Below, one piece after another: positions 1 to 64,000 of a DNA stretch of 64,000 nucleotides; position 1 is the first letter of the stretch; the number at the start of each line of letters is the position of its first letter. A program made the position numbers and the translations under genes. The notes below the pieces were generated by a model. The model was not told the DNA's origin, did no database searches, and saw only the letters and a program-made list of their open reading frames with translations. The stretch comes from a virus: positions 1 to 64,000 of the IMG/VR virus record IMGVR_UViG_3300043803_001357; one strand, 5' to 3'.

Positions 1-2
1 GA

Positions 3-530
3 AGTTGTGAAGGTGTTTATTTTGATGATATATATTTAGCGATGACTCAATTTGAAGAAGCTTCCCAGATAGATTTTTCAGTGGGTAAATATGTAAATTC
101 CAGTTCTGTTTTCTATCCATCTTCAAGTGCTAAATGGAATCCTGTTGTCAATCCTGTAAATGTTAATGGTACGTATAAAGGTCAGGTTTATAATACCGTA
201 GATAAGATGTATTATAACGACTATAATAACAGTTATAATATCTTTGGATTTGATGATTACGACAATCAAAGAACTAAACTAGATTTGACAAATGATTTTT
301 CTTTATATAAATTGTCTGTTTCTCAGACAGGCGATGGCATAAAAAGAAATTCTGTGGTAATATACAATCAATCCGGCGATATAGTTTCAAATATAGAAGA
401 TGACGGAAATCACAACTTAATACTAGGCGGTACTTATTACATTAATAGTTATGAATTTACGACTGGGAGTAAAGATACTGTAGAAAACCGTGGTACTTAT
501 GGTTTGGGTTATTATTTATTGAATACATAG
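3..530 (+). CDS. Partial structural protein, 5' end outside window
   Basis: The frame ending at 530 is open back to the first bases of the window with no stop, reading SCEGVYFDDIYLA before the first ATG at 42. The gene therefore probably starts upstream and only its C-terminal ~175 residues are visible. The visible part is rich in Asn, Tyr, Ser and Thr with alternating hydrophobics, typical of beta-structured phage tail or fibre proteins; no catalytic motif is seen. The next ATG follows one base after its stop, so it is probably co-transcribed with the beta-propeller gene. Function unknown; a virion or adhesion role is inferred from neighbour and composition only. Confidence 0.6.
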   Translation, partial: SCEGVYFDDIYLAMTQFEEASQIDFSVGKYVNSSSVFYPSSSAKWNPVVNPVNVNGTYKGQVYNTVDKMYYNDYNNSYNIFGFDDYDNQRTKLDLTNDFSLYKLSVSQTGDGIKRNSVVIYNQSGDIVSNIEDDGNHNLILGGTYYINSYEFTTGSKDTVENRGTYGLGYYLLNT

Positions 531-531
531 T

Positions 532-3108
532 ATGAGTTTAATTAACATATATAACGAAAGATATGGTACCTCTGTTGCTACGAATGGTAACATAATAGCA
601 ATAGGAAATCCACCAACTAAAAATTGGCAATATGCGGAAGGATTTTCTCGTAGAGGACAAATATTTTTGATTCGTAAAAATCAGTTTCAATCAAATTATG
701 AAGTAATAAAAACTTTGTTTAATGAAAATGAAAATTTACTAACACCATATTACACCGAACAAAGTAGCAGTACAGTTAATACAAGTTCTTTAATTGCTAA
801 TAGTGGTAGTTTGCCAAATACAGATGCATCTTGTAGTTATTTAACAATTGAAAACTCCACAAAGTTTGTTTATCAAAGCAAATACGGCGAAGCACTTGAT
901 GTATGTGATTATTTTCTAGCAGCAAGCGATGTTTCTTTTACACAGAGTATAGACAACAGAAACTTTTTTACTCAAAACCAAGTAAACATATACGAAATAG
1001 ATCCCAACTATGTATATGAAAGTGGAAGCATCCAGTCAAAATCCACAGAATATACAAAAGAATCTACAAGTACATACGAAATAAGTTCAACGCCTATCGC
1101 TTATTTAACATCGTCAAGCAATATACAGTTTGGTAAATCAGTCAGTATATCAAATAATTATTTAGCGGTTGGTGCTCCAGGTTATAATAACGGCCGAGGA
1201 TGTGTTTATGTTTTTAAGAATGTAAACAACAGTTATAATTTGGTACAAAAACTAAGCAGCAGTGTTGTATCTGATCCATATCAATCTTCATTTGGATTTA
1301 GTGTTTGTATAGACAAATATGCTGAAGATAAATTGGTGGTCGGATGTAATCAAGTGTCAGCTAGTAAAGTGTTTTTATTCACATCTGGATCAGGTGGATG
1401 GAGAATTTCACAAAGGTTTCAAAACATAACAGGATCTGAATACTTAAAGTTGGAAGGATTTGAATTTGATTTATATCCTTCAGGAAGTTTATCTGCTGCA
1501 CAGAAAAATAACAGATTCGGATATTCTGTATCTTTACATAAAAACGTATTAGCAATAGGATCACCAAATGATCTTTTATACTACGAATATTCAGGATCTA
1601 ATGTTTTAAGACAAAGAGGTGCAACTTATATTTACGAAAATGGTTTGTGTCCAACAGGATCAAATCAATATTTGTTTATTAAAAAGATTTATGGTGATGA
1701 AATAACCTTCAAAGATAATATGATGGGTTATTCAGTTTCTACACACAATAATAAAGTATTGATTGGATCTCCCAAACCATATTTTCCATTCAGTTCTCTT
1801 TATATATCTAGCTCAATCAAATACTATGATAAGTTTTATGATGTAAATGATTACGGTGAATCAAGTTATTGTGGACAATGTTTGTATTATAATGTAAGTA
1901 ATTCAATCGTAACTCAAATTACTACAGATCCAATTGCTAAAAGAAAAGAGTACAATAAACCATTTAGTGCTTTTGGATACTCCGTTGCTTTATCAGATCC
2001 TAATTTAGTGGTGGGGTCTCCTATTCCACTAAATGAAGATTTGTATTTAAGTGTTCCTTTAATAACTGAGTCTGGAAGTTATGATGATCCTAGTTATGTA
2101 AATACATCTTCATTCAGCCCAGAAAATTGCACTGAAACATCCGATGTTGTATATTTTCAAATAGAGGATACAGTATATGGAAGTGGCAGTGTCGTTACAA
2201 AAATTGCACTACAAATGGAATCTGATTCATATTCAGACATCGTTGGTAAAGCTTATATTTATGACAGCTTAGATTTGAAAACAAATTATCCTGTAGGCAA
2301 TATATTTTATAACAATAATAGTTTGGTAATTAACAATACAGGTAGCGTTTTGAATTTGTTGACAAGAGATCCTATAGATCCAGATTATTCATCGTTGTAT
2401 ATGGATTATAAGACACTCATAACCACTTACGAAAAACAATATGTGTGTACTATATTGCCAGGAGAGTTTAATATATCAACGAATCCAACTGCTACAACTT
2501 CATCGCTTATAAATTATTGTGTAATTAATAAGAGCAATTTTAACTTTGAAAATTTGGATATAATTTTAAGATATATAAACTACAAAAATGTGTCACCAGG
2601 TTCTGAAAAATGGTATTTAAATATGATTTCAAATGACGTTGAACAAAATATTTTTGGATTTTATACATCATCATATTTAAACTATAATACCAATTTGTTA
2701 ACTCCTGAATTGAAAAACATATTGGCTGAGAAAAATCTAGACGTTGATAACGATGGAAAAGTAGACATTTACGATGGTAAAATGATGTGGAAATATTTCA
2801 TCAATAAGTTGAATTTCACAAACTACAAGTCTTTTTTGAATACACTAAGCAATCGTAATAATTACGACGACATTATTAGATTTTTAGATAATCAAACAGG
2901 CAAGTCAATTAAAAATTACGTAAAACAAGACTTTTTCAAGTATCAATATAGTTCTTCTATAGATCCAACTGGATCTTATTTGGCACCGTACATAACAACT
3001 GTGGGATTGTATAGTGGATGTGATTTGGTTGCGGTTGCTAAATTGGCACAACCAATTAAAAATACTGGGGAAATTCCAATAAATATTTCTGTTAAATGGG
3101 ACACTTAA
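532..3108 (+). CDS. FG-GAP-like beta-propeller structural/adhesin protein with EF-hand loop
   Basis: This 858-residue protein has at least five repeats resembling FG-GAP (integrin-alpha type) propeller blades, near residues 10, 199, 328, 398 and 481, each of the form FGxSVxxxxxxLxxGxP. Around residues 737-748 lies DVDNDGKVDIYD, which has the spacing of a calcium-binding EF-hand or dockerin loop (D-x-D-x-D-G-x-x-D-x-x-D). Beta-propellers of this kind usually mediate adhesion, so a virion-surface or host-binding role is plausible. No signal peptide is visible, which fits an intracellularly assembled phage part. It sits one base after the preceding gene and ends just before a late-type promoter motif. 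The fold assignment is by repeat pattern; the role is inferred. Confidence 0.65.
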   Translation: MSLINIYNERYGTSVATNGNIIAIGNPPTKNWQYAEGFSRRGQIFLIRKNQFQSNYEVIKTLFNENENLLTPYYTEQSSSTVNTSSLIANSGSLPNTDASCSYLTIENSTKFVYQSKYGEALDVCDYFLAASDVSFTQSIDNRNFFTQNQVNIYEIDPNYVYESGSIQSKSTEYTKESTSTYEISSTPIAYLTSSSNIQFGKSVSISNNYLAVGAPGYNNGRGCVYVFKNVNNSYNLVQKLSSSVVSDPYQSSFGFSVCIDKYAEDKLVVGCNQVSASKVFLFTSGSGGWRISQRFQNITGSEYLKLEGFEFDLYPSGSLSAAQKNNRFGYSVSLHKNVLAIGSPNDLLYYEYSGSNVLRQRGATYIYENGLCPTGSNQYLFIKKIYGDEITFKDNMMGYSVSTHNNKVLIGSPKPYFPFSSLYISSSIKYYDKFYDVNDYGESSYCGQCLYYNVSNSIVTQITTDPIAKRKEYNKPFSAFGYSVALSDPNLVVGSPIPLNEDLYLSVPLITESGSYDDPSYVNTSSFSPENCTETSDVVYFQIEDTVYGSGSVVTKIALQMESDSYSDIVGKAYIYDSLDLKTNYPVGNIFYNNNSLVINNTGSVLNLLTRDPIDPDYSSLYMDYKTLITTYEKQYVCTILPGEFNISTNPTATTSSLINYCVINKSNFNFENLDIILRYINYKNVSPGSEKWYLNMISNDVEQNIFGFYTSSYLNYNTNLLTPELKNILAEKNLDVDNDGKVDIYDGKMMWKYFINKLNFTNYKSFLNTLSNRNNYDDIIRFLDNQTGKSIKNYVKQDFFKYQYSSSIDPTGSYLAPYITTVGLYSGCDLVAVAKLAQPIKNTGEIPINISVKWDT

Positions 3109-3110
3109 TT

Positions 3111-3118
3111 ATATTTAT
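3111..3118 (+). promoter_or_regulatory. ATATTTAT promoter-like motif
   Basis: An ATATTTAT core (within TTATATTTAT) lies in the short gap between the propeller gene and the 102-residue gene, 19 bases before its ATG. The same strand-specific octamer precedes many other transcription-unit heads in this window. Confidence 0.5.
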
Positions 3119-3137
3119 TATAAAATAGAACAAACAT

Positions 3138-3446
3138 ATGGCAACATCACCAGACGCAAAAGTAATAGACCGTGAATCATTAAAGACAAGCTTAGAAGCT
3201 AGATTTCTAGCCAAACAAAAAGCTGGCGGTGCGTTTAATGCATATAAAGCTACAAGATTTATACCTGGAGGTACTATGTTAGATGGACTACAAGGAGAAA
3301 TGGGTTATTCACAAAAATCTCGCAAATATACAGTTAATCCAGGATTTCTTACATCAATCGACAATCAAGAAGCAAATTTTAATACAGAAGCGTTGAATTA
3401 CTCCGACACTTTGCCAGGATTTAATACGAAACGATATTTTCGTTGA
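3138..3446 (+). CDS. Hypothetical protein, 102 aa
   Basis: A small Gly/Thr/Asn-containing soluble protein starting MATSPDAKVIDRES, with no membrane segment and no recognisable catalytic motif. It is preceded by the ATATTTAT motif and so may belong to the virion-gene class. It lies between structural proteins and the RuvC-like nuclease gene 12 bases downstream. I do not recognise the family; a minor structural role is a guess from position. Confidence 0.6.
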   Translation: MATSPDAKVIDRESLKTSLEARFLAKQKAGGAFNAYKATRFIPGGTMLDGLQGEMGYSQKSRKYTVNPGFLTSIDNQEANFNTEALNYSDTLPGFNTKRYFR

Positions 3447-3458
3447 TATGTATTTTAA

Positions 3459-3971
3459 ATGGTTATATTAGGTTTAGATTCATCCACATCAGTTACAGGT
3501 TGGGCGTTTAGTAGAGACGGAAAAGTCTTGGACGCTGGTTATATTGACACAAAAAAACTCGAAACTACTAAAGAAAAAACCTTTTTTGTTATATCAGAAT
3601 TGGAAAAAAATCCTTTAATCAAAGATGTCGCTACTATTAACTTAGAAGCCGCTTTAAGCGGATTTGCGGGTGGATTTACCAGTCAACAAGTCATCATTAC
3701 ATTAGCCAGACATAATGCTGTCTTTGCATATATTATTGAAGAACACTTCAAGGTCAAGGTAGAGTTATTATCAGTTAACACTATGCGCAAACAGTTGTTT
3801 GGCAAATGTAGAATTAAAGGTGTAAAATCCAAAGATTTTGTAAAATCAGAATTAGAATCACTTTGTCCAGATGTAGTTAAGTTTGCGGTTCTTAATAAAA
3901 AAGGTAATTGGGACGAAAGAAACGGTGATATGTACGATGGTATAGTCTGCTCATTATATAAAAAGTTGTGA
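3459..3971 (+). CDS. RuvC-like Holliday junction resolvase
   Basis: The 170-residue protein has the RNase H fold layout of the RuvC family: first strand ILGLDSSTSVTGWA with Asp7, a second acidic residue in INLEAAL (Glu63), and a C-terminal GDMYDGIVCSLY with Asp157/Asp160 that would complete the metal site. RuvC-type enzymes cut four-way or branched DNA; phages use them to resolve recombination and replication intermediates before packaging, a job done in T4 by the unrelated gp49. It is followed by primase and by the SbcCD-like fusion, consistent with a DNA metabolism block. Length matches the family. The start ATG at 3459 is required to keep the first beta strand. Confidence 0.8.
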   Translation: MVILGLDSSTSVTGWAFSRDGKVLDAGYIDTKKLETTKEKTFFVISELEKNPLIKDVATINLEAALSGFAGGFTSQQVIITLARHNAVFAYIIEEHFKVKVELLSVNTMRKQLFGKCRIKGVKSKDFVKSELESLCPDVVKFAVLNKKGNWDERNGDMYDGIVCSLYKKL

Positions 3972-4000
3972 TTTCAAATTTAGGTGTTATACTAATCTAA

Positions 4001-4912
4001 ATGACTGTAGTTGACACATTATCAAGATTATTTAAGCAAAAAATTCACATCCAAAAAGGCGGTGAAGAAATTCTTGTTTTTTGTCCCAGTTGCAGTCATC
4101 ACAAACGTAAGTTAAACATCAATACAAAAACTGGATTTTACCAATGTTGGGTATGTGGGTTTAGTGGCAAAAGTTTTCATAGTCTATTAAAAAAGATAAA
4201 GGCTCCTAAAGAATATTATGACATTCTGTGTAAAGATGGACCCAAACGAACCAATGTTGTAGTAAAAGAAGAAAAAAAGATATTAAGTTTGCCTGAAGAG
4301 TTTAAACCTTTGTGTAAACCAAATAATGATATTGAGTATAAACACGCATTGAGTTACTGTTTAAACCGTAATATATCTACTTTAGATATAGTTAGATATA
4401 ACATTGGGTATTGTACCAGTGGAAATTTTATCAATAGAATCATTGTGCCGTCATATGATTGTCAAGGAAAGCTCAACTTTTACTGTGGTAGATCGTTTTA
4501 CGACGGATATCTTAAATATAGATTGTGTGATGGTAGCAAAGATATTATAGGATTTGAACTATATACAGATTTTAATCAACCAGTAACTTTGGTAGAAGGT
4601 GTGTTTGATGCTATGTCTGTAAAGTATAATGTTATTCCTTTGTTTGGCAAAACTTTATCTAAATCACTCAAACTAAAATTGGTAGAAAACAAACCACCCA
4701 GAGTAAATGTTTTGTTGGACAACGATGCATTGGCATCAAGTTTGAAAATTTGTGAATTTTTAATTGCAAATGATATAACTACATATTTGGTAAGACTTGA
4801 CGGCAAAGATCCAAATGAATTGGGTCATAAAAAAACTTGGCAAACCATAGATAGTTGTGTTAGAATGGATGAAAGCTTGTTGTATAAGTTAAAATTAACA
4901 GTTAAATTATGA
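4001..4912 (+). CDS. DNA primase with zinc ribbon and TOPRIM domain
   Basis: The protein would synthesise RNA primers for lagging-strand replication. Residues 28-52 form a zinc ribbon (Cys28, Cys31, Cys49, Cys52, with HH between). Residues ~195-245 form a TOPRIM core: LVEG with Glu199 and LLDND with Asp240 and Asp242. At 303 residues it is close in size to T4 gp61. No helicase domain is present, so a separate DnaB/gp41-type helicase should be encoded elsewhere. Its stop overlaps the next ATG in an ATGA arrangement, implying translational coupling to the recombination protein. Confidence 0.85.
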   Translation: MTVVDTLSRLFKQKIHIQKGGEEILVFCPSCSHHKRKLNINTKTGFYQCWVCGFSGKSFHSLLKKIKAPKEYYDILCKDGPKRTNVVVKEEKKILSLPEEFKPLCKPNNDIEYKHALSYCLNRNISTLDIVRYNIGYCTSGNFINRIIVPSYDCQGKLNFYCGRSFYDGYLKYRLCDGSKDIIGFELYTDFNQPVTLVEGVFDAMSVKYNVIPLFGKTLSKSLKLKLVENKPPRVNVLLDNDALASSLKICEFLIANDITTYLVRLDGKDPNELGHKKTWQTIDSCVRMDESLLYKLKLTVKL

Positions 4913-7900
4913 TTGTATTAAAAAATACAGATAAAAAAATTAATTCGGTGGTGCATATTGCGGATATTCATATTCGTTTAACAAAACGTCATGACGAATA
5001 TACTTTGGTTTTTGAAAAGCTTTATAAAGCCCTTGATAAAGCAAAAACACTGGATGCTATCTTGGTTATAGCCGGTGATTTGTTTCATAATAAATCCGAT
5101 TTAAGTCCTGAATGTGTTAAAATTGGAAGTGATTTTCTAAAAAATTGCGCAGATAGAGTTCCTGTTATTTTAACGGCTGGCAATCACGATGCTACATTGG
5201 CTAATAAATCTAGATTAGATTGTATTACACCAATTGTGGATGCTTTGAATCACCCTAATCTATTTTATCTCAGAAATACAGATGTTTATAGATATGAAAA
5301 TATTTTGTTTAATAACTTTAGTGTTTTTGATTGGGATGTCCCTGAAAAATACATTAAGTACGAAAATATCCCATCGAAATATCGTGATGAAACAGACCAT
5401 CACATTGCTTTGTTTCACGGACCAGTATATAATGCTGTTACTGATGTTGGGTACACTGTTAGTAGCCGATCTGTAACCAATGAAACTTTTGATGGACATC
5501 ACATTGCTATGCTTGGTGATATTCACAAACATCAAATTCTACAAGAATATGATGACAATGAATCTTTGCCAGTTGTTGTATATGCGGGATCGATGATTCA
5601 ACAAAACCACGGTGAGGAGCTTAAAGGCCACGGTTTCATTATGTGGGACTTGAAACGTAAATTATTCAAACACTACGAACTAGTAAATGAATATGGGTAT
5701 TATACGGTGGAAGTTGACAAGGGTCAGTTGATTACGGATATTTCTAACATCCCAAAGAAATCCACACTACGTGTTATCTGTCGTGAGTCCATTCCTTCAC
5801 AAGTAAAGGAGATTTTAAATGACATCAAAACCAAATCTACGTTAATCGAAACCACCTATGTTCGTGCCGACGATGTATCAAAAGATACAATTTTGAACTC
5901 TGGAAAAGTGTTTGATGTACATAACATTTTTGATGTTGACTACCAAAACAAATTGGTAGAAGACACATTGTTATCAAAAAATGTAGATAAGAATCTAATA
6001 GAAATGGTCAAGGATCTAAATAAGACCATTAATAAAGAAATACCAAAAGATAAAGCTCCAAAGAATATTCGTTGGAAACCAAAGAAATTTGAATTCGACA
6101 ATATGTTTAGTTATGGCGAAGGCAATATAATAGATTTTGCTAAACTAAACGGCACTATCGGACTTTTTGCACCAAATGCTAGTGGTAAATCAAGCATTAT
6201 GGATGCGCTTGCATTCTGTGTTTTTGATAAGTTCAGTAAGGGTTACAAAGCATCACACGTGCTTAATACTCAAAAAATGAGCTTTCGTTGTAAGTTTAAT
6301 TTTGAGGTAAATGGAGTTGATTATTTTATTGAGCGTGAAGGTAAAGCAGACAAGAAAGGCAATGTCAAAGTTGAAGTCAAATTCTACAAAAAAGAAAATG
6401 ACAAAGAAGTTCCATTGAACGGAGAAGCTCGTAGAAGCACAAACGATATTATTCGCGACTACGTTGGTACATATGAAGATTTTATTCTTACTGTTTTAAG
6501 TGTACAAAACAGTAAAGCTGGGTCTTTTATTGATCTTGGACAGACTGAGAGAAAAGATTTATTGTGTCAGTTTATGGGATTGGATGTATTTGATCAATTA
6601 TATACTATCGCAAATGATAAGTTTAAAGAAACAAATACTTTATTAAAGAATATAAGTAAAGATCAACTTATTCAAGAGTTGGAAACTGTATCTGGCAGTA
6701 TAGACTATACTAATTCCAAGATTCAAGAGTTTAACGAAGAAGTAAAAAATCAAGAATTGTTAAAGGATTCTTATAACAATCTCTTATTAGAATTATCCAA
6801 TAAAATTACTAAGACTGTAAGTTTTGATTTTGATATTGTTAAATTGGAAAGTAACAAAATTGAACTTGAAGGTCAGATTAATGAAACCAATCTTAATATT
6901 AAACTTCAAAAAGATAAACTAATTGATGTAGAAACAAATATTACCAATCTGTCTTCATCCATATCAGACTGCGAAAATATTGATCGTGATTATGATCTTT
7001 ATAAAGTTGCCAAACAAAATTTTGATAACAAGACCAATGAATTAAATAATCTTAAGCTTGTTGTGAAAAATAAAATGGACAAATTGAAAAAGTTGGAAGA
7101 TCACAAATATGATCCTAACTGTTCATATTGCGTAAACAATGTATTCGTAAAAGATGCAATAAAAGTCAAAGCTGAATTGGAGAATGATAAAATCAAAAGC
7201 AAGGTTATTGTAGATGAGTATAATACAATAAAGTCATCTTTGGAGAGTTATGGCGACATTGAAACAAAATTCAAACGTTGTCAAAAAGTAAATAACGATA
7301 AAGTTGCTTTTGAAAAAAGCAAGAGTGTTATTTCAAATACCATTCTTAAGTTGGAAAATGATCTTATTAAGATTCAAACCAAACTTAAGACTGTAACAGA
7401 TAACATTTCAACTTTTTATACAAATAAAGATATTATTGAGAATAATAACAAGTTGATGTCTGACATCAACACTCAGAAAGATTTGATTAAATCTATCGAC
7501 GTTAATATTAAATCTATTAATTCCAAGCTTTTTTCCTCATTAACTGAAAAAGGAAAGTTAGAAGTTCAGTATAAAACTGTTACTGAACAATTGCAAAAGG
7601 TAAAAGAATTAGAGTCGAGTTATGAAGCTTACAAACATTATACAAATGTAGTTAGCCGTGATGGAATTCCATATGAAATTATAACCAAGACTCTTCCTGA
7701 GATTGAAAAGGAAGTTAATAATATTCTTCAACAGTTAGTAGATTTTACAGTTACTCTTCAAACTGATGGAAAAAACATTATGACCAATATCGTTTACGAA
7801 GACAAACGTTGGCCACTTGAAATGGCAAGTGGAATGGAAAAATTCGTAAGTGGACTTGCTATCAGAGTTTCGTTGATTAATATTAGTAATCTACCAAGAC

Positions 7901-8100
7901 CAAATATTATTTGTATTGATGAAGGATTTGGTTGTGCTGATAGTGATCATTTGGGTCAAATGGGAGCTTTGTTTAATTATTTGAAACATCAATTTGATTT
8001 TATCTGGGTGATCAGTCATTTGGATCAAATGCGTGATATGGTTGATAACCAAGTGGAAATAAAAAAAGAGAATGGCTTTAGTAAGGTAGTATATATTTAA
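4909..8100 (+). CDS. Fused SbcD/SbcC-like (gp47-gp46) recombination nuclease-ATPase
   Basis: One 1063-residue chain carries both halves of the Mre11-Rad50 complex. Residues ~15-300 are a calcineurin-like nuclease: ADIHIR, AGDLFH, GNHD, LGDIHKH. After a linker, an SMC-type ATPase begins with the Walker A region GLFAPNASGKSS at ~418-429, followed by long coiled coils. A zinc hook, CSYC, occupies Cys738-Cys741. The second half has signature-like SGMEKFVSGLA (~973) and Walker B IICIDEGFG with Asp1004 and Glu1005. In T4 these are separate genes 47 and 46. The complex resects DNA ends for recombination-dependent replication. The reading frame is uninterrupted, so this is a genuine fusion rather than an overlap. 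Confidence 0.9.
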   Translation: MIVLKNTDKKINSVVHIADIHIRLTKRHDEYTLVFEKLYKALDKAKTLDAILVIAGDLFHNKSDLSPECVKIGSDFLKNCADRVPVILTAGNHDATLANKSRLDCITPIVDALNHPNLFYLRNTDVYRYENILFNNFSVFDWDVPEKYIKYENIPSKYRDETDHHIALFHGPVYNAVTDVGYTVSSRSVTNETFDGHHIAMLGDIHKHQILQEYDDNESLPVVVYAGSMIQQNHGEELKGHGFIMWDLKRKLFKHYELVNEYGYYTVEVDKGQLITDISNIPKKSTLRVICRESIPSQVKEILNDIKTKSTLIETTYVRADDVSKDTILNSGKVFDVHNIFDVDYQNKLVEDTLLSKNVDKNLIEMVKDLNKTINKEIPKDKAPKNIRWKPKKFEFDNMFSYGEGNIIDFAKLNGTIGLFAPNASGKSSIMDALAFCVFDKFSKGYKASHVLNTQKMSFRCKFNFEVNGVDYFIEREGKADKKGNVKVEVKFYKKENDKEVPLNGEARRSTNDIIRDYVGTYEDFILTVLSVQNSKAGSFIDLGQTERKDLLCQFMGLDVFDQLYTIANDKFKETNTLLKNISKDQLIQELETVSGSIDYTNSKIQEFNEEVKNQELLKDSYNNLLLELSNKITKTVSFDFDIVKLESNKIELEGQINETNLNIKLQKDKLIDVETNITNLSSSISDCENIDRDYDLYKVAKQNFDNKTNELNNLKLVVKNKMDKLKKLEDHKYDPNCSYCVNNVFVKDAIKVKAELENDKIKSKVIVDEYNTIKSSLESYGDIETKFKRCQKVNNDKVAFEKSKSVISNTILKLENDLIKIQTKLKTVTDNISTFYTNKDIIENNNKLMSDINTQKDLIKSIDVNIKSINSKLFSSLTEKGKLEVQYKTVTEQLQKVKELESSYEAYKHYTNVVSRDGIPYEIITKTLPEIEKEVNNILQQLVDFTVTLQTDGKNIMTNIVYEDKRWPLEMASGMEKFVSGLAIRVSLINISNLPRPNIICIDEGFGCADSDHLGQMGALFNYLKHQFDFIWVISHLDQMRDMVDNQVEIKKENGFSKVVYI

Positions 8101-8101
8101 T

Positions 8102-9061
8102 ATGCCTATTATCGACGATATCTATTTGGAAAAGTTTGGAAAATTAACAATTATTATTACGGATGAAGGTGTGTTTAAAACCATCAATGATTCATCGGTT
8201 AATTATGAGTTTATAATAACAATACGAAGTTTAGATTCCAATCTTATTTCACATATTATGTATCACCACTGTACAGTGGGGCATGATATGTGGACCTATA
8301 ATTATAACATTTTTTATATAAAAGAAATTTTAAATAAAAATCATCCTGGCATTTGCATAGAAATACACGATGTAGACAATACATTATTATTCAGTAAAAA
8401 TTATCACGGTACTAAAAAATTTAGATGTTTGGATTTAAAATCTAAACAAGGTGATACAACCTATCCATCTTACCATACATTTTTCTACGATGATTATTTT
8501 ACATCAAATTTTAATATCAAAGATGGAGATGTTGTTTATGATCTGGGAGCTAATATTGGTGCGTTTTCTATTGCGTGTTCTAATTTTGATATCAAACAAA
8601 TATATGCATTTGAACCACATCCAGAACTCTCACAGTATCTTAACGATAATTTGAACAGATATGGTAAAAACACAAAAGTGTTTAATAATGCGATTTCAAG
8701 TGAATTTAAAAAAGTAAGATTTGGTACCACAGAATCTACAGTTGCTTCCAGAATTAGAAACGAAGGTGAATTTGAAGTTGATGCTATTAATTTAGAAAAG
8801 TTTGTAATAGATAATAATTTGGAATTGCCAACTTATTTAAAAATTGATATAGAAGGAGCTGAATATGAGTTTTTTGAAAATACAAGTGACAATTTCTTCA
8901 AAAATGTTAGAAGTATATTCTTTGAATTTCATTGCAATGACGGCGTAAATCTACTTAAAATAATTGATAGATTTAAGAATTTAGGATACAAGTTAAGTCA
9001 CAAAGATAATGCCTTGGATCATAATCTATCACATATGAACACCGTATACTTAAATAAGTAA
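8102..9061 (+). CDS. FkbM-family SAM-dependent methyltransferase
   Basis: Residues ~140-260 contain the FkbM methyltransferase core: SAM-binding VYDLGANIGAF (~145-155), FEPHP at 170-174, and LKIDIEGAEYEFFE (~247-260). FkbM enzymes commonly O-methylate sugars or polyketides. The first ~130 residues form an unassigned N-terminal domain. It starts one base after the recombination gene and is followed three bases later by a glycosyltransferase, so it probably methylates a glycan made by its neighbours. The substrate cannot be read from sequence. Confidence 0.8.
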   Translation: MPIIDDIYLEKFGKLTIIITDEGVFKTINDSSVNYEFIITIRSLDSNLISHIMYHHCTVGHDMWTYNYNIFYIKEILNKNHPGICIEIHDVDNTLLFSKNYHGTKKFRCLDLKSKQGDTTYPSYHTFFYDDYFTSNFNIKDGDVVYDLGANIGAFSIACSNFDIKQIYAFEPHPELSQYLNDNLNRYGKNTKVFNNAISSEFKKVRFGTTESTVASRIRNEGEFEVDAINLEKFVIDNNLELPTYLKIDIEGAEYEFFENTSDNFFKNVRSIFFEFHCNDGVNLLKIIDRFKNLGYKLSHKDNALDHNLSHMNTVYLNK

Positions 9062-9064
9062 ATT

Positions 9065-11077
9065 ATGAAAAAAATATTGTTTATAGCTCCACATCTTTCT
9101 ACTGGAGGACTACCTCAATTTTTATTGAAAAAAATACAATCGTTAATTAATGATTATGAAATATATTGTGTAGAATATGATGATATTACTGGTGGAGTTT
9201 TAGTTGTTCAAAGAAAGCAGCTTCAGAAAATTTGCGGTAAGAGGTTTTACACATTATCATCAAATAAATTTGAGTTACTAAAGTTAGTTGACAATATAAA
9301 ACCTGACATTATTCATTTGGAGGAAATGCCAGAATACTTTATGGATGTTAACTTGGCTACTAAACTCTATAATAAAGACCGAGAATATCTAATTGTGGAA
9401 ACTTCGCACGATAGTAGTTTTGATCCAAGAAGAAAGCGTGTTTTTCCAGATAAATTTACATTCGTAAGTAATTATCAGAAACAAAACGTCGAATCTTTAG
9501 GCATAAATACTACAGTTATTGAATATCCAATTTCTGTGAAGTGTAGAAAAGATAGATCTGAAGGATTGAAATTTTTGGGATTGGATGAAAGTAAAAAACA
9601 CGTATTACACGTTGGATTGTTTACTCCTAGAAAAAACCAAAAAGAATTTATAGAATATGCTCGTGCAATGGAAAAAGAACATATTCAATTTCATTGTCTG
9701 GGTAATATGGCTGATAACTTCAAAAATTATTGGCAACCTCTGTTGGATAATTTACCGAGTAATGTAAAAGTTTGGGGTGAACGCAAAGATGTAGAAAACT
9801 TCTACAGTTGTATGGATTTGTTTTTGTTCACTAGCAGAGGTCACGCAACTGATAAAGAGACAGCACCTATTGTAATTAAAGAGGCTATATCTTATAATAT
9901 ACCATCTCTATTGTACAATTTGCCTGTTTACCTTGATAGATACAAGGTATTTGAAAATATCAAGTATCTAGACGAAACCAATTTTAATCGTAATGTTAAA
10001 CTCATAAAGAATCAATTGGGGATGATTTCAGATTCTGAAATAGAGATTGTTAATATAAAGAAAACTGCAAATAAAAACACGGTGGTTATCATATCAACAC
10101 ATCCCAATTTTAAAGCTGTAGAAGACACAACTTTGGAATCAATTAATCAAGCTAAAAAAGCTGGTTATAAAGTGTTGTTGTCATCTCATTATCCTGCTAG
10201 TGTTGATTTGCAAAAAGCGGCTGATCATTATGTATATGACTCAAACAATCCAATTTTAAAACATAATTTCTATAATAGATGGACATACAACACAGATAAT
10301 ACCAAGATCAATTTATTTTTTCCACCTTCCGATTGTGATAATTATCACGGTCTTGCTGTATTATTAAACTATTACAATGGCATATCATTGGCAAATAAAA
10401 TCGGATACAAAAATGCAATTTGCTTCAATTATGATATGGTCATTTCAGAATCAGATTTTTCAAAGTTATACGATGTAGATGAAATTCTAATTAATAAGAA
10501 AGCATTTTTCTTTTATGATAAGGCCTTAGAAGGTGACACATTCAAAACAGTATTTCACGGAATTAATACTCAATTTTTCTTGGATAATTTTGATTACTAT
10601 ACGCCAGAAGAATATATGGAATTTGTTACCAAGAAAAATATATCAAATGGATTGGAACAATTCTATTATAATAAACTAATATCTAATAAGAGCGATCTTC
10701 ATATAGATTATACAAACAACGAAGAATCTTATTTAAGCAATAGTAAAAATAATTTATTCTCAATGGTAGAATATCTATCGGTTCTGAGGATGAAGAATAT
10801 AAATAAGTTTGGAGTATTAACATACATCAATAATAAATTAGATGGTCGTATAAATGAGATAATAATAAAAAAGAACGGAGAGGTAGTTAACAATTATTCT
10901 TACACGGTATCAGAAAAGGTTTGTTTTTATTTAGCAAACGAGTTTGAAAACAATAATTTCTATGAAATTGAAAATAATCTATATGATCAAAATAAAATTT
11001 TATTGAGAAGTTATAAAAAGTCATTTAGAAGATTGGAAGACATAGATATTAACGGTTCTATTGATATTACACAATGA
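9065..11077 (+). CDS. Two-domain glycosyltransferase, GT4-like N-terminus
   Basis: The N-terminal half (~1-325) resembles GT4 family, GT-B fold glycosyltransferases: FIAPHLSTGGLPQFLL near the start, then LHVGLFTPRKNQKEF and, near 265-285, a KETAPIVIKEAISYNIP segment corresponding to the nucleotide-sugar binding EX7E region. Residues ~338-600 form a second domain starting VVIISTHPNF and containing CFNYDMVISE, which could be a GT-A-like transferase, but I am less sure. It overlaps the next gene by ATGA. The arrangement suggests a multi-step glycan assembly cassette acting on a phage or host component. Confidence 0.7.
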   Translation: MKKILFIAPHLSTGGLPQFLLKKIQSLINDYEIYCVEYDDITGGVLVVQRKQLQKICGKRFYTLSSNKFELLKLVDNIKPDIIHLEEMPEYFMDVNLATKLYNKDREYLIVETSHDSSFDPRRKRVFPDKFTFVSNYQKQNVESLGINTTVIEYPISVKCRKDRSEGLKFLGLDESKKHVLHVGLFTPRKNQKEFIEYARAMEKEHIQFHCLGNMADNFKNYWQPLLDNLPSNVKVWGERKDVENFYSCMDLFLFTSRGHATDKETAPIVIKEAISYNIPSLLYNLPVYLDRYKVFENIKYLDETNFNRNVKLIKNQLGMISDSEIEIVNIKKTANKNTVVIISTHPNFKAVEDTTLESINQAKKAGYKVLLSSHYPASVDLQKAADHYVYDSNNPILKHNFYNRWTYNTDNTKINLFFPPSDCDNYHGLAVLLNYYNGISLANKIGYKNAICFNYDMVISESDFSKLYDVDEILINKKAFFFYDKALEGDTFKTVFHGINTQFFLDNFDYYTPEEYMEFVTKKNISNGLEQFYYNKLISNKSDLHIDYTNNEESYLSNSKNNLFSMVEYLSVLRMKNINKFGVLTYINNKLDGRINEIIIKKNGEVVNNYSYTVSEKVCFYLANEFENNNFYEIENNLYDQNKILLRSYKKSFRRLEDIDINGSIDITQ

Positions 11078-13218
11078 AAATTATACAAGTTAATTTAGGG
11101 TTATTGCCTATTCCGCCTAATGGATGGGGTGCAGTTGAAAAAATCATTTGGGATTATCATCAACTGTTAAACAAAAAGGGATTAGAATGTCAGATAAAGT
11201 ATTTGAATGAAATTAAATATTCAGACGATATAATCGTACATATACACGTAGCAAATCTGGCAAATGAATGTCATAAAAGAGGCATACCTTATATCTTTAG
11301 TTTACACGATCATCACGCTTATTTGTATGGCAAAGATTCATCTGTATATAAAGAGAATTTACAAGCAATTGAAAATAGTGTAATATCCACTTGTCCTGCC
11401 AAATATTTGGTTGATTATTTCGGAAGTAAAAAATTACGTTATTTTTCCCACGCGGTAAATACCGATGTGTTTAAACATAAAAATAACAAAATTCCAGTAA
11501 ATAAACTGTTGTGTGTTGCAAATAATGGTTATGCCAATAATCAATCATATGATAGAAAAGGATTCACATATGCGATTAAAGTGGCTAAAGAATTAGGATA
11601 TCCAATTACTATTGCTGGACCATCTAATAATAAAAAGTTCTTTGATATATTAGATGAAGAATTAAATCAGTATGATAAATTGACAAAAGTATTTGATTTA
11701 AATGAAGAATCGTTGATCGATTTATATAATGACCATTCTATATTCATACACCCATCTGAATTGGAAGCAGGACATCCAAATCTAACGCTTTTAGAAGCAA
11801 TGAGTTGTGGTTTACCTGTGGTAGGTACGTTTGAGGAAAAATCATATAAAGGTATGGTTGTTGTTGAACGAAATGTAGAACAAATAAAATCCGCAATACA
11901 ACAAATCACATCTGATTATAGTCGATATCAAACCAAAGCTTTGGAGTGTGCTAAGGAAAATTCCTATTCCAACCGAGTAGACCAGTTAATCGATTTATAT
12001 GATCAATATACTGAACGATTGTTTGCTATTAAACACATCGATGTTTATGAAAATCTTAAAAAGAATGAAAAGAGTATTAAAACAAATGCGGTATTTAAAT
12101 ATTCATTCAATGATAATGCCAAGATTGAAGTGGATAACCCAGTAGACGTAGATCAAAGTTTCCACATAACATTCTATAATGGTGACGATAATAGTATTAA
12201 ATATGAAACTGATTTAAAACATAATTGGTGGGGAAGTTGTAATTTTACATATTACATTCCCTATGAAATTCACATTAAAGATAATAAGACTAATGAATTG
12301 GTCGAAACATATAAGTTAAATTTAAAGAATAAGAAAGTAGTAATTGAATATGAAAGTTACTCTTTAGGCGATCAATTGGCTTGGATGCCTATAATTGAAC
12401 AGTTTAGAAAAAAACACGAATGTGATCTTTATGTCAAGTTACCTTTGAAAAATATTTTTGAAAACAAATACCCTTCAATTAAGTTTGTTCACAATAACAA
12501 ACCTATTTCAGATGCATTTGCAACTTATAAACTGGGATATTATGTAGACGAAAATGGATCTAACAATGATAGATGCAAAACAGATCCCAGAAAACAACCT
12601 CTACAAAAAATAGCAAGTGACTATTTAGGGTTACCATATGAACCAGAATTACCATTGCTTGACTTTGAAATCAAAGAAAGACCTCTAAAAAAGAGATACG
12701 TCACAATTGCAACACAAAGTACGTGTCAAGCCAAATATTGGAACAATAAAGGCGGATGGGAACGTGTTGTTGAATATATAAAATCAAAGGGATTTGAAGT
12801 AATATGCATAGATAAACACAAAACATTCGGAAATGGATCGGATTATATGAATAGTATGCCATCCAATGCTTTAGATTTTACAGGAGATAAACCACTGGTT
12901 GATCGTATGAATCAAATATATCACAGTGAGTTTTTTATAGGTTTACCATCAGGATTGTCTTGGTTAGCTTGGGCAGTTAAAAAACCAGTAGTATTAATTA
13001 GCGGGTTCTCATATCCATATACTGAATTTGATACTCCTTATAGAGTACAAAACCACTCGGTGTGTACAGGATGTTGGAATGATTCGCTATTTGACAAGGG
13101 AAATTGGAAGTGGTGTCCAAAATCTGATAAGAGAGAAGAGTTTGAATGTACCAAACAAATAACTCCAAAAATGGTTATGGATACCATAGATCAACTATTA
13201 ATAGAACAAAAAATTTAA
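11074..13218 (+). CDS. GT4 fused to TibC/BAHT-like O-heptosyltransferase
   Basis: Residues 1-~320 look like a GT4 transferase (PPNGWGAVEKIIWDYHQ; later HPSELEAGHPNLTLLEAMSC). Residues ~345-714 resemble the autotransporter strand-loop-strand O-heptosyltransferases (TibC/BAHT): a small beta domain, then SLGDQLAWMPIIEQFRKKH, later AKYWNNKGGWERVVEY, FFIGLPSGLSWLAWA and TPYRVQNHSVC. Four cysteines at 664, 667, 681 and 692 (C-x2-C, then C and FECT) match the iron-finger of that family. Those enzymes move heptose from ADP-heptose to serines of repetitive adhesins. Fusion to GT4 could let one protein add two sugars. A possible acceptor here is the Ser/Thr-rich fibre gene at 42 kb; that link is inferred. 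Confidence 0.82.
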   Translation: MKIIQVNLGLLPIPPNGWGAVEKIIWDYHQLLNKKGLECQIKYLNEIKYSDDIIVHIHVANLANECHKRGIPYIFSLHDHHAYLYGKDSSVYKENLQAIENSVISTCPAKYLVDYFGSKKLRYFSHAVNTDVFKHKNNKIPVNKLLCVANNGYANNQSYDRKGFTYAIKVAKELGYPITIAGPSNNKKFFDILDEELNQYDKLTKVFDLNEESLIDLYNDHSIFIHPSELEAGHPNLTLLEAMSCGLPVVGTFEEKSYKGMVVVERNVEQIKSAIQQITSDYSRYQTKALECAKENSYSNRVDQLIDLYDQYTERLFAIKHIDVYENLKKNEKSIKTNAVFKYSFNDNAKIEVDNPVDVDQSFHITFYNGDDNSIKYETDLKHNWWGSCNFTYYIPYEIHIKDNKTNELVETYKLNLKNKKVVIEYESYSLGDQLAWMPIIEQFRKKHECDLYVKLPLKNIFENKYPSIKFVHNNKPISDAFATYKLGYYVDENGSNNDRCKTDPRKQPLQKIASDYLGLPYEPELPLLDFEIKERPLKKRYVTIATQSTCQAKYWNNKGGWERVVEYIKSKGFEVICIDKHKTFGNGSDYMNSMPSNALDFTGDKPLVDRMNQIYHSEFFIGLPSGLSWLAWAVKKPVVLISGFSYPYTEFDTPYRVQNHSVCTGCWNDSLFDKGNWKWCPKSDKREEFECTKQITPKMVMDTIDQLLIEQKI

Positions 13219-13247
13219 AGTTATAATAAATAGTTAGTTCTTCGATT

Positions 13248-13287
13248 TTTCGGTTATATTTATATTTTAAATATAACTTCGAAAGGA
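13248..13287 (+). promoter_or_regulatory. Palindromic promoter region and Shine-Dalgarno for sheath gene
   Basis: GTTATATTTA at 13253-13262 is mirrored perfectly by TAAATATAAC at 13268-13277 around a five-base centre, and TTTCG (13248-13252) can pair with CGAAA (13280-13284). The palindrome contains the ATATTTAT motif (13256-13263). A good Shine-Dalgarno, GAAAGGA at 13281-13287, lies 10 bases before the sheath ATG. The element could be a promoter with an attached 5' hairpin that stabilises the mRNA. Confidence 0.55.
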
Positions 13288-13297
13288 TATTAATATT

Positions 13298-16200
13298 ATG
13301 CCAATACAAGAAGGCGGTAGATTCGCCCCAACACAAAATATAGTAAGCCCAGGTGTATTCACACGTGAAAACGACCTCTCCGGTCTGGCTCAAGGAGTAG
13401 CAAACATTGGAGGAGCAATAGTAGCTCCATTCGCTGATGGACCAGCGTTTTTTCCAAATACAATAACCGACGTAGCCGACTTGGAAACAAGATTTGGTGT
13501 CGCTGACGGTGTGTATTATGGACCATACACCGCCAAAGAATATCTACTACAACAAGGCATCGTTACCGTAGTTCGTGTAGGTGGTCTTACTGGTTACTGG
13601 CAGAAGAATCCATTGATTGTATATGCTCAACCAGGTATCTGGAACAGAAATGCTGATAAAGGTGCTATCACAACAGCTTCATTTATGTACATTGATACTA
13701 CTAACTATGTATCAAACGTTAAGTATCAACAAAGCAGTTCCGCAATCAACATTACAGGATCAGCTGAAATCAAGGGTTCAACTGGAAGTACAATAACCGG
13801 TTCAGCTACATTTTCTAGAGTAACTACATCAGAAATTGCTTCTTTCTTAGCAAGTTTGGGTAGTTTGACAGGTGTAAATGCACTATCTGCTTCTTTGTCA
13901 ACTTCATCCAGTTTGGGTAAAGTATTCAAAGTAACTTCTACTAGACACTATGAACTATTTAGTAGCTCAGTTGTAGCTAGAAACGGTAAAGTTGCAAAAG
14001 CAGGATCTTCAGTAGATCACGCTTTAGCCGCATTTGATTTTGAAAAATCACGTATAAGCGGTAGCGTTACTGTCGGTGGCGGTGGTTCAAGTAAGTACAA
14101 ACTAACATTTGATAGTTCAAATAATAGTTACTTAACCGCCTCATTTACCGCACCAAATACATTTGGTTTGGTTTTTGCCAATTATGACGCAAATTCATCC
14201 TTCTCATTTGCAACTGCAAGTTTGAGTGGTGCTGGATTAAGTTCTTCGATTCAATTGGTACAACGCATTGATATCTCCAGAATGATTATTAGTGGATCAT
14301 TAAACGTTAAGTTTGGATCTGCTGCAGCAACTAGTACTGTTACCGCAACAGACGTTGATGGAGTTGGATCATTGAGTGGTAGCATCTTGTATGCTGGTAA
14401 AGTAGTAGACATTGGTACAGTTTCATCAGGAATATTAGTACGTAAGTTTACAACCAGTACATTGGCAAACGGCAATGCAAAACCAGTTGGAACTTCATTC
14501 TTCTTGTTAACATCAAGTTTACAAGGTACAAATATTGATAATGAAACCGCTGTAGCTACCGCATTCGACGAAAGTACAACAACCGTTGATCTAGTAAGTT
14601 CATCTTATTTCAATAGTACTATCGCTTATAACCTAACCAACTTCAATGTTCAAGCAGGCACACCATTGACACTTGAAAGTGGTAGTTTCCATTCACTACG
14701 TGGTGTTGGAACTTGTGTAGCTGGTCTACAAGTAAGAGGTGTGGTAAGTGGTTCCTTTGGTAAATATAATGGCGGATTCACAAATCAAGATAATCCAAGC
14801 GCAGATCAATGTAATCCAGTATTAACAGGTCGTCAAAAGATGATCTTGTCAGTATTGGCAAACACCCAAAATGCTTCATCACAATTCACCAGTGATTATC
14901 AAGTATTTGGTTTCAATACCTCAACATTGACTCAACTAACAAGTAGCACATTCCCATACAAGGGTGTAATTAATCCTAATGAAAATGTTTACAACTTGGC
15001 ATTGAAGTATAGTTACACAAATCCAGCCGGTGGTACAAGTGCTGGTACATACGGTTACTACGACTTCAGTTTGAATGAAAACGACAATAATTACATCAAA
15101 GATGTATTTGGCGTAGACCCAACTGTTGGTAATCCTAACAAACAAATTGCTGGTCAAAAAGTTGAAGCTGCTTACAACTACGTACTATTCGAAGATAGCA
15201 TCAAGAAGTTCGTAGCTGAAAAGACCAGCGCTTATGGTTGGAGACTACAAGTTGGTACAAGTAACCTATCAGGAAGTTCAATTGTTGGCGAACCTCTAAA
15301 GTTTGTTGATCAATATAGCACTGATTTGAATAACGGTGATAGTCAATTCAGTATCACCAATGCTTCTACTCCTTGGATCTACAGTCAAAAGATTGCTCCA
15401 TTTAAAGGTAGCGCCGATGTAGCTGCTTTTCCAACCAAGTTCCAGTTGTTCAAGGTTCACACTTTGAGTGACGGTACATTGAGCAACACTAAGTTCAAGA
15501 TTGAAATTAGTAATGTTAAGTTGGCAGGAACAGTTCCAGGTAGTGAATGGGGTAGTTTCACACTAGCAGTACGTGCTTATAGCGATACTGATAAGAAGCC
15601 AAAGTATTTGGAAATCTTCCAAAACTTGAATTTGGATCCAGAATCCGCAAATTATGTTGCTCGTAGAATTGGTAACAGATACGCATATATCACTTATGCT
15701 GGTAAGTTAATTCAATTTGGCGATTTCAATAATTTGAGTAAGTATATCAGAATCGAAGCCAGTGACGTTTCTTACCCAGTAAGTTGCGTACCATACGGAT
15801 TTGAATCATATAGTACTCCAATTGATAGTACCGCAAGCAACTATGTACCTGCTGTACAATACAGTAAAGCAAGTATCTATGGTCTCGGACCTGGTAAGTA
15901 TCCATCTGGTACAGTATTCGGTAGTGTTCCAGGAACTGATACTGAAATCCAAGCACTATATCCAACATCTTCATTTGGTGTTGGTGTAGAAAATAACACT
16001 AAACAATACTTCAAGCCACTACCATATTATGGTGCTTCAGATAGCAATGGTACAAACATTGACTTCGATCTAGAAGATAAAGTTTGGGGTACTACAAACA
16101 GTAAATTCTATGCTCAAGGTACATATGTAAGTACTGGTTCACTACTATCACCAACATTGAGTGGTAGTATCCCAAGTACATATGATGCTGTAAATGAATC

Positions 16201-17212
16201 TACATACGTTAAACTACGTAAGTTTATCGTAGGTTTCCAAGGTGGATTTGAAGGTCAATGGCCAGCAATTCCAATCAATGTAGGCAGTGACATTACCGCT
16301 GGTAATACACAAGGTCTAGATTGTACAAATATCAATAGTCCAGGTAGTATCGCTTATAAGCAAGCAATTGCTGCAATCGGTAATCCAGATGAATTTGATA
16401 TCAACTTGATCGTAACTCCAGGTATCTTCCGTGAACAACACAGTTACGTAACTGAACTAGTAATCGATATGTGCGAAACTCGTCAAGACTGTTTCTACAT
16501 TATGGATAACGTAGTGTTCCCAGCAAGTAACCAAACTGTAGGATTGATTGATGCCGCAATTAACACTGTAGCTACAATTGATAGTAACTATGTAGGTACT
16601 TATTATCCTTGGGTTAAGATCCTAGATACTAATACCAACAAGATTATTAGTGTTCCACCTTCAGTAGTGTTACCAGCAGTTTATGCTGCTAACGATAATG
16701 CTGCTGCTGAATGGTATGCTCCAGCCGGTCTAAACCGTGGTGGTATTCCAACCGCTGTACAAGTACTCGACAGAGTAACTCACAGTGAACGTGATGAACT
16801 ATATGAAGGTCGTGTAAATCCAATCGCAGCATTCCCAGGCCAAGGCATTTGTGTATGGGGTCAAAAGACTCTACAAATTGCTCCAAGCGCTTTGGATCGC
16901 ATCAATGTTCGCCGCTTGTTGATCAACTTGAAGAAGTTTATCGCAAGTTCAAGCAACTACTTGGTGTTTGAACAAAATGTTGCTTCTACACGTAACCGAT
17001 TCTTGAGTATCGTAACACCATACTTGGAATCAGTACAACAACGTAACGGTATCTACGCATTCCAAGTCAAGATGGATGCTGAAAACAATACTCCTGACTT
17101 GATTGATCGTAACATCCTCTACGGACAAATCTATATCCAACCAACTAGAACCGCTGAGTTTATTATACTCGATTTTAATATACTCCCAACGGGCGCTCAA
17201 TTTTCTGCCTAA
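13298..17212 (+). CDS. Tail sheath protein (gp18-like), oversized
   Basis: The N-terminus (SPGVFTRENDLSGLAQG, then GPAFFPNTITDVADLETRFG and LLQQGIVTVVRV) and the C-terminus (AFPGQGICVWGQKTL, RINVRRLLINLKKFI, then TRTAEFIILDFNILPTG) are typical of contractile tail sheath subunits. The sheath surrounds the tail tube and contracts to drive it through the host envelope. At 1304 residues it is about twice T4 gp18; the extra length lies between the conserved ends and includes a Ser/Thr/Gly-rich stretch at ~145-500, probably surface-exposed inserted domains. It has a strong ribosome site and is closed by a hairpin terminator, fitting high expression. Confidence 0.9.
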   Translation: MPIQEGGRFAPTQNIVSPGVFTRENDLSGLAQGVANIGGAIVAPFADGPAFFPNTITDVADLETRFGVADGVYYGPYTAKEYLLQQGIVTVVRVGGLTGYWQKNPLIVYAQPGIWNRNADKGAITTASFMYIDTTNYVSNVKYQQSSSAINITGSAEIKGSTGSTITGSATFSRVTTSEIASFLASLGSLTGVNALSASLSTSSSLGKVFKVTSTRHYELFSSSVVARNGKVAKAGSSVDHALAAFDFEKSRISGSVTVGGGGSSKYKLTFDSSNNSYLTASFTAPNTFGLVFANYDANSSFSFATASLSGAGLSSSIQLVQRIDISRMIISGSLNVKFGSAAATSTVTATDVDGVGSLSGSILYAGKVVDIGTVSSGILVRKFTTSTLANGNAKPVGTSFFLLTSSLQGTNIDNETAVATAFDESTTTVDLVSSSYFNSTIAYNLTNFNVQAGTPLTLESGSFHSLRGVGTCVAGLQVRGVVSGSFGKYNGGFTNQDNPSADQCNPVLTGRQKMILSVLANTQNASSQFTSDYQVFGFNTSTLTQLTSSTFPYKGVINPNENVYNLALKYSYTNPAGGTSAGTYGYYDFSLNENDNNYIKDVFGVDPTVGNPNKQIAGQKVEAAYNYVLFEDSIKKFVAEKTSAYGWRLQVGTSNLSGSSIVGEPLKFVDQYSTDLNNGDSQFSITNASTPWIYSQKIAPFKGSADVAAFPTKFQLFKVHTLSDGTLSNTKFKIEISNVKLAGTVPGSEWGSFTLAVRAYSDTDKKPKYLEIFQNLNLDPESANYVARRIGNRYAYITYAGKLIQFGDFNNLSKYIRIEASDVSYPVSCVPYGFESYSTPIDSTASNYVPAVQYSKASIYGLGPGKYPSGTVFGSVPGTDTEIQALYPTSSFGVGVENNTKQYFKPLPYYGASDSNGTNIDFDLEDKVWGTTNSKFYAQGTYVSTGSLLSPTLSGSIPSTYDAVNESTYVKLRKFIVGFQGGFEGQWPAIPINVGSDITAGNTQGLDCTNINSPGSIAYKQAIAAIGNPDEFDINLIVTPGIFREQHSYVTELVIDMCETRQDCFYIMDNVVFPASNQTVGLIDAAINTVATIDSNYVGTYYPWVKILDTNTNKIISVPPSVVLPAVYAANDNAAAEWYAPAGLNRGGIPTAVQVLDRVTHSERDELYEGRVNPIAAFPGQGICVWGQKTLQIAPSALDRINVRRLLINLKKFIASSSNYLVFEQNVASTRNRFLSIVTPYLESVQQRNGIYAFQVKMDAENNTPDLIDRNILYGQIYIQPTRTAEFIILDFNILPTGAQFSA

Positions 17213-17237
17213 TCTAGGATAAAGAAAATTAAACAGA

Positions 17238-17266
17238 ACCCCGCTTAGAAATAAGCGGGGTTTTTT
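17238..17266 (+). terminator. Rho-independent terminator after sheath gene
   Basis: Ten-base stem ACCCCGCTTA / TAAGCGGGGT with a GAAA tetraloop, followed by six T residues. It lies 25 bases after the sheath stop and would isolate the sheath transcript. Confidence 0.92.
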
Positions 17267-17277
17267 GTTTGATCTGT

Positions 17278-17285
17278 ATATTTAT
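17278..17285 (+). promoter_or_regulatory. ATATTTAT promoter-like motif
   Basis: The motif lies just after the sheath terminator and four bases before the ATG at 17290. That spacing implies a nearly leaderless message if it acts as a -10 element. Confidence 0.5.
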
Positions 17286-17289
17286 ATTT

Positions 17290-17580
17290 ATGATACTATT
17301 AACACGAATCGTTGAGGATTTAACTAACCCACAAGTTAAAAACGCCGTAGATCCATCTCTTTTAAAGTTAATTGACAAGGTAATCGATGACACAAATGTT
17401 TTGGTAGTTAATAACTTAAAAATGGTAAAGGATATTTTATCAAAAGAACCAATTGATAAGGCTAGATTAGACGTTGCACTAAGCAATTATAAACGTTATT
17501 TTAATAGAGACAATGGCGGCACACCTGAAGTCATTCGTGGTATGACAATGCAAAATAAACTAGACGAGTTAGCAAAATGA
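17290..17580 (+). CDS. Small protein with capsid-targeting-like N-terminus, 96 aa
   Basis: A mainly helical protein starting MILLTRIVEDLTNPQVKN. An upstream TTG at 17269 would overlap the promoter motif, so the ATG at 17290 is preferred. The N-terminus fits the pattern M-[IK]-x-L-x-x-[IL]-[ILV]-x-E shared with six other small proteins in this window, which resembles the T4 capsid-targeting peptide. No enzymatic motif is seen. Its stop overlaps the next ATG, so it begins an operon of tagged proteins. Confidence 0.65.
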   Translation: MILLTRIVEDLTNPQVKNAVDPSLLKLIDKVIDDTNVLVVNNLKMVKDILSKEPIDKARLDVALSNYKRYFNRDNGGTPEVIRGMTMQNKLDELAK

Positions 17581-18098
17581 TTAGTTTAACTGACATTTTA
17601 AATGAAGTTTTATCTGAGTCTGATCCAAAAGTTGGAACTGGTAAAAAGCCAAAAGGATCTGATAGACGATTATATACCGATGAAAATCCGAAGGATACGG
17701 TTAGAGTAAAATTTAAAACATCCCAAGACATTAAAGATACACTAGCTAGTAGTGGTTTTAAATCAAAAAGTCACAAAAGACAATCTCAAATTATAAATCT
17801 TATACATCAGAGAGTTAGAGCAGCTTATCAAAATGCTAAAGATCCAAATGTTAAAAGCAGATTGAAAAGTGCTTTAGACTATGCTATACAACGTAAAGAG
17901 GCCTCAAAAGCAAAAACAATAAAATTAAATAAAGAAACATCCAATCCAGAATCTGGTAAATCATCTCCATATGGTTCTGGATATGGAGTGGTTGAAAATA
18001 ATATAGAAGAGAAATGTTGGAAGGGATATACGCAAAAAGGTATGAAAACATTGTTTGGTAAAAAATATCCCAACTGCGTTAAAAAAACAAACAAATAA
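17577..18098 (+). CDS. Hypothetical protein with targeting-like N-terminus and CWKGY C-terminal motif
   Basis: Starts MISLTDILNEVLSE, matching the shared LLxE-type N-terminal tag. The middle is very basic (Lys/Arg/Ser) and could bind DNA. The C-terminus reads CWKGYTQKGMKTLFGKKYP followed by NCVKK, a Cys-bracketed motif that I recall from proteins of other marine T4-like phages but cannot assign a function to. The ATG overlaps the preceding stop (ATGA), implying coupling. A packaged, possibly injected DNA-binding protein is an inference. Confidence 0.65.
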   Translation: MISLTDILNEVLSESDPKVGTGKKPKGSDRRLYTDENPKDTVRVKFKTSQDIKDTLASSGFKSKSHKRQSQIINLIHQRVRAAYQNAKDPNVKSRLKSALDYAIQRKEASKAKTIKLNKETSNPESGKSSPYGSGYGVVENNIEEKCWKGYTQKGMKTLFGKKYPNCVKKTNK

Positions 18099-18117
18099 TT
18101 TTATACCAATTATCAAA

Positions 18118-18891
18118 ATGATTAGTTTAAACGATTTATTATTAGAAGCCAAACTTCCTCAAAGCGAGCAAGATATGGATCTTTATGCTCGTAAATACAA
18201 GAAGACTATAGATTATTTACGTACCAAGAACAAAGTACTATTGTTAACTACCAGTAATAGATGGAGTGGTCACAAAGACGATATTGCTAAGAGTACACAA
18301 TTAGCAATTAAAATGCAAGAATTATTAGGTAAAGAAAAAGTATCATTGATAGATACTACCAAATTAAATATAGTTCCGTGTGAGGGCAATGTATCGTCAA
18401 AATGGGGAAATCATTGTGGTACAAAAGATTCATCTTTAAAAGATAAAGAAAAAAACCCAACAGGAGAACATCGTTGTTGGGCTAGTATTAATAATAAGAA
18501 CGATGAATTATGGAAAGTAAGTAAAGAGCTATTTGAAAGTGATACCGTTTTATTTTTTGCTAGTGTGAGATGGGGTCAAGCCAATGGTTTTTATCAAAAA
18601 TTGATCGAAAGATTGACTTGGATTGAAAACAGACATTCTACGTTGGGAGAAAGTAATATTGTTAAAAATATTGATTCAGGATTCATTGCAACTGGACAAA
18701 ATTGGAATGGCAAAGATGTTACACAAACACAAAAAGAAGTACTTCAGTTTTTTGGATTCAAAACACCAGACCAATTATTTTGGAATTGGCAATTTACTAA
18801 TAATAGTTTAGACGAAACTAAGAGTTCTTACAAAAAAGCAATTACTGTATTTGATAAAACATTTTTAAAACCATATGATAAGACTAAATAA
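18118..18891 (+). CDS. Flavodoxin-like/FMN reductase-like protein with targeting-like N-terminus
   Basis: From the ATG at 18118 the product is 257 residues starting MISLNDLLLEAKLPQ, the same tag as its neighbours; a longer start at 18055 would overlap the upstream gene and bury the tag, so it was rejected. After the tag, KVLLLTTSNRWSGHKDDIA, a central DTVLFFASVRWGQANGFYQK and later SGFIATGQNWNGKDVTQTQ follow the layout of NADPH-dependent FMN reductase / flavodoxin-fold proteins, where the first loop binds flavin phosphate and W-x-x-x-N-G-F-Y lies near the isoalloxazine. A redox enzyme delivered with the genome would be unusual. Enzyme class is probable; substrate unknown. Confidence 0.6.
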   Translation: MISLNDLLLEAKLPQSEQDMDLYARKYKKTIDYLRTKNKVLLLTTSNRWSGHKDDIAKSTQLAIKMQELLGKEKVSLIDTTKLNIVPCEGNVSSKWGNHCGTKDSSLKDKEKNPTGEHRCWASINNKNDELWKVSKELFESDTVLFFASVRWGQANGFYQKLIERLTWIENRHSTLGESNIVKNIDSGFIATGQNWNGKDVTQTQKEVLQFFGFKTPDQLFWNWQFTNNSLDETKSSYKKAITVFDKTFLKPYDKTK

Positions 18892-19909
18892 CATTTTAAG
18901 TGAGGTAATACAAGAAGGCGGCGCAGGTGGACATATGGCACATCCATTTGATTTTGTAAATACTGGCGCTAAATTGGTAGGTGTATTTGCGAAAGCAGTA
19001 AAGTCTCTGAAGCAAGGCGCCGGTAGTGTAAAGATTGACGGTGTTAATGCAAGTATCCGTATGATAAACAGCCAATTTGTAATGGATCGTGGATCAGCAA
19101 AACCACTTGATATTAAGGGCATGAGACCCGAAGATTTGCCAAATAGATTTGAACCAGGTCATGGATTTATTAATATTGGAACTAAAGTAATCAATATTTT
19201 CGATGAAGCGATTCCAAGTACCAAATCCGAATTAAAAAAGTTGGGCTTGTTGAACAATCCAAATATATTGTTTAATATTGAATATGTAGAAGGTACAACA
19301 AACGTAGTTGGTTATGGTGATATTGGAAACTTTTTAGCAATTCATGGCTTAAAAGAGATCAAACCAAAGACATTTGGTAAGGATGGTAGTGTAAAATCCC
19401 GTGTTGCTGTTGAAATACCGTATGATAAAGCGGCAATGCAGTCCTACATCAATAAATTAAATAAGGTTGCAATGAAGTATGGATTCAAAGTACTAGGCAG
19501 CGTTGGTACATCATTTAAATCGGATCCAAATTTGGCCAAAGTATTGAGAGAACCAGTAACATTATATCCTACAGAAGTTGCTGAAACCAAGTCATTAAAA
19601 GACTGGTTAAAAAATGTAAAAATCGATCTTCCACTTATCACCCGTGAACAATTTATTAATGCTTCAAACAGCAAAAATATTACGCAAGATTTTGCCGGTC
19701 AAGACGTTCAAAAGATTATAAATGATACCATTGTTTATTTAACCACTATCAAATTAGGAGATGAAGTATTAAAGAATGCTACTAGTGAGATTGGTGACTT
19801 AGATAAACATGAAGGAATCGTGGTTAGAGATCCAAATATTTATAACAATCCTTTCAAAATTACAGGAAGTTTTATTATAAAAGGTTTGGAAAGTAAGTTT
19901 AAGAAATAA
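18875..19909 (+). CDS. Ligase-like nucleotidyltransferase with targeting-like N-terminus
   Basis: The 344-residue protein begins MIRLNNILSEVIQEGG, the shared tag. Downstream it has the ordered motifs of covalent nucleotidyltransferases: motif I KIDG with Lys53, FNIEYVEG (133-140, motif IIIa-like), EGIVV at 313-317 (motif IV) and lysines 328 and 336 near the end (motif V-like FKITGSFIIKG). This is the layout of RNA/DNA ligases, in which the motif I lysine is adenylylated. No OB-fold domain follows, so RNA-ligase-like repair or another AMP-transfer reaction is possible. The start overlaps the upstream gene by 17 bases. Confidence 0.65.
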   Translation: MIRLNNILSEVIQEGGAGGHMAHPFDFVNTGAKLVGVFAKAVKSLKQGAGSVKIDGVNASIRMINSQFVMDRGSAKPLDIKGMRPEDLPNRFEPGHGFINIGTKVINIFDEAIPSTKSELKKLGLLNNPNILFNIEYVEGTTNVVGYGDIGNFLAIHGLKEIKPKTFGKDGSVKSRVAVEIPYDKAAMQSYINKLNKVAMKYGFKVLGSVGTSFKSDPNLAKVLREPVTLYPTEVAETKSLKDWLKNVKIDLPLITREQFINASNSKNITQDFAGQDVQKIINDTIVYLTTIKLGDEVLKNATSEIGDLDKHEGIVVRDPNIYNNPFKITGSFIIKGLESKFKK

Positions 19910-19927
19910 AATAAATACATATTTGTT

Positions 19928-20575
19928 ATGAAAAGAGCATTAGGTAAAAGCAATCTTGATATTGTTAAAGATTATGTTGATGGCGTTCGTCCATTCGTCC
20001 AAGTAGGATATGATTCTAATTTGGAAAATTCAACCCGTAAAGAAGGTGAAGAGTGGGAGGATGGTCAAGGACGTAAATGGGTTTGGAAAAATGGTAGTAA
20101 ACGTAGAGTTCAAAAACGCGCTACGATTATCAATGAACAACGTTGTAAATGTTGTAAGATGGATGTTCGTTGGGGCAATTATTTAGATGATCGTGTTTGG
20201 CCCAAAACAGGATATTGCTACGATTGTTTTATTGATTTCCAAACAAATCTTAAATTAATCGGAATGTTCGACGTATATAACGAACTTCAGGATTTAAAAA
20301 ATGAACGTAGTATTTTGGAAGATTATAAGAAAAAGTTTGAAGAAAGTAAAAAGTTCTGCGAAGAAAATCAAGGAAAACCAGTTGAATTCTTAGAAGAAGA
20401 TGGTTCATTTGAAAGATGGGAAGGCATTCAAGATTATAATAAAATACTAGAGGATCTAAATAAAGATTTAGAACTACTCTATAAACGTTTAGAAGAACTA
20501 AACGCTAAGATAAAAGATTACGAAGAAAAGTATGAGTCAGCCAAATCTAAGAGAAATAATAAAGCAAGAGTATAA
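19928..20575 (+). CDS. Zinc-binding coiled-coil protein, candidate small terminase subunit
   Basis: Residues ~70-100 carry Cys pairs RCKCCK and YCYDC that could bind zinc, preceded by a basic stretch. The C-terminal half is a long charged coiled coil. The gene lies directly upstream of, and overlaps by 44 bases, the large terminase gene, the position of small terminase (gp16) in T4-like genomes, where a coiled-coil oligomer recognises DNA and regulates the motor. I do not see direct homology to gp16; the assignment is by position and architecture. A zinc-binding structural or regulatory protein is the alternative. Confidence 0.5.
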   Translation: MKRALGKSNLDIVKDYVDGVRPFVQVGYDSNLENSTRKEGEEWEDGQGRKWVWKNGSKRRVQKRATIINEQRCKCCKMDVRWGNYLDDRVWPKTGYCYDCFIDFQTNLKLIGMFDVYNELQDLKNERSILEDYKKKFEESKKFCEENQGKPVEFLEEDGSFERWEGIQDYNKILEDLNKDLELLYKRLEELNAKIKDYEEKYESAKSKRNNKARV

Positions 20576-22121
20576 GAAGTGTATTGAGGATCCAATATAC
20601 TTTATGAAAAAGTATGTTAAGATCCAACATCCTATTCGTGGTACTTGTAACTTTGAATTGTTTCCTTTTCAAGAGACAACTCTATCAGACTTCGTAGATA
20701 ATAGTCTTAATATTGTATTAAAAAGTCGTCAGATGGGTATTAGTACTCTTACAGCAGCTTATAGTTTGTGGTTAATGACATTCCATAACGATAAGAATAT
20801 TCTTTGTATTAGTATTACTCAAGAAACCGCAAAAGAAATCGTTACCAAAGTTAGATTTGCTAATGATAACTTGCCGTCTTGGTTAAAAGTTCCCTGTGTA
20901 GAAGACAATCGTCTTTCATTACGTCTAAAAAATGGATCGCAAATCAAAGCAGTATCATCTGCTGGTACCGCTGGTCGATCATCCGCACTATCTTTACTAA
21001 TCATTGACGAAGCTGCATTTATTGACGGTATTGAAGAAATTTGGTTGTCATCACAATATACACTGTCTACTGGTGGTAGAGCTATTATATTAAGTACGCC
21101 AAATGGTGTTGGTAATTTCTTTCATAAAACGTGGGTAGAAGCTGAAGAAGGTAAGAACAACTTTAAAACAATACGATTACCATGGCATCTACATCCAGAA
21201 AGAGATCAAGCTTGGAGAGATAAACAAACAGAATTGTCAGGTGTAAAAGGTGCAGCGCAAGAATGTGATTGTGATTTTAGTACATCTGGTAATCAAGTTG
21301 TGAGTATTGATATTTTAGAGTTTTATAAACAAACTTATATTAAAGATCCAATTGAAAAACGTGGTAATAATCAAGATTTTTGGATATGGGATTATCCAAA
21401 TTATAGTAAAAATTACATATTAACGGCCGACTGTGCGAGAGGAGATGGAGCAGATTATAGCGCATTTCATATCTTTGACATAGAAACATTGGAACAAGTT
21501 GCGGAATATAAAGGACAATTAACTACCAAGGATTATGGAAACTTGTTGGTAAGTGTTGCAACTGAATATAATAATGCGTTATTAGTCGTGGAAAACAATA
21601 ACGTGGGTTGGGCTACACTTCAACAAATTATAGATAGAGATTATCAAAATACATTTTATAGTGCAGCTGATTTAACTGTTATAGATGTGGAAAAAACATA
21701 TACTAATAAATTAAATTCGGCGGACAAAAAATTAGTGGCCGGATTTACAACCACTAGTAAAAATAGACCATTAATCATTAGTAAACTAGAAAACTTTTTT
21801 AGAGAAAAAGGTGTTATAATCAAGTCTAAAAGACTTTATGAGGAATTGAATGTGTTTATATGGAATGGAGCTAAAGCTGAGGCTATGAAGGGATATAATG
21901 ATGATTTAGTTATGTCACTAGGCATTGGATTGTGGATTCGTGAAACAGCTTTAAAACTTAGAAACGAACAAATAGCTTATAATAAAGCAATGGTTTCTAA
22001 AATATCAAAAGTAACAAGTCAAATAACTGTGCCAAAACAAGTAAGCACTGTACCTGATCATCAAAAGACGATGGAATTTACTGTAAATGACAAAAAAGAA
22101 AGTTTAACTTGGTTGTTGTAA
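20532..22121 (+). CDS. Terminase large subunit (gp17-like)
   Basis: The packaging motor ATPase-nuclease. Residues 65-72 give the atypical Walker A SRQMGIST, 155-160 the Walker B LLIIDE (Asp159, Glu160) and ~187-191 the coupling motif LSTPN. The RNase H-like nuclease domain shows Asp300 in LTADCARGDGADYS, Glu354 in LVVENNN and Asp457/458 in YNDDLVMS. Length (529 residues) is close to T4 gp17 (610), slightly short at the N-terminus. It fills preformed proheads through the portal encoded next and cuts concatemers. Confidence 0.93.
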   Translation: MSQPNLREIIKQEYKKCIEDPIYFMKKYVKIQHPIRGTCNFELFPFQETTLSDFVDNSLNIVLKSRQMGISTLTAAYSLWLMTFHNDKNILCISITQETAKEIVTKVRFANDNLPSWLKVPCVEDNRLSLRLKNGSQIKAVSSAGTAGRSSALSLLIIDEAAFIDGIEEIWLSSQYTLSTGGRAIILSTPNGVGNFFHKTWVEAEEGKNNFKTIRLPWHLHPERDQAWRDKQTELSGVKGAAQECDCDFSTSGNQVVSIDILEFYKQTYIKDPIEKRGNNQDFWIWDYPNYSKNYILTADCARGDGADYSAFHIFDIETLEQVAEYKGQLTTKDYGNLLVSVATEYNNALLVVENNNVGWATLQQIIDRDYQNTFYSAADLTVIDVEKTYTNKLNSADKKLVAGFTTTSKNRPLIISKLENFFREKGVIIKSKRLYEELNVFIWNGAKAEAMKGYNDDLVMSLGIGLWIRETALKLRNEQIAYNKAMVSKISKVTSQITVPKQVSTVPDHQKTMEFTVNDKKESLTWLL

Positions 22122-22142
22122 ATACTTATATACTAGAATAAT

Positions 22143-24044
22143 ATGGCAGATAAATCTTTTCAAGAATTACGCAATCGTTCATTATTTGCACGTTTGAAAC
22201 GTTTGTTTTCAAATGATGTAATTGTTCGTAATATCGGTGGTAAAAAATTAAAAGTAATTGATACTGACGAAATTCAGTATGCTACAGATCGTAATAGTTT
22301 AAGAGATCGTTTTAATAGATTACGCACCACTTCATATAATCAATACACAAGAGATTTCAATTTATCATATCAAAGTAGTCGTGTAGAACTATTTCGTGAT
22401 TATGATACAATGGATATGGATCCAATTCTAGCATCTGCATTGGATATCTATGCAGATGAATGTACAACTAGAAATGAAATGGGTGAAGTAATTCATATCA
22501 AATCATCCAACGATGAAATCAAGCAAATTCTACACAATTTGTTTTATGACATTTTAAACATCGAATTCAATCTTTGGAGTTGGACTCGTTGTATGGTCAA
22601 ATACGGAGATTTTTATCTACGTTTACATATTAGCCCTGAATATGGTGTTTATTTGGTAGAACCATTGAGCACTTATTATGTAACCCGTGTAGAAAACGCA
22701 CATTTATCAAATAAGAATTTTGTTAAGTTCCAAGTCAACCTTCCATATGGTAATAAACTAGAAGATCTGGAAAATTATCAAATTGCACATTTTCGTTTGT
22801 TGAGTGATAGTAACTTTTTGCCATACGGAAAAAGTTCTTTAGAAGGTGCTCGTCGCGTATGGAAACAATTGAGTTTGATGGAAGACGCAATGTTAATTCA
22901 TCGTATTATGCGTGCTCCTGAAAAACGTATTTTCAAGGTTGACATCGGTAATATTCCTCCAAATGAAGTTGATAACCATATGCAACGCATTATGGATCAA
23001 ATGAAAAAAGTACCATATTTGGATCAACAAACAGGCGACTACAATTTAAGATTCAATTTGCAGAACATGGTAGAAGACTTTTTCTTGCCAGTTCGTGGTA
23101 GTGATAGTGGTACAAGTATCGAAAACTTGTCTGGTCTAGAATGGACAGGTACTGATGATATTGAATATCTGCGTAACAAAATGATGGCAGCGCTTAAGAT
23201 TCCCAAAGCATTTTTAGGTTATGATGAAAGTCTAAGCGGTAAAGCTACATTGGCAGCTGAAGATATACGTTTTGCTAGAACTGTTCAACGTATTCAACGT
23301 ATTATTGTAAGTGAGTTAAATAAGATTGCGGTTATTCATTTATATTCACAAGGATATAGAGATGAATCGTTGGTCGATTTTACATTGGAATTGACCAATC
23401 CATCTACTATCTTTGAAAAAGAAAAGATCGACGTATATAAAAGCAAAGTCGAACTCTCCAAAGATATGCAAGAACAAAAAGTATTTTCTAAGAAGTGGAT
23501 CTATGAAAATATTTTTGGTTTATCAGATCAAGATATGATTGAGTTGCAAAAACAACTTATCGATGATGCTAAAGGTACATATAGATTTAAACAAATCGAA
23601 GAAGAAGGCAATGATCCAGCATTATCATTCTTAAACAAGGACGATAAAGAAGGAGCCGGTGGATCCGGTGGTGGGCCAGGTGGTGAACCAGGCGGCGCCG
23701 AGCCAGCTGGCGGTGAGCCAGGCGGAGAACCGCCAGGTGGAGGCGAACCAAAAGGTGGTGAAACTGGTGGGGAAAAATCAACACCCCCAAAATTAGCAGA
23801 ACGTGATCAAACTGGTAGAAAAGATGCACGTGATTATCGATTTGGCGAAGATCCATTGGGTACATTAGAAAACAATAGACGTAGTGATTTGTCTGTGACG
23901 CACAAGTATAAAAACAAGTCTCCGCTATCACTAGAATCTATTAAAGGATTGACCGATGTACTAAAAACTTTAGACCAAGAAAAAGAAATATTACGAGAGG
24001 GAAGTAAAAAATCTTTTATGGATGAACAAAATATAAAAGAATAG
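22143..24044 (+). CDS. Portal protein (gp20-like)
   Basis: The dodecameric head-vertex channel through which DNA is packaged and ejected. The N-terminal region (FARLKRLFSNDVIVRNIGGK, later DYDTMDMDPILASALDIYA) and the long central helix region around KMMAALKIPKAFLGYDE match T4-type portals. A Gly/Pro/Glu-rich low-complexity linker (~500-545) precedes a C-terminal tail, an addition not seen in T4 gp20. The gene sits between terminase and prohead genes as in T4. Confidence 0.92.
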   Translation: MADKSFQELRNRSLFARLKRLFSNDVIVRNIGGKKLKVIDTDEIQYATDRNSLRDRFNRLRTTSYNQYTRDFNLSYQSSRVELFRDYDTMDMDPILASALDIYADECTTRNEMGEVIHIKSSNDEIKQILHNLFYDILNIEFNLWSWTRCMVKYGDFYLRLHISPEYGVYLVEPLSTYYVTRVENAHLSNKNFVKFQVNLPYGNKLEDLENYQIAHFRLLSDSNFLPYGKSSLEGARRVWKQLSLMEDAMLIHRIMRAPEKRIFKVDIGNIPPNEVDNHMQRIMDQMKKVPYLDQQTGDYNLRFNLQNMVEDFFLPVRGSDSGTSIENLSGLEWTGTDDIEYLRNKMMAALKIPKAFLGYDESLSGKATLAAEDIRFARTVQRIQRIIVSELNKIAVIHLYSQGYRDESLVDFTLELTNPSTIFEKEKIDVYKSKVELSKDMQEQKVFSKKWIYENIFGLSDQDMIELQKQLIDDAKGTYRFKQIEEEGNDPALSFLNKDDKEGAGGSGGGPGGEPGGAEPAGGEPGGEPPGGGEPKGGETGGEKSTPPKLAERDQTGRKDARDYRFGEDPLGTLENNRRSDLSVTHKYKNKSPLSLESIKGLTDVLKTLDQEKEILREGSKKSFMDEQNIKE

Positions 24045-24075
24045 TATAATTCCTACATATTTAACCACATTGATT

Positions 24076-24083
24076 ATATTTAT
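24076..24083 (+). promoter_or_regulatory. ATATTTAT promoter-like motif
   Basis: TTATATTTAT ends 17 bases before the ATG at 24101, in an AT-only spacer after the portal gene. It probably drives the head-assembly operon. Confidence 0.5.
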
Positions 24084-24100
24084 AAATAATAATAAATAAT

Positions 24101-24979
24101 ATGCACAAGAAAGCAAAACATTCGAAATTCAAGAATGCTGGAATATTGTTTGAACTACTCACTAGACAAATAACAGCCGACATTCTAGCGGGGAGAGATG
24201 AATCATTTACCAAAAATCTGATGTTCAAGTATTTTCACGAAAGCAAAGAACTAGGAAAAGAAGTGCAACTTTACAATTTCATCCTACAACAAAAAAGCAA
24301 AGATGCTTCTTCCGCTGAACGTCTTTTGAATGTTGTTTTGCAAACACGTTCCAAACTAGATGAACGCGAATTGAACAAGCAAAAGTACAACATAATTAAA
24401 GAAATAAAAGAGAAGTATAATATAGACGAATTTTTGAAAAATAAAATTCCAAATTATAAGTTATACGCCTCTATATACAAATTATTTGAAGATCAAGATA
24501 AAAGTGAAGTCAAGTTTGATGTATCTGAATTGTTAGAATCAAGAGAATATATTGTTGAGAGCTTAACAAAAGAAAAGAAGTCAGAACAAGAAATGATGGA
24601 TGTTTATGGAAATCAAAGTGCTGAAGTTAGATTGTTGGCCTATAAATTCTTGATTGAAAACTTCAATACCAAATACAACAATCTTTTGCCAGATCAAAAG
24701 AAACTTCTAAAAGAATATATTACTAATGTTTCCAACTCCAGTAAATTTACAAAATACGTCAACGAAGAGTACAAGAGAATAAGTGGAGTATTAAAAGATC
24801 AAGTGAAGAATGTTACCTCTGAAGTGGTTAAAATTAAAATAAATGAAGTTATTAGTCAGTTTTCAACAAAATCTTGTGTTGGCGTAATTAAAGAAAATCA
24901 ATTGACTTCATTGTTAAATGTATACGAATTGATAGAAGAAATTAAAAAGATTGATGTCAAAAATGAAGCAAAATCTTAA
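24101..24979 (+). CDS. Hypothetical head-region protein, possible prohead core component
   Basis: A 292-residue charged, almost entirely helical protein starting with a basic segment, MHKKAKHSKFKNAG, then ILFELLTRQITADIL. No catalytic motif is visible. It lies between portal and prohead protease, where T4 carries the small prohead core genes 67 and 68, so a core or scaffold role is plausible. Contains internal LLESRE and LLNV segments that could be protease sites. Family not recognised with certainty. Confidence 0.6.
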   Translation: MHKKAKHSKFKNAGILFELLTRQITADILAGRDESFTKNLMFKYFHESKELGKEVQLYNFILQQKSKDASSAERLLNVVLQTRSKLDERELNKQKYNIIKEIKEKYNIDEFLKNKIPNYKLYASIYKLFEDQDKSEVKFDVSELLESREYIVESLTKEKKSEQEMMDVYGNQSAEVRLLAYKFLIENFNTKYNNLLPDQKKLLKEYITNVSNSSKFTKYVNEEYKRISGVLKDQVKNVTSEVVKIKINEVISQFSTKSCVGVIKENQLTSLLNVYELIEEIKKIDVKNEAKS

Positions 24980-25955
24980 ACAAAAGATTAAAAAGATTTT
25001 AACCAACCTAAAGGTTAAAAATGAAGCTAGTACAACAGGTACCGCACCTGTTGCTTCTGGTCCAGTTGCTGTTGGTGGTGACGCTGCAAGAACTCCATTT
25101 GCTTTTTCCAAAAGAGGAGCAAGACCAGATACATACACACAATTGGGATATAAATTAGCTAAGCCAATTAAAAGAAGTCCTAATTATAAGTTGGAAAATC
25201 AAATGTATAGTGAACCAGCATATAGTACTCCTGCTCAATCAATTGAATTGGGAGATACATATACAGATAAAAATGGATTGGTTCAACATAATGATCCAAA
25301 TTTAGATCCAAATTTGATTGGTTATAAACAAGGAAGTTTACCATTTACTGAAGGTTTTAATGGTTTAAAATATGAACAAGAAGGTCAGAAAGCTTCTGTT
25401 CCACAACCGTCACCTGCTCAACCTCCAACTCAACAACCAAAGCAAGCCGAACCTTCACCATCTGTAGATTTAAAAACATATGATGTATTGCCTGATTTTA
25501 CAGCATTTGATACCAAGTTAAAAGGTTCAACCGAGGCATTAAAGAACAATCTACAAAAAACAATCCAAGACAAAATTTTAGGTAAGAAAATCGTAGTTAG
25601 AGCCAGTAAAGGATATAAACAACCTGAGACAGATTATACTATAAATGTAACTGGTGTTGCTATTGATTATTACTACGACAGATACGTTATTATAATAATT
25701 GGTCGTGAAGAAAATAAACAAAAAGTAGCTAAATTTTTCATCAAGCCAGGATTTAAACTTAAAATTTTAGGTAATGCTGATAATTTGAAACCAAAAGATC
25801 AATATCAAGTTGCTAAATCAAAAGCATTGGTTGACCCTCAAAGTCAACAAAATGTTGTTCCACAAAACACAATAACCGCAGATAAGCAAGACGCAACTGT
25901 TGCAAATCAACCAGATCAATCAAAACAACCAGGAACAACACAACCTAAAGCTTAA
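24954..25955 (+). CDS. Hypothetical Pro/Gln-rich head-region protein
   Basis: A very basic N-terminus rich in Lys (MSKMKQNLKQKIKKILTN) is followed by low-complexity Ala/Pro/Gln/Ser stretches at ~130-170 and at the C-terminus, with a small folded region around 190-275. It overlaps the upstream gene by 26 bases; ATGs at 24954 and 24963 are both possible. The location inside the prohead gene block suggests a head-internal or scaffold-associated protein. Function unknown. Confidence 0.55.
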   Translation: MSKMKQNLKQKIKKILTNLKVKNEASTTGTAPVASGPVAVGGDAARTPFAFSKRGARPDTYTQLGYKLAKPIKRSPNYKLENQMYSEPAYSTPAQSIELGDTYTDKNGLVQHNDPNLDPNLIGYKQGSLPFTEGFNGLKYEQEGQKASVPQPSPAQPPTQQPKQAEPSPSVDLKTYDVLPDFTAFDTKLKGSTEALKNNLQKTIQDKILGKKIVVRASKGYKQPETDYTINVTGVAIDYYYDRYVIIIIGREENKQKVAKFFIKPGFKLKILGNADNLKPKDQYQVAKSKALVDPQSQQNVVPQNTITADKQDATVANQPDQSKQPGTTQPKA

Positions 25956-25962
25956 CACATAT

Positions 25963-26565
25963 ATGAAACAAGTATTGATAGACATATTACCATTTGAATT
26001 TAAAAAGACATCTTTAAATGAATCTCTTAAAGATGGAAAACTATACGTAACCGGCGTATTACAACGTGCGGATGCAAAGAATCAAAATGGAAGAGTGTAC
26101 CCAGAAGATGTACTAAAGCGTGAAGCTGAAAAGTATATGCAAAACTTCGTAAAACAACGTCGTGCTATGGGTGAGTTGGATCATCCAGAAAGCAGCGTGG
26201 TTAACTTAAAGAACGTTAGTCACAACATTGTTGATATGGGTTGGGAAGACAAAGATTTGGTTGGAACAGTTGAAATACTGCCCACACCAAGTGGTAATAT
26301 TCTTAGAGATTTATTGCAATCTGGAATTTTATTAGGTATTAGCAGCAGAGGATTAGGCAGTGTTAAAAAAGATATGAGAGAAGGTGCCGACATTGTACAA
26401 GACGATTTTGATTTGATCGCATTTGACTTTGTAAGCAATCCTAGTACACAAGGTGCCTTTATGTATCCTCAAGGCAAAATCAATGAAAGTGTAGAACAAA
26501 GAACAATTGTCAACCCATACGGTAATGTAGAAAGAATTATTCACAACATTCTATCAGAATTATAA
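25963..26565 (+). CDS. Prohead core protease (gp21-like)
   Basis: The maturation protease that digests scaffold and trims head proteins. From the ATG at 25963 the product is 200 residues, matching T4 gp21. It shows GELDHP with His74 and GISSRG with Ser127/128, the conserved catalytic elements of phage prohead proteases, and VYPEDVLKREAEKY near 46-59 typical of the family. An upstream TTG at 25900 overlapping the previous gene was rejected. It lies just ahead of the scaffold and capsid genes. Confidence 0.9.
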   Translation: MKQVLIDILPFEFKKTSLNESLKDGKLYVTGVLQRADAKNQNGRVYPEDVLKREAEKYMQNFVKQRRAMGELDHPESSVVNLKNVSHNIVDMGWEDKDLVGTVEILPTPSGNILRDLLQSGILLGISSRGLGSVKKDMREGADIVQDDFDLIAFDFVSNPSTQGAFMYPQGKINESVEQRTIVNPYGNVERIIHNILSEL

Positions 26566-26572
26566 TATTTAT
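26565..26572 (+). promoter_or_regulatory. ATATTTAT promoter-like motif
   Basis: The motif overlaps the end of the protease gene and stands five bases before the ATG at 26578. Confidence 0.45.
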
Positions 26573-26577
26573 AAAGT

Positions 26578-27009
26578 ATGAAATTAAAACATTTACTAGA
26601 AAATTCCACTGAAGTAGCTTATAGTCCACTTACCAAAGAAGAAAAGTCAAAAATGGTTGGTGCTATTAGATCCTATAATGAATATCGCAAGGGATTAAAA
26701 GCCGATTGTGTATATGAAACTGCACAAAAAATTATGGAGGCTGTTAATCTAGCAGAACGCTACGCAATTAAAGAATGTGGCGACTGGATGCAAGCCAAAA
26801 TGGTTGAACGTGATATGAAAGAAATCAAAAGAGACGCTGCCAAAATGTATGAAGAAGCCAACAAAATGAAAGAAATTGAAAAACAACTTGAAATGTTGTA
26901 TGAACAAGTTGGTATGAGATTGGAACGTTATTTTGAAATTGCCGACCAAGTACACACTGATCCAAAACCACAAGAAGGCACTATTAACTCATCGGTATCG
27001 AATCAATAA
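26578..27009 (+). CDS. Helical protein with targeting-like N-terminus, possible prohead core protein
   Basis: A 143-residue helical protein starting MKLKHLLENSTEVAYS, which has the LLE-type N-terminal tag. The remainder is a charged coiled coil (KMVERDMKEIKRDAAKMYEE). It lies between the prohead protease and the minus-strand pair, and is followed 57 bases later by a terminator-like hairpin. The tag and location suggest that it is a head-internal protein processed by the protease. Its last 26 bases overlap the convergent minus-strand gene. Confidence 0.65.
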   Translation: MKLKHLLENSTEVAYSPLTKEEKSKMVGAIRSYNEYRKGLKADCVYETAQKIMEAVNLAERYAIKECGDWMQAKMVERDMKEIKRDAAKMYEEANKMKEIEKQLEMLYEQVGMRLERYFEIADQVHTDPKPQEGTINSSVSNQ

Positions 27010-27442
27010 ATTCCAACATTTTATCGAACGATTCAAAAACGTATCTTCTATTTGCTTCTATCACATAACCTTCGTCTGTTTTATAGACGAAGGTTTTTCT
27101 TTTCTCGTTGACCATATCTAAAGATGGAACTTCTATTTCAGAAAACATTCTGTATTCATCATCTATACGAAAATTCATTTCACCCAATATATCAATTTCC
27201 GTAAAATCCCATCCGTTTGGATTATCTATATCTTCTAACTTAAACATTTTTTCTTCTTCAAAATTATCATTGTTTATAAAGTTAATTAATTTTGGAGACT
27301 TATAATTGTTGTAGCTATTATTCATAGAACGCACATCTGGGTTGGAATATGGAGTTTCGTCCCCAGTTCTTTTTATAAACTTATAATTGTCTTTTGTGGA
27401 ATTCATATGTTTAGCTAGATTTGGATTGAAATTATAGGCCAT
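26984..27442 (-). CDS. Hypothetical protein, minus strand, 152 aa
   Basis: Acidic soluble protein starting MAYNFNPNLAKHMNSTKD, with no recognised motif. It follows the DUF3008-like gene on the same strand with an 11-base overlap, supporting a two-gene operon. Its 3' end overlaps the convergent plus-strand gene by 26 bases, and its C-terminal coding sequence contains a plus-strand terminator hairpin. Whether it is a genuine gene depends largely on this operon logic; codon use looks normal for the window. Confidence 0.55.
   Translation of the reverse strand: MAYNFNPNLAKHMNSTKDNYKFIKRTGDETPYSNPDVRSMNNSYNNYKSPKLINFINNDNFEEEKMFKLEDIDNPNGWDFTEIDILGEMNFRIDDEYRMFSEIEVPSLDMVNEKRKTFVYKTDEGYVIEANRRYVFESFDKMLEFIDSIPMS
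27067..27102 (+). terminator. Rho-independent terminator embedded in antisense gene
   Basis: Perfect 11-base stem AACCTTCGTCT (27067-27077) / AGACGAAGGTT (27085-27095) with a seven-base loop, then a T-rich tail (TTTCTTTT). Oriented to stop plus-strand transcripts coming from the gene ending at 27009. It lies within the coding sequence of the minus-strand gene, where the opposite orientation lacks a T tract. Confidence 0.75.
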
Positions 27443-28025
27443 AAGAGTTAATTCTATCTATAAAGTCAGATAGGGTTTTTGTTTGTTCAGAATCTTTATT
27501 CTTATCCAAAGCAGTACTTAACATACTGAATATTTCTTTGTCTGGTTTATCAGGATAAGATCTTTGAATAAAACAAGCATATACAATTAAATTTTCATTT
27601 TTTTGATCTATGAGCTTTTTAAACACATATTTCTTGGTACTACCATTACTAAATATTTCAGTTTCTATTTTTGTATTTTCTGGTGGGTTAGGAATAAAAT
27701 TTGTTTTTCCAAATCCACTAAATCCCGCTTGTTTACTTTGAAAAGTTAACATTTCTTTTTTAGTAAACGCAATACCTTCATTTTCTTTTAGCACTTGGTT
27801 AAATGATTTGCCTTTAATGATATCAAAATCACTTAATGAATATTCTGCTTCATTAAGACTTTTCAATATTTCTTTCAATTTAACAAAGTGTTTTACACTA
27901 CTTGGTTTGATGGTACGTGCCATCTTACGAACTTGTGGTGAAACTTCTTTTGATTTGATTCCACCTTTTTGTAGTGCTCTTACCAATCTAAATAGTCTGG
28001 CTTGTTTTTCGCTTTTTGCAGGCAT
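27432..28025 (-). CDS. DUF3008-like N-terminal domain protein, minus strand
   Basis: The first ~50 residues (MPAKSEKQARLFRLVRALQK, then SPQVRKMARTIKPSSVKHF) resemble the small DUF3008-type proteins common in phages, starting MPAKSxxQxRLF. A further ~145 residues have no recognised motif and may be a separate domain. Function of the family is unknown. Transcribed divergently from the scaffold gene from a shared 155-base intergenic region; an ATATTTAT motif on this strand lies six bases before the ATG. Confidence 0.65.
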   Translation of the reverse strand: MPAKSEKQARLFRLVRALQKGGIKSKEVSPQVRKMARTIKPSSVKHFVKLKEILKSLNEAEYSLSDFDIIKGKSFNQVLKENEGIAFTKKEMLTFQSKQAGFSGFGKTNFIPNPPENTKIETEIFSNGSTKKYVFKKLIDQKNENLIVYACFIQRSYPDKPDKEIFSMLSTALDKNKDSEQTKTLSDFIDRINSYGL

Positions 28026-28031
28026 ATATCA

Positions 28032-28039
28032 ATAAATAT
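28032..28039 (-). promoter_or_regulatory. ATATTTAT promoter-like motif, minus strand
   Basis: The octamer reads ATATTTAT on the minus strand, six bases upstream of the ATG at 28025. With the plus-strand copy at 28071 it forms a divergent promoter pair. Confidence 0.5.
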
Positions 28040-28070
28040 AAAATATTTTCATTTGTTTCAATTTTAAATT

Positions 28071-28078
28071 ATATTTAT
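28071..28078 (+). promoter_or_regulatory. ATATTTAT promoter-like motif for scaffold gene
   Basis: This copy lies 102 bases before the scaffold ATG, the longest leader in the window. The leader holds a small hairpin (ACATCA/TGATGT near 28087) and an AAAGG Shine-Dalgarno-like site near 28163. Confidence 0.5.
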
Positions 28079-28180
28079 TATTCAAATACATCATTCTTTG
28101 ATGTCACATACATTTATCTTCTTTGGAGTTCTTCAATAGCTTCACCAACAAATAACAATAAGAAAGGCAGAAATATAATT

Positions 28181-29257
28181 ATGAGCGATCTATTAAAAGA
28201 AAGCATTGCGGATGCAAAGGCTGTACGTGAAACAGCATTGGCAAATGCAAAGACCTTCCTCGAAGAAAGTTTTGCAAACAGTATGAAAGAAATGTTTGCA
28301 GATAAACTCAAGGAAGAAATGGCAGAAGAAACCGAAGCACCAGAAGGTGAAGAAGGCAAGATTGAAGAAAAACTTGCATCTTCTAACATTGGTAAGGATG
28401 ACAGCAATGTTGCTACAAAACAACACCCAACCAAACCATCACCAGCTTCAAATAAAAACACAACTCCAGCAGGTAAGCAAGAATTCGACGTAAAGCTTGA
28501 AGAAGAAGCTGCCGTTGAAGAAGGTGCTGAAGTAACTAGTGAAGAACTAGACGAAATTCTAGCAGAACTAGAAGGTGAAGTAGTATCCGAAGGAGATTCC
28601 GACGATGCCGGTGAATCTGATGATTCAATGGAAGAAGAAATTAATCTAGACGAACTTCTAGCAGAACTAGAAGGCGAAGATCCAGCAGCTGCACCAGCAC
28701 CTGCTCCAGCTCCAGAAGCTCCTGTTGCTCCAGCCGCTCCAGCTGCTGAAGTACCAGCTCCAGCCCCAGCTCAAGTTCCATCTCCTTCAGAAGGTGAATA
28801 CTCAGAAGAAGTATCCGCTGAAGAAATGGCAGAAGCTCTAGTAGCTATCAACGAAGAAAACGAACAACTAAAGTCTCAATTGAGCGAACACATCAAGACT
28901 GTAAAGTATTTGAAGAGTGTTCTATCTGAAACAAATCTATTGAATGCTAAGTTGCTCTACACCAACAAATTGTTCAAAGGTAAAGCTCTTACCGAAGATC
29001 AAAAGTTGAAGATCATCAACACTTTCGACTTGACCAAGAATATTCGTGAAGTCAAGTTGGCATATACAGTTTTAGCCGAATCACTTAATTCCGGTGCATC
29101 AGTTGTCAAGAAAAAGACCAATACAACTGCTCAAACTATCACCGAAGGTTTGGCAAGCAAACCAGTATCCAGTACAAAGCCTGATTCTACCATTGTAGAA
29201 CCTCAAGCTGAAGTAATGGCTTCAAGATTCCAAAAACTCGCAGGAATCAAGAAGTAA
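28181..29257 (+). CDS. Prohead scaffolding protein (gp22-like)
   Basis: Internal scaffold around which the capsid shell assembles, later digested by the prohead protease. The 358-residue product is strongly acidic, with helical ends and an Ala/Pro linker (~165-200). It starts MSDLLKESIADAKAVRETAL; two near-repeats, LDEILAELEGE and LDELLAELEGE, fit LLxE-type protease sites. The C-terminus MASRFQKLAGIKK resembles gp22-type ends. The open frame extends upstream to 28016 but that part reads like non-coding leader, so the ATG at 28181 was chosen. Directly followed by the capsid gene. Confidence 0.88.
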   Translation: MSDLLKESIADAKAVRETALANAKTFLEESFANSMKEMFADKLKEEMAEETEAPEGEEGKIEEKLASSNIGKDDSNVATKQHPTKPSPASNKNTTPAGKQEFDVKLEEEAAVEEGAEVTSEELDEILAELEGEVVSEGDSDDAGESDDSMEEEINLDELLAELEGEDPAAAPAPAPAPEAPVAPAAPAAEVPAPAPAQVPSPSEGEYSEEVSAEEMAEALVAINEENEQLKSQLSEHIKTVKYLKSVLSETNLLNAKLLYTNKLFKGKALTEDQKLKIINTFDLTKNIREVKLAYTVLAESLNSGASVVKKKTNTTAQTITEGLASKPVSSTKPDSTIVEPQAEVMASRFQKLAGIKK

Positions 29258-29309
29258 TTAGTTTGCGAGTAAAAACCTAACAGTAATTAATATAGAAAGA
29301 AACAAAAAT

Positions 29310-31136
29310 ATGAGTATGGATGTAAAAAGTCTATTGACAGGAAATATGAATCCACAAGCCAAATTGATGGCTGAAACACGTGGACTACAATCCAAGTGGG
29401 AAAAGACAGGCCTCCTAGAAGGTTGCCAAGGTGTTGAAAAAGCACATATGTCAATCCTATTGGAAAACCAAGCAAAACAATTGCTTGACGAAGCAACCAC
29501 CACCGGTACCTCTACCAGTTCAGAACAATGGGCTGGTGTAGCTCTACCATTGGTACGTCGTGTATTCGCTGAAATCGCCGCTAAGGAATTCGTCAGCGTA
29601 CAACCAATGAATCTACCATCTGGTCTAATTTTCTATCTAGACTTCAAGTATGGTACAACCGCTCCTGGTAGTGATTTGCGTAACTTGAACAACGGTAGTT
29701 CCGTAACTACCCGTGCAGGTAAGCAATTGAACGACAGTTTGTTTGGTGGTACAGGTAAGAAGTTGGGTTCAACTGATGACGCAGTACGTGGTCTATACGG
29801 TCAAGGTGCTTTTGCTTATTCAGTTCGTCCAGTAAGTAGCTCTGCTATTACCCTAGCTAAGAGTGCAACTGCAACCGCAACTGGTAACACCATCCAAACC
29901 GCTTCTTGGAACGACGTTCAATTTGCTGCTGAATTAAGCGCATCTGTCGTAGCTAAGAAGTTGTTCAAGGTTATCTTGAACCACGACGACAACACCACTG
30001 GTGTTGCTGGTCAAGGATATATGTACAACGTTGACTTGAACGCAGTACGTTCATTCAACTTGATTTCAGGTTCAGTTGCACCAACTTCTCTAAGAAGCAA
30101 TGGTTTGGTATTGAACACCTATTCAAAAGCAATTAACACTGGTAGTTTGAGCAATCCATTCTATCAATCCGTATATATCGTATCCGCTTCTAATAGCGCA
30201 TTCGGTGGTGCAGCAAGCAACGTTAAGTTGATCTATAGTCTACAACCTACCGATAACCTACGTGGTGACTTCGAAGCTGGTAAGACCCCAGGTGAAGGTT
30301 CCGGTACCGCTGGTAACGTTCCTACACAAAGCATCGATACTGATATCAGTATCCCAGAAGTAAACTTGGTACTAAACAGCGAACCAATCGTTGCTAAGAC
30401 CCGTAAGTTGAAAGCAGTCTGGACCCCAGAATTGGCTCAAGACTTGAACGCATATCACTCCATCGACGCAGAAGCAGAACTTACTGCTCTATTGAGTGAA
30501 TATGTATCTATGGAAATCGATCTTGAAATCCTAGACATGTTGAACGAAGCCGTTCAAGGCATAACAACCGAAGCTTGGTCCGCCCAAATCGGTGTTGAAT
30601 TCAGCAAGGGATTGAATGCAACTACTGGTGAAGCAATCTTCACACGTAATGCAAACAGTTCACCAAACCGTACTGCTTACGTAAAGAGCACTTGGTTCCA
30701 AACTCTTGGAAACAAGATCCAAAAGGTATCTAACACAATCCAAAAATTGACCCTACGTGGTGGTGCAAACTTCTTGGTCGTAAGTCCAGACGTTGCAACT
30801 ATCCTAGAATCAATCCCAGGATATGTAGTAAACACTGATGGTGATCAAGCTAAGTTCGCAATGGGCGTAAGCCGCGTTGGTAGCTTTGCTTCTCGCTTCC
30901 AAGTTTACAAGAACCCATACATGACCGATAACGTAGTATTGGTTGGTTTCCGTGGAAACAACTTCCTAGAAACCGGTGCTGTATATGCTCCATATATCCC
31001 ACTAATCCAAACTCCATTGGTCTATGATCCAGTGAACTTCACTCCACGTAGAGGCGTAATGACCCGCTACGCTAAGAAGGTAGTGCGCCCAGAGTTCTAT
31101 GGAAAAGTTATTATCGGCGATCTCGATACCGTATAA
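29310..31136 (+). CDS. Major capsid protein (gp23-like)
   Basis: The 608-residue product forms the head shell. T4-type features include AGVALPLVRRVFAEIAAKEF near 70-95, a phrase characteristic of gp23, and RGVMTRYAKKVVRPEFYGK near the C-terminus. The N-terminal ~60 residues should be removed by the prohead protease; KQLLDEATTT gives a plausible LLDE cleavage site. Codon choice (CTA/TTG leucine, C-ending codons) is more selective than in neighbouring genes, as in highly expressed genes. A strong terminator follows. Confidence 0.94.
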   Translation: MSMDVKSLLTGNMNPQAKLMAETRGLQSKWEKTGLLEGCQGVEKAHMSILLENQAKQLLDEATTTGTSTSSEQWAGVALPLVRRVFAEIAAKEFVSVQPMNLPSGLIFYLDFKYGTTAPGSDLRNLNNGSSVTTRAGKQLNDSLFGGTGKKLGSTDDAVRGLYGQGAFAYSVRPVSSSAITLAKSATATATGNTIQTASWNDVQFAAELSASVVAKKLFKVILNHDDNTTGVAGQGYMYNVDLNAVRSFNLISGSVAPTSLRSNGLVLNTYSKAINTGSLSNPFYQSVYIVSASNSAFGGAASNVKLIYSLQPTDNLRGDFEAGKTPGEGSGTAGNVPTQSIDTDISIPEVNLVLNSEPIVAKTRKLKAVWTPELAQDLNAYHSIDAEAELTALLSEYVSMEIDLEILDMLNEAVQGITTEAWSAQIGVEFSKGLNATTGEAIFTRNANSSPNRTAYVKSTWFQTLGNKIQKVSNTIQKLTLRGGANFLVVSPDVATILESIPGYVVNTDGDQAKFAMGVSRVGSFASRFQVYKNPYMTDNVVLVGFRGNNFLETGAVYAPYIPLIQTPLVYDPVNFTPRRGVMTRYAKKVVRPEFYGKVIIGDLDTV

Positions 31137-31160
31137 TACTTAGTAGAAATAAAATAACTC

Positions 31161-31190
31161 AAAAACCCCAACGAAAGTTGGGGTTTTTTC
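31161..31190 (+). terminator. Rho-independent terminator after capsid gene
   Basis: Twelve-base stem AAAAACCCCAAC / GTTGGGGTTTTT with a GAAA tetraloop and a run of T. It lies 25 bases after the capsid stop. Confidence 0.92.
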
Positions 31191-31209
31191 TTGCACTAAT
31201 AAAAAATAA

Positions 31210-31238
31210 TTGACATTACCATAGAACTTGTATATACT
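31210..31238 (+). promoter_or_regulatory. Sigma70-like promoter for homing endonuclease
   Basis: TTGACA (31210-31215), 17-base spacer, TATACT (31233-31238): one mismatch from consensus. The ATG follows eight bases after the -10 box, so the mRNA should be nearly leaderless. Confidence 0.82.
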
Positions 31239-31246
31239 TATATTAT

Positions 31247-31990
31247 ATGAAAAGTGGTATATACAAAATTACAAATGTTAAGAATGGCAAGTTTTATATT
31301 GGTTCTGCTAAAGATATTGATCGTCGTTGGTGGGAACATAAAAATGATTTAAAAAAGAATAAACATAAGAATCCTAAATTACAACACGCTTGGGATTTTT
31401 ACGGGGAAAACAGTTTTGAATTTATTATATTAGAAAATGTAATAGAATGTGAATTGTTTAAACGAGAACAATTTTATTTAGATATGTTTAAACCCTATAT
31501 GCGTGATATAGGTTATAATATTACCCCAACCGCAAGTGGAGGCGATAATTTTACACATAATCCTGATAAAGAAGAAACTCGTCAGTTACTATCTGATATT
31601 AATCTAGGAGCTAAAAATCCTATGCACGGTAAAAAGCATAGTGATGAGGCTAAAGAAAGGCAACGTGATCGTGCTGTAGGACGTTATACTTTGGAGTGGT
31701 TTGTTGACAAGTATGGTATTGACAGTGGTACACTTAAGTACAAGGAGAGAAATGACAAATTGGCTAATCGTAATATTAATTACAGTTATGATAATGGATT
31801 AAAAGGCAAAAAGCGTGGTGCTATGAGTGATGAAATGAAACGTAAGATTAGTGAACAAAAGAGAAATTTTGCGCTTAGAAAGAATGAATTTGTTGATGAT
31901 TTAAAGAGTGGTAGTTTTACTAACAATGCATTAAGTGAGAAGTATGGAGTATCATTAACCACGATCAAATTACATAAAAGAAAATATTAG
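31247..31990 (+). CDS. GIY-YIG homing endonuclease
   Basis: A free-standing mobile endonuclease. The N-terminal GIY-YIG domain shows GIY at residues 4-6, YIG at 17-19, Arg27 and a catalytic-type Glu74 (KREQFYLD). Two NUMOD3-like DNA-binding segments follow (NPMHGKKHSDEAKERQ and GAMSDEMKRKISEQ), and the C-terminus (ALSEKYGVSLTTIKLHKRK) looks like a helix-turn-helix. It sits between the capsid terminator and the minus-strand island with its own sigma70-like promoter, as expected for an element inserted next to a conserved gene. It probably cuts related phage genomes lacking it to spread by recombination. Confidence 0.88.
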   Translation: MKSGIYKITNVKNGKFYIGSAKDIDRRWWEHKNDLKKNKHKNPKLQHAWDFYGENSFEFIILENVIECELFKREQFYLDMFKPYMRDIGYNITPTASGGDNFTHNPDKEETRQLLSDINLGAKNPMHGKKHSDEAKERQRDRAVGRYTLEWFVDKYGIDSGTLKYKERNDKLANRNINYSYDNGLKGKKRGAMSDEMKRKISEQKRNFALRKNEFVDDLKSGSFTNNALSEKYGVSLTTIKLHKRKY

Positions 31991-31992
31991 TT

Positions 31993-32241
31993 TTATTTTA
32001 TTTCCCAAGGAAAATGTCCACTTAAAATACAAACAATCCAAAATTTACATCTACATATAAAACTTACAAAGTATAATCTTATAAGTCCAATTATTACTTT
32101 GATCCACATATATTCCCAATGTCTAAATTGTTTATTTTGCGTAAATAAATTAATAATAAACAGTTTCGGGTTTGTTTTTACGAATAATAAATCTTCTTTG
32201 TATCTGGATTTTACATCCTTTAATGTAATATAGTCTTTCAT
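31993..32241 (-). CDS. Small membrane protein, 82 aa
   Basis: Begins MKDYITLKDVKSRYKED and has one or two hydrophobic segments in its C-terminal half (WIKVIIGLIRLYFVSFIC, then FWIVCIL). It starts four bases after the stop of the Mom-like gene and so ends the minus-strand operon. It converges on the endonuclease gene with only two bases between stops. Function unknown; a membrane role is inferred from hydrophobicity. Confidence 0.5.
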   Translation of the reverse strand: MKDYITLKDVKSRYKEDLLFVKTNPKLFIINLFTQNKQFRHWEYMWIKVIIGLIRLYFVSFICRCKFWIVCILSGHFPWEIK

Positions 32242-32245
32242 ATTT

Positions 32246-33019
32246 TTATTCGAAAAATTCGTTGGTAGATGTTACAACGATTTCTTGTACTTCTTCTTTG
32301 AACGAAGTATCTTTGGGGTAAGGTAGAACTTTATGTTTAAGAGATTTAGTCAACTTTTTATTTTCTATTTTGTTACTGATAAACTTGATATAACGATGTT
32401 TACCACTTTCTCGTTTGCGCCAGAATGTTCTACCAATACGTTCTTTTAGTTTATCTACGCTGTGTGTTTTCCATCTTGAATATACACTTCTGCTGTGTAT
32501 CCAATCATAGTTAGGAGGACCAACTAAACTAACACTATAGTTAGGCATTATAGCGATATCTACATAGTTATCGCCTTGATATAGAAAGCCAGTTGCTTGA
32601 TAGATTGTGCCTGCGTGTCCAGCTTCACTATCCGCATAACTGAGAATACATTTGATGTGGGGATATTCAGTATTTAATAATCTAAAGCTTTCAGCTATAC
32701 AATAACTTTCTATATTTTTACCATAACCATCTGCAATCCACAGTCGTGTTAATTCTAACACATTGTTATTAGTAAGTAGTGAAGAGATACTGGTACTAGC
32801 ATTTCTACCCACGGCGTTTCCATATACTAATACACCTATTAATCGTTCGTTAAAACCACCAAAGAATGTACTCTCTACATATTCTTTATAGTATACTCCA
32901 TAAGCTACAGTACAAAGAGACCACTTGTGTGTATAATGATTCTTTTCAATAAGAGTTTTTGCAACATTCTTATTGATGCTTTTGATGTAAATTAATGTGG
33001 GGTCAAAATACTCCGACAT
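32246..33019 (-). CDS. Mom-like DNA modification protein (GNAT-fold)
   Basis: The 257-residue protein resembles the phage Mu Mom family: N-terminal IEKNHYTHKWS, then VLELTRLWIADGYGKNIESY, then SYADSEAGHAGTIYQATGF. Mom-type proteins have a GNAT-like fold and convert adenine in DNA to an N6-carbamoylmethyl form, protecting phage DNA from restriction enzymes. The C-terminal ~90 residues are basic and could contact DNA. It has its own sigma70-like promoter ending six bases before the ATG, suggesting early expression. A generic acetyltransferase is the alternative. Confidence 0.72.
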   Translation of the reverse strand: MSEYFDPTLIYIKSINKNVAKTLIEKNHYTHKWSLCTVAYGVYYKEYVESTFFGGFNERLIGVLVYGNAVGRNASTSISSLLTNNNVLELTRLWIADGYGKNIESYCIAESFRLLNTEYPHIKCILSYADSEAGHAGTIYQATGFLYQGDNYVDIAIMPNYSVSLVGPPNYDWIHSRSVYSRWKTHSVDKLKERIGRTFWRKRESGKHRYIKFISNKIENKKLTKSLKHKVLPYPKDTSFKEEVQEIVVTSTNEFFE

Positions 33020-33025
33020 TATTTC

Positions 33026-33053
33026 AGTATAACCATATAACTCTAACTGTCAA
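33026..33053 (-). promoter_or_regulatory. Sigma70-like promoter for Mom-like gene
   Basis: On the minus strand, TTGACA (33053-33048), 16-base spacer, TATACT (33031-33026). Only six bases separate the -10 box from the ATG at 33019. Confidence 0.8.
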
Positions 33054-33056
33054 GAT

Positions 33057-33269
33057 TTATATTATATAAAAAAGACCTTTGGAATTATATACTACAGTTC
33101 TAATTTTGGTAGCATTAATCTTATTGATACCAAGTCTATCTATTACTTGAAATGGATCAGGGTGATTATTTATAGGAGCTGCCATAACTCTATCCTTTAT
33201 TTTGTATACATCCAAGTCTGTATTAACAATACTTGGATGATATTGTCTTACTAAAGGCATTGTTCTCAT
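33057..33269 (-). CDS. Hypothetical protein, 70 aa
   Basis: A short protein starting MRTMPLVRQYHPSIVNTD, with no membrane segment or known motif. Its ATG overlaps the stop of the ankyrin-cyclase gene (ATGA), so it is likely translated by coupling and belongs to that operon. It ends just before the promoter of the Mom-like gene. Confidence 0.5.
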   Translation of the reverse strand: MRTMPLVRQYHPSIVNTDLDVYKIKDRVMAAPINNHPDPFQVIDRLGINKINATKIRTVVYNSKGLFYII

Positions 33270-35041
33270 ACTGGTTTATTTGTTGTTGGTTCTGCTTTCT
33301 TTACTCTACTAGATGGAAATGATTTGTTACCAAAATCACTACCGTGTAAACTATACAAATGCATAACTACACCGTGTTTTACAACCACATCCCCCAAGTC
33401 ATTTACTAATACATATGGTGGTCTATCATATTTTAACATTACTGCTGAACTAACCAACAAATGATTGCTTTCACCTGCATCCATTACTCTTTGAGCATAG
33501 TTGATACCATCACCACTGATATTGAGATTGCCATTAATATCTTCCATTGGTATTACAGGTCCACAATGTACACCCATTCTCATTTGTAAATCCGGTCTAT
33601 CCTTTACTGCTTTAGCTATAGTAACTGCACAATTCATTGCATCTTCCAAATAAGTAAAGAATCCCAATACCATACCGTCACCAGTAGGTAATATAATTAA
33701 CTTTTCAAGCGCATTAGCTGTTTTGTATTGCATTGTAGACTTAACCAATGCACCCAAATCTTTACAAGCCTTCTTTTGTTCATCTGTTGTTTTCTTACTA
33801 TAAGCAACAATATCCATAAAGAATATATAACCTTCTTGTTCTACGTCCAATTGCAATCTACCAGATTTGACTTCTACATCAACTTGTTCAACTTTCTTGA
33901 CAACTTGTTTGACGGGTTTAACAACTTCTACCTTCTTTTCTTCTTTCTTTTCTACCACTGGAATATCTTTAAGTTTCAAGAAATCTTTCCAGTTAATTTT
34001 CTTAGCTGGTGCATCTTTTTTCTTTGGTTCTTTTGATGCTTGTTCTTCTTCGTGTTTCTTTATTGCAGCTTCTTCACGATTACGTTTTTCAACAAACAAT
34101 GCAATTTGCTTTTTAACTTCATCTGTGATGTATATGTTTACATCTTTTCCACCACCACCAATATCGTGTTTCTTTTTTCTTTGAGCACCTTTGGATTGCA
34201 GATATGTTTGCATTTCTACATTACCCGTCTTAAATGCCAAATCCAACGGAGCAATTTCACCTTTGAAATCTGCACCGTTAACATTCGCACCCAAATGTAC
34301 CAAAAATTCCACCATATCAACATCGTTAGCGTTAACGGCATAATGTAGTGGCATCCATCCATTCTTTTCATCTCTGCCATTGATTTTACCATCTTTATCA
34401 AAGAACGATTGTACACCTTCAAAATCTCCTGTTTCTGCGCAGAAATGAATACTAACACCTCCTGCGGATTTAGCACCGTACTTATTCAATAACTTAACAA
34501 TGTCACCTCTATTGGTATTGGATAGTACGTCAATAGGATTATTTTTACCCAAGAAATCTTTCTTGTTAACATCAGCTCCTCTTACAATTAGATATTCAAC
34601 CAAGTGTTTTTGTCCGTAATTTACTGCATAATGTAGTGCGGTCCAACCTTTGCCAGCGTCAACTTCATTGATATCAAATCCCTTGTCTAACATTTCTTCA
34701 ATAGAAACGATATCACCATTTTTTGCGGCTAAATGGAAACTACTACCGCTACTGTATTTTGCACCTCTTTGTTGTAGTATTTCTGCGATATTTTTAAAAC
34801 CTTTTTGTTCAGCTACATCCAGTGCTGTATTTTTACTGGTCCAATCTTTACAGTTGGGATCTGCACCGTGATTTAACAGTAGTTTTACGATTTCCACTTG
34901 ATTTTCTTCTACAGCAACAACCAATGGTGGATTGCCTGTATCATCGTCTCTTTGATTGACATCTACTTTTTCTTTTTCGATACAGTTGTAGACGTTATCG
35001 TATAACCCACGTTTGATGTGGGTAAAAATGTTAATAGCCAT
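33266..35041 (-). CDS. Ankyrin-repeat protein fused to class III nucleotide cyclase domain
   Basis: Residues ~30-290 form about seven to eight ankyrin repeats (e.g. GWTALHYAVNYGQKHLVEYL, GWMPLHYAVNANDVDMVEFL). A charged Lys/Glu/Val linker (~300-400) leads to a class III cyclase domain at 403-565. Catalytic residues are in place: metal-binding Asp410 (FMDIVAYS) and Asp455 (PTGDG), and Asn514 plus Arg518 (INYAQR) for ribose and transition-state contacts. The lysine expected before TGDG in adenylate cyclases is replaced (LPTGDG), so the base used is uncertain. The ankyrins may sense a host or phage protein. The operon continues from the MscS-like gene 15 bases upstream. Confidence 0.85.
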   Translation of the reverse strand: MAINIFTHIKRGLYDNVYNCIEKEKVDVNQRDDDTGNPPLVVAVEENQVEIVKLLLNHGADPNCKDWTSKNTALDVAEQKGFKNIAEILQQRGAKYSSGSSFHLAAKNGDIVSIEEMLDKGFDINEVDAGKGWTALHYAVNYGQKHLVEYLIVRGADVNKKDFLGKNNPIDVLSNTNRGDIVKLLNKYGAKSAGGVSIHFCAETGDFEGVQSFFDKDGKINGRDEKNGWMPLHYAVNANDVDMVEFLVHLGANVNGADFKGEIAPLDLAFKTGNVEMQTYLQSKGAQRKKKHDIGGGGKDVNIYITDEVKKQIALFVEKRNREEAAIKKHEEEQASKEPKKKDAPAKKINWKDFLKLKDIPVVEKKEEKKVEVVKPVKQVVKKVEQVDVEVKSGRLQLDVEQEGYIFFMDIVAYSKKTTDEQKKACKDLGALVKSTMQYKTANALEKLIILPTGDGMVLGFFTYLEDAMNCAVTIAKAVKDRPDLQMRMGVHCGPVIPMEDINGNLNISGDGINYAQRVMDAGESNHLLVSSAVMLKYDRPPYVLVNDLGDVVVKHGVVMHLYSLHGSDFGNKSFPSSRVKKAEPTTNKPV

Positions 35042-35056
35042 AGTTTAATTAGTAAA

Positions 35057-35464
35057 TTAGTCTTTTTTGAAACGGCTTAAATCCAATTGAGGTAGTGGTT
35101 TTTCTATGTTTAGACCAGCTAGTCTTTCATTTTGGATAACTAATTTACTTCCGCCTACAACCTTACCATCTACTACGTCATATATGAAAAATACAGTTTT
35201 TGTAAGTCCCACACGAACAATTCTGCCGGGTTTGCCATCAATATATACAACATCATCTTCTTTGTAATCGGACCCAATAAACATAAACAGTGCCGCGGCA
35301 AGTTTTTCAATGCTTGATTTAAACATTAGAATTACTAATCCCGCTACGAACATCCAGACATATTTGCCTGTCATATCTTGTGCGGTTGATTCTAGTACCT
35401 GTTGAGATATTACGTGTGCTGTATTTGTATCCATAATCGTCTTTAGTTTATTAACACATAACAT
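35057..35464 (-). CDS. Small MscS-domain-like membrane protein
   Basis: A hydrophobic helix (YVWMFVAGLVILMF, then AAALFMFIG) leads into a short beta domain: EDDVVYIDGKPGRIVRVGLT followed by KLVIQNERL. This order matches the pore helix and beta domain of MscS-type mechanosensitive channels (GDxVxIxGxxGxVxxIGLRxT and PNxxL), but the protein is only 135 residues and lacks the other parts. The product could also start at ATG 35434. It lies directly upstream of the cyclase gene on the same strand. It may act as a membrane channel or as an effector; this is inference. Confidence 0.55.
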   Translation of the reverse strand: MLCVNKLKTIMDTNTAHVISQQVLESTAQDMTGKYVWMFVAGLVILMFKSSIEKLAAALFMFIGSDYKEDDVVYIDGKPGRIVRVGLTKTVFFIYDVVDGKVVGGSKLVIQNERLAGLNIEKPLPQLDLSRFKKD

Positions 35465-35491
35465 TTGTTAACAATCCAAAACAATTATATA

Positions 35492-35505
35492 ATAAATATA
35501 AATAT
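35492..35505 (-). promoter_or_regulatory. Tandem overlapping ATATTTAT motifs, minus strand
   Basis: Two overlapping ATATTTAT octamers on the minus strand lie 27 bases before the ATG at 35464, in the gap after the lipoprotein gene. Confidence 0.45.
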
Positions 35506-35509
35506 TAAT

Positions 35510-36475
35510 TTATTTAATCCACTTTTGTTCTTTTAGAATATCATCAATCAATTCTTTTTCGGAACTATCCATTTCTTTATCAAATCTTTTCAATACTTCA
35601 GTCAATGGATATACTCTATCAGGAGATTCTTTTTGTTTTTCTTTTAGTTCTTGAATTACATCAACTATTTTAACAAGTGGAGACTTGAATTCATCAACTT
35701 TGTCTTTTGAAGCGAAGTTAGCCAATTCAAATGCATGTGGAGTTAATGCTTTTACCAAACTTAGTAATCCAGAACCAATCATATTAAATATACTAAATGC
35801 TGCACCAGCTGCTGGATGTACTGTTGCTAATATTCTTAATATAACAAATACCACAACAAATATGATAATTGCGGTCATTGCACTAACAAAGAACTTTTTT
35901 AAACCCCAAAATACAGCATTAAGACCAAACATACCACTCATAGCATCCAAAGTAGCCTTGCTTTGATCAGCTTCTTTTGCAATTTCTTTTGCTTTATCAG
36001 TCATTTGCCATAATTCATCGTCATACTTTTCTTTCAAAGCAGACTTTTCTTTTTGCAATTTGTTTATGATTTCGTCACGTTGTGATAGTAATTGATCACC
36101 CTTTTTTCTTTCCTCAGCAACTTGACTGTTTAATAAATCAACGGTAGCTTTTATACGTTTAATTTCATCTATGTGTGGTGATCCAACTATAGAAATTACA
36201 CGTTCATTGAGTGATTTAGCAGTATCTACTTGTACTGACGGGTTTGTTACTTGACTTAAAGAGTGTTGAATACCTATAGACAAAGACGATGCTTGTACAC
36301 GTTTGCCTTTTTCTACTTTTTCCAACTCTACCATCGTATTATCTACTTTGGCTTCTTGTTTAGCAACAGCGTCTTGTGCAGTTGTAACTTGCTTCGCCGG
36401 TCTAACTTCAGACGAAATACAACCGGTTAGTATTAAAATTACGATGGTGTAAAACAGTTGTTTTTTAAAGTTCAT
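35510..36475 (-). CDS. Coiled-coil lipoprotein with internal membrane segment
   Basis: The N-terminus FYTIVILILTGCISS has a basic start, a hydrophobic core and a lipobox (LTGC, Cys19), indicating export and lipidation. Residues ~20-185 are a coiled coil. A strong hydrophobic segment (MTAIIIFVVVFVILRILATV) near 205-225 is followed by another hydrophobic region and a charged tail. Placement both as lipoprotein and as transmembrane protein suggests an envelope-spanning or inner-membrane organiser. Phage lipoproteins often block superinfection or help lysis; neither is shown here. A same-strand ATATTTAT lies five bases before the ATG. Confidence 0.65.
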   Translation of the reverse strand: MNFKKQLFYTIVILILTGCISSEVRPAKQVTTAQDAVAKQEAKVDNTMVELEKVEKGKRVQASSLSIGIQHSLSQVTNPSVQVDTAKSLNERVISIVGSPHIDEIKRIKATVDLLNSQVAEERKKGDQLLSQRDEIINKLQKEKSALKEKYDDELWQMTDKAKEIAKEADQSKATLDAMSGMFGLNAVFWGLKKFFVSAMTAIIIFVVVFVILRILATVHPAAGAAFSIFNMIGSGLLSLVKALTPHAFELANFASKDKVDEFKSPLVKIVDVIQELKEKQKESPDRVYPLTEVLKRFDKEMDSSEKELIDDILKEQKWIK

Positions 36476-36480
36476 ATAAT

Positions 36481-36488
36481 ATAAATAT
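36481..36488 (-). promoter_or_regulatory. ATATTTAT promoter-like motif, minus strand
   Basis: Five bases upstream of the lipoprotein ATG. With the plus-strand copy 20 bases away it forms a compact divergent promoter. Confidence 0.5.
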
Positions 36489-36508
36489 TATTTTTTATAA
36501 TAAAACTA

Positions 36509-36516
36509 ATATTTAT
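36509..36516 (+). promoter_or_regulatory. ATATTTAT promoter-like motif
   Basis: Four bases before the ATG at 36521; back-to-back with the minus-strand copy at 36481. Confidence 0.5.
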
Positions 36517-36520
36517 CAAT

Positions 36521-37129
36521 ATGATCAAACTTAATGACTTAATAGAGAACGATTCGTTGTGTCCGATGGCACATCCTAAGAACATAGAACCAGTGATGAG
36601 TTCTTATTTACGTTATCATATTGACAATAAAATTCCACTTAGCGAAAACATTTTTAGAACCTATAGTGAGTCTTATTTTGATTTAATCGAAGAAGTTCGT
36701 ACTTTGTATTTTCAAAATTTAATAGAATTGTGTGACGCTGACGCTGAATTGGTTGAAAGTGATTTGGGTAAAAAGGCTATATTTGAAGGTAGAGAAGTGT
36801 ATTTGGATGCGCCTATCGAAGACGAAGAAGATTTATTGATGGAACTTAAGCATAGAGGACGCACTGTTAATTTAAGTAGACCATTTAGAACACCCGGCGG
36901 TCCTAAAAAATATGCTGTATATGTTAAATCTAAGAATGGCAAAGTTAAAAAAGTAACATTTGGAGATCCAAATATGAGAAGCAGAGCTAGTAGCAAGGCT
37001 CGTCGTAAGAGTTTTGCAGCTAGACACAGATGTAGTCAAAAGAAAGATAGAACAACGGCTGGATATTGGAGTTGCAGAAGTCATAGAATGAAATCGTTGG
37101 GTAATAAAGGTAAAGGTAAATACTGGTAA
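36521..37129 (+). CDS. Basic protein with targeting-like N-terminus
   Basis: Starts MIKLNDLIENDSLCPMAHP, the shared tag followed by an MAHP phrase also found in the ligase-like gene at 18875. The acidic middle leads to a very basic C-terminal domain (KKYAVYVKSKNGKVKKVTFG, then ARRKSFAARHRCSQ and YWSCRSH), a conserved-looking module that I recall from marine phage proteins, possibly the DUF5872 type, not verified. The basic domain could bind nucleic acid. The stop overlaps the next ATG (TAATG). A packaged DNA-associated protein is inferred. Confidence 0.65.
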   Translation: MIKLNDLIENDSLCPMAHPKNIEPVMSSYLRYHIDNKIPLSENIFRTYSESYFDLIEEVRTLYFQNLIELCDADAELVESDLGKKAIFEGREVYLDAPIEDEEDLLMELKHRGRTVNLSRPFRTPGGPKKYAVYVKSKNGKVKKVTFGDPNMRSRASSKARRKSFAARHRCSQKKDRTTAGYWSCRSHRMKSLGNKGKGKYW

Positions 37130-37395
37130 TGAGTCTACCGTTTATAGAAAACCCACTGGGTAACAGTCAGTATATAAGAGAATTTAGTTCCGATGTAGCT
37201 ACTCACGAACTGGAATGGCATATAGATCGTGAAGACAGAACCGTTGAAGTTATAGAAAATAACAATTGGCACTTTCAATTAGATAATAATTTACCACAAT
37301 TACTTAAAGAAACAATATTTATACCTAAAGAAACATACCACCGTGTAATAAAAGGCACAGGTAATCTAAAAGTAAGAATAACAAAACACATATGA
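37129..37395 (+). CDS. Cupin-like small protein
   Basis: The 88-residue protein starts MSLPFIENPLGNSQYIREFS and contains WHIDREDRTVEVI and IFIPKETYHRVIKGTG, a histidine placement and strand pattern reminiscent of small cupin or double-stranded beta-helix proteins. Metal binding by the two His-containing segments is possible. It is translationally coupled to genes on both sides. Function unknown. Confidence 0.55.
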   Translation: MSLPFIENPLGNSQYIREFSSDVATHELEWHIDREDRTVEVIENNNWHFQLDNNLPQLLKETIFIPKETYHRVIKGTGNLKVRITKHI

Positions 37396-38711
37396 AATTT
37401 ATTGATTTATTAACAGAAGTTAAAATGTACGAAACACTTGGGTTACCTGATGACAGTATTATCCCACTAGATACGTTTGTATGTGAATGTAAAAATTGCG
37501 TAAATCAATCTCTATATGAAGCTATAAATGATACCGATAACAATTTAAAGATATGTTTGACTGAAGCGAACAAAAAGGAGCCTATTAGTTTTGAGTTGGC
37601 CGAATTAATGAAGAATATTGCCCGAGACACTCAAGGAAGATTAAAACTGTTGAGTGTATTAAACGATCCAAAAACACTGAAGTCTTTCTTAGATGACAAA
37701 GGATATTTGACTGCAATTTTATATTTGGCTCCCTCTGATTCATCAGGTCACGAAGTGTGTCCAAAGAAAAGTCCGGAATGTAACGCTGGTTGTTTGAATT
37801 TTGCTGGTAACCCTGCATATCTAAAAGCAAAATTAGCAGCAAGAGCTAGAAAAACTCGTTGGTTGTTTGGTGACAAATTGACATCTGATGAGATGAAAAA
37901 TATTCCTACAGATCCAAAAATTATAGATAGATTTTATGGCAAAGGTAGACCCGGACCCGAAGGTAAACGTGGTAGAATATTGAATCCAATGCGTCCTGAA
38001 GACTTCATTGAAAGATTGCAAATTGAAATGGAGTTTTTGAAAAAAGTGGCTGCTAAATACAATTTAAAGTTATCGGTTAGATTAAACGGTACGAGCGATC
38101 TTGATTTTCATAAAAAATTGGAAAGTTGGAAATCTGCAAATCCAGATGTTAAATTTTATGACTATACAGCCGTGTTTAAATGGGCAATGCAAAGTCTTGA
38201 AGATCCTTCAAAACCACATATGACTTTTTCAAGAAAAGAAACTTTACAAAACAATATAGAATGTGAAAAATATTTGAAGGCTGGTGGTAATATTTCCGCA
38301 ATATTTGATGAATTACCAGAATATTATCGTGGTTATAAAGTAATTGATGCAGATAGAACCGATTTGAGATTTTTAGACGATAGTGATCGACCAATTGATC
38401 CTGATACAGGTAAACCCGTGGGTGTAATCGCCGGATTAAAGATGAAGGGATTTAGATTAAAAGACGCATTTGCCTTGGGTATAATACAAAATAAGGGACC
38501 AGAAGATACATTCGTAATAAGAACCAAGGAATTGAGGAAAAGATTTGGAGATAAGTATTTTACACAAAAAATTCATTGGGGTGATCGCGCACCAACAGAG
38601 CCAAACAATATTACTGCTAAACAGATCTATAAAGATAAAATCAAGAATTATTTAAATAAAATATCAAGTAAATTGAAAGGTACAGCTGATAAAACGGATG
38701 AAAAAATATGA
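37392..38711 (+). CDS. GP88-like cysteine-containing protein with targeting-like N-terminus
   Basis: Starts MKFIDLLTEVKMYETLG, matching the shared LLxE tag. The central part, with YLAPSDSSGHEVCPKKSPEC then NAGCLNF and AARARKTRWLF, resembles the phage gene-88-type family (Cys cluster followed by basic R-K-x-R-W). Three closely spaced cysteines could bind a metal or cluster. At 439 residues it is larger than typical members because of N- and C-terminal extensions. Function of the family is unknown to me. It ends the tagged operon before the neck genes. Confidence 0.55.
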   Translation: MKFIDLLTEVKMYETLGLPDDSIIPLDTFVCECKNCVNQSLYEAINDTDNNLKICLTEANKKEPISFELAELMKNIARDTQGRLKLLSVLNDPKTLKSFLDDKGYLTAILYLAPSDSSGHEVCPKKSPECNAGCLNFAGNPAYLKAKLAARARKTRWLFGDKLTSDEMKNIPTDPKIIDRFYGKGRPGPEGKRGRILNPMRPEDFIERLQIEMEFLKKVAAKYNLKLSVRLNGTSDLDFHKKLESWKSANPDVKFYDYTAVFKWAMQSLEDPSKPHMTFSRKETLQNNIECEKYLKAGGNISAIFDELPEYYRGYKVIDADRTDLRFLDDSDRPIDPDTGKPVGVIAGLKMKGFRLKDAFALGIIQNKGPEDTFVIRTKELRKRFGDKYFTQKIHWGDRAPTEPNNITAKQIYKDKIKNYLNKISSKLKGTADKTDEKI

Positions 38712-38755
38712 TATGTGAATTAACAAATTATAAACTGTATATTTTTGTTGTTTAG

Positions 38756-38763
38756 ATATTTAT
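38756..38763 (+). promoter_or_regulatory. ATATTTAT promoter-like motif for neck genes
   Basis: Five bases before the ATG at 38769, following an AT-rich 57-base gap. Confidence 0.5.
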
Positions 38764-38768
38764 AATTA

Positions 38769-39998
38769 ATGAGTGCTAATTTAGATCAAGATAGGGTAAG
38801 ATGGCCTGGGAGTGGTAGTAGTGTTACTCAAAACACTGTGCCATTTGGTTATTACTTAAGCGAAAGTTGTAACACAGGATCTGGCGAAACTACTTTTGAA
38901 AATGATTGTAGTAGTAGTGCTATGTGGGCAGCAAAACGTTTGGGTTATCCTATTGTCGATATTGAAATGATCGATGTTAATTTTTATGCCTGTTTTGAAG
39001 AATCTGTATTGGAATATAACCGTGTAGTTAACGAATTCAACATCGTTAATAATATGGTAAATTTACAAGGATTACCACAAAACCAATACAAAAATTTAAC
39101 AGGTCTAGGAGTAAAAAGTACAGGATTGCCTTTTATAATTCAATTGAGCAAACAATATGGTGCAGAAGCACTTGTTGGTGGCGAATATGAAGTTAAACGC
39201 AATTATATTACTGTCAGTGGCAGTGTTAATCCAAGCAGCACACAACAAGTTTATGACTTAAATCAATTGATTGGTAAAGATATTGAACACTTGACAGGCT
39301 CTCGTATCGAAGTTAAACGTGTATTTCACCAAAGACCGCCAGCAATTGCTCGTATTTATGATCCGTTTAGTATGACTGGTATGAGTTATAGTAACGTACT
39401 AACAGAAATGGGATTTAGCGCATACAGTCCTGCTACACAATTCTTAATGACTCCGATCTTTGAAGACTTGGAACGTGTACAAGCTATTGAGTTTAATGAT
39501 ATGGTTCGTAAAAGCGCATATAGTTTTGAAATTCTAGGTAATAATAAGTTGAGAATATTTCCAATTCCAACCGACAATTTCAAAGTTTATATAGATTATA
39601 TAGTTGAAAGTGAACGTGATATTACCAACTTTTATAGTGGATCTCGTTATGAATACATTAGCGATCCAAGTGATATACCATACGAATACTGTACATATTG
39701 TAAGATAAATCAACCAGGCAAACAGTGGATCAAGAAATATTTCTTGGCTTTGTGCAAAGAAACATTGGGACGTATATTACAAAAATATAGTACAGTACCA
39801 ATTCCAGGTGGCGAAGTAACTCTTGACGGTGCGGAGTTACGTTCTGAAGCCAAGGAGGAAAAAGACACATTGCTTGATAAATTGAGAGATATGTTGGAAA
39901 AAACCTTGCGAGTCAATCAATTGGAAAATAAAGGTAAGGAAAGCGAAGAAATGAATAAGATGCTTTCCAGAGTACCACTACACATTTATATAGGATAA
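38769..39998 (+). CDS. Neck protein (gp13-like)
   Basis: A 409-residue structural protein without enzymatic motifs. It precedes two genes matching the order gp13-gp14-gp15 in T4, and segments such as YPIVDIEMIDVNFYACFEES and LRIFPIPTDNFKVYIDYIVE look like the neck/head-completion family of large T4-like phages. It would join the packaged head to the tail. Larger than T4 gp13 (309). Assignment rests on gene order and general resemblance. Confidence 0.65.
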   Translation: MSANLDQDRVRWPGSGSSVTQNTVPFGYYLSESCNTGSGETTFENDCSSSAMWAAKRLGYPIVDIEMIDVNFYACFEESVLEYNRVVNEFNIVNNMVNLQGLPQNQYKNLTGLGVKSTGLPFIIQLSKQYGAEALVGGEYEVKRNYITVSGSVNPSSTQQVYDLNQLIGKDIEHLTGSRIEVKRVFHQRPPAIARIYDPFSMTGMSYSNVLTEMGFSAYSPATQFLMTPIFEDLERVQAIEFNDMVRKSAYSFEILGNNKLRIFPIPTDNFKVYIDYIVESERDITNFYSGSRYEYISDPSDIPYEYCTYCKINQPGKQWIKKYFLALCKETLGRILQKYSTVPIPGGEVTLDGAELRSEAKEEKDTLLDKLRDMLEKTLRVNQLENKGKESEEMNKMLSRVPLHIYIG

Positions 39999-40001
39999 TT
40001 T

Positions 40002-40571
40002 ATGGCAGCACCTGTATCACCACAATACCCTAAACAAAATCCAGCTTTTAAGCAATACTGGACATCTACACGTAAAGATGTGGGTATTTATAACAATAAT
40101 TATTCTCCCGGTAGATACTTTTCTCCAAGAGATATAAATTTTTTGGGAAGTGTTAATTCTGAATTAATCGGTGATATAATCGAATGCGTTGTACAAGTAT
40201 TTAAAATTGCAGCTTATGAAACCAATACCAATATCTACGGTGAAAGCAGTAGTGACAAGGGTAAGGTTTTTTACTCTGGTATAGACTTGAGTTGTTTGGT
40301 GCAACGTGAAGACATTAACACAGAAAATCAAGGATATGGACCTGATAGAAAACAAGATATTGTTTACAGATTTAGAGAACGTGATTGTATTACCACGAAC
40401 TATTTCCCAGAAATTGGCGATTTGGTGCTTTACAATGAACGTTATTATGAAATTGATAACGTAGTTCAAGAACAATTCTTGGGTGGTCATCCTGATAAGT
40501 CTTGGAGTTTGATTGTTAATACTCATTACACAAGACTAAGCAAAATTAACCTAGTAGAAAGACAAACATAA
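40002..40571 (+). CDS. Neck protein (gp14-like)
   Basis: A 189-residue protein with SPRDINFLGSVNSELIGDII near residues 40-60, a phrase typical of gp14-like neck proteins, and EIGDLVLYNERYYEIDNVV towards the end. Starts three bases after the gp13-like stop, with AGGA ahead of the ATG. It would form the collar with the gp13-like product. Confidence 0.7.
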   Translation: MAAPVSPQYPKQNPAFKQYWTSTRKDVGIYNNNYSPGRYFSPRDINFLGSVNSELIGDIIECVVQVFKIAAYETNTNIYGESSSDKGKVFYSGIDLSCLVQREDINTENQGYGPDRKQDIVYRFRERDCITTNYFPEIGDLVLYNERYYEIDNVVQEQFLGGHPDKSWSLIVNTHYTRLSKINLVERQT

Positions 40572-40574
40572 TTT

Positions 40575-41963
40575 ATGTCTTGGGGTCCAAATACTAATAC
40601 AAATCCGCCACCAAATCCTATTGAAAACGCATCTGCGCAATCAGATGTTAAAAAGTTCTATAATAGAGCCAACGCAACTCGTCGTGATACAGATAAACAA
40701 AAGAATTTTACTGTAACGTTATTGGACGTTGATACAGCTATTATCAACACATTAGATAGTACTTTAAGACTACAAGTAAACGATAATGGTGAAGTTGTCA
40801 AGGTGCCAATTATATATGGCAATCCAGAAAGATGGTTTGCTATGAAAAAGTTTGGTCATATCAGAGACAATCAAGGCAAAATATTGTTGCCAGCTGTTAT
40901 GATTCGTAGAAAAAGTGTAGAAAATAACAAAGATCTTGCAACATTTAATCGTTATTTGAGTTATGAAACCATAATGAATTATAGCGAGAAAAACAAATAT
41001 GACAGATTTGATTTGATGAACAAAGGTGCGTTTGCAAGCAAGCCAACCAAACAAATTTACAGTGTAAGTTTACCAGTTCAAGTAAATATTACATACGAAT
41101 GTATCATTTGGACTGATTATGTAGATCAAAACAATAAGCTGTTGGAACAAATCAATTATGCAGCTAAAGATTACTGGGGAGACGCAGAAAGATTTAAGTT
41201 CAGAGCCAGAATAGACAGTTATAGCATCGAACAAGAAATCAATGAAGGTGAAGATCGTAATATCAAAACATCATTTGATATAAATGTCAATGCATATTTG
41301 TTAAATGAAAATTACATAACAAATTTAGACGGGGTAAAAAATACCACTCAAAAGCTATTTACAGTAAGAAAAGTAATGTTGCAAGAAAATGCAATTGCTA
41401 GTGCAGGTGAAATGGAAAACATTTCAAACAATATTATTAAGAATAGCAACAATTTAAAAGATAGTCCATTGGATTACACAGATGTAACAGGTCAAGGTAC
41501 AATGGCACTAAACGTAAATAAAGTAACAAATTTAGACGGATATAATAAAATACAACCCAGTTTTGAAGGTGTTACCAAAACACCATTTCATCCAGCTCCA
41601 AAATCTATCACCGATTATGGAGAAAATGGTTGGTTAGCATATGATTCTAAATATATCTATGTTTATCAATATCCAGCGGGGTGGTTAAAAAGAGAAATTG
41701 CTACATTTGATTATGACTATAATAGTCAAACCTATATCAGTGGATACGATTGCAATGGCAATCCTATTTACACAACTGCAAATAAAAGACCAATAAATAC
41801 CGCTTTTAGAGTATTTCAAAGATTTCCTGACAAATTCTATCATCAAGTACCATATCAATCATCAGATTATGGTGAAGATGGTTGGGTAAGCTACGACGGT
41901 AATTATTTTTATATATACAGCGCAGGACAGTGGAGAAGAATACCAATTTCTCTATTTAATTAA
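40575..41963 (+). CDS. Tail sheath stabiliser/terminator (gp15-like) with duplicated C-terminal repeat
   Basis: Residues ~35-250 match gp15-type tail completion proteins: KVPIIYGNPERWFAMKKFGH, then GKILLPAVMIRRKSVENN and a beta-rich body. It caps tube and sheath and docks to the neck. The C-terminal ~130 residues are additional: two similar units, DYGENGWLAYDSKYIYVYQ near 347 and DYGEDGWVSYDGNYFYIYS near 431, each ending in W-[LR]-[KR]-R-x-I. These look like small surface domains arising by internal duplication, possibly for glycan binding. Confidence 0.8.
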   Translation: MSWGPNTNTNPPPNPIENASAQSDVKKFYNRANATRRDTDKQKNFTVTLLDVDTAIINTLDSTLRLQVNDNGEVVKVPIIYGNPERWFAMKKFGHIRDNQGKILLPAVMIRRKSVENNKDLATFNRYLSYETIMNYSEKNKYDRFDLMNKGAFASKPTKQIYSVSLPVQVNITYECIIWTDYVDQNNKLLEQINYAAKDYWGDAERFKFRARIDSYSIEQEINEGEDRNIKTSFDINVNAYLLNENYITNLDGVKNTTQKLFTVRKVMLQENAIASAGEMENISNNIIKNSNNLKDSPLDYTDVTGQGTMALNVNKVTNLDGYNKIQPSFEGVTKTPFHPAPKSITDYGENGWLAYDSKYIYVYQYPAGWLKREIATFDYDYNSQTYISGYDCNGNPIYTTANKRPINTAFRVFQRFPDKFYHQVPYQSSDYGEDGWVSYDGNYFYIYSAGQWRRIPISLFN

Positions 41964-42019
41964 ATATAATTAATATTTATGTTTTTAACACTTACACGGT
42001 GTTACTTAACCGTATCGTT

Positions 42020-42027
42020 ATATTTAT
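42020..42027 (+). promoter_or_regulatory. ATATTTAT promoter-like motif for collagen-like fibre
   Basis: TTATATTTAT ends five bases before the ATG at 42033. A second weaker copy (AATATTTAT) lies near 41973 in the same gap. Confidence 0.5.
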
Positions 42028-42032
42028 AAGAA

Positions 42033-45000
42033 ATGTCAACATTAAAGAAAGATCCATGCGAGGTTTCTCCAATAAAATTGGATAATGCTCTGTATGATTA
42101 TAAAAAATTAACAGCGACTTTTAAAGATCCTACCACAGAGCTGTTTCTTAAAATAATCGACGAATTACGTAAAATTATTTATTGTCGAACCAGTTCTCAG
42201 TTTTTCAACAATGTTGCTACTAAACAAATACCATGCGATCAAAAATCAAAAACTTGGGTATTTGATCATAATTTAAACTCAGATCTAGTATTAATTCAAA
42301 CATACGACGAGAATTTCAATCAATTAATACCAGAAACAATAGTACTCAATAATGATAATACCGCAACCATAACTTTTTCGTTTGATGCATGCGGATACAT
42401 CATAGGTGTAAGCGGTAATATCAGCACCAGTGGTACTTCAGGCACAGGCACCAGTGGTAGTAGTGGTAGTAGCGGAGAAAAAGGATCAGCTGGATCAAGC
42501 GGAACAAGCAATACAAGCGGCACAAGCGGTACAAGCACATCTTCAGGTACCAGTGGTAGTCAAGGCACAAGCGGTACAAATGGTGAGGGTGGTAGTAGCG
42601 GTCAAAGTGGCGATATAGGAACCAGTGGAACTAGTGGAGAAAATGGAAGCAGTGGTACAAGCGGTAGTAGTGGTTTATTAGATGGATCAAGCGGATCAAG
42701 TGGTACAAGTACTACAAGCGGTACAACCGGCACAAGTGGCACAAGAGGATCAAGCGGTAGATCAGGCACCAGTGGAAGCAGCGGAACAAGTGGTAGTAGC
42801 GGAACAAGTGGTACTAGTGGTACAAGTGGTACCAGTGGTACAAGTGGCACAAACGGTACTAGTGGTAGCAGTGGCACCAGTGGTACAAGCGGATCTAGTG
42901 GCACAAGTGGTACAAATGGATCAAGTGGTACAAGTGGTAGCAGCGGATCAAGTGGTACAAGTGGATCAAGTGGTACAAGTGGTACAAGCGGATCTAGTGG
43001 CACCAGTGGTACTAGTGGTACGAGTGGTACCAGTGGGTCAAGTGGATCGAGCGGATCTAGTGGCACAAGTGGCACATCTGGTATAAGTGGAAGCAGTGGT
43101 TCAAACGGCACAAGCGGCACAAATGGCACCAGTGGCACAAGTGGTACTAGTGGAACAAGTGGTACAAGTGGTACAAGCGGTACAAGTGGATCATCTGGTA
43201 ATAGTGGATCATCCGGTAGTAATGGGACAAATGGCACCAGTGGTACAAGCGGCACAAGTGGTACAAGCGGTACTAGTGGTACAAGCGGAACAAGTGGTAC
43301 AAGTGGTACAAGCGGTACAAGCGGTACTAGTGGATCAAGTGGATCAAGTGGGTCAAGTGGATCAAATGGTACAAACGGCACTAATGGTACAAATGGCACT
43401 AGTGGTACAAGCGGCACTAGCGGTACAAGTGGTACCAGTGGTACAAGTGGATCAAGTGGGTCAAGTGGGTCAAGTGGGTCAAGTGGATCAAGTGGATCTA
43501 ATGGAACAAATGGTACCAGTGGTACAAATGGTACCAGTGGTACTAGCGGAACAAGTGGTACAAGCGGTACTAGCGGATCAAGTGGTTCAAGTGGTTCAAG
43601 TGGGTTAAGTGGTTCAAGTGGTTCATCTGGTACTAGCGGATCGTCTGGCAGTAGCGGAACAAGTGGATCTAATGGCACAAACGGCACAAGTGGTACTAGC
43701 GGCACAAGTGGTACTAGCGGCACAAGTGGTACTAGCGGCACAAGTGGATCAAGTGGATCAAGTGGTACTAGTGGATCAAATGGTACAAGCGGATCTAACG
43801 GCACAAATGGCACAAGTGGATCAAATGGTACAAGTGGAACGAGTGGTACAAGCGGTACAAGTGGTAGTAGTGGAACAAGTGGTACAAGTGGTAGTAGTGG
43901 AACAAGTGGATCAAATGGCACAAGTGGTACTAGCGGATCAAACGGCACAAGTGGATCTAATGGCACAAGTGGTACTAGTGGTACAAGCGGTACTAGTGGT
44001 ACAAGCGGTACTAGTGGATCGAGTGGATCAAGTGGATCAAGTGGATTAAGCGGTTCAAGTGGATCATCTGGTACTAGCGGATCAAGTGGATCATCTGGTA
44101 CCAGCGGATCCAATGGAACGAATGGAACAAGTGGATCGTCCGGTACTAGCGGATCAAGTGGATCGTCTGGTACTAGCGGATCAAGTGGATCATCCGGTAC
44201 AAGTGGATCTAATGGAACAAGTGGTACTAGCGGATCTAACGGTACCAGTGGTAGCAGTGGCACAAGTGGTACAAGCGGATCAAGTGGTACTAGCGGTACA
44301 AGTGGATCAAGTGGATCAAGTGGTTCAAGTGGTTCAAGCGGATCAAGTGGCAGTAGTGGTACTAGTGGATCAAACGGTACTAGTGGTACAAGCGGTACAA
44401 ACGGTACTAGTGGTTCAAGTGGTTCAAGTGGATTAAGTGGATCAAGTGGATCATCTGGTACAAGCGGATCAAGCGGTAGTAGTGGATCATCTGGTACAAG
44501 CGGATCTAATGGTACAAGCGGTAGTAGTGGATCAAATGGTACCAGTGGCACAAGTGGCACAAGTGGTACAAGTGGATCTAATGGTACAAGCGGTAGTAGT
44601 GGCACAAGCGGTAGTAGTGGATCATCTGGAACAAGTGGATCTAATGGCACAAGCGGTACAAGTGGTAGCAGTGGATCTTCTGGTATAAGTGGTAGTAGTG
44701 GAACGAGTGGCACAAGCGGTAGTAGTGGAACAAGTGGTAGTAGTGGATCAAATGGCACAAGCGGATCAAATGGTACTAATGGTACTAACGGTACTAACGG
44801 TACAAGTGGTACATCTGGTAGTAGTGGAACAAGTGGTACTAGTGGAACAAGTGGATCATCTGGAACAAGCGGATCTAATGGTACAAGTGGAACAAGTGGG
44901 TCAAACGGTACAAGCGGTAGTAGTGGAACAAGCGGTACTAGTGGTACTAGTGGCACAAGTGGTACTAGTGGCACAAGTGGTACTAGTGGATCATCTGGTA

Positions 45001-48000
45001 TAAGTGGAACAAGCGGATCAAACGGCACAAGTGGTACAAGCGGATCAAACGGCACAAGTGGTACAAGCGGTACTAGTGGCACAAGTGGTACAAGCGGTAC
45101 TAGTGGCACAAGCGGTACAAGTGGTAGTAGTGGATCAAGTGGTACTAGTGGATCAAATGGCACAAGCGGCACAAGCGGCACTAGTGGTACTAGTGGTACG
45201 AGCGGATCTAATGGCACAAGCGGTACTAGTGGAACAAGTGGATCTAATGGCACAAGTGGTACAAGCGGCACAAGTGGTACAAGTGGGTCAAGTGGATCAA
45301 ATGGTACAAGTGGGTCAAGTGGATCAAGCGGTACAAGTGGGTCAAATGGATCAAGCGGTACAAGTGGATCTAATGGCACAAGTGGCACAAGTGGTAGTAG
45401 TGGATCTTCTGGTATAAGTGGCAGCAGTGGTACAAATGGAACAAGCGGCACCAGTGGCGTAAGTGAATCAAGTGGATCAAGTGGAAGCAGTGGTACTAGT
45501 GGCACAAGTGGATCCAACGGTACAAGTGGCAGTAGTGGTACAAGTGGTACAAGTGGTAGTAGTGGTACAAGTGGATCAAATGGAAGCAGTGGCACAAGTG
45601 GAAGCAGTGGTACTAGTGGCACAAGTGGATCTAACGGTACAAGTGGTACTAGTGGTACTAGTGGTACTAGTGGTACAAGCGGTACTAGTGGTAGTAGCGG
45701 ATCGTCTGGTATAAGTGGGTCAAGTGGATCAAGTGGCACAAGTGGTACAAGCGGATCGAACGGCACCAGTGGGTCAAGTGGATCAAGTGGATCAAGTGGC
45801 ACAAGCGGATCAAGTGGATCAAGTGGTACAAGCGGATCTAACGGTACAAGCGGATCTAACGGTACAAGTGGCACAAGTGGATCCAACGGTACAAGTGGTA
45901 GTAGCGGATCGTCTGGTATAAGTGGTAGCAGTGGAACAAACGGCACCAGTGGTACAAGTGGCACAAGTGGTATAAGCGGATCAAACGGTACAAGTGGTAG
46001 TAGCGGATCGTCTGGTACTAGCGGATCAAGTGGATCTAACGGTACAAGTGGTACAAATGGTACTAGTGGCACAAGCGGTACAAGTGGATCTAATGGTACC
46101 AGTGGTAGCAGTGGCACAAGTGGTACAAGCGGATCAAGTGGTACTAGTGGCACAAGCGGAACAAGTGGAACAAGCGGCAGTAATGGATCAAGTGGCACAA
46201 GTGGTATAAGTGGGTCAAATGGTACTAGTGGCACAAGCGGTACTAGTGGTAGTAGCGGATCGTCTGGTGTAAGTGGATCAAGTGGATCAAGTGGGTCAAG
46301 TGGGTCAAGTGGATCAAGTGGGTCAAGTGGATCAAGTGGTACAAGTGGATCAAGTGGGTCAAATGGTACTAGTGGCACAAGCGGAACAAGTGGATCAAGT
46401 GGGAGCAGTGGTACCAGTGGCACTAGTGGTACGAGTGGATCAAATGGTACCAGTGGAACGAGTGGAACAAGTGGTATAAGTGGGTCAAATGGTACAAATG
46501 GTACTAGTGGCACAAGTGGAACAAGTGGATCAAGTGGTAGCAGTGGTACTAATGGTACTAGTGGTACAAGTGGTATAAGCGGATCAAATGGCACCAGTGG
46601 AACAAGCGGAACAAGTGGTACCAGTGGTACTAGTGGTAGCAGTGGTACAAGCGGATTTAGTCGTGATAGTGGTAGCAGTGGTAATAGTGCCACAAGTGGT
46701 AGTAGTGGTACAAGTGGTAGTAGCGGTACAAGTGGAACAAGTGGTAGCAGTGGTCAAAACGGAACAAGCGGAACAAATGGAACGAGTGGCACTAGCGGAA
46801 CAAGTGGAACTAGTGGTAGCAGTGGTAGCAGTGGTATTAGTGGTAGCAGTGGTAGAAATGGAACCAGTGGTACAAGTGGCACAAGCGGAACAAGCGGAAC
46901 AAGTGGTACTAGTGGTAGCAGTGGTACAAGCGGATTTAGTCGTGATAGTGGTAGCAGCGGTAATAGTGCCACAAGTGGTAGTAGTGGTACAAGTGGTAGT
47001 AGCGGTACAAGTGGAACAAGTGGTAGCAGCGGTCAAAACGGAACAAGCGGTACTAGTGGCACAAGCGGAACCAGTGGTAGTAGTGGTAGTAGTGGTAGCA
47101 GTGGTACAAGTGGTACAAGTGGTACGAGTGGTCGAAATGGAACCAGTGGTACAAGTGGTACAAGCGGAACCAGTGGTACAAGTGGAAGTAGTGGTACAAG
47201 CGGATTTAGTCGTGATAGTGGTAGCAGCGGTAATAGTGCCACAAGTGGTAGTAGTGGTACAAGTGGTAGTAGTGGAACGAGCGGCACAAGTGGTAGTAGC
47301 GGTCAAAACGGAACAAGTGGAACAAACGGAACAAGTGGCACAAGTGGAACGAGCGGAACAAGTGGTAGCAGTGGCACAAGTGGTCGAAATGGAACCAGTG
47401 GAACAAGTGGTAGCAGTGGTACGAGTGGCACAAGCGGAACGAGTGGTAGTAGTGGTACTGTTGGTACAAGTGGAACAAGTGGTGTAAGTGCTGGTGGAGG
47501 TGCTAGTGCTAGTAGTGGAAGTAGTGGTATAAGTGGAACTAGTGGTAGCAGTGGTACGAGTGGCACTAGTGGTATTAGTGCTCCTAGTGGTACCAGTGGA
47601 ATTAGTGGTGGTAGTTTTACTGATCAGCCTAATTATTTGGTAAAAACTACTGGTCTTACTACGTTACAGAGTGTTAATTTTTTAAGTGTGGATGGTACTA
47701 CATTAACAGTTGTTGGAACTGTTAGTGCTACTACATTGATAGAAACGTCTAGTGAAAATACTAAAACGGATATTATGCCTTTATTGCCGCCGCAATTGGA
47801 CAAGATTGTGTTATTGAATCCGGTGACATTTAGGTATAAGAACAACAATGAATTTAGTATTGGTTTGATAGCTGAAGAGGTTGTGAAGATATATCCTGAA
47901 TTTGTTAGTTATGATGAGTTGGGTAATATATCTGGTATAAATTATAGTAAATTGACAGCTGTATTGATACAGGGTGTTAAAGAATTGAAGCAGATAGTTG

Positions 48001-48041
48001 ATGAACAACAAATAACAATAAATCGATTGATAAATAAATAA
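42033..48041 (+). CDS. Giant Gly-Ser-Thr collagen-like fibre with S74 chaperone domain
   Basis: The 2002-residue product has an N-terminal attachment domain (~1-127), about 1730 residues of G-x-y triplets (GTS, GSS, GNG, GIS) and a C-terminal folding domain. Proline is almost absent and Ser/Thr/Asn fill x and y. The C-terminus (from ~1900) is a peptidase S74 intramolecular chaperone: Ser1906 and Lys1911 have the +5 spacing of its self-cleavage dyad, followed by LNPVTFRYKNNNEFSIGLIA and AVLIQGVKELK. It would trimerise the fibre, then cut itself off. Many N-G-T/S sites and serines make it a possible glycosylation target. Ten bases separate it from the next fibre gene. Confidence 0.88.
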   Translation: MSTLKKDPCEVSPIKLDNALYDYKKLTATFKDPTTELFLKIIDELRKIIYCRTSSQFFNNVATKQIPCDQKSKTWVFDHNLNSDLVLIQTYDENFNQLIPETIVLNNDNTATITFSFDACGYIIGVSGNISTSGTSGTGTSGSSGSSGEKGSAGSSGTSNTSGTSGTSTSSGTSGSQGTSGTNGEGGSSGQSGDIGTSGTSGENGSSGTSGSSGLLDGSSGSSGTSTTSGTTGTSGTRGSSGRSGTSGSSGTSGSSGTSGTSGTSGTSGTSGTNGTSGSSGTSGTSGSSGTSGTNGSSGTSGSSGSSGTSGSSGTSGTSGSSGTSGTSGTSGTSGSSGSSGSSGTSGTSGISGSSGSNGTSGTNGTSGTSGTSGTSGTSGTSGTSGSSGNSGSSGSNGTNGTSGTSGTSGTSGTSGTSGTSGTSGTSGTSGTSGSSGSSGSSGSNGTNGTNGTNGTSGTSGTSGTSGTSGTSGSSGSSGSSGSSGSSGSNGTNGTSGTNGTSGTSGTSGTSGTSGSSGSSGSSGLSGSSGSSGTSGSSGSSGTSGSNGTNGTSGTSGTSGTSGTSGTSGTSGSSGSSGTSGSNGTSGSNGTNGTSGSNGTSGTSGTSGTSGSSGTSGTSGSSGTSGSNGTSGTSGSNGTSGSNGTSGTSGTSGTSGTSGTSGSSGSSGSSGLSGSSGSSGTSGSSGSSGTSGSNGTNGTSGSSGTSGSSGSSGTSGSSGSSGTSGSNGTSGTSGSNGTSGSSGTSGTSGSSGTSGTSGSSGSSGSSGSSGSSGSSGTSGSNGTSGTSGTNGTSGSSGSSGLSGSSGSSGTSGSSGSSGSSGTSGSNGTSGSSGSNGTSGTSGTSGTSGSNGTSGSSGTSGSSGSSGTSGSNGTSGTSGSSGSSGISGSSGTSGTSGSSGTSGSSGSNGTSGSNGTNGTNGTNGTSGTSGSSGTSGTSGTSGSSGTSGSNGTSGTSGSNGTSGSSGTSGTSGTSGTSGTSGTSGTSGSSGISGTSGSNGTSGTSGSNGTSGTSGTSGTSGTSGTSGTSGTSGSSGSSGTSGSNGTSGTSGTSGTSGTSGSNGTSGTSGTSGSNGTSGTSGTSGTSGSSGSNGTSGSSGSSGTSGSNGSSGTSGSNGTSGTSGSSGSSGISGSSGTNGTSGTSGVSESSGSSGSSGTSGTSGSNGTSGSSGTSGTSGSSGTSGSNGSSGTSGSSGTSGTSGSNGTSGTSGTSGTSGTSGTSGSSGSSGISGSSGSSGTSGTSGSNGTSGSSGSSGSSGTSGSSGSSGTSGSNGTSGSNGTSGTSGSNGTSGSSGSSGISGSSGTNGTSGTSGTSGISGSNGTSGSSGSSGTSGSSGSNGTSGTNGTSGTSGTSGSNGTSGSSGTSGTSGSSGTSGTSGTSGTSGSNGSSGTSGISGSNGTSGTSGTSGSSGSSGVSGSSGSSGSSGSSGSSGSSGSSGTSGSSGSNGTSGTSGTSGSSGSSGTSGTSGTSGSNGTSGTSGTSGISGSNGTNGTSGTSGTSGSSGSSGTNGTSGTSGISGSNGTSGTSGTSGTSGTSGSSGTSGFSRDSGSSGNSATSGSSGTSGSSGTSGTSGSSGQNGTSGTNGTSGTSGTSGTSGSSGSSGISGSSGRNGTSGTSGTSGTSGTSGTSGSSGTSGFSRDSGSSGNSATSGSSGTSGSSGTSGTSGSSGQNGTSGTSGTSGTSGSSGSSGSSGTSGTSGTSGRNGTSGTSGTSGTSGTSGSSGTSGFSRDSGSSGNSATSGSSGTSGSSGTSGTSGSSGQNGTSGTNGTSGTSGTSGTSGSSGTSGRNGTSGTSGSSGTSGTSGTSGSSGTVGTSGTSGVSAGGGASASSGSSGISGTSGSSGTSGTSGISAPSGTSGISGGSFTDQPNYLVKTTGLTTLQSVNFLSVDGTTLTVVGTVSATTLIETSSENTKTDIMPLLPPQLDKIVLLNPVTFRYKNNNEFSIGLIAEEVVKIYPEFVSYDELGNISGINYSKLTAVLIQGVKELKQIVDEQQITINRLINK
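42420..47610 (+). repeat. Coding tandem repeat, 9-base-type Gly-x-y units
   Basis: About 5.2 kb of degenerate nine-base units such as GGTACAAGT and GGATCAAGT encode the G-T-S and G-S-S triplets. Synonymous variation (AGT/AGC, GGT/GGA/GGC) breaks exact identity, which may limit slippage. Long open frames on the other strand and in the second frame here are side effects of the repeat. Confidence 0.95.
46650..47310 (+). repeat. Three copies of a ~276-base super-repeat
   Basis: A module reading GFSRDSGSSGNSATSG, then ending SSGQNGTSG, occurs three times, starting near 46651, 46928 and 47204. The non-canonical FSRD and NSAT sequences make the copies obvious and indicate recent duplication within the collagen-like region. 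Confidence 0.85.
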
Positions 48042-48050
48042 TTATATTAT

Positions 48051-51000
48051 ATGGCAATATTACAAGGTGCTCGAATTACAGGATCAATTATAGCTACAAC
48101 TTTTATTAAAGCTAGTGGTTTCAGTGGCAGTTTAACTGCTTCTAGATTGTATGTACAAGGATCGGTTGGTATAGGCACAACAAGTCCTGTTTATAAATTG
48201 GATGTAGTTGGTTCTGTGTATAGTTCTAATTATTTTTCAGTATTAACCGCAGCAACATATGGTCCAAGTGATAATAGTGCGGCAATGCAAGTGTTTGGAT
48301 CAACTGGTTCAGGTGGATTAACAAATACTATAAAGTTTGTTACAGTTGGTAGTGAAAGAGTTCGTATTGACAACAATGGTAATGTTGGTATAGGTACAAC
48401 AAGTCCTACGGGAACTTATGGAAAGTTAAGTGTAGCAGGCGGTATTCGTATATTAGATGATAATAATGCAAAATTAGAAATTGGTAGATATTCAAGTGGT
48501 GCATCCAATTCTTATATTAAACTGGGTTCAAATTCTAATAGTTTAAGAATTACTAATAATACTGATGCGGCTGATATCTTTACTATAGAAAATGGTGGTA
48601 ATGTTGGTATAGGTACAACAAGTCCTAATTATTTAACGGATATACAATCAACAACAAGTCCACAAACTTTAAATTTAAAATTAAATAAAACATCTACAAC
48701 AAATGACTACGCAGAAATTGCATTTCAATTATGGAGTGGCGCCGGTTCAGGAGCAAATACATTTGGCGGATCAGGAACTTCTAGACCAAGCGTGGTTTTA
48801 AGAGCATTAAATGAAAATGGAGGTACCGCTGCAGGTGCTTTTATAGTGGGAACATTTACAGGCGGATCAGATAATTCAACACTGACAGAAAAATTTAGAA
48901 TTACATCAGTCGGTAACGTAGGTATAGGTACAACAAGTCCAAGTCAATTATTAGAAGTAGCTGGGTCTAGCCCAATAATTAGAGTATTGGCCACATCAGG
49001 TAATTCTACATTAAGATTAACTGATAATGGTGTAAGAAATTGGGATCTAAAAGTTGTAGATACTTCAGATTATTTTGAAGTAGGTGGTACATCCGCAACT
49101 TCATTGGTTGTAACAGGAGCAGGTAATGTTGGTATAGGTACAACAAGTCCTGTATTTTCATTGGATGTGACAGGTGGTGTTGGATTAAATACATCTGGAA
49201 CTGGAGTATCCGTAACAATTGGTGCAAATAATACATCTGATAGATATTTACGCATTAGAAATTCAAATGGTAATTTTGAAATTGGAAGTGCTGGAAATCA
49301 ACATTATTTATATGGTGTTGGTGCTAGTAATTTCTTTACTATCTACACAAATTCATCCGAACGATTCAGAATTGCAGCCGATGGTAATGTTGGTATAGGT
49401 ACAACAAGTCCATCACAAAAATTAACTATAAATAATGGTTCTTCAACAGGAGCCGGTGCAGTATATCCAATTAGATTATCTGGAGGAACAATGACTAGTG
49501 TTGGTGACTCTACTGGTTTATTGTTTATACAAAGAGATGCAAATGATGATTACGGTGCTTATATAAGACTATATACTACTCAAGCCAATCCTCAATATTT
49601 AAATCCAAGACTTGAATTTGGTGTACAAACTACAGATACAAATGTACTTGGTAGTGTTGTTACTAGAATGGTAATAACAGGAGATGGCGATGTGGGTATT
49701 GGTACAACATCACCAACTGCACAATCAAACTATAGATTTTTACAAGTTAACGGCACCAATTCGGCGGTTATTGAAACGATGGTTGGTGGTTCAAGAATTG
49801 GTGGATTTGATTCAAGTGCATCAGCTTTGTATGTAGGTTCAATTGGTAGTTATCCTGTTGTATTCAGAACGGCAGTTGATGAAAAAATGCGTATAGCTAC
49901 AGATGGTAATGTGGGTATAGGCACAAGTACTCCTGCTTATAAATTGGATGTGGTTGGTTCTATAAATACAAGCAACTTCATGTTTGTTTCATATCCATAT
50001 GGCAACGCATTTCCATTACAATTAACCGCCAATAACTTTCTAAAAGCTGATAACTATTATTATGGAATGTCAATTAATACAGGAGATGTAAATTATATTT
50101 CTGGTAAGTTCCTAATTAATGGTGGTACATATAAGAGAGTAGAACTATATGGATACGAAAATAGTGTTGGATATATACCAACCATAATTCCAGGTGGATG
50201 TGTTGGTATTGGTACGATAATTACAAATTCAGGTTTACAAATACAAACAGAAGGAACAAATACTACGTCTGGTTCATTCTTGTTTGTAAGATCTACAAAT
50301 TCAAGTTTTGGTGGTGGGGCAATTGGTGTTGGATATGATTATGCAGCTGCAGTTGGAGCTAATTTCTATCCATTTAGAATTAGAGCTGGTAGTACCAACA
50401 CTATATTATTGATAAATAGTGCGGGTGTAGTTTATGCGGGTGATACTACAGGAGCAGTTGCTTATGGTAATCATGACCCATATTATGCTTTTAATCAAGA
50501 TACCAATACTGGTATGGATTGGGCAGCCGCTGATACACTAACATTTAAAACAGGTGGTAGTGAAAGAATGCGTATTGCTTCTAATGGCAGTGTTGGCATA
50601 GGTACAACAAGTCCTAATTATACACTTCAAGTTAACGGAACTTTTTACGTAAACAGCACAACATATATGAATGGATCTTTGACAGTTGAAGATTCATTCA
50701 TAATAGATGGTAGGTTGGCAGGTAGTTTTGGTACGGGTTCTATACTAATGAAGAGTGGAAATTCTTCTGGTACTTGGAATCAATTTAATATATTTTACTA
50801 TAAAAACTCAAGTATCGATAGACTCGGTTTTGTTGATGGTGGTTCTGTAGAAATATTAACTCTAAAAAATGGTGGTAATGTTGGTATAGGCACAACGAGT
50901 CCTGTTAATAAATTGCATATAAGTGGATCTTCTACAAATTTACCACTTAAATTGGAAGGATTGACAAGTAACGCAACTGGATATTTTCTAACAGTTGATA

Positions 51001-51539
51001 ATACAACCGGCGTTGTATACAAATCTACCGGTGGTGCTAATGGAACAAGTGGCACCAGTGGCGCAAATGGCAGTCCAGGTGGTGCGGGTAGCAGTGGTAC
51101 CAATGGAACGAGTGGCACCAGTGGCGCAAATGGTAATCCAGGTACCAGTGGCACTAGTGGCGCAAATGGTAATGCTGGGTCTAGTGGTATTACTGGTACC
51201 AGTGGTACTAGCGGTGTCACAAATATAAAAGCATGGATTCACTTTAATGGAACAGGCACACCATCATCTAACGCGTCTAATAACGTATCATCCATAACTG
51301 ATAATGGTACCGGCGATTATACAATTAACTTTACCACTGCATTTTCTAATGCAAATTATGTGGTAGCTGGTACAGCAACTTATCAATATGAAAATCCCGG
51401 TCAATCTATAAATAATATGTTTATTGCAGTACCAAGAAGACCTACAGCACAATTAGCTGGTAGTTGTAGAATTTCTACGCCTGGTTCTGATAACGTATTA
51501 TACGATTGCGATTATGTTAGAGTATTATTTTCAAATTAA
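48051..51539 (+). CDS. Tail fibre with VGIGTTSP repeats and second collagen-like segment
   Basis: The 1162-residue protein carries about eleven copies of the NVGIGTTSP-type motif, roughly every 40-110 residues from ~38 to ~945, each followed by a K/Q-L-x-V/I strand. This is a hallmark of phage and bacterial trimeric fibre shafts. Residues ~992-1056 are a short G-x-y segment with Asn, Ala and some Pro. The C-terminal ~105 residues (IKAWIHFNGTGTPSSN, then SSITDNGTGDYTINFTTAFS) match a receptor-binding tip common to phage fibres. There is no S74 domain here; the one in the previous gene might have been gained from a similar fibre. Confidence 0.82.
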   Translation: MAILQGARITGSIIATTFIKASGFSGSLTASRLYVQGSVGIGTTSPVYKLDVVGSVYSSNYFSVLTAATYGPSDNSAAMQVFGSTGSGGLTNTIKFVTVGSERVRIDNNGNVGIGTTSPTGTYGKLSVAGGIRILDDNNAKLEIGRYSSGASNSYIKLGSNSNSLRITNNTDAADIFTIENGGNVGIGTTSPNYLTDIQSTTSPQTLNLKLNKTSTTNDYAEIAFQLWSGAGSGANTFGGSGTSRPSVVLRALNENGGTAAGAFIVGTFTGGSDNSTLTEKFRITSVGNVGIGTTSPSQLLEVAGSSPIIRVLATSGNSTLRLTDNGVRNWDLKVVDTSDYFEVGGTSATSLVVTGAGNVGIGTTSPVFSLDVTGGVGLNTSGTGVSVTIGANNTSDRYLRIRNSNGNFEIGSAGNQHYLYGVGASNFFTIYTNSSERFRIAADGNVGIGTTSPSQKLTINNGSSTGAGAVYPIRLSGGTMTSVGDSTGLLFIQRDANDDYGAYIRLYTTQANPQYLNPRLEFGVQTTDTNVLGSVVTRMVITGDGDVGIGTTSPTAQSNYRFLQVNGTNSAVIETMVGGSRIGGFDSSASALYVGSIGSYPVVFRTAVDEKMRIATDGNVGIGTSTPAYKLDVVGSINTSNFMFVSYPYGNAFPLQLTANNFLKADNYYYGMSINTGDVNYISGKFLINGGTYKRVELYGYENSVGYIPTIIPGGCVGIGTIITNSGLQIQTEGTNTTSGSFLFVRSTNSSFGGGAIGVGYDYAAAVGANFYPFRIRAGSTNTILLINSAGVVYAGDTTGAVAYGNHDPYYAFNQDTNTGMDWAAADTLTFKTGGSERMRIASNGSVGIGTTSPNYTLQVNGTFYVNSTTYMNGSLTVEDSFIIDGRLAGSFGTGSILMKSGNSSGTWNQFNIFYYKNSSIDRLGFVDGGSVEILTLKNGGNVGIGTTSPVNKLHISGSSTNLPLKLEGLTSNATGYFLTVDNTTGVVYKSTGGANGTSGTSGANGSPGGAGSSGTNGTSGTSGANGNPGTSGTSGANGNAGSSGITGTSGTSGVTNIKAWIHFNGTGTPSSNASNNVSSITDNGTGDYTINFTTAFSNANYVVAGTATYQYENPGQSINNMFIAVPRRPTAQLAGSCRISTPGSDNVLYDCDYVRVLFSN

Positions 51540-51553
51540 ATTTAATATAACAC

Positions 51554-51582
51554 TTGACTTTTGCTTTTATATAAAGTATAAG
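51554..51582 (+). promoter_or_regulatory. Sigma70-like promoter
   Basis: TTGACT (51554-51559), 17-base spacer, TATAAG (51577-51582). The predicted start near 51589 coincides with the left arm of a long inverted repeat. Confidence 0.7.
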
Positions 51583-51589
51583 CTAAAGC

Positions 51590-51670
51590 TAGCGCTTAGT
51601 TAACTAAATGGTTAAGTTAATTATTAAATAATAATACTAAAATATTGATAGTTAAATTAACTGTAAGCGC
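51590..51670 (+). ncRNA. Candidate structured leader or small RNA
   Basis: GCGCTTA plus GTTAA (51592-51603) can pair with TTAAC plus TAAGCGC (51657-51670), closing a loop of about 53 bases that includes further A/T pairing and the palindrome TTAGTTAACTAA (51596-51607). No terminator follows, so it may be the 5' leader of the gene at 51695 rather than an independent RNA. No known riboswitch class recognised. Confidence 0.35.
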
Positions 51671-51694
51671 ATAATATGCTACTATTTATTATAA

Positions 51695-52858
51695 ATGATT
51701 ACTAATAAACATAAAATATATTTGGATATGGATGGTGTGATAAGTGATTGGGAATTGCAATTCAAGCGATATAGTGGTGGTGTACCTGTTGAAACTTATG
51801 ATGCTGAACACGGTAAAAAGAATAGATTTAAGTTTGTAGATAAGAATTGTCCTGAATACTATTCTAGTATGCCTTGGATGAAAGATGGCAGATTGCTTTA
51901 TAATTTTGTATCAAATTTGCCTGTAGAGATATTGAGTCATGCGCCTACCAATTTGGCATATGTTGGTAAAAAGCAGTGGTTAGCCAATAACAATATTGAT
52001 ATTAAAGCTAATTTGGTACCGCATAGAAATTTAAAAGCAAAGTTTGCAACTCCTGATAGTATTTTGATAGATGACCGTGAAGATAATGTAAATGATTTTA
52101 TCAAAGCTGGTGGTAAAGCAATATTGCATAAAAGCGCAATAGATACAATTAATAAACTAAAAGAAATGTTGGGTATCAAAGAATCTCATAGAATTTATAA
52201 TAGCATTTTAAATCCTGAGATATGGGCTACTGAAAATGCTATTAAACCTGATGTATTAAACAAGTTATTAACTATTGCAAATACTTTTTACAAAGATACT
52301 GATTTGAATGTACCTCTTGAAAATATATACTTTCTTGGTAGTACTGCCGGATATAATTGGACACCAACAAGTGATATTGACTTACATTTGGTTGTAGATT
52401 TTTCCAAAATTGATCCAAATGAAGAACTGGTTAAGAATTATGTGGATGGCTTAAAAAGCAAATGGAATGAAAACCACAACATTAGAATTGGCAATCATCC
52501 AGTGGAAGTTTACATTCAAGATATTAAAGAGGTCAATAGAAGTCAAGCTGTATATAGTTTGATGAAAAATGAATGGGTAAAAAAGCCAAAAATAGAAGAC
52601 ATTCAGATTGATAAAGATGCTATTACAAAGAAATACAAACAATATGTTTCGTTTATTTCCACAGCTATAAAAGAACAAAATTTAGATAAATTAAAGCGTT
52701 TAGTTAAACGTTTGTATGAAATGAGAGAAGCTGGATTAAGTAAGAGCGGCGAGTATAGTACAGAAAATTTGGTGTTTAAACTTTTAAGATCCACAGGTTA
52801 CGTCAATCAACTAAAAAATGCTATCACAAATATTACAGATAAAAATTTGAGTAAATGA
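51695..52858 (+). CDS. HAD-family phosphatase fused to polymerase-beta-like nucleotidyltransferase
   Basis: Residues ~5-160 form a HAD domain of the 5'(3')-deoxyribonucleotidase type: motif I LDMDGV with Asp11 and Asp13, and a later ILIDDRED motif (Asp126/127). From ~205 a nucleotidyltransferase core follows: FLGSTAGYNWTPTSDIDLHL with Gly215-Ser216 and Asp227/Asp229, the G-S...D-x-D signature of polymerase-beta-like enzymes. The C-terminus is a helical bundle. A protein that can both remove a phosphate and add a nucleotide could act on RNA ends or nucleotides. It has a sigma70-like promoter and structured leader upstream. Confidence 0.75.
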   Translation: MITNKHKIYLDMDGVISDWELQFKRYSGGVPVETYDAEHGKKNRFKFVDKNCPEYYSSMPWMKDGRLLYNFVSNLPVEILSHAPTNLAYVGKKQWLANNNIDIKANLVPHRNLKAKFATPDSILIDDREDNVNDFIKAGGKAILHKSAIDTINKLKEMLGIKESHRIYNSILNPEIWATENAIKPDVLNKLLTIANTFYKDTDLNVPLENIYFLGSTAGYNWTPTSDIDLHLVVDFSKIDPNEELVKNYVDGLKSKWNENHNIRIGNHPVEVYIQDIKEVNRSQAVYSLMKNEWVKKPKIEDIQIDKDAITKKYKQYVSFISTAIKEQNLDKLKRLVKRLYEMREAGLSKSGEYSTENLVFKLLRSTGYVNQLKNAITNITDKNLSK

Positions 52859-52889
52859 TAAAAAACTTTATATAAAACTAAATCGTTTA

Positions 52890-52897
52890 ATATTTAT
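52890..52897 (+). promoter_or_regulatory. ATATTTAT promoter-like motif for tail tube
   Basis: Located 24 bases before the tube ATG; an AAGG Shine-Dalgarno lies about 8-12 bases before that ATG. Confidence 0.55.
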
Positions 52898-52921
52898 ATT
52901 CAAGAACAATAAGGTAAAAAT

Positions 52922-53413
52922 ATGGCAGAACTACTAAATCCAAGTGAAATATTCGCTACGGCATTCGAACCAAAAGTAAAGAATCGTTTTATTCTTTATG
53001 TTGATGGTATTCCATCATTCATCATCAAAAAGGTCAATCGTCCTAAACTAACACAAGCCAAGAAGGAACTTGACCATATTAACGTAAAAACCTACTACAA
53101 GGGTAAAAGTGTATGGGATGAAATCAGTATGGAACTTTATGATCCAATTGTACCATCCGGTGCTCAAGCAGTAATGGAATGGGTACGTTTGCACCACGAA
53201 TCAGTTACTGGTCGTGATGGTTACCAAGACTTCTATAAGAAGGATCTAACAATTAACGTCTTGGGTCCAGTAGGTGACAAAGTAGAAGAATGGAAGTTGG
53301 TAGGTTCATTTATCGTAAGCGCTGATTTCCAAGAAATGGATTGGAGCGATGACGGTGCTGCTCAGATGATCAGTTTATCTGTAGCATACGATTACGCAAT
53401 TCTCCAATATTAA
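52922..53413 (+). CDS. Tail tube protein (gp19-like)
   Basis: A 163-residue protein, the same size as T4 gp19, which stacks in hexamers to make the tube. Typical features are KNRFILYVDGIPSFIIKKVN near the start, LDHINVKTYYKGKSVWDEIS in the middle, and an aspartate-rich FQEMDWSDDGAAQ near the end. Strong Shine-Dalgarno and an immediate terminator indicate high, independent expression. It is separated from the sheath gene by nearly 36 kb, unlike T4 where 18 and 19 adjoin. Confidence 0.93.
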   Translation: MAELLNPSEIFATAFEPKVKNRFILYVDGIPSFIIKKVNRPKLTQAKKELDHINVKTYYKGKSVWDEISMELYDPIVPSGAQAVMEWVRLHHESVTGRDGYQDFYKKDLTINVLGPVGDKVEEWKLVGSFIVSADFQEMDWSDDGAAQMISLSVAYDYAILQY

Positions 53414-53432
53414 TATTTATTGTATCAAAAAG

Positions 53433-53460
53433 AACCCCACATTTATTTGTGGGGTTTTCT
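53433..53460 (+). terminator. Rho-independent terminator after tail tube gene
   Basis: Nine-base stem AACCCCACA / TGTGGGGTT with a six-base loop and a T-rich tail, 19 bases after the tube stop. An ATATTTAT copy lies between the stop and the hairpin. Confidence 0.88.
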
Positions 53461-53472
53461 ATTTATTACTAT

Positions 53473-54381
53473 ATGCAAATGGGCAAGAAAATATTCGTAA
53501 TTTATCCTGGTAGATTTCATCCCTTTCACAAAGGTCACAAAAGTGTATACAACTACCTAACCACTAAATTTGGTGGTAATGATGTATACATAACAACCAC
53601 AGGTGTTACAAAATTGCCAAAATCACCATTTACTTTCAATGAAAAAATGCAAATGATGATTACCACAGGTATACCGGCAAACAAAATACTAAACGTCAAA
53701 AACAACTACAACTTGAAAAGTGTAGCTAATCAAATACCAATCAATATAGAACGTGATATTATTATTTTTGCAGTTAGTGAAAAGGATATGATTGAAGATC
53801 CAAGATTCAAAAACTTTGTAAAAAAAGATGGATCTCCTTCTTATTTACAGCCATTGCCAAAAAATCAATCCAAATTAGACCCAGCCATAAAACACGGATA
53901 CTTGATAACAGTACCAACTGTAGATTTTACAGTACTAGGGTTACCGGCTAGAAGTGCAAGTCAATTAAGATCTCAATATGCTACATTAACCCCAGAACAA
54001 CAAAAGGCTTTTATTATCGATTTGTTTGGTAATTACAATACAAATGTTCATAATATATTAAACAATAAATTGGGTAAAATTACTGGTAAATTAACCGAAA
54101 AACAAAAGAAGTTATTAAAGAAATTGATTGTGGGTATAATGAAAGAAGACGAAGCTAAAATAAATTCTGCAAGAAAAAAGTATAATCAAGCTGGATTGGT
54201 TCTTCGTACCGTTGAACTTGATGCGGCACAACAAGAACTTACAAAAGCAAATGACGATTTAAAAGCTGCAACTACCCCCGAAGAAAAAGCTGCGGCTGAA
54301 CTACGTGTAAAAAACAAAAAAGATGCAGTAGACAGTAAAACAGCCGCTCGTGATGCTGCTCAACATCAATTAAATACCTAA
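53473..54381 (+). CDS. NMN/cytidylyltransferase-like protein with coiled-coil tail
   Basis: The N-terminal ~170 residues form a HIGH-superfamily nucleotidyltransferase: YPGRFHPFHKGHKS, with His16 and the H-x-G-H element His19-His22, and a later PARSASQLRSQ resembling the ISSTxxR motif of NMN adenylyltransferases. Such enzymes join nucleotides to NMN or similar phosphates to make NAD. Residues ~180-302 are a charged coiled coil (KANDDLKAATTPEEKAAAEL), unusual for a metabolic enzyme and suggesting a virion link. An upstream GTG start at 53449 falls inside the terminator and was rejected. Confidence 0.65.
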   Translation: MQMGKKIFVIYPGRFHPFHKGHKSVYNYLTTKFGGNDVYITTTGVTKLPKSPFTFNEKMQMMITTGIPANKILNVKNNYNLKSVANQIPINIERDIIIFAVSEKDMIEDPRFKNFVKKDGSPSYLQPLPKNQSKLDPAIKHGYLITVPTVDFTVLGLPARSASQLRSQYATLTPEQQKAFIIDLFGNYNTNVHNILNNKLGKITGKLTEKQKKLLKKLIVGIMKEDEAKINSARKKYNQAGLVLRTVELDAAQQELTKANDDLKAATTPEEKAAAELRVKNKKDAVDSKTAARDAAQHQLNT

Positions 54382-54430
54382 ATATAATAACATAAAAGTT
54401 ATATAAAGTTCTATATATTGTTATAAAGTT

Positions 54431-55255
54431 ATGAGTGACGAAATTATAATTCAAAAATTAAAGCAACAACATTCAACTGCATCAACAACAGCTGCACCTA
54501 CAAGTTATCCTGCGGAAACAATAGAATTGCCATCTAAAGGATATTTCTATGATGAGTCTAGTCCACTAAGCAAAGGTAGTGTGGAATTAAAGATGATGAC
54601 TGCTAGAGAAGAAGACATTTTAACCAATGAAAACTTCATCAAAAACGGTACTGTATTGGATAAATTGCTTGAATCTTTAATTGTTACGCCCGGCGTAAGA
54701 ACACAAGATTTGTTGATGGTAGACAAAAATGCACTGTTTGTTGCTGCTAGACGTTTGGCATATGGTGACAAATACGGGCCTGTAAAAATTGAGTGCAAAA
54801 AATGTAATACCGAAAACAAAACATATATTGATTTAAGTACATTAAATGAAAAAGAAGTGGACTTCAATAAGTTTCAGAAGGGTAGTAATGAATTTGAATT
54901 TGAGTTTCCATATTGTAAACGTAGAATAACATTTAAACTTGTTACATCTGGTGATCAAGAAAGCATTGATCGTGATATTAAAGCGATGACCAAGATCAAA
55001 AAACAAGCCAGTACAGAAGTAACTACCAGACTTAAAAAGCTGATTGTAAGTATAGATGGAAAACCAGATATTGCATCTATCAATAAATTTGTTGACAATG
55101 AGTTGTTGTCAAAAGACAGTATGGCACTAAGAGCTTATATTAAAACAATTGCGCCTGAATTGGATATGGGTTTTGACTTTGTATGTGAACACTGTGGTGA
55201 GGTGGAAAGGATGGATGTACCGATGACGGTACAGTTTTTTTGGCCTGAGTCCTGA
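54431..55255 (+). CDS. Baseplate hub/tail assembly protein (gp26-like)
   Basis: The pattern IELPSKGYFYDESSPLSKG, then LKMMTAREEDILTNENFIKN and LLMVDKNALFVAARRLAYG is that of the T4 gp26 base plate family. Two Cys pairs (Cys122/125 and Cys252/255) could form a zinc site. The chain ends just after a run of seven T (55235-55241). The next open frame continues in another register without any ATG, indicating frameshifting as in phage tail chaperones encoded just before the tape measure. Confidence 0.82.
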   Translation: MSDEIIIQKLKQQHSTASTTAAPTSYPAETIELPSKGYFYDESSPLSKGSVELKMMTAREEDILTNENFIKNGTVLDKLLESLIVTPGVRTQDLLMVDKNALFVAARRLAYGDKYGPVKIECKKCNTENKTYIDLSTLNEKEVDFNKFQKGSNEFEFEFPYCKRRITFKLVTSGDQESIDRDIKAMTKIKKQASTEVTTRLKKLIVSIDGKPDIASINKFVDNELLSKDSMALRAYIKTIAPELDMGFDFVCEHCGEVERMDVPMTVQFFWPES

Positions 55256-55454
55256 ATATAAGTTACAAGTTCACGGTCAAATATTTGAATTGAGTTATTT
55301 CTCGCAAGGAGCGGTAAATGTACAAATTGCGTATAATTTACCTGTATTTTTACGTAATTTTTACTATGCTCAATTAGCAAATATAAAGAATAAAGAAAGT
55401 GATAGTTACAAAGAACCTGCTAAAAAGTCAGGTAAAGTAGATAAGCCTTTTTAG
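55242..55454 (+). CDS. Frameshift extension of gp26-like protein (gp51/T-like)
   Basis: An open frame, +1 (or -2) relative to the gp26-like gene, runs from a stop at 55224 to TAG at 55452-55454 and reads GLSPEYKLQVHGQIFELSYF, then QIAYNLPVFLRNFYYAQL. It has no ATG or GTG; the only TTG is at 55290. Slippage on the T7 run would fuse residue 270 of the hub protein to 70 extra residues. It sits directly before the tape measure, where T4 has gene 51 and lambda-type phages the frameshifted tail chaperone. Sequencing error in the T run is the alternative, but then a single longer gene would result. Confidence 0.7.
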   Translation, partial: GLSPEYKLQVHGQIFELSYFSQGAVNVQIAYNLPVFLRNFYYAQLANIKNKESDSYKEPAKKSGKVDKPF

Positions 55455-55474
55455 TGTAAAATAATATAGTTGTC

Positions 55475-55482
55475 ATATTTAT
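55475..55482 (+). promoter_or_regulatory. ATATTTAT promoter-like motif for tape measure
   Basis: Seven bases before the ATG at 55490. Confidence 0.5.
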
Positions 55483-55489
55483 ATATTAT

Positions 55490-58400
55490 ATGGCAGCACA
55501 ACCATTTGATAAAGCAACAGCGGATAAACTAGTAGAGGCGTTTAATAATTTAAACGCTGAAATCAAAGATACTCTGTCTAATCTAGACAAGATAGTTGAT
55601 ACCGAGAAAAGAATGGTTGATATAGCCAAACAGTTAGGACAGGCATATAAAACACAAAAAGATAAGCTTGATGAACAGTTAAAAGGAAAAAGTTTACAAG
55701 AAAAATTATCATCAAAATTTGTAAATTCTGAAAAAAAGTTAAATGAATTTGCACAGGCACGTATCAACAGTTACATAAAAATAGAGAGTTTACAAAATGA
55801 ATTATTGACAAACGCAGCTGAACTTCTAGTAGAGCAAAGTAAAGATCCTACCAGCGATACTGTTATAGCTTTACAAGATTTAATTAATAAAAAATCAACC
55901 GAGTTGAATTTGGAAGAACATTTATTGAAAAACAGTGCTTCCAAGTTAGAATCGTTAAAACTACATAATTTTTTACTAAAAGCAGCAAACGAGTTAATAG
56001 ATTTATATAACAAAGCATTGGAGATGGGTGTAAAGTTGTTAAACAAGATGGGTGATTTGGCTTCGGGTTTAGCAACTAAACTAAATATACCCACCACATT
56101 AGCTGGTACTTTTGAAAGAATATTAGACGTTTTTAATCAAATTGACACCGCTGCTACAAATGTTAGACAAAAATTTGGACTATTACCAAGTCAGGGTGCA
56201 ATTTTTGAAAAAAACATACGAGAAGCTTCTATTGAGTTAGCTGAGTTTGGTATAAACGCTGAACAACTTGGCGGAACAATGAAACAAATAGGTTCAACTT
56301 TTACAAGTTTGCAATCTATGGAAAAAGGATTGGTTAAAGATGTTTCAATAATGTCTGCTCAATTTGGAGTAGCTTCTGAAACAAGTGTTAAGTTTCTACA
56401 AACGTTAGGTGGCGTATCTGGAAAAAGTGCAATAGCCAAACAAAATATGTTGGGATTGGCAAAATTTGCTGCAAATGCTTATGGAGTTGGGTTGGACGAT
56501 GTAATGAACGATGTCGCAAATGCATCTGAAGAAGCTAGAATGTTTGCTGGTAAAAATGCAGATGAAATGGTTAGAGCTGCAGCTCAAGCTAGACAAATGG
56601 GTACTACTCTTGACAATATGGCAAAAACTGCAAAGGGTTTGCTTGACTTTGAAAGTAGTATTCAATCAGAATTAAAAGCTAGTGCATTGATTGGTAAAAA
56701 TATTAATTTTAATGAAGCTCGCAGATTGGCATTTCAAGGCGATATTATTGGGGCAAATAAATTAATATTGGATCAAGCTAAGAAAATTAAGTTCAATCAG
56801 TTAAATCCAATTGCACAAGACGCGTTTGCAAAAGCTGCTGGTAAGACTGTAAAAGAATTGCAAGAAATGTTAAATGCTGAAGAAAATCTGAAAGAAGCAT
56901 TAAAATCAAAAGATCCATTGGTAAGAGCCGAAGCAGAGAAGAAAAAGCAAATGGCGGAAATGATGAAGAACGATCCTATTGCTGCTAAAAAAGCTGCTCA
57001 AGCCGAATATGAAAAAGGGTTGATTCAAGAAAAAAATCAAACCAGAATGAAACAGTTGCAAAATGAAATTAATGCAATTTTTATGGAATTTATTGGGCCT
57101 ATATTGGAAGAAATTGGACCAATATTTACACAGTTATTAAAATATATAAAAGATAACCGAGAAGAAATCAAAAAATTTGCACAAGAAGTGGGTAAACTAT
57201 ATATGATGTTTAAAAGTTTATCTATAGTATCAAATATATTGGGTGGGATAGGAAAAATGACAAGTGGATTTGGAAAATTAATTACTTATTCTTCACAATT
57301 TTTATCATCGGCGCTAAAAATATCAAGTATTTTTATTGGGTGGTCAACGAGTACATCGGGTATCATAAACACGATAGTAAATATTTCGTTAAAAATAGAA
57401 AAGATCGCAAGTGGACTAAAATCAGCATCAGATACATTAAAAGGATTTGGTACGGGATTTCAATCCATATCTAATTTTATCGGAAAAGGATCTACACAAT
57501 TAACAAAACTTTCAAATAGCGTTTTTAATATCGGAATGAATATTGAAAAAGTATTTACAAAATTTCCAGCAATTTCAAAAATTGGAAATATTATCTCAAA
57601 CGTATTTAGTGGACTAGGTAGTTCGGTAAAAGGAATTGGAAGTTTTGTGGGTGGAATATTTGGCAAACTTGGTACTGGCATTGGGTTTTTTTCAAAACTC
57701 GCTCCGATTTTTGGAGCAGTAGCTAAATTTTTAGGACCAATAGGACTAGTTGTATCTGTGATTCAAGGTGGCATAGCGTTTTTTAAAGCATTTAATGAAA
57801 CGACAGGTACCGTGAGTCAAAAAGCAGTAGCTGGATTAAAAGCTGTAGTTAATGCTTTGGTTGTAGAACCATTAAAAATGGTTTGGGATTTTCTTAAAAA
57901 GATACCGTCGTTTTTAGCCGATATAGATTTTGCGGGAATATTTAAAGACGTAACCAACTTTTTATTAGACGCACTAACGAGTTTGCCTGATAAAATAGAA
58001 GAGTTATTTAGTGGTGGCGGTGGGGGAATTGAATGGGGTAAAATTTTTGCAAATATTGGAAGATTAGCAATTGAAATTATTGTATTTCACTTTGTTAAAT
58101 TGCCTATAGCTATAGCTAAAACAGTGGGAAAATTAGGATTGTTAATTTTGAAAGCTTTTGGACTGAACGCAATCGCTGACGGTATTGCATCTGTAGCAGA
58201 CACTTTATATACTATACTTAAATGGCCATTTGAATTGGTATATAATTGGGTAATGGATAAATTGGGTGGTAAATCTCCATCCGAAATCGGTTTAGCGATT
58301 GTTGATGGTATTAAATCTGTAGTAGATATGTTATTTGATGTACTTACATATCCATTTAAAAAAGCCGCTCAAATTATACCAGAGATTATAAATATTTTAA

Positions 58401-58897
58401 AAACAACATTTGTTGATGCTTTCAAATCCGTAATGGATGTGATGTTTGATTTGATTACATATCCATTTAAAAAAGGATTTGAACTAATAAAGTCTGCTGT
58501 ATCTGAAGTTGGTACTTTTCTCAAAGACACATTCAGTGGAGCTTTTACTTTTATTATTGGTGCTCTTGAAAAAGTATGGGAAAAAATGAAAGGTATTGGT
58601 TCATTTATATCTGATACAATAGGAAAAACTTTTAGTTTTGTTGGTAGAATAGTCGGAACATCAGAAGAAACTCCATCAAAAACTGCGACTGAATCAAAAA
58701 CAAGTGTAAAAACTGATGATTTATTGATCAATACAATTGTAAATTCCAATAGAGTTTTAGCAGAAAAACTTGATAAATTGACTTCTATGATGGCATCTGG
58801 TCAAATTGCTGTGTATATTGATGGTCAACGTGCAAATCAATTATTAGCAACAAGTAACTCAAAATTTGGTTCATTTGGTCAAGCAACAACCAATTAA
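55490..58897 (+). CDS. Tape measure protein
   Basis: The 1135-residue chain has an N-terminal coiled coil (~1-180), a helical middle and several hydrophobic Gly-rich segments (e.g. FSKLAPIFGAVAKFLGPIGL near 740), ending in a short folded domain (IAVYIDGQRANQLLATSNSK). This is typical of tape measure proteins, which set tail length and may form a membrane channel during ejection. It follows the hub/frameshift gene and precedes the baseplate genes. It is about twice the length of T4 gp29, predicting a longer tail if the length rule holds. Confidence 0.82.
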   Translation: MAAQPFDKATADKLVEAFNNLNAEIKDTLSNLDKIVDTEKRMVDIAKQLGQAYKTQKDKLDEQLKGKSLQEKLSSKFVNSEKKLNEFAQARINSYIKIESLQNELLTNAAELLVEQSKDPTSDTVIALQDLINKKSTELNLEEHLLKNSASKLESLKLHNFLLKAANELIDLYNKALEMGVKLLNKMGDLASGLATKLNIPTTLAGTFERILDVFNQIDTAATNVRQKFGLLPSQGAIFEKNIREASIELAEFGINAEQLGGTMKQIGSTFTSLQSMEKGLVKDVSIMSAQFGVASETSVKFLQTLGGVSGKSAIAKQNMLGLAKFAANAYGVGLDDVMNDVANASEEARMFAGKNADEMVRAAAQARQMGTTLDNMAKTAKGLLDFESSIQSELKASALIGKNINFNEARRLAFQGDIIGANKLILDQAKKIKFNQLNPIAQDAFAKAAGKTVKELQEMLNAEENLKEALKSKDPLVRAEAEKKKQMAEMMKNDPIAAKKAAQAEYEKGLIQEKNQTRMKQLQNEINAIFMEFIGPILEEIGPIFTQLLKYIKDNREEIKKFAQEVGKLYMMFKSLSIVSNILGGIGKMTSGFGKLITYSSQFLSSALKISSIFIGWSTSTSGIINTIVNISLKIEKIASGLKSASDTLKGFGTGFQSISNFIGKGSTQLTKLSNSVFNIGMNIEKVFTKFPAISKIGNIISNVFSGLGSSVKGIGSFVGGIFGKLGTGIGFFSKLAPIFGAVAKFLGPIGLVVSVIQGGIAFFKAFNETTGTVSQKAVAGLKAVVNALVVEPLKMVWDFLKKIPSFLADIDFAGIFKDVTNFLLDALTSLPDKIEELFSGGGGGIEWGKIFANIGRLAIEIIVFHFVKLPIAIAKTVGKLGLLILKAFGLNAIADGIASVADTLYTILKWPFELVYNWVMDKLGGKSPSEIGLAIVDGIKSVVDMLFDVLTYPFKKAAQIIPEIINILKTTFVDAFKSVMDVMFDLITYPFKKGFELIKSAVSEVGTFLKDTFSGAFTFIIGALEKVWEKMKGIGSFISDTIGKTFSFVGRIVGTSEETPSKTATESKTSVKTDDLLINTIVNSNRVLAEKLDKLTSMMASGQIAVYIDGQRANQLLATSNSKFGSFGQATTN

Positions 58898-58901
58898 TCT
58901 G

Positions 58902-58909
58902 ATATTTAT
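58902..58909 (+). promoter_or_regulatory. ATATTTAT promoter-like motif for baseplate genes
   Basis: Five bases before the ATG at 58915. Confidence 0.5.
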
Positions 58910-58914
58910 AATTA

Positions 58915-61527
58915 ATGGCAAATAGTAATACATATTCTAGCGCAATAGGTAATGATGGTGCGCAAGTTACCACACTTTCTAATATACAAGGTGCGGGTTT
59001 ATCTTTGCCGCCAAATGCCGAACAATATATAAATCTAAGAGCGCCTGGTAAATTAGAAACATTATTCAATACTAATAATAACAACGAAGTATTATATAGC
59101 AAGAATAAACCAACTGATTTATACGCAAGAGGATTAATTAGCAGCGAATTAGCACCTCCATTTTACGCAAATCCAAATCAAGGTCAACGTCAGAAGATAA
59201 ATGTTAGCAGATCGTTTCCTATACAATCCGCATTGAGAGACGGTACCAGAATCAGAAGATTTCTAGGATCTGGTAAAGGTGGTACTTTTTTAACAAAACA
59301 AATACTATTACAAGGATTTGCTCCATTTGACGAAACCAAGATTTATAATCCAGCAAGCCCTCTTTTGGCTGCGGTTAGATTATCAACATTTGGTGCTATA
59401 GAAAGACCCACCAGATTTATAGATAGTAGCAATATCGTCGGTGGTTTAATGGGTGCTGCCGGTATAGGTGGTATTACAAAAGCTATTGGTGGATTGTTTG
59501 GTGCAACTGAAGGCAATCCATCTCCGCCACGTAGTAGTGTGGCTAGTGCAGCTAGTGAGCCAAAGAGTGGATTGGGTGGATTTTTCAATTTTACAGGATT
59601 ACTTGGTGGTGGCGATAAAGCAGATCAAGTAATGCCTATTACAGGTCGAGATGGTGTTAAAGGATTACTAAGAGGTAATACAGCTACTGCTGGTTACAAC
59701 AACAAACGATATAAGAGTTTGATGAGTAATTCTACAGGCAAAGGCGGATTCTTTAGTAATCTACTAAAATCAGCTGGGTCATTTTTAAAGAATAATACGA
59801 TTCTAGGTGGATTGTTGCCACCTACTCAACCAATAGCAGGATTAAATTACAGAGCTGACGAAGATACATATGATCTGATGTTGAATACCAATAGATGGAG
59901 TAATTCTATTACACACGACAGAACAAGTGGTAAGAAGAGTGCTAATCTAAATGTTAATTTAAATCAGGGTAACAATTTGTTATATACAGGCACACAACCA
60001 AAATCAAAAGGTGGTTTTATTGGTGGGTTGTTAAAAGCAGTTGGATTACAACAAATAACAGGAGGCAACAGCAGTGGTACAAGTGGAATGAGATTTTTTG
60101 CCACTCCTCTGACAAACATAGTTTCTAAACGATTGAGACTATATGTTCAAAGCAATAAAAATTTAAGAAACAACAGCTTTTTATCTGTTACATATTCAAC
60201 TACACCTGGCGTTGGTAAATTAACAGATTCGTATACAATTAGTAATGTTGAAATTAGTTCTGTAGACGGCGCTAATACAAATAGATACGGTGATTTAGTT
60301 AAAATAGATGGTGATGTAGAATATAGTGATCAATTGTTAAATTATAAACAATATACCGATCCTAAATTATCTGTAAACTATCAACGTACACTTTCAGATA
60401 AAACAGATAAAACTGTAGAATATATTCAAGATTTAAGCAGAATTTTAAAAACCAAAATTGCTGGAAACGACAATTTAAAGTATGGTGTAGATCCTATATT
60501 TGGAAAAACACAACAGTATGCCACAGATGATGTTGGTTTTAATTATTTAGCGAAAGTAAAATCAGACAGAACCAATACTGACGGATCTGATAGTGCAAAT
60601 CAATACACCTATACTGGTCGAATCAGATATGAAAGAAAAGAAAAGTTTCCAACTCTATTGGGTAAAAAAGAAGGTAGAGACAGATTTATAAGACCCACCA
60701 ACAATGTTGACTATGTTAACAGCTTGGGTGTATTAAATGCTGATGAATTTGCTGAAAAATATAATGATCAATTTAACGGATTGGGTCCTGACTTGGTTAA
60801 GTTTTACTTCTATGATATAGTTAACAACAGATTTATACCGTTTAATGCTACTGTAAAAGGGTTACAAGAAAACAATACATCTACTTGGGAACCAATTGAA
60901 TACTTGGGTAGACCTGACAAGTTATACTATTACAAAGGATTTACCAGAGACGTTAGTTTCAATTTTAAAGTGGTTGCACATTCTGTTAAAGAATTATTAC
61001 CTATGTGGCAACGTGTAAACTATTTGGTGGGTTTAACCAGACCTTCTAATTATACTTCCACTGTAAATGGTGGATTTATGATACCACCGATGGTGCAATT
61101 TACACTTGGAGATTTTTACAAAAATCACTTTGTGGTTTTAAATTCGTGCAATGTTAGCATACCTGAAGATGCATCTTGGGAATTAATTAACGAGAGTACT
61201 GTACAACAACAAGACTGGAGTTATAATTTAGGAAATATATTTACATTTGACAAAACCAGTATGAAAGGTAAAGTTGCGCAATTTCCAAGAGAAGCGGAAA
61301 TTACTATCAATATGTCATTGATGGAAAAAGACAGACCAAAAACAGGAAGAGCTTTGTGGGGAAATGCTCCTGTTGCAACTATGACTCAGGCGGATGCTGG
61401 AGAAACTGCTACTGTATCTACATTTGGTACAACCGATCTTTATGGCGATAAAGATTATAATGATGTAGCTAATAATGATTTCTCTATGAATATGCGATAT
61501 GATGTTGACAGACAAGGAAATAAATGA
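58915..61527 (+). CDS. Baseplate tail-tube junction protein (gp48-like)
   Basis: An 870-residue structural protein. The C-terminal third (YYYKGFTRDVSFNFKVVAHS, then MWQRVNYLVGLTRPSNY and FMIPPMVQFTLGDFYKNHFV) resembles gp48-type baseplate proteins that cap the hub and start the tube. The N-terminal part has Gly-rich linkers (GLMGAAGIGGITKAIGG) and Ser-rich stretches. The stop overlaps the gp53-like ATG (ATGA). Exact orthology to T4 gp48 or gp54 is uncertain. Confidence 0.65.
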   Translation: MANSNTYSSAIGNDGAQVTTLSNIQGAGLSLPPNAEQYINLRAPGKLETLFNTNNNNEVLYSKNKPTDLYARGLISSELAPPFYANPNQGQRQKINVSRSFPIQSALRDGTRIRRFLGSGKGGTFLTKQILLQGFAPFDETKIYNPASPLLAAVRLSTFGAIERPTRFIDSSNIVGGLMGAAGIGGITKAIGGLFGATEGNPSPPRSSVASAASEPKSGLGGFFNFTGLLGGGDKADQVMPITGRDGVKGLLRGNTATAGYNNKRYKSLMSNSTGKGGFFSNLLKSAGSFLKNNTILGGLLPPTQPIAGLNYRADEDTYDLMLNTNRWSNSITHDRTSGKKSANLNVNLNQGNNLLYTGTQPKSKGGFIGGLLKAVGLQQITGGNSSGTSGMRFFATPLTNIVSKRLRLYVQSNKNLRNNSFLSVTYSTTPGVGKLTDSYTISNVEISSVDGANTNRYGDLVKIDGDVEYSDQLLNYKQYTDPKLSVNYQRTLSDKTDKTVEYIQDLSRILKTKIAGNDNLKYGVDPIFGKTQQYATDDVGFNYLAKVKSDRTNTDGSDSANQYTYTGRIRYERKEKFPTLLGKKEGRDRFIRPTNNVDYVNSLGVLNADEFAEKYNDQFNGLGPDLVKFYFYDIVNNRFIPFNATVKGLQENNTSTWEPIEYLGRPDKLYYYKGFTRDVSFNFKVVAHSVKELLPMWQRVNYLVGLTRPSNYTSTVNGGFMIPPMVQFTLGDFYKNHFVVLNSCNVSIPEDASWELINESTVQQQDWSYNLGNIFTFDKTSMKGKVAQFPREAEITINMSLMEKDRPKTGRALWGNAPVATMTQADAGETATVSTFGTTDLYGDKDYNDVANNDFSMNMRYDVDRQGNK

Positions 61528-61817
61528 GATATCAATTTACGCCAACTGAAAAAAGATATGATGGGAAATTGGTATTTAAGACCACGTATTATCCCAATAT
61601 ACCGGAAACCGAGGACGATATATACATTACCGCATCCAATGAAGATTATTTGGATGCTTTAGCCAAAAAGTATTATGGTGATGAAATGTACTGGTGGATA
61701 ATTGCTTTGGCTAACAACATATCTGATGGCAAATTGTCCGTTAATGCAAATAAACAATTAAGAATTCCAGGCAATTTACCAAATATATTACAGAATCTCA
61801 AACAGATTAATAGTTAA
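61524..61817 (+). CDS. Baseplate wedge protein, gp53-like LysM-type domain
   Basis: The 97-residue protein shows DDIYITASNEDYLDALAKKY then GDEMYWWIIALANNI and LRIPGN, the pattern of gp53-like baseplate proteins, which contain a LysM-like fold (strand, helix with W-W-I-I-A, strand with LRIP). Shorter than T4 gp53 (196), so only the core domain is present. Coupled to the upstream gene by a four-base overlap. Confidence 0.78.
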   Translation: MRYQFTPTEKRYDGKLVFKTTYYPNIPETEDDIYITASNEDYLDALAKKYYGDEMYWWIIALANNISDGKLSVNANKQLRIPGNLPNILQNLKQINS

Positions 61818-61822
61818 GTTAT

Positions 61823-64000
61823 ATGGCATACGAGGATGAAATTGCAGAAGAACCTAGATGGTGGGAAGTACAAAACATTCCTGTTGCATTAATTCGTGAA
61901 TTAAGACGCAGAAAAAACTCAAATAACGTTGGTTTTAACTATCCAACCCCAGGTGACCCAAGTGGTGTTGTATATGATTTCTACAATAAACATGGTCAGT
62001 ACAAAGGACCAATGACTCCGTGGGTACGAGTTTTTTCAAATGGCACTGGTATAGCTGGAAATGGATTGGTACCTCGTAGTACGATACTAAATAAAAACGG
62101 AGAAGAAAAGAGTTATGATGGATTCTTGTTTATGCCTGGCAGTGGATTTTATGAAATGTATGGTTTTAAACAAGATGGCAATGTATTAAAACAAGACAAG
62201 TCTGTTATTGGATATGAAGCTAATGGAAATCCACATTATATAGATTCTAGATATAGAAATCAATTTTCTTACAAGTGGCCAAGTACATTTAACAAAAACG
62301 GCAAGATTATAGAAAGCGTACAGAAATCTGAAGTGTCTTCTGTGTTACCACCACCTAATTTAGATAGCATAGAAATAAAAACTAGCAAAGATATGTTGTC
62401 GTTTGCTACCATAAAATTCAAATGTTATGGATTGGCTCAGTTGGAATATCTAGCACCATTCTTTTTGACACCCAGAATAAATGTGTTTGTTGAAATAGGA
62501 TGGAATTTGTTTAATATCAATTCACTGATTGATTTATCCAGCAAAAATGAATGTTGGTCAATAATACAATCTCCACAAAAAATAATGGATAAATGGTACC
62601 AATCGTATGGTAATTATGGTGGTATTACTGGAATTGTAACCAAGTATAATTTTTCAACACAAGACGGTACTATATATGATTGCAATGTGGAACTAACTTC
62701 TCGACAAGCATTATTTGCTGGTATGCCTGCGGAAAACAATGTAAGTACCACAACAAATTCAAAGACCGATTCCAATGGCAAAAAAATACCAACAGAAACA
62801 AAAGAATATACAGGATTAAAAACGTTTTTGAAAACCGCTTTACCCAAGTTAAAGCAAGTTGTTATTGATCGTAAAAATTTTATGGAATATATTGCTACAA
62901 ACGGTATATCCAATTCGGAAGATTATGACAATTCTAAAACACAAGAGTTTTTAAAACAACAAACTTTTTATGATGGAAAAATTGAAAACAGAATTTTTAT
63001 AGGAAGAACAGATGCGCCTAATGTATATAAAAAACCAGCTGTACCAGTTGGAGAAGAAAATATATCATATAAATCAACTAATATTGGTGGAGTAAATTAC
63101 AAAGCTGTATCATATAAAGATGATCGTTGTGATTTTGATACCAAAGGCGACGATGAAGTGTGGATGCAATTGGATTTTCTTTTTGAAGTTGCTAACAAAT
63201 TCTGTTCCGTCGTATCAAATAAAACATTTACTATTAATGTAGATAAGATAATAAATGCACATCCAAATTTAATAAGTTGTGACCCACACGTATTAATACC
63301 AAATGGAATTGCTCCTAAATTTAATATTGGCAAAAAACTTCCAGATGAAAGTTACTTAAATACTATAAAAAATAATAAATTGGATCCAACTGCACAAAGT
63401 CGAGTTGAAAATGAAATCAAGTCTGGTGGATATTTGAAAAATGGTGATCCAAATCAAAATGCGTTTTTAAAATCAAAATATGATGTCGAGGTAACTAATG
63501 TAAACGACGAACTTTATAGAGCTGCTAAAAAAGTCGAAACTGTATTTAAAACAGCGGGTGCTTATAGAGATAATTTAGATACTGTTATCAATAGATTGTA
63601 CTATGATATTGGTGGTATAAGTGAAAATAGTCCAAGTGACAATATATCATTTCCGTTTATTTATGACAAAGAAGTTGTATTGACAGGTGAAGAACTTGTA
63701 TTATCCGATCCTCAAAAAACAAGATCGCAGTCAATTAAAAGAACATACAAGAAGTTTAGATATGGTAATTTAAAAAACATATACATAAGCAAAACCAAAG
63801 TCTTGGAAATTGTAGAAAATAAAGAAGTCCAAACTTGGCAACAGTTTGCAAACGCAATATTGAATGTTATTAATGAAGCTTCTAATGGATTTTGGAAATT
63901 CCAAATATCACAAGATGATTTGGGCGGATTATCTATATTGGATAACAATTATATTGATTTAGGTGACAAATCGCCTAGTCTAAAAAAAGTATATGTCTTT
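61823..64000 (+). CDS. Large baseplate/tail protein, 3' end outside window
   Basis: From ATG 61823 (MAYEDEIAEEPRWWEVQNIP) the frame is open to the window end, 726 codons, with no stop. The sequence is rich in Asn, Lys, Tyr and beta-type segments; phrases such as FFLTPRINVFVEIGWNLFNI and CNVELTSRQALFAGMP recall hub or wedge proteins of large T4-like phages. It follows the gp53-like gene by five bases. No enzymatic motif is seen. Position and size support a baseplate structural role. Confidence 0.7.
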   Translation, partial: MAYEDEIAEEPRWWEVQNIPVALIRELRRRKNSNNVGFNYPTPGDPSGVVYDFYNKHGQYKGPMTPWVRVFSNGTGIAGNGLVPRSTILNKNGEEKSYDGFLFMPGSGFYEMYGFKQDGNVLKQDKSVIGYEANGNPHYIDSRYRNQFSYKWPSTFNKNGKIIESVQKSEVSSVLPPPNLDSIEIKTSKDMLSFATIKFKCYGLAQLEYLAPFFLTPRINVFVEIGWNLFNINSLIDLSSKNECWSIIQSPQKIMDKWYQSYGNYGGITGIVTKYNFSTQDGTIYDCNVELTSRQALFAGMPAENNVSTTTNSKTDSNGKKIPTETKEYTGLKTFLKTALPKLKQVVIDRKNFMEYIATNGISNSEDYDNSKTQEFLKQQTFYDGKIENRIFIGRTDAPNVYKKPAVPVGEENISYKSTNIGGVNYKAVSYKDDRCDFDTKGDDEVWMQLDFLFEVANKFCSVVSNKTFTINVDKIINAHPNLISCDPHVLIPNGIAPKFNIGKKLPDESYLNTIKNNKLDPTAQSRVENEIKSGGYLKNGDPNQNAFLKSKYDVEVTNVNDELYRAAKKVETVFKTAGAYRDNLDTVINRLYYDIGGISENSPSDNISFPFIYDKEVVLTGEELVLSDPQKTRSQSIKRTYKKFRYGNLKNIYISKTKVLEIVENKEVQTWQQFANAILNVINEASNGFWKFQISQDDLGGLSILDNNYIDLGDKSPSLKKVYVF

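Follow-up and report, generated by a model that had tools for sequence, protein, structure and literature searches.

A phage gene fusing ankyrin repeats to a class III nucleotide cyclase domain, and its MscS-like neighbor

Several antiphage systems run on cyclic nucleotides, signals that phages are known to cleave or to sequester (PMC9117128, PMC12043709). Does a phage also write them? The question is raised by a stretch of 64,000 nucleotides (the window) from a virus contig of 75,570 bases, in which the first-pass annotation had noticed a fusion of ankyrin repeats with a class III nucleotide cyclase, with intact catalytic residues, and had named profile search and structure prediction as ways to check it. 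If a phage lineage keeps a cyclase of its own along with a single channel-like protein, that would be a case of phages writing such signals. Genes for a Gp23-type capsid, a Gp20-type portal, and a terminase lie in the same window, which argues for a phage origin of the cyclase.

The fusion protein and its base pocket

The gene is an ORF with an ATG start encoding 591 aa at positions 33266..35041 of the minus strand; the first-pass annotation had given no strand. Residues 5-284 (34190..35029, minus strand) form an ankyrin region of nine helix pairs, recognized from the Pfam Ank_2 match (E = 2.6e-38) and the secondary structure of an AlphaFold2 (AF2) model, and the class III cyclase homology domain covers residues about 399-570 (33332..33847, minus strand). 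Both proposed checks came out in favor of the fusion. The full-length protein passed the Pfam cut-off of PF00211 (Guanylate_cyc; 23.2 bits, cut-off 21.9, E = 5.7e-5), and residues 395-591 alone scored higher (26.2 bits, E = 6.9e-6); the profile match spans residues 478-566 only, and the structural alignment is wider (residues 400-567). The AF2 model, built from a 32-sequence alignment (mean pLDDT 79.4, pTM 0.72), is well predicted at residues ~400-570, falls below a pLDDT of 50 at 291-303 and 361-392, and has a helix at 307-337. In VIA, which only re-aligns Foldseek matches, the domain superimposed best on Rv1264 (1y10; Z 19.5, rmsd 2.5, 156 residues) and also on Ma1120 (Z 19.1), Rv1900c (Z 19.1), and other class III cyclases, with Z of 18.0-19.5 and rmsd of 2.2-2.6 across Rv1264, Ma1120, Rv1900c, and 3mr7. 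A BFVD search with the full model was uninformative on the cyclase domain, no cyclase name appearing among 50 of the 386 rows (E ≤0.001).

We gathered 215 full-length copies of the cyclase CDS, many of them the same contigs fetched again, which reduced to 31 distinct DNA sequences and 26 distinct proteins. All 31 carry the residues that align with the two metal-binding aspartates (D410, codon 33812..33814; D455, codon 33677..33679; all codons on the minus strand), with the transition-state asparagine and arginine (N514-R518, 33488..33502), and with the phosphate-binding lysine (K555, 33377..33379), and L451 (33689..33691), P452, and N507 (33521..33523) are equally invariant. The numbers that the first-pass annotation had assigned to the two aspartates, the asparagine, and the arginine were exact. 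Median pairwise dN/dS, calculated over non-independent pairs, was 0.044 in the cyclase domain (291 pairs), 0.047 in the ankyrin region (277 pairs), and 0.083 in the linker (202 pairs). The low values of the two domains show that the conservation of these residues is not due to chance and that the protein is under purifying selection. We take it from general knowledge of class III enzymes that a homodimer has two active sites, each made of D410/D455 from one chain and N514/R518 from the other. Judging from the sequence and the predicted structure, the phage enzyme should make a small cyclic-nucleotide signal.

The base pocket is non-canonical, and neither catalysis nor the product can be predicted from its residues. 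In place of the canonical adenylate cyclase pair, Lys/Asp (or Lys/Thr), the protein has L451/N507: Leu451 aligns with the lysine of 3mr7, which agrees with the earlier remark that the adenine-selecting lysine is altered, and N507 occupies the position of the adenine-selecting aspartate. The protein thus resembles class III cyclases (Rv1264, Ma1120, Rv1900c, 3mr7) in its fold, both metal aspartates, the Asn/Arg pair, and the position of the phosphate lysine, and differs from them in this L451/N507 pair, in its ankyrin N terminus, and in being encoded by a phage.

The same pocket is found in genome contigs. One scan of such contigs, with the patterns [VI]LPTGDGM and [LM]GFFTY[LS]E, which bias the set, gave 94 relatives, of which the best 80 comprised L179, L180, L181, and 77 loci (L182-L258) whose records are labelled Verrucomicrobiota, Nitrososphaerota, one Acidobacteria, and one TM6; we call these 77 cellular on the strength of their records. 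They share with the phage cyclase the L-P-T-G-D-G-M and N507 signatures: the lysine position is L in 76 and the aspartate position N in 74 of the 77 rows. Both metal aspartates, R518, and K555 are conserved in all 77 (K555 also in the 10 phage rows and in both rows of a second cyclase described below). Asn at position 514 is kept in only 19 rows (L182-L200), being I, V, or L in the other 58, so parts of this subfamily may be non-catalytic. Nine cellular proteins scanned with Pfam all had PF00211, accompanied by TPR, KaiC-type domains, or nothing else, and, unlike the phage protein, none had ankyrin repeats. In a tree of 89 rows, which carried long-branch warnings, a single branch set the 10 phage rows apart, its support against the cellular rows being weak (89/62). 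Two further relatives, 91-95% identical, come from MAGs labelled Verrucomicrobiales (L179) and Bacteroidetes (L180) and are presumed to be phage pieces within these MAGs. A phage-specific change of the substrate pocket is ruled out, since the cellular relatives have the same L451/N507 residues; the altered lysine is a trait reaching beyond phages. The phage gene draws attention to class III cyclases with an L/N base pocket as a subfamily, members of which also occur in genomes labelled Verrucomicrobiota and Nitrososphaerota. We found no description of the product of this subfamily, whose cellular members had no dedicated literature search.

A small membrane protein gene paired with the cyclase

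Upstream of the cyclase gene on the minus strand lies tm135 (35057..35464), a gene for a small membrane protein; several of its relatives begin at an internal ATG (equivalent to 125 aa, 35057-35434, in the window). The protein is, on profile comparisons, an MscS-like membrane protein, with the pore helix and beta-domain of this family. Against PF00924, the window protein reaches 16.0 bits, under the cut-off of 20.2, and its homolog in L181 reaches 29.3 bits; 15 of the 16 PDB matches of this homolog are MscS-type channels, all at E = 0.042 or weaker. An alignment of 11 tm135 rows, including that of L181, scored 94.1% against eight MscS proteins in hhalign (E = 1.3e-7 for a single template), with 20 column-shuffled controls at 0.7% or less. 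The C-terminal alpha/beta vestibule domain of MscS is missing, as tm135 stops shortly past the beta-domain. Its structural model is poor (pLDDT 62, pTM 0.38), and the VIA matches of the model are weak (best Z 7.6), mixing myosin, CarD, and other folds with MscS relatives. The missing C-terminal domain, the PF00924 score below the cut-off, and the poor model make a channel function of tm135 doubtful. Cyclic-nucleotide-gated bCNG channels are MscS-related and have a cNMP-binding domain. With the MscS superfamily and bCNG channels tm135 shares the core of pore helix and beta-domain, but it lacks the C-terminal MscS domain and a cNMP-binding domain. This partner gene had been missed in the first-pass annotation.

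A viral scan with tm135 gave 70 loci, 65 of which have at least 400 nt downstream. A class III cyclase lies downstream in all 65: the ankyrin type only in 57, both types in 6, and a membrane type only in 2. In 59 of 64 loci, 11-31 nt separate tm135 from the ankyrin cyclase. These counts come mostly from close or near-identical phages found with tm135-specific patterns, are non-independent, and would miss distant tm135 genes; the viral relatives are metagenomic contigs, none known to be complete. The two loci with the membrane type only (L299 and L326) encode a protein of 213-215 aa, a class III cyclase of the membrane type (479-482 aa; PF00211, E = 6.6e-27 and 5.8e-26), and an HD-type protein of 258-259 aa (hd259). 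This second cyclase (ac482) has Lys and Thr at the base-selecting positions (K in both ac482 rows) and also occurs in 8 of the 63 loci from an earlier first scan, many of which are truncated (L023, L025-L029, L052, and L063). Thus, tm135 is linked to a class III cyclase, and the ankyrin cyclase can be replaced by another one. The window's own 75,570-base record has one PF00211 match, as does each of ten large relatives (79 to 175 kb). By eye, an outer-membrane-barrel-like protein adjoins the cyclases in some contigs; its 213-215 aa form had no Pfam match, and a 234 aa form (L118) gave a sub-threshold match to OMP_b-brl (E = 4e-4).

The pair belongs to a minus-strand run transcribed in the order lp321, tm135, cyclase, o70, Mom-like gene, and an ORF of 82 aa, flanked by the Gp23 capsid gene (followed by a GIY-YIG homing endonuclease gene) and by plus-strand genes from 36521. 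The 70-aa ORF o70 (33057..33269, minus strand) overlaps the cyclase stop by 4 nt and is found in many relatives, not all. The Mom-like DNA modification gene (32246..33019, minus strand) matches Pfam Mom with E = 1.2e-44. The frequent neighbor lp321 (35510..36475, minus strand) has a lipobox-like start, with Cys19 invariant in 8 aligned copies, and, judged by eye, a coiled-coil-like stretch and hydrophobic segments. It lies upstream of tm135 in 61 of 63 loci and is missing in 2. A scan with lp321 covered the best 80 of 99 relatives, 71 of which have at least 1,500 nt downstream: tm135 and the cyclase are present in 57, and neither is nearby in 14. When the 14 records (4.7 to 230 kb) were searched in full, 13 lacked PF00211 and tm135 matches, and in the remaining one (L430) both genes are elsewhere on the contig. 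Three loci (L420, L444, and L445) have lp321 and mom about 50-70 nt apart, with the pair absent. As lp321 is missing in some tm135 loci and occurs without the pair, it is not core, and its candidacy as an obligate third partner is ruled out by the 14 loci.

Phage lineages, host, and earlier descriptions

Related genes are found in a phage contig of 174,551 bases (G001), where lp321, tm135, the cyclase, and o70 are 73-82% identical to those of the window. The rest of this contig is far less similar: a tblastn search (1e-5) with 31 window proteins, including the capsid, portal, and terminase, yielded two hits, both partial and covering 364 residues (37%, E = 7e-60) and 61 residues, and none for the capsid, portal, or terminase. 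A window gene outside these 31 (36521-37129) has matches in G001 and in the L181 contig (53-54% over its C-terminal part). The terminases of the window, G001, and the L181 contig all reach the broad profile phrog_2, so the lineages are distant rather than proven unrelated. Another contig, L117, has a window-type backbone, with a capsid 94% identical, and a cyclase closer to that of G001 (93% identity) than to that of the window (72%), which is best read as an exchange between lineages. These comparisons show the cassette in a second phage lineage and indicate that it has moved between lineages. A more remote version is found in L181, a phage contig binned with Flavobacteriales, whose ankyrin cyclase (516 aa) is 34% identical over residues 102-587; it carries Pfam ankyrin repeats and reaches 55% identity over 88 residues in tblastn, and Pfam did not report PF00211 in it at E = 0.001. 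Its tm135 homolog is on the opposite strand from the cyclase, about 1.8 kb apart.

The nearest named capsids are those of Microcystis phage Mel-JY01 (49.9%) and Flavobacterium phage immuto (48.5%). Of 38 window genes, 5% have a Shine-Dalgarno-like motif in front of them; the share is 7% in immuto (n = 14), 45% in Mel-JY01 (n = 20), 16% in G001 (n = 104), and 26% in the L181 contig (n = 43). PF00124 (psbA-type) had no match in 14 records, the searches of phage records for photosystem, cNMP-binding, and cyclase domains being constrained by fragments. From these features, we consider a Bacteroidota host the more likely one for the window phage.

The statement that cyclases are rarely seen in phages stands in part. 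Residues 395-591 matched none of the 50,697 named phage records (INPHARED, E = 0.01), nor did tm135, lp321, or hd259 match INPHARED phages, near records possibly being left out in both cases; the second cyclase, on the other hand, matches 11 of the 50,697, and an adenylate cyclase in the curli (T8SS) clusters of pelagiphages has already been published (PMC9599517). In pelagiphage HTVC008M, a gene annotated as an adenylate/guanylyl cyclase adjoins curli genes. It resembles the genes studied here in being a class III accessory phage gene, its product 38% identical to ac482 over the catalytic part, and differs in its curli neighbors, the partner here being MscS-like. No description of an ankyrin cyclase or an MscS-like protein in phages was found in open-licence PMC texts, among the titles listed, and the word "cyclase" is absent from the texts of PMC7029224 and PMC9004378. 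What is new here is the pairing of the ankyrin cyclase gene with tm135.

What the pair may do

The first-pass annotation had suggested cAMP, cGMP, or a pyrimidine cyclic nucleotide as the product, any of which the enzyme may make, the last of them as in Pycsar defense cyclases. The link to Pycsar was not supported. The PADLOC PycC profile gave a weak match confined to 30 residues of the domain (E = 0.042, 11 bits). According to PMC11224242, the base-selecting residues of PycC are F at -2 of the first Asp with R at -4 and Q at -2 of the second in clade E, F at -2 of the first Asp with K at -2 and F at +3 of the second in clade D, and Y50, D94, and R97 in clade B; we derived the clade D and E offsets from the residue numbers in this source. 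F408 agrees with the clade D/E Phe, which is also present in all 77 genome-contig rows, and L451 (-4), T453 (-2), and V458 (+3 of the second Asp) disagree, leaving most clade D/E residues absent; L451/N507 is common to the genome-contig relatives. The cNMP-binding domain PF00027 was found in none of 23 phage records, fragments included (positive control, 10 of 14 genomes). The locus is like Pycsar (PycC with PycTM or PycTIR) in combining a class III-type cyclase gene with a partner gene, and unlike it in these residues, in having no CNBD partner that we found, in its ankyrin fusion, and in being phage-encoded. With a weak profile match, most clade D/E residues absent, and no CNBD partner in the 23 records, we rejected membership in Pycsar, the mechanism of which we keep as a rival.

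On balance, we lean toward an active cytoplasmic class III mononucleotide cyclase that the phage carries as an accessory gene product and that acts jointly with the MscS-like tm135. What we infer for this enzyme, namely its activity, product, ankyrin ligand, membrane coupling, and biological role, would run as follows. The ankyrin stack would bind a protein, which may be tm135 itself or a factor from the host or the phage, and this binding would control the homodimerization of the cyclase domain, which assembles its sites across chains (D410/D455 with N514/R518). During infection, the enzyme would then produce a 3',5'-cyclic nucleotide, with a purine the likelier base, and this signal would act on host receptors, and tm135 would couple the module to the membrane as a tether, sensor, or output. 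Since no phage cNMP-binding domain was found in the 23 records, the signal would be read by a host protein, or by tm135 via some site. The co-occurrence of tm135 with cyclases and the swap of cyclase type suggest that nucleotide cyclization is the needed activity. The unit most likely serves host control or the exclusion of other phages.

A more specific form of exclusion, in which the arrival of a second phage sets off the cyclase and its product directly opens or oligomerizes tm135, damaging the membrane barrier and stopping the intruder, seems to us unlikely. PycTM is a membrane protein. A cyclase beside a small membrane protein recalls the layout of PycC with PycTM, named as a Pycsar partner in PMC11224242, and such a phage-borne Pycsar-like system would fit with tm135 accompanying even a cyclase of another type and with the pair being present or absent as a unit; yet the cNMP-binding domain is missing from the 23 records, the PycC profile and most clade D/E residues disagree, and tm135 is shortened relative to MscS.

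The remaining two readings fare worse. That the cyclase is an auxiliary gene product feeding a host signal to alter surface or metabolism, as has been suggested for the pelagiphage enzyme, with tm135 just co-transferred, has a precedent in the phage adenylate cyclase beside curli genes (PMC9599517, and the HTVC008M annotation) and finds some agreement in the barrel-like outer-membrane protein seen by eye next to cyclases; we hold it quite unlikely, because tm135 and the cyclase stay together across lineages and with two cyclase types, which hitchhiking explains poorly. The invariance of the two Asp, the Asn, the Arg, and the Lys in the 31 phage CDSs, the dN/dS of the domain, and its replacement by, or company with, a K/T-type cyclase, suggesting that activity matters, all speak against a catalytically silent or weak domain that would act as a nucleotide-sensing or dimerization scaffold while the ankyrin stack does the work. 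We regard this scaffold as about equally unlikely, even with a base pocket that is non-canonical across relatives and a transition-state Asn lost in most genome-contig rows.

The preferred pair of cyclase and tm135 is a compact two-gene system, open to tests in laboratory bacteria. More tentatively, it could belong to a mobile phage module in which a cyclase slot is obligately paired with a minimal MscS-type protein: an ankyrin-gated cyclase with an unusual base pocket would share the slot with, or give way to, a receptor-type cyclase accompanied by a putative HD phosphodiesterase, and the phage would thereby have its own write-read-erase cNMP circuit at the host membrane. The phosphodiesterase role of hd259 is a guess from its motifs. 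PF01966 was matched by one copy only, below the cut-off (E = 0.0074), and the PDB search was without a match. Conserved His/HD motifs are found in six copies. In all 16 loci that have it, hd259 is the next gene downstream of a class III cyclase or of the accompanying o70: the second cyclase precedes it in 15 of them, and the ankyrin cyclase with o70 in the other.

Cyclase relatives and additional cyclases

Among the LPTGDGM-type relatives of the ankyrin cyclase found in genome contigs (L201-L258, labeled mostly Nitrososphaerota), the transition-state Asn is replaced by I, V or L, despite conservation of both metal Asp residues and of the Arg. Judging from these residues, they are possibly cyclase-like domains without catalysis.

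Besides the ankyrin type, some of the related phages carry an additional, membrane-bound class III cyclase (L299:10433-11881, L326:1844-3283 and L112:9235-10671), the catalytic part of which shares 38% identity with the cyclase of pelagiphage HTVC008M. The gene directly 3' of this second cyclase is of HD type. In one divergent phage (L118), the gene directly downstream of the ankyrin cyclase encodes a PAS-domain protein (8613-9212; PAS_9, E = 1.3e-7).

Membrane proteins in and around the cassette

The cassette-associated protein lp321 (35510-36475) presents a lipobox-like start and a coiled-coil-like stretch, with membrane segments further on. This layout is reminiscent of one-piece spanins, from which lp321 differs by its long C-terminal tail. 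Within the cassette or adjoining lp321, two phages encode a membrane protein of 205-206 aa with the appearance of a sensor and, downstream of it, a small membrane protein of 104-108 aa (L116:5869-6817 and L423:7963-8895). The latter gave a subthreshold match to YLATT (E = 0.0056, L116 copy).

Other features of the window

A GIY-YIG homing endonuclease gene (31247-31990) adjoins the capsid gene, and only part of the relatives have one there. The plus strand carries an ORF of 2,002 aa (42033-48041), antisense to which lies an open frame of 1,363 aa. Within this ORF, GC content is 0.47 and GC skew 0.385 at 44-48 kb, compared with roughly 0.29-0.39 in the rest of the window.
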